DNA of 33,843 bases from Gammaproteobacteria bacterium. GTDB taxonomy: Bacteria; Pseudomonadota; Gammaproteobacteria; SZUA-152. Under the pieces are notes generated by a model. That model saw only the letters and a program-made list of their open reading frames with translations, was not told where the DNA came from and did not search any database. Position 1 is the first letter of the stretch. Each line of letters starts with the position of its first letter. Shown piece after piece: positions 1 to 33,843 of this stretch. The stretch lies in contig JAKIUF010000050.1 in NCBI GenBank assembly GCA_021647705.1, forward strand, positions 1 through 33,843, in the 5' to 3' direction. The translations under genes and the position numbers were made by a program.

Positions 1-82
1 TTCGGCATTGTTCTTCTGTCCCATACTCCTTCAAAAACTGAGGTAAACTGTAGCCTTTTTGAAATTGAACTTTATTTTTCAT
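1..82 (-). CDS. IS1595-like transposase, N-terminal fragment cut by window edge
   Basis: An open frame runs leftward from an ATG at 82-80 to the window edge, giving 27 residues with no stop. The start MKNKVQFQKGYSLPQF followed by a YGTEEQCR motif resembles the N-terminus of IS1595-family transposases, where a leader of the type 'F..G.SLPEFL..YGTEEQC' precedes a zinc-ribbon domain. A GAGG ribosome site lies about 8 bases upstream of the ATG, which supports this start. The rest of the gene and the catalytic DDE-type domain lie outside the window, so I cannot tell whether the element is intact. The family assignment rests on this short motif alone. Confidence 0.65.
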   Translation of the reverse strand, partial: MKNKVQFQKGYSLPQFLKEYGTEEQCR

Positions 83-302
83 GAACTTACCCTCGCTTGA
101 TGCTCACTTATTTAAGTATAGAATCTCTTGTGGGAATAGCTGAGGATTATGGGTAATCAGGAAAAATTAAAACCCTGAAACAAAAAACCGATTGCCCGAA
201 ACGGGAGGAAAAACCCCTCATGTAACAACGACTCACGACAAATGGCGAGCCAAGGTGGGCGTCGATGGCTGATCGAACTTTGAATATGTTTTTTTCCCGT
301 TT

Positions 303-328
303 GGTGGAACCGCTGCGCTTGTTCCACC
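303..328. repeat. Small hairpin GGTGGAAC / GTTCCACC
   Basis: Eight-base arms GGTGGAAC (303-310) and GTTCCACC (321-328) flank a ten-base loop. It lies immediately beside the inner edge of repeat copy A, where other copies of that repeat carry different sequence. Hairpins of this kind occur as dispersed short repeats in many proteobacterial genomes. No T-tract follows, so it is not a clear terminator. Confidence 0.55.
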
Positions 329-334
329 CTACCC

Positions 335-485
335 AGCTGACAAGTGCCGAGTTATAAATGCAGAGGCCGCAAAGACGTAAAGAAAAACATTAAACACTTT
401 GCGTTCTCTGCGTCTTTGCGCCCTCTGCGTTAAATACCCGGTGATTTTTAAAAACAGGTATTTTTAGTACTTGATTCATATTTAA
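335..485 (-). repeat. MITE-like repeat family 1, copy A (partial)
   Basis: Inverted-orientation copy. It carries the internal hairpin arms (AATGCAGAGGCCGCAAAGACG and CGTCTTTGCGCCCTCTGCGTT), then TTAAATACCCGGTGATTTTTAAAAA and a terminal TTGATTCATATTTAA. The far terminal inverted repeat seen in full copies is missing and replaced by unrelated sequence. Together with the IS fragment and the 303-328 hairpin it accounts for most of the gene-free 83-595 stretch; I see no gene there. Confidence 0.8.
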
Positions 486-595
486 TTTATGTTAAATCAT
501 GAAAAACACAAAAAATTCGTGTTTTTCGTGGTTCAAGAAATTTCCTCCGGCGCTTCAGTTTCTCTGCTTTGTGGCTATATACGCTCTGGTCAGGA

Positions 596-1201
596 TCAGT
601 CCGAAACCGGTCTCCCCCACTGGCCAGCAAAAAACCCGTTACCCAGGGGCTTGCGTTCCCGTGTTGCATTTTCCATTTCCTGGAAATCTTCATGTAAGGC
701 ATCCATTGCTCCGTGATAACCCACGGCAATCACAGCCATCAGTTCCACTTCGTCGGGAATGCCAAAGGCCGTACGCGCCTGTTCCACATCAAAGCCCCCC
801 ATTTGGTGTGCATTCAGTCCCATGGATGCCGCTTGCAGGCAGACATTTTCACTGGCTGCTCCCGTGTCGTACTGACTCCAGCGATTGGCGCTGCCGTTGT
901 GACTGAACGTAGGTATGCTGCCCACCAACATCAATACCGGTGCATGTTTTGCCCATAACTGATTTTTCTCCGCCAGGCAGCCCAACATTTTTTCCCAGGC
1001 GGCTTCGTCCTTTCCACGATTACAGACTACAAAGCGCCAGGGCTCATCGCCAAAGCAGGAGGGTGCCCAGCGTGCCGCTTCCAGCAGGGCCTGTAGTGTT
1101 TTGTCATCCACGGTTTTTGTTGCATCAAAAGCACGCGGACTCCAGCGCTGGGCGATAAGTGCATCAATGGGGACTGCTGTTGTTGCCGTTTTGTCTGACA
1201 T
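596..1201 (-). CDS. Nitroreductase family protein
   Basis: A 201-residue FMN-dependent nitroreductase-like oxidoreductase, likely cytoplasmic and using NAD(P)H to reduce nitro compounds or quinones. The N-terminal RWSPRAFD (R19-x-S21-x-R23) is the family's FMN phosphate-binding motif, followed by the conserved LLEAARWAPS helix and EPWRFVV strand. The mid-region GAASENVCLQAASMGL is the conserved helix at the dimer interface. I chose the ATG at 1201 because AAGGA lies about 7 bases upstream; the frame remains open to 1297, but the extension is not family-like. It is 116 bases downstream of the pirin gene on the same strand, so the two may be co-transcribed and controlled by the divergent LysR regulator. 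The true substrate is unknown. Confidence 0.88.
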   Translation of the reverse strand: MSDKTATTAVPIDALIAQRWSPRAFDATKTVDDKTLQALLEAARWAPSCFGDEPWRFVVCNRGKDEAAWEKMLGCLAEKNQLWAKHAPVLMLVGSIPTFSHNGSANRWSQYDTGAASENVCLQAASMGLNAHQMGGFDVEQARTAFGIPDEVELMAVIAVGYHGAMDALHEDFQEMENATRERKPLGNGFFAGQWGRPVSD

Positions 1202-1254
1202 TATATTTTCCTTTTTTGGTTGTTGATCCGGCATCCGAAACCCGGAGATGTCAA

Positions 1255-1290
1255 TCTCTGGATTCCGGCTAAAACATGCCGAAATGACGG
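1255..1290. repeat. REP-like palindrome ATTCCGGC...GCCGAAAT
   Basis: CTCTGGATTCCGGCTAAAACATGCCGAAATGACGG is an imperfect palindrome located between the pirin and nitroreductase genes. Related sequence recurs at 2351-2385, 22459-22493 and, reversed and partial, at 28911-28930. Those three lie within family 1 elements, whereas this one stands alone. Confidence 0.65.
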
Positions 1291-1317
1291 TACCCATGAA
1301 GAGTATTCAGCGTTGCT

Positions 1318-2022
1318 TTACGGCAAATCAAACAGCAAAAACTTGGCATCACCTTTTGCCTGAAGTTGCAGGCTGTTTTCATTTTCAATGGTCAGCGCAT
1401 CACCTTCAGTCAGCGTTTGATCCGTTGTGGTGATTTCTCCAGCTATCATGTGCAGGTAATATTTTCGTGCCGTATTCAACGACAACGGCAACGTCTCATT
1501 GTTCGTCAGATGGGCTACTGATAATACGGCATCCTGATGCAGGAACATGGAGCCATCCCGCCGGTCCGGTGATGCCAGCACTTTTAATTTTTTATCTCCC
1601 AGCTCACCATTATCAGCCAGTTCGAGTTGTTCATAACCGGGCGTTACTCCCATCTGGTTCGGTTCTATCCAGATTTGTAATAAATGCAATATTTCATCTT
1701 GCGAGGCATTGTATTCACTGTGTGTAACACCCGTGCCTGCACTCATGCGTTGTACGTCTCCGGCCTGTAGTTGCAACACATGGCCCATGCTGTCTTTGTG
1801 CTCGATTGTGCCCTGCAGAATGACGCTGATAATTTCCATGTCGCGATGGGCGTGCGTGGCGAACCCCGTTCCTGGTGCGATTTCATCATCATTAATCACC
1901 CGTAATACCGAAAAGCCCATGCGCTTCGGGTCCATGTAACCGGCAAAAGAAAAGCTGTACCGACTGTTTAGCCAGCCATGGTGACCCTGGCCGCGTTGTT
2001 GTGATCGTCTGATTTCCAACAT
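1318..2022 (-). CDS. Pirin family protein (YhhW-like quercetinase fold)
   Basis: A 234-residue bicupin of the pirin family, close to the usual 230-240 residues of bacterial YhhW. The metal ligands of the N-terminal cupin are visible: H57 and H59 in THAHRDME, and H101 and E103 in GTGVTHSE. The opening RRSQQRGQG-HHGWL-SR-SFSFA-Y is the family signature. Bacterial pirins bind iron or another divalent metal; some oxidise quercetin and others act in redox or stress control. The gene is divergent from a LysR-type regulator, and the spacer between them holds repeat copy B. A nitroreductase follows on the same strand. Family assignment is firm; the physiological substrate is not known. Confidence 0.93.
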   Translation of the reverse strand: MLEIRRSQQRGQGHHGWLNSRYSFSFAGYMDPKRMGFSVLRVINDDEIAPGTGFATHAHRDMEIISVILQGTIEHKDSMGHVLQLQAGDVQRMSAGTGVTHSEYNASQDEILHLLQIWIEPNQMGVTPGYEQLELADNGELGDKKLKVLASPDRRDGSMFLHQDAVLSVAHLTNNETLPLSLNTARKYYLHMIAGEITTTDQTLTEGDALTIENENSLQLQAKGDAKFLLFDLP

Positions 2023-2114
2023 TTTTGCCTCTCTTTGCGCGCTAAAGACGCGCTGAACGAGCCTTGCGATTCATAAAAATTGAACAAGTATTTTTTGCCG
2101 CTCAAATAATGAAG

Positions 2115-2440
2115 TTTAAATATGAATCAAGCGCTGAAAACACTCTTTTTTTAATCACCGGGTATTTAACACAGAGGTCGCAAAGGCACAGAGTTTTTCT
2201 GTGTTTTTCTCTGCATCCTCTGTGCCTCTGTGCCTCTGTGCCTCTGTGCCTCTGTGCCTCTGCGACCTCTGCGTTTATAACATGCCATTTTTCAGCACTA
2301 TGACAATATAAGCTCCCTATGTACTGGAGCGACTGTTCGAGGGTGTAAACCTCTGAATTCTGGCTAACAACATGCTGGAATAACGCTATTCCCAGTAAAA
2401 AACGCTTGCAAAGTGATTCAGCCCTTAATTCATATTTAAG
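2115..2440 (+). repeat. MITE-like repeat family 1, copy B (full, with internal 8-bp tandem array)
   Basis: Full copy in the divergent spacer between pirin and lysR. Terminal repeats TTTAAATATGAATCAAG (left) and CTTAATTCATATTTAAG (right) are near-perfect inverse complements. The internal hairpin arms run from ATTTAACACAGAGGTCGCAAAGG to GCGACCTCTGCGTTTATAA. The right arm is expanded by TGTGCCTC tandem units at 2221-2260. A REP-like palindrome occupies 2351-2385. It ends about 110 bases before the lysR start, so lysR or pirin promoter sequence may lie in or next to it. With it, the 530-base spacer is mostly explained. Confidence 0.85.
2221..2260 (+). repeat. Five tandem copies of TGTGCCTC
   Basis: Five perfect consecutive copies of the octamer TGTGCCTC lie inside the right hairpin arm of repeat copy B and are followed by the normal arm sequence TGCGACCTCTGCG. 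Other copies of the repeat have a single unit here, so this is a local slippage expansion. Confidence 0.95.
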
Positions 2441-2552
2441 GATAGTGTTGACCCCATTGAATAAAAAGCAGAAAATTTTGCGGGGCTTGAACAAATTTTT
2501 TGAACATGCCTGAACACCTTTTTTCATTCACCCTTATTCGGGTAACAACGCC

Positions 2553-3509
2553 ATGAAACTGACACTGGATGCCCTCAACGTGCTGGATGCCATCGATCAG
2601 AGTGGCAGTTTCGCCGCTGCTGCGGAGAATTTGTATCGTGTGCCCTCGGCTATCAGCTACACCATGCAAAAACTGGAGCAGGATCTCGGCACCCCCATTT
2701 TTGATCGCAGCGGGCACCGCGCCGTGCTTACACCCGCCGGAAAAACACTGCTGAAAGAAGGACGACGTTTACTGCTTGCCGCACACGAGCTGGAAGACCA
2801 AGTCAAGCGTATCGCTACAGGCTGGGAGACCGAGCTGCGCATCGCTATGGATGCGCTGATTCCCGCCAATAACCTGTTGTCACTCGTGGCCGAATTTTAT
2901 GACGAACATACCCTTGCAAAAACCAATGACCCGGCTGCGCAATCTGTCGTACAAAACAATGGCACACAGTTACGTTTGCAGCAGGAAGTGCTGGGCGGCA
3001 CCTGGGATGCACTGGTCTCCAACCGGGCAGACCTGGTAATTGGTGCGACAGGGGATGCGCCTGCGGGTGCGGGCTATAGTCATTTTTCCCTGAGTGAATG
3101 CACCATGGTATTTGTGGTGTCTCCTGGTCATCCGCTGGCCACTGCTGAGGAACCCATTGGCAGTGCGGACATCCTCAAATACCGCGCTGTCGCCATTGCC
3201 GACAGTTCCCGCCATTTACCACCGCGCAGCAGTGGTTTACTCACCGGACAGGAGGTGCTCACTGTGCCGGATATGGCCAGTAAACTTGAGGCGCATATCC
3301 AGGGGCTTGGCATTGGCTATTTGCCGTTATACTGGGCACAGGCCGCCATTGATGCCCGACAGCTGGTCGTAAAATCTGTCGAAGCCACACCCAACCGGGC
3401 CATTCAGCAAATCGCCTGGCGCAGTGATAATCAGGGCAAGGCGCTGAAATGGTTTGTGGAAAAACTCAGGCAACCGACCGTTCAGAAGCGCTTGCTCAGC
3501 TGCCACTAA
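2553..3509 (+). CDS. LysR family transcriptional regulator
   Basis: A 318-residue LysR-type regulator. Residues 1-60 form the winged helix-turn-helix (LDALNVLDAIDQSGSFAAAA, then VPSAISYTMQKLEQDLG), followed by the typical F-R-x-V-LTPAG linker segment and a substrate-binding domain from about residue 92. Such regulators usually control a divergently transcribed neighbour, here pirin and the nitroreductase, in response to a small co-inducer. The divergent spacer is occupied by repeat copy B. The stop codon TAA at 3507-3509 is immediately followed by the terminal inverted repeat of copy C. The start ATG is the first Met of the conserved domain; no strong ribosome site is visible. Ligand unknown. 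Confidence 0.93.
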   Translation: MKLTLDALNVLDAIDQSGSFAAAAENLYRVPSAISYTMQKLEQDLGTPIFDRSGHRAVLTPAGKTLLKEGRRLLLAAHELEDQVKRIATGWETELRIAMDALIPANNLLSLVAEFYDEHTLAKTNDPAAQSVVQNNGTQLRLQQEVLGGTWDALVSNRADLVIGATGDAPAGAGYSHFSLSECTMVFVVSPGHPLATAEEPIGSADILKYRAVAIADSSRHLPPRSSGLLTGQEVLTVPDMASKLEAHIQGLGIGYLPLYWAQAAIDARQLVVKSVEATPNRAIQQIAWRSDNQGKALKWFVEKLRQPTVQKRLLSCH

Positions 3510-3697
3510 AATGTGAATTAAACGCTAAAACACCTGGTTTTAAAAATCACTGAGTATTTAACGCAGAGGCCGCAAAGACGCAAAGAACACAACGTTTTCT
3601 GTTTTTCTTTGCATCCTCTGCACCGTTTCGACTTTAGTGTTCACAGCACATCATTTTTTATTGCCGCTATAACATTACCCATGATTCACATTAAAAT
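3508..3697 (+). repeat. MITE-like repeat family 1, copy C (short full copy)
   Basis: Starts at the lysR stop codon with TAAAATGTGAATTAAACG and ends with CATGATTCACATTAAAATG, a clear inverted pair. The internal left arm AACGCAGAGGCCGCAAAGACG is well kept; the right arm is degenerate (CTTTGCATCCTCTGCACC). It fills most of the 317-base gap before the adaptor gene. No gene is seen there. Confidence 0.82.
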
Positions 3698-3826
3698 GAG
3701 CAGTGTCGTGCCAAAAAAACTGCGCATCAAGCATTGCTTTGCCGCATAGAACACCACATATTACAAACAAGGCGCATCATTTTGCTTTTGGTGCCTCAAT
3801 AAAAATCACGATACCACAGGCCCACT

Positions 3827-4969
3827 ATGACCCACCATTTACGTCGGCTTATTGTCATTGGCATCCTGCTCGGCATTGGTCTGGCCTTGGCTTGGTATTG
3901 GTCACAACCCAAACCAATACCGGTGCGTGTTGAGGTGGTGGAACGTGGTCCTATCGAATCCACCATCGCCAACACCCGCGCGGGCACCGTTAAGGCTTGC
4001 CAGCGTGCCAGACTCTCTCCCTCTATCGGTGGTCTTATTGCTCACTTGCCCATTAAACAGGGTGATCACGTCAAAACCGGGGAATTGCTGTTATCACTGT
4101 GGAATAAAGACCTCGATGCCCAGCTGCAACTTGCTGAACGCGAAGCGGTAGCCACCGCAGCCCGTGCTACTGAGGTATGCGTGGTCGCCGATGTAGCTCG
4201 TAGCGAGGCAAACCGCTTGGTGCAATTGCGCAAACAAAAACTTGCTTCGGACGACAGTACCGAACGTGCCGTGGGTGATGCCAAGGCCCGTGCCGCTGCC
4301 TGTCTGGCTGCCAGGGAATCACAGCGGGTGTCGCAGGCAAAAATCAATGTCAGCAAAGCCAATCTGGAACGTACCCGGCTTGTCGCGCCTTTTGACGGCA
4401 TCATCGCCAAAATCAACGGCGAGCTGGGTGAGTTTGTCACCCCCTCCCCGCCCGGTATTCCCACCCCACCTGCGGTGGACCTTATTGATAACCGTTGCCT
4501 GTATATTTCCGCGCCCATCGATGAGGTGGATGCTGCCAAAGTGAACGTGGGACAGCCCGTGCGCATTTCGCTGGATGCTTTCCCGGATAAAACTTTCGAT
4601 GGCAAAATCCGCCGTATCGCCCCCTTTGTGCTAGAGGTTGAAAAACAGGCACGCACTGTGGATGTGGAAGCAGAATTCACTCGGCCTGAAGATTACGCCC
4701 GGCTTCTGGGTGGCTACAGTGCTGACCTGGAAATTATTCTGGCCACCCGCCTGGATGTGTTACACATTCCCACTGAAGCCCTGATGGAAGATGATCATGT
4801 ACTGGTATTTTCCACAGATGAAAGCAAACTGCGTATCCGCAAAGTGAAAGTCGGCCTGTCTAACTGGAAATTGACAGAGGTCACTTCCGGCCTGAAGGAA
4901 GGCGAACAGGTGGTCACCAGTATCGACCGAAAAGGTGTAGAAAATGGTGCGCTGGCCCAACTCGAATAA
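3827..4969 (+). CDS. HlyD/MacA-type periplasmic adaptor (membrane fusion) subunit
   Basis: A 380-residue efflux adaptor. Residues 7-24 are an N-terminal membrane anchor; residues 57-92 and 185-205 (RLVAPFDGIIAKINGELGEFV region) are the two lipoyl half-motifs; the intervening residues 95-182 are Ala/Arg/Glu-rich and predicted as a coiled-coil hairpin; the remainder is beta-barrel and membrane-proximal domain. Adaptors of this type link an inner-membrane pump to an outer-membrane channel. The expected partners, a MacB-like ATPase and permeases, are about 6.4 kb downstream at 11418-14593, separated by an accessory island. No outer-membrane TolC gene is present. Function as an exporter subunit is well supported; the cargo is unknown. 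Confidence 0.9.
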   Translation: MTHHLRRLIVIGILLGIGLALAWYWSQPKPIPVRVEVVERGPIESTIANTRAGTVKACQRARLSPSIGGLIAHLPIKQGDHVKTGELLLSLWNKDLDAQLQLAEREAVATAARATEVCVVADVARSEANRLVQLRKQKLASDDSTERAVGDAKARAAACLAARESQRVSQAKINVSKANLERTRLVAPFDGIIAKINGELGEFVTPSPPGIPTPPAVDLIDNRCLYISAPIDEVDAAKVNVGQPVRISLDAFPDKTFDGKIRRIAPFVLEVEKQARTVDVEAEFTRPEDYARLLGGYSADLEIILATRLDVLHIPTEALMEDDHVLVFSTDESKLRIRKVKVGLSNWKLTEVTSGLKEGEQVVTSIDRKGVENGALAQLE

Positions 4970-5034
4970 ACAAATACGATTCCGTATATACCCATAGTGA
5001 TTACCCCCCTGATAATGTCGGAAGCCCCAAGATC

Positions 5035-5279
5035 ATGTGAATTATTCACTGATGCTATGCACTTGAATAATGAATCCGTGATCTGACGGTTTTTAAGATG
5101 ACGTTACAATGCGTATTCTGACTGAAACCTGGGCAGTATCAGCAACTCTCGGACAATCGTTCCAGTGTATTGGGAGTAAAGCTTTTAGTGTTGTTCTTTA
5201 CGTCCTTTGCGCCTCTGCGACCTCTGCGTTAAATATCCAGCGATTCTTAAACCAGATGTTTTTAGCACTGAATTCACAT
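5035..5279 (-). repeat. MITE-like repeat family 1, copy D (full, reversed)
   Basis: Reversed copy bounded by ATGTGAATTATTC (left) and CACTGAATTCACAT (right). The segment CTCTCGGACAATCGTTCCAGTGTATTGGGAG at 5150-5180 is the reverse complement counterpart of the extension seen in copies B and F. The retained hairpin arm is GCGCCTCTGCGACCTCTGCGTTAAATATCCAGCGATT; the partner arm is lost. It marks the left side of the accessory island. Confidence 0.72.
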
Positions 5280-5375
5280 TTGAGGCCACAGTGGAATTCG
5301 AAGACAGCATGAGTAACCCCATGTAGATGGCCTATTTTAGCGGAACTCGTGGTAACGAAAATGATTCGAAGGGAA

Positions 5376-5534
5376 CCCACCACGCTACTTTTCGTTATAA
5401 GGATATCAACAAGGGAAAACCCGGCACCAATCAGCCTCCACTTGTGGGGTAACGTGCGTTATGCCTTGAAAAGGCTGCATTACGACGGCACCCATGTGAT
5501 CTTTGAGCCTCTCGATTTCATTGCCCGGATGGCG
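5376..5534 (+). pseudogene. IS91-type (Y2) transposase relic
   Basis: Translating from 5445 gives WGNVRYALKRLHYDGTHVIF followed by EPLDFIARMA, ending at 5534. This closely matches the conserved segment 'VRYxLKTPYRDGTTHVIFEPLDFIARLA' of IS91/IS801-like transposases. In another frame, 5376-5420 reads HATFRYKDINKGKP, which may be the 'TFRYKD' segment of the same protein family, though this is tentative. No full-length frame exists and stops interrupt both sides, so this is a decayed fragment. It sits at the left boundary of the AT-rich island. Confidence 0.6.
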
Positions 5535-5782
5535 ATTATTCAGAAGCAGTGGATCCCCGAAAAAAGGACGGTTATACTCCGACACCTCTAAATTAACAAA
5601 CCGTAGGTTGACGGTGATAAATCAACCCCGCAGAAAACTATCTCGCTACGCCCGGTTTTCGCGATGTAAAGACAGGGCGTTGTACTACCAGCTCAAGCAC
5701 TTAGATATTTTAACAAAAACCCTAAGAAGTGAGCTGCGGGAGATTCAAGCCAAAGAAATTAATAATAAACAGGCTGGAAGAA

Positions 5783-6070
5783 ATGAAGCAATCAAATATT
5801 ATTGCCCGATTTTTTATGCTCATATTTATGATGGAGTTTTTGTTGGCATGTACCAGCAATAACAGTAATCCGTTACCTGTGAGCAACGGTACTCCCAACC
5901 TCAAAACTGTCGGTGATTATAGCATCAGCGATGGTAGTACCTCAGCCCAACCGTCTGCCTTTACGATCCCAGCCATTGATGCCAACACGTATTACTTCGC
6001 GGTAACTACCTACGATATCGATGGAACTGAAAGTGATTTTTCAAATATTGAAAGCAAAACCTTACCGTAG
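5783..6070 (+). CDS. Small lipoprotein, truncated paralogue of the Ig/FN3 lipoprotein downstream
   Basis: A 95-residue lipoprotein starting at the ATG at 5783. It has a signal peptide with lipobox LLAC (C23), matching the lipobox position of the 422-residue lipoprotein at 8172. The upstream sequence (AATAAACAGGCTGGAAGAA before the ATG versus AATAAAACAGGCGGAAAAA) and the first residues (MKQSNIIARF versus MKQATIITKF) are also alike. After a short linker it has GDYSISDGSTSAQPSAFTI, like the end of the second Ig repeat in the larger protein, and then a YYFAVTTYDIDGTES segment typical of a FN3 C-terminal strand. It therefore looks like an internally deleted duplicate. Whether it is expressed is unknown. 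Confidence 0.6.
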   Translation: MKQSNIIARFFMLIFMMEFLLACTSNNSNPLPVSNGTPNLKTVGDYSISDGSTSAQPSAFTIPAIDANTYYFAVTTYDIDGTESDFSNIESKTLP

Positions 6071-6270
6071 GAAGCTGCTGATCACGATCCAGCCTTGATA
6101 TTTTGTGAAGTTATGCACAGTTCACTTTTTCATTATTGATTATACTTCAGGGAGGGCTATATGGGTGACCCATAATTAGCGTTAGATATAGATACAAACC
6201 GGTAAGGTTTTAACAGCCCTTCATAAACAACTATTAAGCTTGTAGATAATAAAATGACAGTGAGGCGAAA

Positions 6271-8100
6271 ATGACAAAGTACCACAGTATTATATATTTA
6301 ACTCGATTTTTAATAACAACTATTTCATTAGTTATGGCTCCTGCTGCTTTTGCTTTGGTACCTGTACTCCATTTTTCAGATATTAATAGTGGCCCCAAAG
6401 TCGGCTTGGGCGATGGACTAGGCTCAGGTGCAATTGTCACAATCTGGGGTAATAACCTTGGCGACCTGCAAGGTGCTTCGAAAGTCTACATCGGCAACAA
6501 AGAGGCCGCCCATGTTTATTCATGGGCAAGGGCAGATGGGGAAAAGGCTGATGGCACCAACGCAAACGGCCCGGCAAACCTCTACACCTATCACAAGATA
6601 CAAGCCATCTCGTTTTCTATTCCAGCCACCGATGCTGACGGTGAAAACGATATTCATGTCACCGTCGGCGGCATGGACTCTAATACGCTACCATTCGTCA
6701 TCAGAGATGGGAATATTTTCTTTGTTTCACCAAATGGCAGCGATACTAATGATGGATCATTCGATAATCCATGGCAAACGTTAGCCCATGTTGCATCAGG
6801 TGCTGACGACAGGCTTAGCCCTGGTGACATTGCCTACGCAACTAATGGTGTAACACATACCGGAGGGGGGCTAATGGTCAGATCCTTAAGAGGAACGGCT
6901 GAGCGACCCTACACTATTGCTGCTTATCCTGGAGCAACCGTTTTGATAGACGATCCATCAAGTCGAGGCATTCACAACTTCAGTCGCCGTTCTGAGTTCT
7001 GGAATTTTTCAAAACTTAAAATCAAAACAAATGGTAATGGTATTCATACCTTCAAGGGCATGAGGGCTGTTGGTAACAGAATTACTAATCACGATTATGA
7101 CCGTGACGGCAACCTAGGTGGTTGTGCAAATGGACAAGGAGGAGCCATCAGTGGATCCAACTACGGGATTCGATCCGGTGCAGACGTACCAGATGTTGCT
7201 GGTGGTATAAAAGTGTACGGCAATCACATTCATGACTTCGGTTGTGAAACGACCTCTAAATTACACCATGTCTTTTATATCTCTAATCGTGGCGGCTCTA
7301 GCATTGAATCTTTCGAGCTAGGCTGGAATTACCTGCATGACAACAAGGCTCACCACGCTTTACACGTCTATGATGAAGGTGTCTGTGGTGATTTTTACAA
7401 CACCATGAAAATCCATAATAACGTTGTCATTAATCAAGTAGGTGCTGCTGTAAATATCGCCTCAGGCGGCCCAGGAGACACCTGCTTGTCCATGCCTGTT
7501 GAAATTTATAACAACCTCATGGTGAATACTGGCCTGGAGATATCAGGATGTAGTAATTGTAACCATTACTTTGCCATCCGCATTGTGATGAAAACGACTC
7601 GCTCACACGTGAGAATCATTAATAATACAATTTATGGTTATGGCGAGTCAGGTGAAGATGGTTATGCTTTGCATATTCAGGGTCAAGGCAGCGACACTTG
7701 GAACTTTGGTGGAACCTGGGAGTTTGAAAATAACATTATTGTTGATACCCATAACCTTCCATACCATTCACCGTATCGGAAAGAGCCTGAAACAGCAGAA
7801 GGTAATTTATGGTTCAATGGTGGTGATGATACGCCAGCAGCGGTGCCACCATGGAGCGCACCAGAGCTCAATTTCAACAATATTAATCCCCAGATGAATA
7901 GCCTGGCTGAAAATCCCTACACCATAACTGAAACATCCCCCGCAAATAACGCCGGAGTAGTGCCCACACTTCCCATTTCCTATGACCTGGCAGGTGTTCC
8001 TCGCGGGGGAGCGGGAGAGATTTCTATTGGTGCATACGAATACAGCGGTGCAGCAAAAGCTCCACCCAGTGCAACGCAATTAATGATTATTGACGAATAA
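6271..8100 (+). CDS. Secreted right-handed beta-helix protein with N-terminal IPT/TIG-like domain
   Basis: A 609-residue exported protein. Residues 1-28 form a signal peptide ending in AFA; residues 30-145 resemble an IPT/TIG immunoglobulin-like domain (AIVTIWGNNLGDLQGASKVYIGN); the motif FFVSPNGSDTNDGSFDNPWQ at about 150-170 is the entry of a DUF1565/pectate-lyase-like domain; and repeated N-N/IxNN-type rungs (IHNNVVINQVG, IYNNLMVNTG, IINNTIYGYG, FENNIIVDTH) are parallel beta-helix coils. The end DLAGVPRGGAGEISIGAYEY is a common C-terminal cap of such proteins. Members bind or cleave polysaccharide. GAGG precedes the ATG. It lies between the truncated and full copies of the lipoprotein gene. 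Catalytic residues were not identified, so enzymatic activity is uncertain. Confidence 0.82.
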   Translation: MTKYHSIIYLTRFLITTISLVMAPAAFALVPVLHFSDINSGPKVGLGDGLGSGAIVTIWGNNLGDLQGASKVYIGNKEAAHVYSWARADGEKADGTNANGPANLYTYHKIQAISFSIPATDADGENDIHVTVGGMDSNTLPFVIRDGNIFFVSPNGSDTNDGSFDNPWQTLAHVASGADDRLSPGDIAYATNGVTHTGGGLMVRSLRGTAERPYTIAAYPGATVLIDDPSSRGIHNFSRRSEFWNFSKLKIKTNGNGIHTFKGMRAVGNRITNHDYDRDGNLGGCANGQGGAISGSNYGIRSGADVPDVAGGIKVYGNHIHDFGCETTSKLHHVFYISNRGGSSIESFELGWNYLHDNKAHHALHVYDEGVCGDFYNTMKIHNNVVINQVGAAVNIASGGPGDTCLSMPVEIYNNLMVNTGLEISGCSNCNHYFAIRIVMKTTRSHVRIINNTIYGYGESGEDGYALHIQGQGSDTWNFGGTWEFENNIIVDTHNLPYHSPYRKEPETAEGNLWFNGGDDTPAAVPPWSAPELNFNNINPQMNSLAENPYTITETSPANNAGVVPTLPISYDLAGVPRGGAGEISIGAYEYSGAAKAPPSATQLMIIDE

Positions 8101-8171
8101 AATATGAGCCTCCCAGAAAAATCTGCGGGGAACACAACCTATCAATATTGCCAATAAAACAGGCGGAAAAA

Positions 8172-9440
8172 ATGAAACAGGCAACTATTATCACCAAGTT
8201 CTTATTAATTTTACTGATATCTGGAGTATTGCTGGCGTGCGGCACTGATGACAATGACAACGGGGGGGATAGCAGCAATCAGCCACCGACCATTAGCGGC
8301 ACACCCACCACTACCGTCAATGAAGGCAACTTCTATCACTTTGCGCCCATGGCCGCCGATAGCGATAGTGGAGACACCCTCACTTTCTCTATAAACAACA
8401 AACCAGCTTGGGCTAGTTTCGATAACCAGACAGGCATCCTCAGTGGCACACCCGGCCTAAGCGATGCAGGCGATTATGACAACATCACCATCAGCGTCAG
8501 CGATGGCACTGCTACCGCAGAACTAGCGGCCTTTATGATTTCAGTGGTCAACAATACCAATCAACCACCGACAATCACTGGCACGCCCGCCACTACTGTT
8601 AATGAAGACAGTCCCTATCACTTTGCGCCTATAGCCGCCGATGCCGATAGCGGTGACAGCCTCACATTCGCCATAAGCAACAAACCCTCCTGGGCTGGTT
8701 TCGATAACCAGACTGGCATCCTCAGCGGCACGCCCAGTCTGGACGATGCCGGTGATTACGGTAACATCATCATTAGTGTCAGCGACGGCACTGCTTCAGC
8801 CCAGTTGTCCGTTTTTACAATTTCGGTCATTGATGTCAGTCCAGCACTTTTGATTAGCACACACAGCCCCACCGCTCAGGCAATCGACACACCATTGCTC
8901 AGCAATATCACCATCACATTCGATACCCCACTGGATACAGCAACAGTGAGTGGCACCTCCGCTACCCTGCTAGAAACAAACAGTGTCGTGATTCCCGCCA
9001 CGCTAAACATAGACAATCAAACCATTACCATTGACCCGACCAGTAACCTTGAGCCGCTCACGACCTATACCGTCATCATCACCACTGCTGTTACCGGTAC
9101 AAATGGCGCAGCATTAGATAATGATTATTCCTGGAGCTTCACCACTCTGGCGGATACTGTGATCGACCCATCAAGAATCACCGTTAATCTCAGCTGGAAT
9201 ATTGGTGATACAAGCAATACCAACATATCACCCAGCGGTTATTTGATTTATTACGGCCGCCAAAGTGGCAGCCTCGCCAACAGTATTGATGTTGGCATGG
9301 TCGCCTCAAGAGCATTGAATGGCTCCGAATTCAATTTCACTGAAATTGGTGAATACTACTTCCAGGTAGTGGCTTACAATGCGGACAAATCCCTGTTCTC
9401 TGCGCCCAGCACAGAAGTAATCATTGATATCCATCCATAA
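8172..9440 (+). CDS. Outer-membrane lipoprotein with two He_PIG Ig-like repeats, Big_5-like and FN3-like domains
   Basis: A 422-residue lipoprotein. The signal peptide ends in lipobox LLAC (C23) with Gly at +2, which predicts outer-membrane sorting in gammaproteobacteria. Next come a Asp/Asn/Gly linker and two putative-Ig (He_PIG) repeats of 94 residues each, beginning QPPTISGTP and QPPTITGTP and both containing FDNQTGILSGTP and ISVSDGTA. Residues from about 230 to 330 resemble a Big_5 domain (ITITFDTPLD...YSWSFTT). The final 90 residues are FN3-like. Such proteins work as adhesins, scaffolds or substrate-binding surface proteins. I start at 8172 rather than the in-frame ATG at 8148 because only the later start puts the signal peptide at the N-terminus. 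Confidence 0.85.
   Translation: MKQATIITKFLLILLISGVLLACGTDDNDNGGDSSNQPPTISGTPTTTVNEGNFYHFAPMAADSDSGDTLTFSINNKPAWASFDNQTGILSGTPGLSDAGDYDNITISVSDGTATAELAAFMISVVNNTNQPPTITGTPATTVNEDSPYHFAPIAADADSGDSLTFAISNKPSWAGFDNQTGILSGTPSLDDAGDYGNIIISVSDGTASAQLSVFTISVIDVSPALLISTHSPTAQAIDTPLLSNITITFDTPLDTATVSGTSATLLETNSVVIPATLNIDNQTITIDPTSNLEPLTTYTVIITTAVTGTNGAALDNDYSWSFTTLADTVIDPSRITVNLSWNIGDTSNTNISPSGYLIYYGRQSGSLANSIDVGMVASRALNGSEFNFTEIGEYYFQVVAYNADKSLFSAPSTEVIIDIHP
8277..8840 (+). repeat. Two in-frame direct repeats of 282 bp
   Basis: Units begin at 8277 (AATCAGCCACCGACCATTAG) and 8559 (AATCAACCACCGACAATCAC). They are in frame, 282 bases apart, and highly similar at DNA level, including GGCATCCTCAGTGGCAC versus GGCATCCTCAGCGGCAC. 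This indicates fairly recent domain duplication within the lipoprotein gene. Confidence 0.88.
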
Positions 9441-9457
9441 TTTACGGGAAAAAAATC

Positions 9458-11029
9458 ATGACATTTTTTATGAAAAAACAAGTGCGTAAGATTTTTCACC
9501 GCCAGCCTCAAAAATATTCCTTGCTCGGCGCAGTTATGGTCTCATTGACCCTGCTGGCGGGCTCTGTAACGGCACAAAACTTTCCTCACATAAAAACATT
9601 TGGTTTTGATTATGTGCGCTTTGCCGATAACAACGGGGCATTGCTTGATAGCTTGCGATGGGCAGCAAATCACCATGACTGGGTTGTCGGTCCAAAAGGG
9701 AACTGGCCGCTACAGGGTGTTGATTACATGGATACATTAACCTACAACACGATAAAAGAGGCAAACCCGAACGCCAAGATAATGAAATATCTCCCCTATC
9801 ACAGCATCGCTCCTACGACAGAGGTATGGCTCGAAAATTGGTGCGAGGAAAACGGAAAAAATCCTGAGGAGCTTTATTATCATTATTACTATGACACAAC
9901 CATCAGTCTTTCAAATGGCAACACACTCGATATACCTGGATATGGTGGAGGAACGGCAGAGAATCTGGAAGAAGCCAGGGTACGAGTCAGATGGAATGGT
10001 GGATGGGTAGGCATCAACCCCTCTTCACAAACTTTCCGTGAAGCTTATCAGGCACTGTCGCTTCATGTTATTACGCTTGAAGGAACCACTGATGTTTTTG
10101 CTGATGGTTTATTCCTGGATACTTTTGATGGAATGGTTAATCAGGCTAATTACACCAGCTTTTTGGAAAACACCATTGAGCTTAAAGACATCGGCACAAA
10201 AGATGAAATTTACGCACAAGTCACCGCTGACATGGCTAACTCCGCCAATGAATTAAAAGATTTCCTGATTCAAAAAACGGGCAACCCGAATTTCAGATTA
10301 CAGGCTAACCCGGCAGTTCCACGTTATATTTACAACACATTCAGCGATTTGTTTAATGAGCAATACCGCAACCTTCTTATGGACCTAACAGTGGAATACC
10401 TTGTGACAACGGGAGCAAGAATAAATGATATTCCGTATTTACAACAGATATACGATGACATGGACAACGGAAGATTATTTTTTATACGCAGCCAAACAAA
10501 CTTCGGCCCATCAACAGAGATTCCATTTGAGTTTACTCAATTTGCCCTCTCTACACATTATTTGATCAACCATGAAAATGCTCATTTTATGTATCATTAC
10601 GGTAATGCCGGCAACTACGGAGGAGCATCCTACGGAAATTTGGAGCCAACACATTGGCACCAAAACATGGAGGTAAATATCGGGGTTCCAGTATCACGGC
10701 CCGAGAATGATTACTGGGCTGTTGAAAACACTGACCGCTTTTATGAGTTTGCTAGCGGTAATGGCTACAACATCCTGGCCCGTGAATACTCCAACGCCTT
10801 GGTACTGGCAAAATATTCACGCGGTGGGTGGGCAAATATCGGCACTAACCCAACCACACATCAACTGGGCGGAGACTATTATCCCCTGCTCGAAGATAAC
10901 AGCACGGGTGCCGCTGTGACCAGCGTAACGCTAGGTGAGAGTGAAGGCATTATATTACTTAAAAACCCGGTAATCGGCAGCCTTCCGCGCCCGCAGATCA
11001 CCGAGTCCAGCTTTGCGATCAACCCATAA
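9458..11029 (+). CDS. Secreted TIM-barrel glycoside hydrolase-like protein (GHL15-like)
   Basis: A 523-residue exported protein. The signal peptide ends near VTA-Q40. The mature protein opens with a strand and F-D-Y-V-RFADNN, continues with AKIMKYLPYHS, and contains DVFADGLFLDTFDGM at about 212-226, where D216 and D221 lie at the end of a predicted beta-strand as in the catalytic position of TIM-barrel glycosidases. The arrangement recalls the 'hypothetical glycosyl hydrolase family 15' (GHL15) group. It follows the lipoprotein gene by 17 bases and is probably co-transcribed with it. With the beta-helix protein this suggests an extracellular polysaccharide-acting set. The substrate and even hydrolytic activity are inferences. 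The start could also be the ATG at 9470. Confidence 0.72.
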   Translation: MTFFMKKQVRKIFHRQPQKYSLLGAVMVSLTLLAGSVTAQNFPHIKTFGFDYVRFADNNGALLDSLRWAANHHDWVVGPKGNWPLQGVDYMDTLTYNTIKEANPNAKIMKYLPYHSIAPTTEVWLENWCEENGKNPEELYYHYYYDTTISLSNGNTLDIPGYGGGTAENLEEARVRVRWNGGWVGINPSSQTFREAYQALSLHVITLEGTTDVFADGLFLDTFDGMVNQANYTSFLENTIELKDIGTKDEIYAQVTADMANSANELKDFLIQKTGNPNFRLQANPAVPRYIYNTFSDLFNEQYRNLLMDLTVEYLVTTGARINDIPYLQQIYDDMDNGRLFFIRSQTNFGPSTEIPFEFTQFALSTHYLINHENAHFMYHYGNAGNYGGASYGNLEPTHWHQNMEVNIGVPVSRPENDYWAVENTDRFYEFASGNGYNILAREYSNALVLAKYSRGGWANIGTNPTTHQLGGDYYPLLEDNSTGAAVTSVTLGESEGIILLKNPVIGSLPRPQITESSFAINP

Positions 11030-11077
11030 ATCAGCGACATCACGTCACTGCGATCTATTGACGTTTTATTTTCATCA

Positions 11078-11296
11078 CTACTGGAGCCACTTTTTTCGCC
11101 CTGCAAAGCGGAAGAAGTGGCCCAGCCCTTCGGATTGAGCCTGAAAAAGCGCCACTCGACGCTGCTCGCCGCTCATTTGGAATAAGCAAATTTCTCTTCC
11201 TCGCACCTTGATTGGCGTTTTTTTTGAGTTAAAGCACACCCTCCCTGGGAAATAGTTTTTTGCCAGATCACTGACAATTACGTTACGCTTAGCCAT
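11078..11296 (-). CDS. Small hypothetical protein (72 aa)
   Basis: An unrecognised, Lys/Arg-rich 72-residue frame beginning MAKRNVIVSDLAKNYF. What supports it is a perfect GAGGAG ribosome site six bases before the ATG at 11296. It is oriented against all its neighbours and sits at the right end of the accessory island, just before the ABC operon. It has no signal peptide or membrane segment. It could be the N-terminal remnant of a longer mobile-element gene. Nothing more can be said about its role. Confidence 0.42.
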   Translation of the reverse strand: MAKRNVIVSDLAKNYFPGRVCFNSKKTPIKVRGREICLFQMSGEQRRVALFQAQSEGLGHFFRFAGRKKWLQ

Positions 11297-11417
11297 TAGT
11301 GGCTCCTCATTTGTTTCTGGTCGAACATGCAGTTTACTTGTCAGATGGAGGGAGTCTCATACATCGGTACAGGTCGGAGTGACAAAATGGAAGAGATATT
11401 ACTTTCATCTGCCCAAC

Positions 11418-12119
11418 ATGATTCGACTAACTGACATTCAACGTGATTTCCAGGTGGGCGACCAGCAGGTACACGCCCTGCGCGACATCAATTTACAGGT
11501 TGCTGCCGGGGAATACATTTCCATCATGGGACCGTCCGGTTCCGGAAAGTCCACCCTGCTGAATATGATCGGCCTGCTCGACCAGCCCACAGCCGGACAC
11601 TACCAGTTAGATGGTCAGGATGTGACGACCCTGAGCGACGAACAACAAGCGCGCACCCGCCGGGAAAAAATTGGTTTCGTATTTCAGTTCTTTCACCTGG
11701 TACCACGGCTCACCGCCGCGCAAAATATCGCTCTGCCCTTGATGCTGGCTGGCATGCCGGAAAAACAGCGCAATCAGAAAGTACAAATGGCGCTGCAACA
11801 AATGGGCATCGCCGACCGCGCCGGACATCGCCCGGACCAGCTCTCCGGCGGCCAGCGCCAACGCGTGGCCATTGCCCGTGCCACAGTTATCGGGCCCGCA
11901 GTGTTACTCGCAGACGAACCCACCGGCAACCTGGACAGCGCCGCCGGTACTGAAGTGGTGAAAATACTTGAACAACTTAACGCCAACGGGTTGACACTAC
12001 TTGTGGTTACTCACGATGAAACACTGGGCAAACGTGCCAGACGCCGTATTCACATGATCGATGGTGCTATCGAACATGACACGTTGTTACAAAACCACAC
12101 ACCACCGGCAAGCCCGTGA
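11418..12119 (+). CDS. ABC transporter ATP-binding protein (MacB/LolD-type)
   Basis: A 233-residue ATPase of the MacB/LolD subfamily, the usual length for a free-standing subunit. Visible motifs are Walker [10 protein letters not shown] (38-46), Q-loop Q90, signature LSGGQ (142-146), Walker B VLLADEP (162-168) and H-loop H199. The ATG at 11418 matches the family start ([11 protein letters not shown]); an in-frame GTG at 11379 would add 13 residues and neither has a strong ribosome site. The stop overlaps the next permease's GTG start by four bases. It energises the two FtsX-like permeases downstream, probably working with the adaptor at 3827. Confidence 0.95.
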
Positions 12120-13321
12120 AAACCCGCGACGCCACCCGCTTTGCCTTTGACGCCTTGCGTGGCTATCGCACCCGCACCCTGCTGATGTTACTGGCCATGA
12201 GTATAGGTGTCGCCTCGGTACTGGTGCTCACCTCTCTGGGCGAAGCGGCACGGCGTTACGTTACCGGGGAATTTTCCTCCCTGGGTACCAATCTGATTAT
12301 TGTGCTGCCCGGCAAATCGGAAACCTCTGGCGGCTCACCCAGCCTGCTGGGCGGCACCACCCGTGACCTGACCCTGAACGATGCCCTTGCCGTGTCACGT
12401 TCGGCACTGATCAACCACATGGCACCTCTCATCATCGGTTCGGCACCCGTGTCGGTGAAAAATCTGCAACGTGATGTGATGGTGGTGGGCAGCACATCAT
12501 CATTACTGGATGTCCGCCAATGGCGGCTGGGCAAAGGGCGGTTTCTGCCGGAGACGGACATTACCCGCGCCCGCTTTGTCACCGTGCTGGGCAGCACGCT
12601 CAAACAGGAATTGTTTGGTGCAAAAAACGCGCTGGGCGAATGGGTGCGCATCGGTGACCGACGCTTTCGGGTGATCGGCATCATGGCTGCACAGGGACGT
12701 TCCTTCGATATCGACGTGGAAAACGTCGCTTTTGTGCCAGTCGCCGCAGCGCAAATGTTGTTTAACACACAATCGCTGTTTCGCATTTTGCTGGATACCC
12801 GCAGCCGGGAAAGCATCCCGCGTGCTATCGCGTTTATCAAACATACCCTGCGCGAACGGCACCAGGGCGAAGAGGATGTCACCCTCATCACCCAGGATGC
12901 GGTGCTCGCCACCTTCGACAAAATTCTCCGGGCGCTGACCCTTACCGTAGCCGGTATTGCCGCCATCAGCCTGGCGGTGGCCGGCATTCTGATCATGAAT
13001 GTAATGCTGGTAGCGGTATCGCAACGCACCACCGAAATTGGTTTGCTGAAAGCACTGGGTGTACCACAGCGACAGATTATTCGGCTGTTCATGACTGAAG
13101 CTGCGCTGTTATCCGGCATGGGAGCCGGGCTGGGTCTGCTGGTTGGGCAGACTGTCAGCAGTGTGATCGGTTATTTTTATCCGGCCCTGCCGTTGGGTAC
13201 ACCATGGTGGGCTTTTCTGGCCGCCATTGGCGTGGCCCTGGGTACAGGGCTGTTGTTTTCATTGTTACCCGCACGACGGGCGGCGCAACTGGACCCGGTG
13301 CAGGCGTTGGCACGACGATAA
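12116..13321 (+). CDS. ABC transporter permease, MacB/FtsX family (first copy)
   Basis: A 401-residue permease with the MacB architecture: an N-terminal helix at about 20-40 (TLLMLLAMSIGVASVLVLTS), a large periplasmic core domain (about 45-270), and three C-terminal helices in an FtsX domain that contains ERTTEIGLLKALG-like SQRTTEIGLLKALGVPQ and ends LLPARRAAQLDPVQALARR. It starts at a GTG overlapping the ATPase stop (GTGA), indicating translational coupling. It lacks the ATPase domain that is fused in MacB. Together with the next gene it would form a heterodimeric pump core. Substrate unknown (peptides, lipopeptides or macrolides in the family). Confidence 0.93.
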   Translation: MKTRDATRFAFDALRGYRTRTLLMLLAMSIGVASVLVLTSLGEAARRYVTGEFSSLGTNLIIVLPGKSETSGGSPSLLGGTTRDLTLNDALAVSRSALINHMAPLIIGSAPVSVKNLQRDVMVVGSTSSLLDVRQWRLGKGRFLPETDITRARFVTVLGSTLKQELFGAKNALGEWVRIGDRRFRVIGIMAAQGRSFDIDVENVAFVPVAAAQMLFNTQSLFRILLDTRSRESIPRAIAFIKHTLRERHQGEEDVTLITQDAVLATFDKILRALTLTVAGIAAISLAVAGILIMNVMLVAVSQRTTEIGLLKALGVPQRQIIRLFMTEAALLSGMGAGLGLLVGQTVSSVIGYFYPALPLGTPWWAFLAAIGVALGTGLLFSLLPARRAAQLDPVQALARR

Positions 13322-13393
13322 TTTGTGCAGCGTTTTCTGTATTCGCGGCAGGCAAATGTATTTTATTATTGGATAAGCAAACACGAAAACAAC

Positions 13394-14593
13394 ATGCTAA
13401 GCAAAGACTTCATCCAGCTCACCACCTCGTCCATCGTGGCCCATCGCCTGCGCAGCGGACTGACCATTCTCGGCATCGCCGTGGGCATCGGTGCCGTGGT
13501 ATTGCTCACCTCCATCGGTGAAGGTATTCACCGTTTCGTGCTCAGTGAATTCACCCAGTTCGGCACCACGCTGATCGGCATCAACCCCGGCAAGGCCACT
13601 ACCATGGGCACACCCGTCGGCATCATGGGTACCGTACGACCGTTAAGCATCGACGATGCCGAAGCACTGCGGCGTGTGCCGCACACCCGTGCCGTAGTGG
13701 CCGTTACCCAGGGTAATGCAGAAGTCAAAGTGGGTAACAAACACCGGCGAGCAACTGTGTTTGGTATGGGGGCTGACATGCCCGAAGCCTTCTCCATGCG
13801 TGTGCAACTGGGTCAGTTTCTGCCTCATGACGACCCGCGCTCACCCCGTGCCTTTGCCGTACTGGGCAGCACGCTGCGCAGTGAATTGTTTGGTACAGCC
13901 AACCCCCTGGGTGAACACATTCGTGTGGGGGGTGAGCGTTACCGCATTATCGGTGTGATGGAAAGCAAGGGTCAGGTGCTGGGCATGGATCTGGACGACA
14001 CAGTATATATTCCTGCAGCGCGCGCTTTGTCATTATTCAACCGCGACAGCCTGATGGAAATTGATCTGCTCTACGAAGAGGGTGCCGATGTGGACGAGGT
14101 GGTAGCGGGCATCAAACGCATACTGATCAACCGCCACGGTCGAGAAGATTTCACCATCACTACCCAGCAACAGATGATGGATGTACTGGGCAATGTGCTC
14201 AATGTGCTGACCTTCGCGGTGGCAGCACTGGGCAGTATTTCGCTGGTGGTGGGCGGTATCGGCATTTTCACCATCATGACCATTGCCATTTCGGAACGCA
14301 CCGGCGAAATTGGGCTGCTGCGCGCACTGGGTGCGGAGAAAGGACAGGTGCAGATGTTATTTCTGGGGGAAGCCGTGGTGCTGGCGGGTATTGGCGGACT
14401 GGCCGGGCTGCTGCTGGGCATTGGCGGCGCACAATTGCTGACCGTCGCCCTGCCCGAACTGCCGGTGCATACGCCCTGGGAATATGTACTTATCGCGGAG
14501 ACACTGGCACTGATTATCGGTGTTATTGCCGGTGTGGTACCCGCCCGGCGGGCGGCACGTCTGGACCCGGTGGAAGCCCTGCGTGCCGAGTAA
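13394..14593 (+). CDS. ABC transporter permease, MacB/FtsX family (second copy)
   Basis: A 399-residue paralogue of the preceding permease with the same plan: first helix at about 17-38, a periplasmic MacB core, then three C-terminal helices and the ends SERTGEIGLLRALGAEKGQ and VVPARRAARLDPVEALRAE. Start chosen at the ATG at 13394 (MLSKDFIQLTTSS); a GTG at 13325 in the same frame would add an implausible 23-residue tail. The 72-base gap to the first permease has no promoter that I can see. It ends four bases from the convergent PilZ gene. The pair probably works as a heterodimer. Confidence 0.93.
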   Translation: MLSKDFIQLTTSSIVAHRLRSGLTILGIAVGIGAVVLLTSIGEGIHRFVLSEFTQFGTTLIGINPGKATTMGTPVGIMGTVRPLSIDDAEALRRVPHTRAVVAVTQGNAEVKVGNKHRRATVFGMGADMPEAFSMRVQLGQFLPHDDPRSPRAFAVLGSTLRSELFGTANPLGEHIRVGGERYRIIGVMESKGQVLGMDLDDTVYIPAARALSLFNRDSLMEIDLLYEEGADVDEVVAGIKRILINRHGREDFTITTQQQMMDVLGNVLNVLTFAVAALGSISLVVGGIGIFTIMTIAISERTGEIGLLRALGAEKGQVQMLFLGEAVVLAGIGGLAGLLLGIGGAQLLTVALPELPVHTPWEYVLIAETLALIIGVIAGVVPARRAARLDPVEALRAE

Positions 14594-14597
14594 AAAA

Positions 14598-14984
14598 CTA
14601 TTCAGCGGTGAGAATCACCACTTCATTGAGGAGTGTTTCAACCTTCGTTAATGTGTCTCTCACGGCGACCGAACGCATATGCGCATTGGCCTCAAAATCA
14701 AACTCGACACCGCAGCGGAAATGATTTTCCATACGTGTGACATAACGCACCACCGCCACCACACCAGACACACTATGTTGATCCGTCATCAGGTCCACCA
14801 GCACCGGCTGCCCCGGGTTCAACGGGCGGGAATGACGAAATGCCAGACCGGTCGCGTTAAAATCGATAGCCCGGACATCGATACGGCTGGAAAACAAACT
14901 CAGCAAACCCGCGCGATGCAGGCTAACCCCCAAACTACCCACACCATAACGTGCAAATTTTCGCCGATTACGCCTCATTAGCAT
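14598..14984 (-). CDS. PilZ-domain protein (putative c-di-GMP receptor)
   Basis: A 128-residue protein with the PilZ hallmarks: RRNRR near the N-terminus (RxxxR) and DFNATG, which corresponds to the D/NxSxxG motif with Ser replaced by Asn. The remaining beta-barrel strands VLVDLMT and FRCGVEFDF fit. PilZ domains bind c-di-GMP and control motility, exopolysaccharide or similar outputs. I place the start at 14984 because AGGAG lies about ten bases upstream; the open frame extends to 15086, but that part reaches into a repeat element. The two diguanylate cyclases in this window are possible sources of its ligand. Confidence 0.78.
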   Translation of the reverse strand: MLMRRNRRKFARYGVGSLGVSLHRAGLLSLFSSRIDVRAIDFNATGLAFRHSRPLNPGQPVLVDLMTDQHSVSGVVAVVRYVTRMENHFRCGVEFDFEANAHMRSVAVRDTLTKVETLLNEVVILTAE

Positions 14985-15077
14985 GAACAAATGACTCCTG
15001 TTATCCACCACTAGATGATATCGGCCAGTATAAAAATATCCGTAAAATATCCGTGCGAAGCAGTACACAACCGGCGC

Positions 15078-15288
15078 TATACCCATGGTGTTTGAGGTTT
15101 TGTCTTTTAGTGTGCATCATATTCGTTTCCTGACGAGGCAAAACGACCACCAGACCAGGAATGGCCCCAGATAGAACAACGCAGGAGCAGTTGCCGGATA
15201 ATAACCAGCCGATTGCAAGGCGTTTTAACACGGTCATGAAACGAAAAAGGTATGCCATAAAGCCTGCACCTCAATCGCTGCGGGTATA
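15078..15288 (+). repeat. MITE-like repeat family 2, copy 1
   Basis: Begins TATACCCATGGTGTTTGAGG and ends CCTCAATCGCTGCGGGTATA, an inverted pair 211 bases apart. The interior AGTGTGCATCATATTCGTTTCCTGAC...GAGGCAAAACGAC matches, in reverse complement, the interior of the copy at 22495-22685. It occupies the region upstream of the PilZ gene. No gene is apparent in the 14985-15444 gap besides this element. Confidence 0.75.
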
Positions 15289-15395
15289 TTACCGTGACCA
15301 TTAAACGAATCAGATGGAAAAATTCTGATAGACTCGACAGCGTAAAAAGCCATGTTACTCGGGTGGCTGTGCGGGATTCAAAACAACGTTCACAA

Positions 15396-15401
15396 TATAA
15401 T
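15396..15401 (+). promoter_or_regulatory. Candidate -10 box TATAAT upstream of the glycine-zipper gene
   Basis: A perfect TATAAT lies 44 bases before the ATG at 15445. No good -35 hexamer is seen at the right spacing, so this is only suggestive. Confidence 0.3.
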
Positions 15402-15444
15402 TACCCGCATCGCATCACCATTATATAGGGAGGGGAAAATAACG

Positions 15445-15741
15445 ATGAAAACAAACCCAAAAACCGCCGTTTTAATGTTATTCAGTGCCATCATCATGAT
15501 GGGGTTGTCTCTTTCAAGTTATGCCGAAAACACACCGGCACCAGGACAAAACACAGAACAGGTTTCTGCATCCGCTGAAACGACAACACCTGATAATGCC
15601 ACCACCGATACACCGCCTGATAATGGCAAAGGTGCCCTCAAAGGTTGTGCAGCCGGTGCCGCCATCGGCACTGCCGTCGCACCAATAGCCGGCACGCTGG
15701 CAGGCTGCATACTTGTGGGTATCTGGGGCTGGTTCTGGTAA
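15445..15741 (+). CDS. Small exported glycine-zipper protein
   Basis: A 98-residue protein with a signal peptide (MKTNPKTAVLMLFSAIIMMG...SYA-E, cleavage near residue 31), a Pro/Thr/Ala-rich linker, and a C-terminal hydrophobic Gly-x3-Gly segment (GAAIGTAVAPIAGTLAGCILVGIWGWFW). Glycine-zipper proteins of this size are usually envelope proteins inserted in the outer or inner membrane. AGGGAGGGG lies just upstream of the ATG, which decides this start over an upstream in-frame one at 15352. No lipobox is present. Role unknown. Confidence 0.72.
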   Translation: MKTNPKTAVLMLFSAIIMMGLSLSSYAENTPAPGQNTEQVSASAETTTPDNATTDTPPDNGKGALKGCAAGAAIGTAVAPIAGTLAGCILVGIWGWFW

Positions 15742-15794
15742 ACCCCGGCTCGCACAACAATCATTAAAACCACTCGAAAACCGGCAATCCACAA

Positions 15795-16589
15795 ATGAAC
15801 TTTGGCGCACGTTTTTCTGAATTTGGCATGACTGGTGCGGTCTTCTGGATCTGCCAGATTCTGCTGTTCACCATTGGCACCGGCGAAGCCGCAGGTGAGT
15901 ATTTTTTTAATCTGGTGGGCAACTTTATTGGCACAGAGGACACATCTTCTGTCCTGAAAAGTGCAGTCGGCTCATTGCTGACGGTTTTCGGGTTAATCGG
16001 TATTTTTGTCACCGGCCTTGTGCTGGACATGATCGGTTCGATATTTTTCATGCAGGAAATGCGTATTTTTGGTGGCCACGTCTCACGCAATATCGACTGG
16101 TTGAACAAGATGACTGAAAAATGTTCAACTGCCATTGCCAAAGACTACCAGGTTTTCCAGGAAGAATTTGGCGATAACAATATCTCGACAAAATGCACAT
16201 TCACCCGCCTTCTGCACCCCCGCTTTCATTATCGACGTTTCAGGTTACGCTCACGCTATCGACACCTGCAAACGTTTTTGCTGTCCTATGTTCACGTTTA
16301 CTCCGCCAATGGCACATCGGATCAGCTAACCGATCATATACATGTGTGGCGCACATCACGTGCCATTTCCACAGCATTATTCATTGTCGCCATTGAGGTC
16401 ATTATCTTTGAAAATGTCATACACGCAGCCGATGAAATACCGCACGAAAGCGGGCCAACAACATTGATCATTTACGGGACACTGTTTGCGCTCTCTGCCA
16501 TGCTTACCCTGAAATCCTACAACCGAATGTGTTTTTCCCTGTTCACACTCTCCTGCGCCACCAACAGCCATCAAATTTCAGCAAAATAG
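15795..16589 (+). CDS. Unrecognised membrane protein with four predicted helices
   Basis: A 264-residue protein that I do not recognise. Hydrophobic stretches at about 12-32, 58-88, 198-218 and 226-245 suggest four membrane helices. The central part (about 90-195) is soluble, with a basic cluster HPRFHYRRFRLRSRYRH. The C-terminus is short and contains two Cys. It ends six bases before the 2Fe-2S reductase gene and is probably co-transcribed with it, so a membrane partner for that electron carrier is possible. Alternatively it may be unrelated. Its codon use and placement between known genes make it a likely real gene. Confidence 0.7.
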   Translation: MNFGARFSEFGMTGAVFWICQILLFTIGTGEAAGEYFFNLVGNFIGTEDTSSVLKSAVGSLLTVFGLIGIFVTGLVLDMIGSIFFMQEMRIFGGHVSRNIDWLNKMTEKCSTAIAKDYQVFQEEFGDNNISTKCTFTRLLHPRFHYRRFRLRSRYRHLQTFLLSYVHVYSANGTSDQLTDHIHVWRTSRAISTALFIVAIEVIIFENVIHAADEIPHESGPTTLIIYGTLFALSAMLTLKSYNRMCFSLFTLSCATNSHQISAK

Positions 16590-16595
16590 CCCATT

Positions 16596-17561
16596 ATGGC
16601 TGCACATATCAAAATACAACCCAGCAACCACGAATTCTGGTTAGAGGGCAATGATGCCATTCTGGATGCCGGTGTGCGTGCCGGGCTGGCGCTCAACTAC
16701 GGCTGCGCCAATGGTAACTGCGGACTGTGCAAAGCACGCATTATCAGTGGCAAAGTAAAAAAAACCCGACACCACGACTACGTGCTCAGCGAAGCCGAAA
16801 AAAACAGGGATTACGTGTTGATGTGTTCCTGCACAGCAGTAAGCGACGTGATACTGGAAGCACTGGAGGCCAGCAGTGAAAATGACATCCCCCTGCAAAA
16901 AATTGCCACCAGAATAAAACGTATCGAACAAACCACAGACAAAATATTGATCTTACATGTACAAACACCCCGTATTCAGCGGTTACGTTTTCTTGCCGGG
17001 CAATCAGTTACCCTTTCCCTCGACAAAAAAACCGGCACAGACTTCCCCATCGCCAGCTGCCCCTGTGACGACCGCAACCTGTTGTTTCATATTCCCTGTG
17101 ACTCAGACAAACCCTTTGTTCAGGCATTAATCCACAACAGTAAAAAGGGGGATACCATCACGGTAGTCGGCCCTCACGGTCATTTTCTGTTTAATGAAAG
17201 TGCCAGGCGTGCGCAGCTTTATCTTGCCTACGGTACCGGATTCGCCCCCATCAAAAGCCTTATTGAACACGCCATGGCTCTGGAAACAGCTTCCACCATG
17301 AGTTTATTTTGGGTCGCGGATAAAAAAGAAGATTTATATATGAATAATCTGTGCCGCTCATGGGAGGATGCACTGGATAATTTCAATTATCACCCTGTGA
17401 TCGACACAGATGCCGTGGAATATTTACTGGAAAAACACGGCAATCTGGAAACCGTAGACGTATACATTGCCGGTTCAGAAACCCTTACCCACTGTGCCAG
17501 TGAGAAACTGTTAGCCGCTGGTTTGCCTGACGCGCAATTAACCCTCTCCACCATTGATTAG
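16596..17561 (+). CDS. 2Fe-2S ferredoxin-type flavin reductase (NAD(P)H-dependent)
   Basis: A 321-residue three-domain electron transfer protein. Residues 1-90 are a plant-type ferredoxin with C37, C42, C45 and C77 (C-x4-C-x2-C-x31-C). Residues 100-200 are the FAD-binding barrel, with FPIASCP in the place of the usual 'YSIAS' strand. Residues 205-321 are the NAD-binding domain with AYGTGFAPIKSL and YIAGSETLTHCA. This arrangement is shared by CDP-6-deoxy-glucoseen reductase and monooxygenase reductases such as MmoC or XylA. It probably passes electrons from NAD(P)H to an oxygenase or membrane acceptor. The gene is directly after an unknown membrane protein. A stem-loop straddles its stop codon. 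Confidence 0.88.
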   Translation: MAAHIKIQPSNHEFWLEGNDAILDAGVRAGLALNYGCANGNCGLCKARIISGKVKKTRHHDYVLSEAEKNRDYVLMCSCTAVSDVILEALEASSENDIPLQKIATRIKRIEQTTDKILILHVQTPRIQRLRFLAGQSVTLSLDKKTGTDFPIASCPCDDRNLLFHIPCDSDKPFVQALIHNSKKGDTITVVGPHGHFLFNESARRAQLYLAYGTGFAPIKSLIEHAMALETASTMSLFWVADKKEDLYMNNLCRSWEDALDNFNYHPVIDTDAVEYLLEKHGNLETVDVYIAGSETLTHCASEKLLAAGLPDAQLTLSTID

Positions 17562-17583
17562 GGAGTGTTAACAATCCCTAATC
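17556..17583. terminator. Stem-loop at the stop of the flavin reductase gene
   Basis: GATTAGGGA (17556-17564, containing the TAG stop) pairs with TCCCTAATC (17575-17583) across a ten-base loop, a perfect nine-base stem. There is no downstream T-run, so it may be a weak or factor-assisted terminator or an RNA-stabilising hairpin. Confidence 0.5.
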
Positions 17584-17614
17584 ACACACGGGACAAACAA
17601 AGAATAAACCGGCC

Positions 17615-18028
17615 ATGCTGAAGATTTCCCATAACGTCTCCATCCCCGATACTGAAATTGAACTATCGGCCATCCGCGCACAGGGAGCCGGTGGTCAAAA
17701 CGTCAACAAGGTTTCTTCAGCCATTCACCTGCGTTTTAATATCAATGCATCCTCCCTGCCCGACTTTTACAAACAACGTCTGTTAAGTAAAAAAGATCAT
17801 CGCATCAACAAAGAGGGCATCATTGTCATCAAAGCCCGGCAATTTCGCACGCAGGAAAAAAATCGCGATGCAGCCCTTGAACGTTTGCAGACCCTGATTC
17901 AAGCCGTGGCAACGACACCCAAAACCAGGCGCCCCACCAAACCCGACAAAAATGCCAGGAAACGACGCATGGATAATAAAACACAGCGAGGTAAAACAAA
18001 GGCACTGCGAGGGAAAGTTACCGACTAA
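17615..18028 (+). CDS. arfB: Alternative ribosome-rescue factor / peptidyl-tRNA hydrolase ArfB
   Basis: A 137-residue member of the YaeJ/ArfB family. It carries the GGQ catalytic motif at 26-28 in AIRAQGAGGQNVNKVSSA and the basic C-terminal tail (KPDKNARKRRMDNKTQRGKTK) that enters the empty mRNA channel of stalled ribosomes. The length matches E. coli ArfB (140). It hydrolyses peptidyl-tRNA on ribosomes stalled on mRNAs lacking a stop codon. It is encoded just upstream of hpnC on the same strand; there is no obvious functional connection. Confidence 0.93.
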   Translation: MLKISHNVSIPDTEIELSAIRAQGAGGQNVNKVSSAIHLRFNINASSLPDFYKQRLLSKKDHRINKEGIIVIKARQFRTQEKNRDAALERLQTLIQAVATTPKTRRPTKPDKNARKRRMDNKTQRGKTKALRGKVTD

Positions 18029-18088
18029 GGACACTGTTTTGTGATACTTTATCTCCCACTCAGGCAATGAATTTTCCCACAAACGACG

Positions 18089-18943
18089 ATGCCCTCCTCT
18101 CCGCAGAAAATCACAGATGCTTACGCCTATTGCCAGCAAATGGTGCGCAGCCACTATGAAAACTTTCCCGTGGCCTCCTTCATTTTGCCCAAACGCCTGC
18201 GCCAACCCATCAGTGTGATTTACGCCTTCGCACGCACGGCGGATGATTTTGCTGACGAGGGTGACTGGGATGCCAAAACCCGGCTCACAAAACTCAGGGA
18301 ATATGATGAATATCTGGATGCCATCGCCAATGATGAAGCTATTGATAATCCCATTTTTATCGCGCTGGCCGATGTCATCAAGAAACACGATTTACCATTA
18401 CAGCTGTTTCACGATTTGATTACGGCCTTTCGATTGGATGTCAGCAAAAAACGTTTTACCGATATTGATGATGTGTGGGATTACTGCCGTTATTCTGCCA
18501 ACCCGGTGGGCCGCCTGTTGTTGCATTTAATGGATGCCGCCACTGCGGAAAATCTTGAACATTCTGATGCTGTTTGCAGCGCCTTACAGTTAATCAATTT
18601 TTTGCAGGACATCGAACAGGACTTTGTGGAGAACCAGCGTATTTATTTACCGCAGGCAGATTTACAGCGTTTCGGGGTCAGCGAAGAACATTTCCGTACA
18701 CGACGCAGCGATGATGCCTTTACGCGGTTGCTGCAACAGCAAATCACCTATGCGCGCGAAAAAATGTTGTTCGGAAAACCTCTGGGCCGCGCTGTGGGCG
18801 GTCGTTTTGGTTTTCAATTACGTTTGATGATTAACGGCGGGCTGCGTATTCTGGAATTACTGGAGCGTCAGCAGGGTAATCTGTTTTCACGGCCACGCTT
18901 ACGTAAACGCGACGGATTGTGGATGTTTTTACGGGCTTTATAA
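18089..18943 (+). CDS. hpnC: Hydroxysqualene synthase HpnC
   Basis: A 284-residue trans-isoprenyl diphosphate synthase-like protein of the squalene/phytoene synthase family. It starts with HYENFPVASFILPKRLRQP and contains the first Asp motif (D52 and D53 through D56 in ARTADDFADEGD) and the second (D174 and D178 in INFLQDIEQDFVENQR). In the three-enzyme bacterial route HpnD makes presqualene diphosphate, HpnC converts it to hydroxysqualene and HpnE reduces this to squalene, the hopanoid precursor. It differs from the hpnD product at 22812 in motif sequence. It is separated from hpnDE by two unrelated minus-strand genes, unlike the usual adjacent hpnCDE arrangement. Confidence 0.92.
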   Translation: MPSSPQKITDAYAYCQQMVRSHYENFPVASFILPKRLRQPISVIYAFARTADDFADEGDWDAKTRLTKLREYDEYLDAIANDEAIDNPIFIALADVIKKHDLPLQLFHDLITAFRLDVSKKRFTDIDDVWDYCRYSANPVGRLLLHLMDAATAENLEHSDAVCSALQLINFLQDIEQDFVENQRIYLPQADLQRFGVSEEHFRTRRSDDAFTRLLQQQITYAREKMLFGKPLGRAVGGRFGFQLRLMINGGLRILELLERQQGNLFSRPRLRKRDGLWMFLRAL

Positions 18944-18959
18944 ACTTTCCGATAATCAT

Positions 18960-19991
18960 TTATCTTATTTCGCTGGTGCATACCCGGTTACGTCCACTTT
19001 CTTTTGCGCGATACAGAGCCGTGTCGGCACGTACAACAAATTGCTCAGTTGTTTCATTGCTGCTGAACAGTGCCACACCCACGGATACGGTCACCCGCCC
19101 TACGTCTTTTCCTACATGACTATTGTCCATTTTCTGGTTACGCACCTGGTTACAGATATTATCCGCAACACGCTCCGCACCGTCCATAGGCGTGTTAGGC
19201 AGTAACAATACAAATTCTTCACCACCATAACGGGCCAGTACATCACCGCCACGGACAACATCATTAATTGCATTTGCAACCTGTTTTAAGACGGCATCCC
19301 CCACTACATGACCATAAGTGTCATTCACTTTTTTGAAATGGTCTATATCCACCAGCAATAAACACAGGGCTTTGTTACTGACTTTGGCATGTTCACGCGC
19401 CTCTGCAAGCGAGACGTCAAATGCACGGCGGTTCTGGATTCCCGTAAGCGGATCGACCATGGACTCTTGTCGAACGCGCTTGAATTCGGTGCGTAAACTG
19501 GATAAATCCTCATTGGTTTTTACCAGTTCTTCCTGCATGCTACGACTGGCGGCCTGCATGCGCACCGTTTCATCAATCAAGTGGGTGATAATATCAACCA
19601 CACCTGATGGTTCAGCATCGGTTAATTGTTTGGCAGACACACCGAGATTTTCCTGATAAGCCTGCGATGTATGACTCACCTTATCCAGTGAACGCCGGGT
19701 GGAGTTCACCATGCCGGACAAAGCCTGACGCACCTCTTGCAGTGCCTGCTCATCGTTACCACTGATAAAACTGTGATACAACGCATTCAGTTGTGCATCG
19801 GTAAGGTCTTTGGCATTTTCACGTAATTGATCCAATGCTGCACTCAACGGCGGATTTTGCCCCGCAACGTATTCGTACAATACGGCATAATTAACCGGGT
19901 TAGCAGGCAAAGAGAACTGATTCGCCAATGGCAAAGCGGCCCGTGCAATTTGCGTAGCCTCTTCCAGGCTCTCGGAATATTCAATACTCAT
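18960..19991 (-). CDS. Diguanylate cyclase (GGDEF domain, GGEEF active site)
   Basis: A 343-residue protein. The N-terminal 165 residues are helical with no recognised sensor domain, ending in a coiled coil; residues 175-343 form the GGDEF domain with the active-site GGEEF at 256-260. The allosteric inhibition site RxxD (R247-D250) is correctly placed five residues before it. It should make c-di-GMP from two GTP and be subject to product inhibition. I start at 19991, where AGGGG lies about nine bases upstream; the open frame extends to 20054. It has no membrane segment and no signal peptide. It lies tail to tail with hpnC, whose stop is 16 bases away. Confidence 0.92.
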   Translation of the reverse strand: MSIEYSESLEEATQIARAALPLANQFSLPANPVNYAVLYEYVAGQNPPLSAALDQLRENAKDLTDAQLNALYHSFISGNDEQALQEVRQALSGMVNSTRRSLDKVSHTSQAYQENLGVSAKQLTDAEPSGVVDIITHLIDETVRMQAASRSMQEELVKTNEDLSSLRTEFKRVRQESMVDPLTGIQNRRAFDVSLAEAREHAKVSNKALCLLLVDIDHFKKVNDTYGHVVGDAVLKQVANAINDVVRGGDVLARYGGEEFVLLLPNTPMDGAERVADNICNQVRNQKMDNSHVGKDVGRVTVSVGVALFSSNETTEQFVVRADTALYRAKESGRNRVCTSEIR

Positions 19992-20137
19992 TGTAGCTAT
20001 CCCCTTGGCAACAATATGCAAAGCCAGATTAAAAACATGGCCACAAAATCTCACTGGTTTTATACCAGTGTAGTATTTTGCCTACGTCACATAATCGGCA
20101 GAGATTTCGATATATTTAATCTTATAATGCTAACCAA

Positions 20138-20243
20138 TGGCGTGTTGTAAACGCGGGGAACACAGAGAAAAACGGTAAAAACTCCGTGCCCTCTGCGTCT
20201 CTGCGTTAAATATCCTGCAACGCTCTAAAGTATGAATCTAAAT
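20138..20243 (-). repeat. MITE-like repeat family 1, copy E (short)
   Basis: A shortened reversed copy: TAAACGCGGGGAACACAGAG...CCCTCTGCGTCTCTGCGTTAAATATCCTGCAACGC followed by AAAGTATGAATCTAAATGA. The terminal segment overlaps the 3' end of the aldolase/dehydrogenase gene, and its CTA (20238-20240) is that gene's TAG stop read on the minus strand. Confidence 0.7.
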
Positions 20244-22220
20244 GACCCGGTCATTCCCCCCATCAACCGGGATTTGCGCACCGGTAGTTTTGGCGAACAA
20301 CGGGCCAGCCAAAGCACAGGCCAGTGCTGCTACATCTGCTGAACTAATTTCTACTTTTAGCAGGTTTTTGGTTTTGTATTCCTGCACACTCATTCCATAA
20401 TGACGCGCACGATTTTCCAGCACTTCCTCGGTCCAGATGGCAGTGTCAAATACAGCATCCGGGTGCAACACATTAACGCGAATACCTTTAGGCCCCAGTT
20501 CCAGCGCGGCGACCCGTGCCAATTGCGTCAACCCTGCTTTCGCCACTGAATAGGCTGCTGCTCCTGGCCCTGGCGCAGTGACGTTTTTCGAGGCCATGAA
20601 CACCACTGCCGGATCAATGCCCCGCTCCAGATACGGGATGCAGCACTGCAACAGCTGTTCATGGCTGCTGAGGTTGATTTGCAGGCTGCGCTCCCAAACC
20701 GTGCTGTCCATTTCATCAATACGACTGTTGGAGGGAAAACTGCCTGCATTGCTGACCACGATATCCAGCCCACCAAAGCGTCGTACCACTTCATCCACGG
20801 CAACCTGCAAAGCCTGCACATCCGTCACATCACACTGCCAACCCACCAGGTCTGCCTTGGTAAACTGTGTCGCCACTGCCAGATCAATATCCAATGCCAG
20901 CACTGCGGCTCCCTGTGCATGCAGGGTCTCGGCACAGGCACGGCCAATGCCGCTGGCCGCTCCCGTCACCAGGGCAATTTTTCCCGCAAAAATGGCGGGG
21001 GTGCCTGCTTTGCGCAGCTTGGCCTGCTCCAGGTCCCAGTATTCCACCTCAAAAATGTCTTTTTCCGGCAATGCCTGCCAACCCCCCAGGCATTCGGCAC
21101 GCTGGATGGCACGCAAAGTATGGCCAGCAATATCAGCAATAATACCGGCCTCTTTGACACTGGTACCAAAAGCCAGTGCGCCCTGCCCCGGCCATACCGC
21201 CCAGCGCGGGGCAGGATCAAGACAGGTCAGGTCAGCGGAAGCATTACGGGAAAAATAGGCACGATAATCATCACCGAAAGCGCTCACTGCGGCATCCGGC
21301 TCTGTATCGAGAATCATCGGCACACGCTTGGTACGAATCACATGATCAGGGGTCAGCGGGCCACGGGTGGCAATCTCTGCCACGTTCGGTAAATTTGCAA
21401 AACCCACCGCCTCGGCGGAGACATCCCAACGCACGATACAAGGCATGCCACGGGCATGCGACACGGCACGGCGAATATCAGCCAGCGACCGCAGCACAAC
21501 CGCACTTTCAGCTGCGGGCTTCGGTTCCGTGCTTGCTATGCTGGTTCCTGCTTGCTCCAGCACATTTTCCGCCATCGTCACCAGCGCGATCATGCGTTCA
21601 TAACTGACACGGGCATCATCGGCAAAACTGAACACGCCATGATTCATCAGCACCATGCCATCGAGTTGTGACCAATCCACATCACGGGTCAGCTCGTGAA
21701 TCACTTTTGCCAGCACAAACCCCGGCATAGTGTACGGCACAATCAATACCCGCTCTCCGTACAAATCACGCACGCGCGCCTCACCATTCGGTGAGTTGGT
21801 CAACGTCACCACCGCATCAGCATGGGTATGATCAACGAATCTGAACGGAATAATAGCGTGCAAAATGGCCTCAACAGAGGGGTTTGGTGCATAAGGGTCG
21901 CTCATTGCCGCGCGCTGGGCTCGCACCATGTCCGGGTCGGAAAGCGTGGGCAACTCCGCCATACGTTTGAGTGTTTCAAGACACACCGGTGCAAACCCCG
22001 GTGCCTCAATAGTGGCCAGATCCCAGCCACTGCCTTTCACGTACAATATCGGCTTGTGCTCGCCGAACAGGTCCGCCACTTCCGTCTTCACCGAGGTATT
22101 GCCCCCCCCGTGCAAGACTAACGAGGGTTCACAGCCCAGCAATCGTGAGCTGTATACACGCATTTCGAGCGGGTTTTCCGCAAAAGAAGCCGCCGTTTTT
22201 TCGTTCCACAGACTTTGCAT
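20238..22220 (-). CDS. Bifunctional class II aldolase / short-chain dehydrogenase
   Basis: A 660-residue fusion. The N-terminal 400 residues are a class II (zinc) aldolase/epimerase domain with the HGGGNTSVK motif at 37-45, zinc-ligand candidates H131 and H133 in DHTHADAVV and H194 in MNHGVFSF. The C-terminal 240 residues are an SDR with the nucleotide motif TGAASGIG and catalytic YSVAK. The architecture matches the rhamnulose-1-phosphate aldolase/lactaldehyde dehydrogenase type (RhaEW-like) and related fusions of unassigned substrate. No rhamnose transport, isomerase or kinase genes are nearby, so rhamnose use is not established. It is oriented against hpnD, from which repeat copy F separates it. 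Confidence 0.9.
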   Translation of the reverse strand: MQSLWNEKTAASFAENPLEMRVYSSRLLGCEPSLVLHGGGNTSVKTEVADLFGEHKPILYVKGSGWDLATIEAPGFAPVCLETLKRMAELPTLSDPDMVRAQRAAMSDPYAPNPSVEAILHAIIPFRFVDHTHADAVVTLTNSPNGEARVRDLYGERVLIVPYTMPGFVLAKVIHELTRDVDWSQLDGMVLMNHGVFSFADDARVSYERMIALVTMAENVLEQAGTSIASTEPKPAAESAVVLRSLADIRRAVSHARGMPCIVRWDVSAEAVGFANLPNVAEIATRGPLTPDHVIRTKRVPMILDTEPDAAVSAFGDDYRAYFSRNASADLTCLDPAPRWAVWPGQGALAFGTSVKEAGIIADIAGHTLRAIQRAECLGGWQALPEKDIFEVEYWDLEQAKLRKAGTPAIFAGKIALVTGAASGIGRACAETLHAQGAAVLALDIDLAVATQFTKADLVGWQCDVTDVQALQVAVDEVVRRFGGLDIVVSNAGSFPSNSRIDEMDSTVWERSLQINLSSHEQLLQCCIPYLERGIDPAVVFMASKNVTAPGPGAAAYSVAKAGLTQLARVAALELGPKGIRVNVLHPDAVFDTAIWTEEVLENRARHYGMSVQEYKTKNLLKVEISSADVAALACALAGPLFAKTTGAQIPVDGGNDRVI

Positions 22221-22248
22221 TGTGGTTCCTTCTTAATATTGTATTGGT

Positions 22249-22737
22249 TTGAATGTGAATTAAGCGCTAAAAACGCGCCATTTAAAAAATCACCGGGTAT
22301 TTAACGCAGAGATCGCAGAGGCGCAGAGGACACAGAGTTTTTAGTGTTTTTCGCTGTGTCCTCTGCGTCTCCGTGACCTCTGTGTTCATAACACGTCATT
22401 TGTCAGCTCCACTAAACATAATTCCCCTATGTGCTGAAACGCTTGTCCGAGGTTAAACCTCTGGATTCCAACCGAAAACATACCAGAGCGACGATATACC
22501 CGTAGCGATTGAGGTTTAGGCACTCATTGCATGCCCCTTCAGGCCATGGCTGCGTTGACATTTCTCACAATAGAGCGGCTATTATTCGTCATTTTGCCTC
22601 ACCTAAAAGCGCCTACCTTTGGTGTCATGAAATGAATATGACGCACACTGAACACCTAAACCTCAATCGCTACGCTATGGGTATATTTTCAGTACCAAAG
22701 TGCTAACAGAACGGTTTAACCCTTAATTCACATTTGA
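22249..22737 (+). repeat. MITE-like repeat family 1, copy F (longest, contains a nested element)
   Basis: Terminal repeats TTTGAATGTGAATTAAGCGC (left) and CCTTAATTCACATTTGA (right) are inverse complements. The hairpin arms ATTTAACGCAGAGATCGCAGAG...CTGTGTCCTCTGCGTCTCCGTGACCTCTGTGTTCATAA are the best preserved in the window. The length of about 490 bases is explained by a family 2 element inserted at 22495-22685. A REP-like palindrome is at 22459-22493. It covers almost the whole aldolase-hpnD gap and ends 74 bases before the hpnD start. Confidence 0.88.
22495..22685 (-). repeat. MITE-like repeat family 2, copy 2 (nested in family 1 copy F)
   Basis: TATACCCGTAGCGATTGAGG (left) and CCTCAATCGCTACGCTATGG then GTATA (right) form long inverted ends 191 bases apart. 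The interior is homologous in reverse complement to 15078-15288. Flanking sequence on both sides belongs to family 1, which shows this element inserted later. Confidence 0.82.
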
Positions 22738-22811
22738 GTAGATGCAATCCGTTCTTTGCTGCGTATAATACGGCAAAATATGTTGCCGCCCACCACCTCA
22801 AGTATTTTCTT

Positions 22812-23699
22812 ATGACCCCTGACGAATATTGCCAGGACAAAACAGCCAAAAGCGGCTCCAGCTTTTATTACAGCTTTCTGTTTTTGCCCGAAGCACAACG
22901 CAAAGCCATCACCACCCTATATGCCTTTTGTCGGGAAGTGGATGACGTGGTAGACGAATGCAGTGATACCGACCTCGCCCGCAGTAAGCTCAACTGGTGG
23001 CGCGCAGAAATTTTCGGTACCTTTGACGACAAGCCCAGTCATCCCGTCTGCCAGGCATTAACCACCAGCATCGCCAACTTCAATTTACCCAGGGAACATT
23101 TCATCGAAATCATTGATGGCATGGAAATGGACCTACAGCAAACTCGCTACGACACCTTTGCAGAACTGAACCTGTATTGTTATCGCGTCGCCAGCGTGGT
23201 GGGACTGATGGCCGCAGAAATTTTCGGATTCAAGGATCGCTCCACCCTGGATTATGCACATAATCTCGGACTTGCCTTCCAGCTCACCAATATTTTACGC
23301 GACGTCAAAGAAGACGCCGAACGTGGGCGTATCTATTTACCGTTAGAAGAACTGGAAAAATTTGCTGTCAGTGAACAGGATATTCTCGAAAACCGCTGTA
23401 CGGATAACATGAAAAAGTTACTCGACTTTCAAGCGCAACGGGCGCAGGACTGTTACGACAAAGCCTTTGCTTTACTGCCTGAGGCTGATCGGTATGCGCA
23501 ACGTACCGGTTTGATTATGGCCAGCATTTACCGGACTACGCTGAATACCATTCAGCAGGACAGTTGTCAGGTACTGACACAGCGCATTTCCAGCAGCCCG
23601 CTGAAAAAACTCTGGATTGCCTGGCGTACCGCACGCACAGAAAAACGTCGTCACAAACGTTTTCAAAAAAAACCACCCTCACTGCCCAATGAAACCTGA
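22812..23699 (+). CDS. hpnD: Presqualene diphosphate synthase HpnD
   Basis: A 295-residue squalene/phytoene synthase-family enzyme. The start MTPDEYCQDK and following SGSSFYYSFLFLP are typical of HpnD; the Asp motifs are D44-D45-x-x-D48 in REVDDVVDE and D164 to D168 in NILRDVKEDAERGRIYLP. It condenses two farnesyl diphosphates to presqualene diphosphate. I use the ATG at 22812 because upstream frame extends into repeat copy F via a TTG at 22734. No clear ribosome site is seen. Its stop overlaps hpnE by 11 bases, so the two genes are translationally coupled. Confidence 0.94.
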   Translation: MTPDEYCQDKTAKSGSSFYYSFLFLPEAQRKAITTLYAFCREVDDVVDECSDTDLARSKLNWWRAEIFGTFDDKPSHPVCQALTTSIANFNLPREHFIEIIDGMEMDLQQTRYDTFAELNLYCYRVASVVGLMAAEIFGFKDRSTLDYAHNLGLAFQLTNILRDVKEDAERGRIYLPLEELEKFAVSEQDILENRCTDNMKKLLDFQAQRAQDCYDKAFALLPEADRYAQRTGLIMASIYRTTLNTIQQDSCQVLTQRISSSPLKKLWIAWRTARTEKRRHKRFQKKPPSLPNET

Positions 23700-25047
23700 C
23701 CCTGAAACAAAGCCAGTTATTGTCATTGGTGGTGGCTGGGCAGGCATTGCCGCCGCCGTAGAGCTGGCACGCCATGACATCCCGGTGATTTTGCTGGAAT
23801 CCGCCAAACAACTGGGGGGGCGTGCGCGCAGCGTAAATATAGATAAATTACATGTGGATAATGGCCAACATATGTTGTTAGGTGCTTACGAGTCCACGCT
23901 TGATTTATTGCGCAGGATTGGCATCAACAAAAACGACGTGCTGCAACGAAAGCCACTGTCTTTGCAATGGTATCGCCCCGGTAAAAAACCGGTTTCACTC
24001 AACACCCCCAATCTACCTGCGCCGTTTCATCTCGCCTGGGCCTTGTTAACCCTGCAAGGCTTGTCGTTGCGGGACAGATTATCTGCCCTGCGTTTTGCCC
24101 GGCGACTGGAAAAAAATAACTTCACTCTCGATGATGATTGCAGCGTTGCGGATTTTTTAGCGCAACATCATCAATCTCCGGCACTCATTCATGCCTTGTG
24201 GGAACCATTGTGTATCGGCGCACTGAACACACACCTGCACGAAGCCTCAGCACAGGTTTTTTTGCGCACCCTGGGAGACAGCTTCAGCCATACCCGAAGT
24301 GATTCTGACTTACTGCTAACCCGTGTCAATCTCGGTTCGGTTTTACCAAAACCGGCTGCGGATTACATCGAGAGACACAAAGGCAGCGTACGCCTGGGGC
24401 AACGCGTCAGTGCACTGTGTATCGAGAACGGAAGCATCACTGGCGTCACCATCGATAACACCAGCATTGCGGCCAACGAAGTCATTCTGGCTACCCCACA
24501 CACCACCGCCCTGCGCTTGTTAAGCCCGCATGATTTATTACAGGAAACCTGTCAACAAATAGCTCAATTGCAAGACCGGCCTATTTGCACAGTCTACTTG
24601 CAGTTTGACAAAACGGTGCGGCTCGGTCGCTGGCTGTGTGGATCACTGGGGACAGTCAGCCAGTGGATTTTTGATCGCGGCCTTTATGGCCAACACGGCT
24701 TGATGGCCATCGTCATCAGTGGTGACGGTGAGCACCTGCAATGGGATAACCAAACACTCTGCACACAAGTCACCGCAGAAATTGCGACACAATACCCGCA
24801 GTGGCCAGCACCTCAATCACAACAAGTGATTCGGGAAAAACGTGCCACCTTTGCCAGCACAGTAAACGTCAATCAACATCGCCCCAATGCTGACACCGCC
24901 GTGCAAGGTTTATGGCTGGCAGGTGATTACACCAACACCCATCTGCCCGCCACACTAGAAGGTGCGGTACGCAGCGGGCGCTATAGCGCGCAACAGATTA
25001 TCACCGCCCATCGGCGACAACGACACCAGCAACAGGAAAAAACATGA
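23689..25047 (+). CDS. hpnE: Hydroxysqualene dehydroxylase HpnE
   Basis: A 452-residue flavoprotein of the amine oxidase/phytoene desaturase superfamily. The FAD Rossmann motif VIVIGGGWAGIAAAVELA is at 10-27 with GGRARS following, and the C-terminal FAD contact is GLWLAGDYT-NTHLPATLEGAVRSG. HpnE reduces hydroxysqualene to squalene with FAD. The ATG at 23689 overlaps the end of hpnD by 11 bases; an in-frame start at 23617 would be inside hpnD. The next gene's ATG overlaps its stop (ATGA), so hpnD-hpnE-SDR form one operon. Length matches the family. Confidence 0.95.
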   Translation: MKPDPETKPVIVIGGGWAGIAAAVELARHDIPVILLESAKQLGGRARSVNIDKLHVDNGQHMLLGAYESTLDLLRRIGINKNDVLQRKPLSLQWYRPGKKPVSLNTPNLPAPFHLAWALLTLQGLSLRDRLSALRFARRLEKNNFTLDDDCSVADFLAQHHQSPALIHALWEPLCIGALNTHLHEASAQVFLRTLGDSFSHTRSDSDLLLTRVNLGSVLPKPAADYIERHKGSVRLGQRVSALCIENGSITGVTIDNTSIAANEVILATPHTTALRLLSPHDLLQETCQQIAQLQDRPICTVYLQFDKTVRLGRWLCGSLGTVSQWIFDRGLYGQHGLMAIVISGDGEHLQWDNQTLCTQVTAEIATQYPQWPAPQSQQVIREKRATFASTVNVNQHRPNADTAVQGLWLAGDYTNTHLPATLEGAVRSGRYSAQQIITAHRRQRHQQQEKT

Positions 25048-25802
25048 GTATTACCGAGCGTGCCCTTTTTGCATCACGAGTGATTCTTGTCACCGGTGCC
25101 GGTGGTGCCATTGGCAGTGCCGTCGCCAAAGCCCTTGCCGCACAAGGGGCTAGCGTTGTACTCATGGGCCGCAGCCTAGGCCCATTAGAAAAAGTCTACG
25201 ATGCCATTGTCGCCGCAGGTCATACCCAACCAGCCATTTGTCCGTTGGATTTTGCGGTCACAACGTTCGAAGATTTCCAACAGGCCGTCAATATGATCCA
25301 GCAGGAACTCGGCCGACTGGATGGCCTGCTGCACGCTGCCGCCACACTTGGCAGCCTTACTCCTACGGAACATTTTGACGCCGACCTGTGGGCGCGAGTA
25401 TTGCAGATCAACCTTACCGCACCTATGTTACTAACCCGCGCCTGTCTTCCCTTATTAAAAGCCGCACCCGATGCTGCCATTCTTTTCAGCACCAGTGCAG
25501 TTGGTCAAAAGGGACGTGCCTACTGGGGTGCCTACGGCGTTGCCCAGGCAGGCATTGAAAACCTGACGCAAACGCTGGCAGACGAATTGGAAGCCAATAC
25601 CACCCTGCGCGTCAACAGCATCGACCCCGGCCCGGTGCGCAGCCGGTTACGCGCCCTCGCCTACCCCGGTGAAGACCCCAATACACTACCCGACGCAGAA
25701 ACAGTGATTCCGGCTTATTTACAGCTTATGGGACCGGCTGGCGGCATTTCCGGGCAGCGCATCTGTGCTGAAGACTATCTGGACAATAACGCTCTTGTTT
25801 AA
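25044..25802 (+). CDS. YciK-like short-chain dehydrogenase with catalytic Lys replaced by Gln
   Basis: A 252-residue SDR close to YciK in its order of motifs: TGAGGAIG (17-24), NGAA-equivalent HAAATLG, Ser151 in FSTSAVGQKGRAYWG and Tyr164, then NSIDPGPVRSRLRALAYPGEDP, which strongly recalls YciK. The catalytic Lys expected four residues after Tyr (YxxxK) is Gln168 here (YGVAQ; codon CAG). That would impair normal SDR catalysis unless another residue compensates. It is the last gene of the hpnDE operon, overlapping hpnE by four bases. It may act on an isoprenoid or fatty substrate, but that is a guess. Repeat copy G begins 18 bases after its stop. Confidence 0.87.
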   Translation: MSITERALFASRVILVTGAGGAIGSAVAKALAAQGASVVLMGRSLGPLEKVYDAIVAAGHTQPAICPLDFAVTTFEDFQQAVNMIQQELGRLDGLLHAAATLGSLTPTEHFDADLWARVLQINLTAPMLLTRACLPLLKAAPDAAILFSTSAVGQKGRAYWGAYGVAQAGIENLTQTLADELEANTTLRVNSIDPGPVRSRLRALAYPGEDPNTLPDAETVIPAYLQLMGPAGGISGQRICAEDYLDNNALV

Positions 25803-25819
25803 CTGATGTTACGCAAGCC

Positions 25820-25957
25820 TTAAATGTGAATTAAGCGCTAAAAACATCGGTTTTAAGCATCACCGGGTATTTAACGCAGAAGACGCAGAGACACAGAGTT
25901 TTTTTATTTATTTTTCTCTGCGCCTCCGTGCCTCTGCGGCCTCTGCGTTTATTCCTG
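25820..25957 (+). repeat. MITE-like repeat family 1, copy G (right end lost)
   Basis: Starts TTAAATGTGAATTAAGCGCTAAAAAC, continues GCATCACCGGGTATTTAACGCAGAAGACGCAGAG, and returns GCGCCTCCGTGCCTCTGCGGCCTCTGCGTTTATT. The outer right terminal repeat is not found, so it is truncated. The rest of the gap up to 26263 holds no gene, only the sigma-54 candidate. Confidence 0.83.
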
Positions 25958-26192
25958 GGTACGCAAAAAAATCACTCGCACACAACAAAAAATGCGCCCG
26001 TGCCTGAGTGTTGATTTTTTTTGATACCGTCAGAAAGTCCGCTTTCGCGGCAAAATCCAGACTAACCTAGCCAAAAACAACTCTTCCGCAGCGGCAATGA
26101 TCTGCCGGTTTTTTGACGGTTTCTCGTCACCTGAAAAAACAAAGCACTCCAACTTGCTGTTTCATAATGTTTTCATGGTTTTTTGTCAAAAC

Positions 26193-26208
26193 TGGCACAG
26201 AAATCGCT
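26193..26208 (+). promoter_or_regulatory. Candidate sigma-54 (RpoN) promoter
   Basis: TGGCACAGAAATCGCT matches the RpoN -24/-12 consensus TGGCAC-N5-TTGCW at all but one base, with the invariant GG and GC ten bases apart. It lies 55 bases before the diguanylate cyclase ATG, which fits a short leader. No enhancer-binding site was searched. Confidence 0.55.
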
Positions 26209-26263
26209 AATCAGCGCTGACACACTAAAAATAAAATGTTCCAACAATAGACAGGGAAGAACT

Positions 26264-27193
26264 ATGGCTAATCCACAATTTAACAACGTACGCACATTAC
26301 CTTTACGCACCGACGCAGGCCGTCTGATGCCTCTGTTCAATGATCAACACATTGATGCACACAAACCGGATGGAGGACAGTTGCTGTACCTATCCAGTCA
26401 GTTGCAAACCAGCCTGGATCTCGATGAAATTCTCAACCAGTTCAGTGACGAAGTTAAACCCTTTGTTGCACATGATTATCTGGGCTACAGCAATGACGAA
26501 AAGAGCTGCGCTTTCTCCACCGGAAAAAATGCGCGACATCGTCTCAATTACCAACTCACCTTGCAGGACGGACATCTGGGAAAATTGATGCTGTCACGTA
26601 AATGTAAATTTACCGAAAAAGAAACCGGGGAAATTGAACACCTGATCAGTGCATTATTGTATCCACTGCGTAATGCATTGATGTATCGCGAGGCCATTCA
26701 TGCTGCACAAAAAGATGCGCTGACCGGTGTAGGCAATCGCGCTGCACTCAACGAAGCGCTGGCGCGTGAAATTGAAGTGGCACAACGTCACAAACGCACT
26801 TTGGGTATGATTATTCTTGATATCGATCACTTCAAAAAAATCAACGACACTTATGGACACAGCACCGGTGACTGCCTGTTGAAAGCACTAACACGCACCG
26901 CAGAAAAAACCATTCGCATGTCAGACCAACTGTTCCGCTACGGTGGAGAAGAGTTTGTTGTCTTATTGCCAGAGACTGATTTGAAAGGTGTCAAAAACCT
27001 TGCGGAACGCATTCGCCGAAACATTGAAGCATTGAACTGTGTCTGCAATGGCAAGCATATTAAAATGACCGCCAGCTTCGGCATCGCTACATTAAACATT
27101 GACGAAAATGAAGAGTCATTCTTCATTCGGGCTGACAAGGCACTGTACAAAGCCAAAGATGGTGGCAGAAATTGCGCACGGGTTGCCGATTAA
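26264..27193 (+). CDS. Diguanylate cyclase (GGDEF domain) with GAF-like N-terminus
   Basis: A 309-residue protein. Residues 35-140 look like a small alpha/beta sensor domain of GAF type (LDLDEILNQFSDEVKPFV, YQLTLQDGHLGKLMLSRK, FTEKETGEIEHLISALLYPLRNAL); residues 148-309 are the GGDEF domain with GGEEF at 227-231 and an I-site R218-D221. It should synthesise c-di-GMP with product inhibition. The ATG at 26264 is preceded by AGGGAAG; an alternative upstream start at 26183 would overlap the sigma-54 candidate. It is convergent with the following membrane gene, overlapping it by three or four bases at the stops. Confidence 0.93.
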   Translation: MANPQFNNVRTLPLRTDAGRLMPLFNDQHIDAHKPDGGQLLYLSSQLQTSLDLDEILNQFSDEVKPFVAHDYLGYSNDEKSCAFSTGKNARHRLNYQLTLQDGHLGKLMLSRKCKFTEKETGEIEHLISALLYPLRNALMYREAIHAAQKDALTGVGNRAALNEALAREIEVAQRHKRTLGMIILDIDHFKKINDTYGHSTGDCLLKALTRTAEKTIRMSDQLFRYGGEEFVVLLPETDLKGVKNLAERIRRNIEALNCVCNGKHIKMTASFGIATLNIDENEESFFIRADKALYKAKDGGRNCARVAD

Positions 27194-28638
27194 AAAATAT
27201 CGTTGGGTGGCGTAGTTTTTTGTTTTCGTTGAAACCCGCTCCAATTTAGTGAGGCAGGCCATAGGTGACAAAAATTGCGCTTCACTATTTTCCTCAGTGA
27301 ACTGCGCAGCGGGTCACCACGCAACCGCTTGGCAATGTGTGCATAACTCAGCATTTCTCTAATGCCCAGAACCCGGCGTCGGGATTTTTGACTCAATGCC
27401 TTCACCGTTTTAATATCCGCCCGTTGTTTTTCATTATCCGCTTTCCAGCTCGAAAATGTCGTTGAACGCCAAAGTTTGTTAATGATTGACACATAGTTTT
27501 CTCGCGCATTCCCCAAACAGGCGGCAGCCGCCGTTTTTTCCACAATGGGGACATCCCGTAATTTTGACTGCCCAAGATTCTCCATGCGTACACGTAACAC
27601 CGGCCCCATATTAAAAATATTCTGGCTTTCTGCAAAAGCACCTTGCAGACATTTTTTACGAAACTCTTTTGAGGTGAGATGTCCTGAAATATGCTCCAGT
27701 TTTTCAAAAGGATTCAATGCTTCTTTTTTCATGTCGGAAGTTATCTGGGCATTTTCCTTTAGTGATTGATACACCTTTCGCCAAAAACAGGCGTCCAGAA
27801 AGACCTCAGCAATCGCGCTGCTTTTCACCGTTTCAAAATAATCACGATCATTTAACCATTCCAGCACCGCAACGTCCGCAGCCAGCTCATCCTTACGTGC
27901 GGCAGGCACAGTAAACCCGGCAAACAACGGTGCATAAAATGAAAAAAACCAACGTAATGGCAATTCACCAATGCGCTTGCGTTTTTGTAATGCATCCTGA
28001 TATTTACACCACAACAGGCGGGTACGATAAATCCAGTGTGTGGGACGACGAAACCGGCCACTGGCGCATTGGCCAAGCCTGCGCATCACCTCACCCCGGA
28101 ACTGTGCTTCCGACAGCGTCTGTAACATAGGCATACCAATCACCAACGTATTAGACATCAAAAAAGGAAAACCCAAACGCGGCGTTGCATCAATGCGCAA
28201 TTCATATTGATCCGTCAATACAACATCTTTGATCGTCGGACGTTGCGTGAGCTCGCGCACTCCGGCAATCAGAGAATACAAAGCAGGAGCCAGCTCTTTG
28301 GACATTTTCAGACCCTGCACACGTGGAAAACGTAACTGGAATATTTTCAAACTGAAAAAAAGACAAAATACGATAACCAACAACCAAAGTGCTACCGTTA
28401 ACCCCTGCTCCGTCAACCAGTATTCTGTGGTTTTAATATCAGGCAATGCTGCAATCAACACACTGACACCTTCAAAAGCAAACCAGGGAAACAGAAACAA
28501 AAAGAAATAACCCGGCAGCATCAATATAAGTGCAGCACATAAATATCCGCGCGGATAACGCTCAGAAAAAGTATTTACCCGCATAGCCATGCGGGATATC
28601 CCTGGTTTTTTTACTCGAATGGAATCTTTGTTTGACAT
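27190..28638 (-). CDS. M48-like membrane protein with degenerate zinc-binding motif
   Basis: A 482-residue protein with two N-terminal membrane helices (about 32-57 and 80-102), as in M48/Ste24-like peptidases. In the place where HExxH is expected it has RRLGQ (residues 186-190, in GEVMRRLGQC), so all three key residues (H, E, H) are absent. The downstream third-ligand motif is kept as KDELAADVAV (E251). A long C-terminal basic region follows. Such a protein would be a proteolytically dead M48 homologue, perhaps a regulator or scaffold. I start at the second of two adjacent ATGs, 28638, because GGGGG is at ideal spacing; the frame is open to 28749. It is convergent with the diguanylate cyclase gene. 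Confidence 0.72.
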   Translation of the reverse strand: MSNKDSIRVKKPGISRMAMRVNTFSERYPRGYLCAALILMLPGYFFLFLFPWFAFEGVSVLIAALPDIKTTEYWLTEQGLTVALWLLVIVFCLFFSLKIFQLRFPRVQGLKMSKELAPALYSLIAGVRELTQRPTIKDVVLTDQYELRIDATPRLGFPFLMSNTLVIGMPMLQTLSEAQFRGEVMRRLGQCASGRFRRPTHWIYRTRLLWCKYQDALQKRKRIGELPLRWFFSFYAPLFAGFTVPAARKDELAADVAVLEWLNDRDYFETVKSSAIAEVFLDACFWRKVYQSLKENAQITSDMKKEALNPFEKLEHISGHLTSKEFRKKCLQGAFAESQNIFNMGPVLRVRMENLGQSKLRDVPIVEKTAAAACLGNARENYVSIINKLWRSTTFSSWKADNEKQRADIKTVKALSQKSRRRVLGIREMLSYAHIAKRLRGDPLRSSLRKIVKRNFCHLWPASLNWSGFQRKQKTTPPNDIF

Positions 28639-28887
28639 CATCAGCCCCCATGCCTGTTTACAATATACCATTATCGCGTATAGCACATCGAAATAAAAAC
28701 GGTTACCCGAGTCTTGCGAGTGATCGCGTTTGCAGAATTTAGGCATCATTGTAACTGGACATAGCGCCCCCTAAACTTTGGGGAAACAACCTTTCATCAG
28801 CGTTAAAGAGCAAAGGCTGATTCTAAGGTAAACCAGAAGAAAAAACCGAGGTGCTGATCACCTTTCACAAAACATGCCCGTGGCGCT

Positions 28888-29145
28888 TAAAATTTAGTTT
28901 AAGGGGTATTGTTAGCCGGAATCCAGAGATGCCTCCCCCGGACAAGCATTTCAATACATTGGAAGATTATGTTGCTGTGGCGCTGACAAGTGACTTATTA
29001 TAAACGCAGAGCTCGCAGAGACGCAAAGGATACAGAGAAAAACACTAAAAATTTTGCGGCCTTTACGTCTTTGCAACCTCTACGTTAAATACCCGGTAAT
29101 TTTTAAAGGTCGTGTATTTTTTTAGCTCTTGGTTCACATTCGACA
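28888..29145 (-). repeat. MITE-like repeat family 1, copy H (full, reversed)
   Basis: Left end TTAAAATTTAGTTTAAGGGG and right end CTTGGTTCACATTCGACA are degenerate inverse complements. Inside are a partial REP-like palindrome (28911-28930), then CCCGGACAAGCATTTCAATACATTGG as in copies B, D and F, and hairpin arms TAAACGCAGAGCTCGCAGAG...GCAACCTCTACGTTAAATACCCGGTAATTTTT. The right terminal repeat overlaps the 3' end of the DNA glycosylase gene. No gene is seen in 28639-29133. Confidence 0.8.
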
Positions 29146-29772
29146 TGGACAAATACAGGCCAAACAACAGTTAACACAATCGGGACGTTTTTTACAGGCA
29201 TCCTTAGCATGACATACGATCAATGCGTGGTATTCATTGAACACCGCAACATCCGTTTGCAGATCTGTTTCAAACTGATGACGTAATGTCTCATAACCAG
29301 CATCAACCACAAGCAATTTTAAACGTGAAAAAATCCGCCGCGTGTAAGCATCAATGACAAACACGGGGCGTTCAAAAGCATACAATAAAATGGCATCTGC
29401 GGTTTCCGGACCAATGCCGTTAACCGCCAACAGTTGTTTGCGTAATGCATCCGTATCAATACATGACAAGCGGGGAAACTCACCCGCATCAATGTACCAC
29501 TGACAGTAATTGCGCAACCGCTGCGCCTTGATATTAAAATACCCGGAGGGTTTCAGCCATTCGGCCAGTTCTGACAACGGGGCTTCAAGAATAGCCTGCG
29601 GTGTCAGACATGAGTGGGACTCAAGCCGGACGATAGCACGCTCAACATTGGTCCAGGCAGTATTTTGAGTGAGAATGGCACCCACCATCATTTCAAACGG
29701 TGTTTCTGCCGGCCACCAGTGTTGGTGGCCATAATGTTTCAACAGTTTGTTATAGACCTGGATAAAGGTCAT
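29134..29772 (-). CDS. HhH-GPD DNA glycosylase with 4Fe-4S cluster (endonuclease III-like, MagIII/MpgII type)
   Basis: A 212-residue base-excision repair glycosylase. It has MMVGAILTQNTAW (helix with DNA contact), the helix-hairpin-helix VNGIGPETADAILLYA, the catalytic Asp in VFVIDAYTRRI, and a C-terminal cluster pattern C-x5-C-x2-C-x5-C (CKKRPDCVNCCLACIC). The Lys that makes E. coli Nth a bifunctional lyase (GRKTAN) is Glu here (GPETAD), as in monofunctional alkylpurine glycosylases, so a MagIII/MpgII-like role is more likely. It directly follows rluB; the start is either ATG 29772 or GTG 29781. Its TGA stop (29134-29136) lies within the terminal repeat of copy H, so the last few residues may be element-derived. 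Confidence 0.87.
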   Translation of the reverse strand: MTFIQVYNKLLKHYGHQHWWPAETPFEMMVGAILTQNTAWTNVERAIVRLESHSCLTPQAILEAPLSELAEWLKPSGYFNIKAQRLRNYCQWYIDAGEFPRLSCIDTDALRKQLLAVNGIGPETADAILLYAFERPVFVIDAYTRRIFSRLKLLVVDAGYETLRHQFETDLQTDVAVFNEYHALIVCHAKDACKKRPDCVNCCLACICPCRM

Positions 29773-29781
29773 CGCAAACAC

Positions 29782-30672
29782 TTATCGGCGTCGGCCTTTT
29801 ATCGCTTTGCCTGCACTACCCGCATATTTTTTACCCGTAGAACGTTTACCAGAAGAAGGTTTACCCGAAAACTGCTTGCGGGAAAAGCCACCGCGTGTTT
29901 TATCTCCGCGAGTCGTTTTTGCCACCAGCCCCACACTTTTCCGCAAAGCATTAACAGCATCATCGGGCAGTTCTTCCCAGCGGCCAGGACGTTGCCCCCG
30001 AGGCAGTGAAACCGCGCCATAACGCACACGCATCAACCGGCTGACCTGCACACCCTGGGATTCCCACAAACGGCGCACTTCCCGGTTGCGGCCTTCACGC
30101 AAAATGACGTGATACCACTGATTGGCACCATCACCACCAGCCTTAGCCACCACATCAAAATGTGCTGGGCCATCGTCCAGTTCGACGCCTTCCTTCAGAC
30201 GTTTCAGCATGTCAGCCGTCACTTCACCTAACACACGCACTGCATATTCGCGCTCAACTTGATGCGAAGGGTGCATCATACGATTCGCCAAATCACCGTC
30301 AGTGGTAATCAATAACAGACCACTGGTATTGAGGTCGAGACGACCGATAGTGATCCAGCGACCACTGGCCAAACGTGGCAGGTGATTGAAGATGGTATCG
30401 CGCCCTTCCGGATCGGAACGGGTACATACTTCACCAATGGGTTTGTGATAAATCAGTACGCGGCTGCGACGTTCTTTCAACCGTGCCTGTTGCACAGGTT
30501 TGCCATCCACAGAAATGCGGTCGGTTTCAGAAACGCGATCACCCAGCGTGGCAACTTGGTTGTTCACCTTGATGCGACCGGATTTTATCCACTCTTCCAG
30601 TTCACGGCGTGAGCCATAACCTGCTCGCGCCAACACCTTTTGCAGCTTTTCGTTTGTCGGTGTTTCGCTCAC
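29782..30672 (-). CDS. rluB: 23S rRNA pseudouridine(2605) synthase RluB
   Basis: A 296-residue pseudouridine synthase. An S4 RNA-binding domain (about 6-60: LQKVLARAGYGSRRELEEWI) precedes the RsuA/RluB catalytic domain with the active-site Asp113 in GRLDLNTSGLLLITTDGDLA. A basic Gly/Ser/Lys-rich tail (residues 255-296) is common in gammaproteobacterial RluB. It isomerises a uridine in 23S rRNA. Its ATG overlaps the stop of scpB by four bases, giving the widespread scpA-scpB-rluB operon order. RluE or RluF identity is unlikely given that context. Confidence 0.93.
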   Translation of the reverse strand: MSETPTNEKLQKVLARAGYGSRRELEEWIKSGRIKVNNQVATLGDRVSETDRISVDGKPVQQARLKERRSRVLIYHKPIGEVCTRSDPEGRDTIFNHLPRLASGRWITIGRLDLNTSGLLLITTDGDLANRMMHPSHQVEREYAVRVLGEVTADMLKRLKEGVELDDGPAHFDVVAKAGGDGANQWYHVILREGRNREVRRLWESQGVQVSRLMRVRYGAVSLPRGQRPGRWEELPDDAVNALRKSVGLVAKTTRGDKTRGGFSRKQFSGKPSSGKRSTGKKYAGSAGKAIKGRRR

Positions 30673-31613
30673 GCCGGATCAGCAGTAGTCACTGCACTTT
30701 TTTCTGCGTTTTGTTTTGTATTATCCAGTTCGGTCATTTTTTCAGCGTCAGGAGTTTCATCTGTCATCATATCGGTATCGGAAACAACCAATGGAGCTTG
30801 TTCACCGGTTTCTGTTTCAGCGCTCTCTGTTTCATTAATGTTTGTTACTGTCATGTCTTCGGTATTGTTTTCGTTTTCACTCGTATTTTCGGTATCTGCA
30901 TCAGCATCAGCATATTCGGAGCCTGGTTCAGTTAAATCCAGTTCAGCATTAATGGAATCAATGTCACGAATTTCTGCCAGCGTGGGCAGGTCACTCAACC
31001 CCTTCAGGTTGAAGTAATCCAGAAACTGTTTGGTTGATGCATACATGGCAGGTTTGCCCGGCACATCACGATGCCCCACGACTTTCACCCAATCACGTTC
31101 CATCAGGGTTTTTATGATGCTGGTGCTCACACTCACACCACGAACATCTTCAATTTCACCGCGCGTAATCGGCTGCCGGTAAGCGATCAATGCCAGGGTT
31201 TCCAACAAGGCACGCGAGTAACGCGCAGGCTTTTCTTCCCACAGACGCGCAATCCACTGGGCATTTTCCTGTTTGGCCTGATAACGGAAACCGCTACCCA
31301 CCTCCACCAGCTCAACACCACGATTAGCACATTCTTCTGCCAGCGCAGCCAGTGCGTCACTCAGCTCTTCTCGCGACGGCTGGTTTTCATCCAGAAACAG
31401 GTTCAACAGACGATCCACCGACAACGGCTGACCCGCTGCGAGCAATGCGGCCTCGACAATATTTTTGACTTTCGCCGGGTCCAACACTACAGCACTCAGC
31501 GACACTGGGTCGGACATTTCATCTATTGATGCTGGCTCAGGTACTGGCTCGACATCTGTCGCATCCAGCATTTCCGTCGTTACAGTTTCAGAGTTTGATG
31601 ACATAACATGCAT
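30669..31613 (-). CDS. scpB: Condensin subunit ScpB
   Basis: A 314-residue ScpB. The winged-helix core lies at about 48-215, including AALLAAGQPLSVDRLLNLF, YSRALLETLALIAYRQPITRGEIEDVRGV and a second wing DWVKVVGHRDVPGKPAMYASTKQFLDYFNL. A long acidic, Thr/Glu-rich C-terminal extension of about 90 residues is predicted disordered, making it longer than the usual 180-250 residue proteins. ScpB binds the kleisin ScpA and helps load SMC onto the chromosome. No SMC gene is in view. It begins 23 bases after scpA. The ATG at 31604 is an alternative start. Confidence 0.94.
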   Translation of the reverse strand: MHVMSSNSETVTTEMLDATDVEPVPEPASIDEMSDPVSLSAVVLDPAKVKNIVEAALLAAGQPLSVDRLLNLFLDENQPSREELSDALAALAEECANRGVELVEVGSGFRYQAKQENAQWIARLWEEKPARYSRALLETLALIAYRQPITRGEIEDVRGVSVSTSIIKTLMERDWVKVVGHRDVPGKPAMYASTKQFLDYFNLKGLSDLPTLAEIRDIDSINAELDLTEPGSEYADADADTENTSENENNTEDMTVTNINETESAETETGEQAPLVVSDTDMMTDETPDAEKMTELDNTKQNAEKSAVTTADPA

Positions 31614-31636
31614 CCAATAAGTACATCGTGCGATTA

Positions 31637-32476
31637 TCAGCTACTCGCCCGGGGTTTAATGTGAATCGGTTCGTAAGGTTCAGTTTGAATCAGCTCAATC
31701 AGGGATTCCTTGATGAGTTCCAGAATCGCCAAAAAAGTCACCACCAGCCCCGGACGCCCTTCTTCCGGCGAAAACAGCGTGAAAAACTCGGTGAATTTTT
31801 CACTGTCCAGCTGGTCCAGCACATCCGACATGCGCTCGCGTACCGACAACGCCTCCATGCTCACTTGGTGATTGGTATTCAATTCTACACGCACCAGCAC
31901 GTCTTTAAACGCGCTGAGCAGTTCGCGCATATCCACTTCAGGCTCGGGTTTGATCAGTTTGAGATCCGGTGTTTTTGCTGAAGCCTGAAATACCTCACGG
32001 TTCATACGGGGCAGTCCATCGATATCCTCAGCAGCCTGTTTGAAACGCTCGTATTCCTGCAACCGCCGCACCAGCTCGGCACGCGGGTCTTCTTCATTAT
32101 CCTCCTCCACCGGGCGCGGCAACAACATGCGGGACTTGATTTCCGCAAGCATGGCCGCCATGACCAGATAATCCGCCGCCAACTCCAGATTCAGCGACTT
32201 CATCATTTCCACATATTCCATATACTGGCGGGTGATTTCGGCAATGGGAATATTCAACACATCCAGATTCTGGCGACGAATCAGATACAACAACAGATCC
32301 AGCGGCCCCTCAAAAGCCTCCAGAATCACCTCCAGCGCCTCCGGCGGGATGTACAGGTCTTTAGGCAGGGCTGTCATTGCCTCGCCCTGCACCACCGCAA
32401 ACGGCATCTCAGCCTGGGCGGCTTGCTTCCCTGGCTGATCCTGGCTAGGTGGTGATTGTTCGTGGATATCAGTCAT
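31637..32476 (-). CDS. scpA: Condensin kleisin subunit ScpA
   Basis: A 279-residue kleisin. The core begins at about residue 48 with VILEAFEGPLDLLLYLIRRQNLDVLNIPIAEITRQYMEYV, which is the SMC-head-binding N-terminal domain; EIKSRMLLPRP is also conserved; the C-terminal winged-helix region (VTFLAILELIKESLIELIQTEPYEPIHI) follows. The first 45 residues are Gln/Ala-rich and less conserved. It bridges the two SMC heads and recruits ScpB. It is the first gene of the operon scpA-scpB-rluB-glycosylase on the minus strand. Confidence 0.95.
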   Translation of the reverse strand: MTDIHEQSPPSQDQPGKQAAQAEMPFAVVQGEAMTALPKDLYIPPEALEVILEAFEGPLDLLLYLIRRQNLDVLNIPIAEITRQYMEYVEMMKSLNLELAADYLVMAAMLAEIKSRMLLPRPVEEDNEEDPRAELVRRLQEYERFKQAAEDIDGLPRMNREVFQASAKTPDLKLIKPEPEVDMRELLSAFKDVLVRVELNTNHQVSMEALSVRERMSDVLDQLDSEKFTEFFTLFSPEEGRPGLVVTFLAILELIKESLIELIQTEPYEPIHIKPRASS

Positions 32477-32901
32477 GAAATTACTTCAGATTTATGGGAC
32501 ATCAGTTTCTGGAGGGTAGTGTCCAAGGTCTAATGTCTGGTGTCCAGGGAAATCGTCGGTCCATCTGTCTGTTTCCCTACTACGAGCCCGTGAATTTCTC
32601 ATGACCCACCCGGAAAGTCGCTAAAAGCCTGGATTCCGCTCATCCTGGCAATTTGTATACAGGCTGTGGTAACTCCCCCCGTCAGGGTAATGCCACTACC
32701 CTTGCTGATACCGCCAGAATATCTTTGATGATTTTTTAATACTGACAACGCAGAAAGCAATAACCCAGCGAAATCCATTACAGAGATCGACAAGACATTG
32801 ATAGAATAGATATTTTTGGAACATCGCGTGAAGAATTCGGGACTTTTAAGATAACATCTACACTTGACGCTGCTTCACCGAACTACAGGGGCTAATTAGC
32901 A
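32477..32901. other. Intergenic region with no recognisable gene
   Basis: This 425-base gap should contain the leftward scpA operon promoter and the rightward promoter of the small gene at 32902. CCTGGATTCCGCTCATCCTGG at 32628-32648 is a possible decayed REP-like palindrome. The only open frame, on the minus strand at 32599-32793, has no coding features I trust. Confidence 0.5.
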
Positions 32902-33228
32902 ATGGTCAAATACGAATACAATTTCGTCAAAAATATTCCAATTAAAGAATTATTTTTATTAATGGTAGAAAATGGAGATGATAATTCAGGCTGGGTATTT
33001 CAGTATGAAAAAAGCACATATTCCATGCAATGGCATCCAACTTTTATGAGAAATATATGGGTCAGATATCCAAAAGTATTTGCTGTACTGCATAACACCT
33101 CTGAAACAAAAACATTGTGTACAATTGAAACCATTGATCTTATAGGTAAAGCCCCCGCTAAAAACTTCAAGAAGATTCATGATAAAGCTTTTGATCAACT
33201 GTTTAAAAATATAAAAGCAATGAAATAA
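32902..33228 (+). CDS. Hypothetical protein, 108 aa
   Basis: An unrecognised, AT-rich 108-residue protein beginning MVKYEYNFVKNIP, with many Lys, Phe, Asn and aromatic residues and no signal or membrane segment. It has AGGGG about ten bases before the ATG. A conserved-looking core (WVFQYEKSTYSMQWHPTF and TIETIDLIGKAPAKNF) suggests a small soluble alpha/beta fold. Its composition differs from the surrounding housekeeping genes, which hints at horizontal origin. Function cannot be assigned. Confidence 0.6.
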   Translation: MVKYEYNFVKNIPIKELFLLMVENGDDNSGWVFQYEKSTYSMQWHPTFMRNIWVRYPKVFAVLHNTSETKTLCTIETIDLIGKAPAKNFKKIHDKAFDQLFKNIKAMK

Positions 33229-33297
33229 ATCATAAAATGGGTGAGAATTTCCCTGTGCCAAAACTTGCTGCGACACTACCCGTGGTTAATACCGTCA

Positions 33298-33600
33298 CTA
33301 TTTCCCAAGCAACTGGGTAAAAGCTAAAAATATGATAACGACAGCATCTAAACCAATCCCTGTTTTCATACAGCTAAAGGGAACCACTTCACTTGGCAAT
33401 ATTTTCCGTCTCCGGAATACCACCTGATAGTGCAATGCGTATGCTTTCATGAGTTGTATTTTATCCAAACATCCATTTTTCAACATACCTATGTATTTAA
33501 CTAAGCCAGACCATAAGTTGAACGGAGAAATACGCGTTACAGCCGTCAAATGCTGATAAAAGCGAACCGGCTGAGCCAAGTGCAGAGACATGTTTTTCAA
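33298..33600 (-). CDS. Possible hypothetical protein, 100 aa
   Basis: An open frame of 100 residues beginning MKNMSLHLAQPVRFY. It has no recognised domain and no good ribosome site; the last 20 residues form one hydrophobic segment. It is listed only because nothing else covers this region. It could be a chance frame or a mobile-element remnant. Between it and 33764 I see no gene. Confidence 0.22.
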   Translation of the reverse strand: MKNMSLHLAQPVRFYQHLTAVTRISPFNLWSGLVKYIGMLKNGCLDKIQLMKAYALHYQVVFRRRKILPSEVVPFSCMKTGIGLDAVVIIFLAFTQLLGK

Positions 33601-33764
33601 AGAGGTCTACATTAGCTTAAGAGTCAATCCAGCGTGGGTTTTCGTTCAAATTTACTACTATTTCCATAACTCAAAATTTATTACTACAACAATAGTAAGC
33701 AATATGAATAATGAAAAACTGGGTATAAAAAAAATGTAACTACTCAGCTTACTTTTCGTAGGAG

Positions 33765-33843
33765 CTAGGTTTTTTCTTCGGAAAGGATCAACGCAGCACC
33801 GTCAAATGCATCGCACAATGCTTTGAAGACATTATGCCCCTGC
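33765..33843 (-). CDS. C-terminal end of a gene entering from the right edge
   Basis: Read on the minus strand from the window edge, this gives QGHNVFKALCDAFDGAALIL then SEEKT and a TAG stop at 33767-33765. The amphipathic, protein-like sequence suggests the end of a real coding region, but 25 residues are too few to name it. Confidence 0.35.
   Translation of the reverse strand, partial: QGHNVFKALCDAFDGAALILSEEKT

Follow-up and report, generated by a model that had tools for sequence, protein, structure and literature searches.

A partly decayed gene block encoding exported, putatively polysaccharide-acting proteins interrupts an efflux operon in a gammaproteobacterium

PslG, PelA and AlgL are exported hydrolases and lyases that are encoded with polysaccharide-synthesis genes, while the polysaccharide utilization loci of Bacteroidota are clusters of surface carbohydrate-active proteins that include a SusC/SusD pair. 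Beta-helix proteins are typical phage depolymerases, and phage fibre genes exchange parts while their ends stay fixed. GHL15 (PF14885) belongs to the glycoside-hydrolase-like families GHL1-GHL15, which are predicted TIM barrels (PMC5765458).

The locus compared with these systems lies in a stretch of 33,843 nucleotides from a gammaproteobacterium (hereafter, the window). It encodes a TIM-barrel-like protein (TB family), a putative beta-helix protein (BH family) and a lipoprotein, and carries the remnant of a further family, here called the companion. The features are as follows.

3827..4969, + strand, HlyD/MFP-type adaptor gene (Pfam HlyD_D23, HlyD_3), left flank of the insertion
4979..11401, no strand, inserted segment; the unoccupied site of L062 (genome G004) is homologous up to 4978 and again from 11402
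5178..5262, no strand, piece of a short interspersed repeat (blastn, 81-88%)
5273..5428, + strand, remnant of the companion family (~370 aa) with an internal stop (profile match, E 9.3e-9)
5430..5540, + strand, ISCR/IS91-like transposase remnant (NCBIfam NF052416, ISCR clade Ia, E 2.5e-4, 19.7 bits)
5783..6070, + strand, second Ig/FN3-type lipoprotein, broken: the lipobox-bearing leader and the C-terminal end remain, most of the middle is deleted
6271..8100, + strand, exported BH family protein, 609 aa, TIG-like N-terminus, putative beta-helix (sub-threshold domain matches)
8172..9440, + strand, lipoprotein, 422 aa (Pfam He_PIG, Big_5, weak fn3)
9458..11029, + strand, exported TB family protein, 523 aa, TIM-barrel-like
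11418..12119, + strand, ABC ATPase, ORF intact (Pfam ABC_tran), right flank of the insertion

The bounds of the inserted segment were taken from blastn against L062-L067. The HlyD-type gene is present in 17/24 genomes of the order, counting the window genome, and in 16/16 of the other genomes that have it the ATPase gene lies directly 3′; in the window this partner is 6.4 kb away. The window ATPase, for which the Pfam scan was run from 11379, is 98.7% identical to the L062 copy. GC content is 0.45-0.49 in the three block genes and 0.55-0.58 in the flanking operon. No inverted repeats or duplicated ends were recognized in a repeat search over the block, a promoter and terminator scan gave counts no higher than shuffled sequences, and searches gave no Rfam match and no tRNA. 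An identity as known plasmid cargo was rejected, as TB, BH and one companion domain had no match in 72,556 plasmid records.

The left end of the block is damaged. The original prediction placed the start of the island at 5783, but the gene there (5783-6070) is broken and has lost most of its middle; its final 31 residues match the C-terminus of an intact lipoprotein in G020 at 90% identity. DNA from 5973-8827 is 78% identical to L026. The companion remnant was matched by tblastn at 29/56 identical residues (E 2e-14, 1302-base subject). The neighbouring transposase remnant, at 19.7 bits, is far under the full-length NF052416 cut-off of 925 and had no Pfam transposase match; an ISCR-like element of this kind may have moved the block. 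Two relatives, L063 and L064, also carry the short interspersed repeat between their HlyD and ATPase genes. Because it is partly decayed, the block may be non-functional.

The three genes to the right are complete ORFs on the forward strand with an export signal each, as predicted. These signals were read by inspection rather than with a signal-peptide program: a Sec-type leader on the proteins encoded at 6271-8100 and 9458-11029, and a lipobox (Cys 23) on that encoded at 8172-9440, for which the ORF list gives a start further upstream, at a TTG (8148). For the predicted beta-helix protein, the gene and leader held up but the domain matches stayed sub-threshold (TIG, 18.4 bits against a cut-off of 20.9; choice_anch_Q, 23.7 against 25). 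Relatives of this protein are 83% and 76% identical in G020 and 38%, 30% and 28% identical on viral contigs. The assignment of the second protein as an Ig/FN3 outer-membrane lipoprotein was retained for the lipobox, He_PIG (two stretches) and Big_5, the domains scoring above Pfam cut-offs, but not for fn3 (22.8 bits, cut-off 25). It is probably a surface anchor or scaffold; in G017 and G020, which are sister genomes of the window's, lipoprotein N-terminal regions that resemble it are joined to a companion domain.

For the third protein, neither the TIM-barrel fold nor the GHL15 membership proposed for it was established. The fold is not shown because searches with TB returned chance-level rows only in Pfam, PHROGs and PDB sequences (and no row in NCBIfam), and two AlphaFold2 runs gave mean pLDDT of 34 and 36. 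Searches of PDB sequences with TB, BH and companion alignments also gave chance-level rows only. No PF14885 match appeared at E 0.1 with the window TB or at E 1 with a further four TB proteins, and the window's own genome had no PF14885 match at E 1e-10, a search that found 1/143 genomes of the class. Profile-profile comparison of TB with GHL15 gave an hhalign E of 0.016 over the C-terminal part only, no better than decoys. When 3 single GHL15 sequences and 101 other ORFs (including 6 TB copies and 2 sharing T9SS tails) were ranked against TB, the GHL15 sequences came 18, 25 and 33 of 104, all three in one register. TB and GHL15 proteins are alike in being exported, in comparable length and, by eye, in motif order (an ‘FxD’ acidic stretch mid-protein and ‘GIxL’ at the C-terminal end); they differ in that TB has no Pfam match and a profile-profile score not above decoys. 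In G049, one of three GHL15 genes follows a flippase-like ORF.

The candidate catalytic acids, D216 and D221, fared differently: D221 is invariant in 7/7 complete TB sequences, but D216 is Glu in 1/7. Seventeen acidic positions, D221 and E313 included, are invariant in all seven, the phage copy among them. The window TB aligns over its whole length, with no stops, with copies 45-72% identical. It is a mosaic in which residues 61-360 track a flavobacterial copy and both ends track the gammaproteobacterial copy (FastTree support values and identity bootstrap). TB is very rare: it was found in 2/186 relatives (own genome counted), in 1/369 genomes of the class (own only) and in 1/397 Flavobacteriaceae (the source itself), and when 84,980 species genomes were scanned with a pattern, 3 loci emerged, one of which is that of G017.

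Co-occurrence beyond this strain was found in part: members of the families are grouped in other genomes, but the exact trio in the same order was in no locus read. G017 has the order lipoprotein, TB, lipoprotein/companion, and G020 has BH, lipoprotein, BH, lipoprotein/companion; the window DNA at 6256-8849 matches it at 81% identity. Two Flavobacteriaceae MAGs encode proteins with T9SS tails, in the orders beta-helix-type protein, TB, TB (L014) and TB, TB, companion (L015). These three genes do not make up a fixed system; other loci carry different combinations. The grouping nonetheless exceeds chance, because related genes adjoin in other genomes and the block breaks an otherwise continuous operon; that the genes are chance neighbours of one strain was ruled out by the recurrence of related genes elsewhere. 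The L014 beta-helix-type protein was rejected as a BH orthologue (E 0.25 against the window BH); it matches the distant BH of G055 weakly (E 0.001, 209 residues). Since it has no significant similarity to the window BH, its position next to TB may be convergence.

The proposal of a surface polysaccharide system draws some support from the setting of companion genes in two other genomes. The companion family, which may resemble a ‘toroid’ fold, is encoded in G099 in the midst of genes resembling those for glycosyltransferases, O-ligases and sulfotransferases, while in G177 its neighbours resemble pyruvyl-transferase and RfbC genes; the matches of the four neighbours scanned are under curated cut-offs. 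A distant BH gene lies near a flippase-like ORF identified by eye. A scan of 20 window proteins surrounding the block turned up no recognizable polysaccharide-synthesis gene, nor did inspection by eye of the surroundings of the flavobacterial copies. TB, BH and companion had no carbohydrate-enzyme family match above cut-off and no glycoside hydrolase or lyase match in Pfam scans. The companion family apparently resembles PslG, PelA and AlgL in accompanying putative synthesis genes in those two genomes, whereas the window copy has none recognized alongside.

Homologues were also found on phage contigs. The one phage homologue of TB, 46% identical, is on L025, where a single small gene separates it from the major head gene upstream and an SU10-like adaptor follows. 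BH homologues lie among tail genes in L054 and next after a major head gene in L055; the L054 protein has a leader-like N-terminus, so secretion may be its fate instead of a place on the particle. Companion homologues occur on L078, where the setting is partly identified, and on L079, where the copy is outside the structural genes; the viral scan with the companion gave 0 matches with a 3-row alignment and 2 with a 9-row alignment. Named phages gave no match in tblastn with TB, the phage TB, BH and two companion domains. The scanned neighbours of the window genes are bacterial, and a location in virion structural blocks is seen only in relatives (TB in L025, BH in L054 and L055). TB and BH thus have homologues in virion gene blocks, as tailspikes and depolymerases would, but the window proteins differ from these in having bacterial export signals and in matching no PHROGs depolymerase family.

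On balance, we lean toward the block being a cassette, gained by horizontal transfer and in part decayed, whose products act on polysaccharide outside the cell. That the set instead digests foreign polysaccharide for nutrition, in the manner of a polysaccharide utilization locus, and does not remodel matrix is unlikely. The T9SS-tailed surface or secreted proteins of Flavobacteriaceae, which form clusters as in such loci, would fit it, as would a TonB-dependent-receptor-like ORF and sigma/anti-sigma-like ORFs seen by eye in L015, ~4 kb upstream on the far side of an ArgS-like gene. However, no transporter, sugar-catabolism gene or SusC/SusD pair was recognized by eye directly in the clusters, the gammaproteobacterial relatives lie beside Ig lipoproteins, and the companion genes of G099 and G177 are among synthesis-like genes.

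An origin in phage receptor-binding or depolymerase modules, domesticated with export signals and possibly serving to decoy phages or to attack neighbours, is more doubtful still. All three families have phage-contig homologues, TB and BH within structural blocks, and the swapped middle and fixed ends of TB are like phage fibre gene exchange. Against this, inspection by eye of the ORFs that surround the bacterial copies revealed no recognizable phage gene, and the direction of transfer between phages and bacteria cannot be read from one phage TB that is only 46% identical. We consider it equally improbable that the block is a decaying passenger with no present function in this strain: the three broken genes or elements at its left end and the split efflux operon are what such a block would leave, but the three long ORFs and their export signals are intact, and TB aligns full length and stop-free with its diverged copies.

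If the block is the cassette that we favour, TB, BH and the lipoprotein would be exported, with the Ig lipoprotein tethering the set to the outer membrane, a part that T9SS tails would play in Flavobacteriaceae. TB and BH would bind and then cleave or remodel one extracellular polysaccharide, of the cell's own matrix or a neighbour's, with D221 and E313 as the first candidates for the TB acids. Phages may use related proteins, some of them on the particle, to cross such a polysaccharide layer.

The homologues in another phylum and on phage contigs suggest traded tools for handling bacterial slime. Tentatively, TB, BH and the companion could form an undescribed toolkit against one polymer, loose modules exchanged among bacterial phyla and phages, in which the catalytic core would cross phyla by recombination while the export and anchoring ends stay the host's own (Sec leader and Ig lipoprotein, T9SS tail, or phage particle). 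If so, three families that lack a specific model in Pfam, NCBIfam and PHROGs scans would have as their target a polysaccharide that bacteria and their phages alike encounter, in hydrothermal chimney communities and elsewhere. The mosaic TB would then show clearly how a functional core can cross phyla while export signals stay local, and TB, BH and companion would be new depolymerase candidates.

The three-gene block, encoding BH (a putative beta-helix protein), an Ig/FN3-type lipoprotein and TB (a TIM-barrel-like protein), is an insertion in a HlyD-ATPase operon. It lies on the window, contig C65 of a 4.4 Mb, 82-contig genome, with a HlyD-type adaptor gene on its left and, on its right, an ABC ATPase gene followed by two MacB/FtsX-type permease genes. 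In the order of this genome, 24 genomes were searched; the HlyD gene was present in 17, the own genome included (search at E 1e-40), and in the other 16 the ATPase gene lay directly 3′ of it across a gap of at most ~600 bases, compared with 6.4 kb in the window. At the closest empty site, locus L062 of a relative, HlyD and the ATPase were 90% and 98.7% identical to those of the window and the gap was ~40 bases; homology ends at 4978 and restarts at 11402. GC content was 0.45–0.49 in the BH, lipoprotein and TB genes versus 0.55–0.58 in the flanking operon, and a search over the block found no inverted repeats. Features of the inserted DNA, in which "companion" denotes a fourth family of ~370 amino acids, were as follows.

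5273–5428, companion remnant, a stop-interrupted scrap
5430–5540, ISCR-type transposase-like fragment (E 2.5e-4)
5783–6070, lipoprotein remnant, most of the middle lost, last 31 residues 90% identical to those of the complete lipoprotein of sister genome G020
6271–8100, + strand, BH gene, complete
8172–9440, + strand, lipoprotein gene, complete, with He_PIG and Big_5 domains
9458–11029, + strand, TB gene, complete

The original prediction of three genes on one strand was borne out, all three being complete ORFs, and the inserted block is partly decayed. ISCR elements are able to carry neighbouring DNA, because of which the ISCR-like element at 5430–5540 may have moved the block. The HlyD-ATPase gap appears to be a recurrent insertion site, since it holds a short interspersed repeat in two relatives (L063 and L064) and a ~600-base filler in another locus (L065); a piece of the repeat is present in the window at 5178–5262. 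A 72-amino acid ORF close to the right-hand boundary of the insert (11078–11296, − strand), with no Pfam or NCBIfam match, may be what is left of a mobile element. Elsewhere, the window encodes two squalene/phytoene synthases and an amine-oxidase-type protein (18089–18943, 22734–25047), of kinds known from hopanoid or carotenoid pathways, and a single gene (20238–22220) fuses a class II aldolase with a short-chain dehydrogenase.

Export signals of BH, the lipoprotein and TB were read from sequence. BH gave matches to TIG and choice-of-anchor-Q, both sub-threshold, and TB had no significant match to any family or PDB sequence in the scans. TB had been called GHL15-like, but membership of that family was not established: no Pfam match was obtained, and in profile comparison with TB, three GHL15 sequences ranked 18th, 25th and 33rd of 104. 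Two AlphaFold2 runs gave low-confidence models (mean pLDDT 34 and 36), which do not establish the proposed TIM-barrel fold. Seventeen acidic positions, including D221 and E313, were invariant in all seven complete TB sequences; of the two acids originally proposed, D221 is among these and D216 is Glu in one of the seven. As a guess from sequence, D221 and E313 are the candidate acids, picked because their surroundings are hydrophobic and strand-like.

Genes related to the block travel together. The order in sister genome G017 (L011; also L016, JAKIUN010000004.1) is lipoprotein, TB, and a lipoprotein with a companion domain at its end; in G020 (L026) it is BH, lipoprotein, BH, lipoprotein/companion, and the L026 DNA is 81% identical to the window across 6256–8849. 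Of two Flavobacteriaceae MAG loci, L015 has the order TB, TB, companion, and L014 has a protein judged by eye to be of beta-helix type, followed by two TB genes, the second of which is broken off by the contig end. The L014 beta-helix-type protein had no significant similarity to the window BH and a weak match (E 0.001) to a distant BH of G055. T9SS sorting tails end all five complete flavobacterial cluster proteins. Sample names D96SM and D100SM are attached to L014, L015 and L016, and one study uses them for data from Southwest Indian Ridge chimney metagenomes (PMC9174799); from these names we infer that the MAGs come from that study. In G017, G022 and G020 (L011, L059, L060), a companion gene, or the end of one, lies beside a common set of thioredoxin-like, TauE-like, GGDEF/EAL and aldehyde dehydrogenase genes, and therefore that genus has a shared cluster site, unlike that of the window. 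A second TB copy in the own genome is alone on contig C46 (L012:1037–12168), near ORFs resembling a Fic protein, a restriction-modification-type methyltransferase, a nuclease and a helicase, a neighbourhood that by eye is defence-type.

TB was found in 2 of 186 relatives (own genome included), 2 of 24 order genomes, 1 of 369 class genomes (the own genome alone) and 1 of 397 Flavobacteriaceae (the source genome itself). Three TB loci emerged when 84,980 species genomes were scanned by pattern, a method that overlooks divergent copies; own-genome records may be missing from that set. BH was present in 6/186 relatives at E 1e-5, own included, with >70% identity only in the own genome and G020; the companion was present in 6/186, counting the window remnant.

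TB identities were computed over ungapped columns. For residues 61–360, the window copy shared 81% identity with the L014 copy and 50% with that of G017; the corresponding values were 46% and 73% for residues 1–60, and 67% and 76% for residues 361–505, the last being a small difference (95% interval −0.17 to 0.00). The same tendency was seen at third codon positions. In FastTree analyses, the middle of the window TB grouped with the L014 copy (support 0.997) and its C-terminal part with the two gammaproteobacterial copies (0.854); in L015, two TB copies with unlike middles share a C-terminal part (0.968). Because region identities and tree groupings agree, the TB middle looks exchanged, with the ends staying with the host lineage and the C-terminal signal the weaker.

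Homologues of these families also occur on viral contigs. One IMG/VR contig (L025) carries a TB homologue, 46% identical and with no leader seen, in the order major head gene, one small gene, TB homologue, 898-amino acid protein, SU10-like adaptor; two more viral scans gave none beyond it. BH homologues lie among baseplate and tail-fibre genes in L054, as the next long ORF 3′ of the major head gene in L055, and on a third contig, L056. The companion homologue of L078 lies near a gene that gave lytic-tail and transglycosylase matches, and that of L079 is outside any structural block; they share 26%–34% identity with the bacterial copies (E 6e-27 to 8e-37, 11-sequence comparison). No query tried matched a named phage. 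Different phage proteins at L025:11416–14112 and L078:7995–9023 have near-identical end motifs (NRLLLGIG and NRMMLGIG), perhaps a common attachment or assembly tag.

Phage depolymerases and matrix-processing enzymes as such are already known; what seems new here is the TB, BH and companion families, their module trading and the TB mosaic. Literature searches of partial coverage listed nothing on these families, which have no searchable name. Two companion genes in G099 are among ORFs resembling glycosyltransferases, acetyltransferases, an aminotransferase, an O-ligase-like membrane protein and a sulfotransferase-like protein, and in G177 four companion genes in tandem are next to a pyruvyl-transferase-like gene, a glycosyltransferase-like ORF and an RfbC-like ORF; four of these neighbours were scanned, with matches below curated cut-offs, and the rest were read by eye from translations. 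In G051, a flippase-like ORF (by eye) lies near a distant BH gene. BH, the lipoprotein and TB would be exported by Sec, and the Ig lipoprotein would tether the set at the outer membrane, a holding role suggested by G017 and G020, in which comparable lipoprotein regions are fused to the companion domain. TB and BH may then act on one extracellular polysaccharide, a polymer not indicated by the window itself. Because companion genes sit in synthesis-like clusters, matrix remodelling is favoured over feeding as the putative role.
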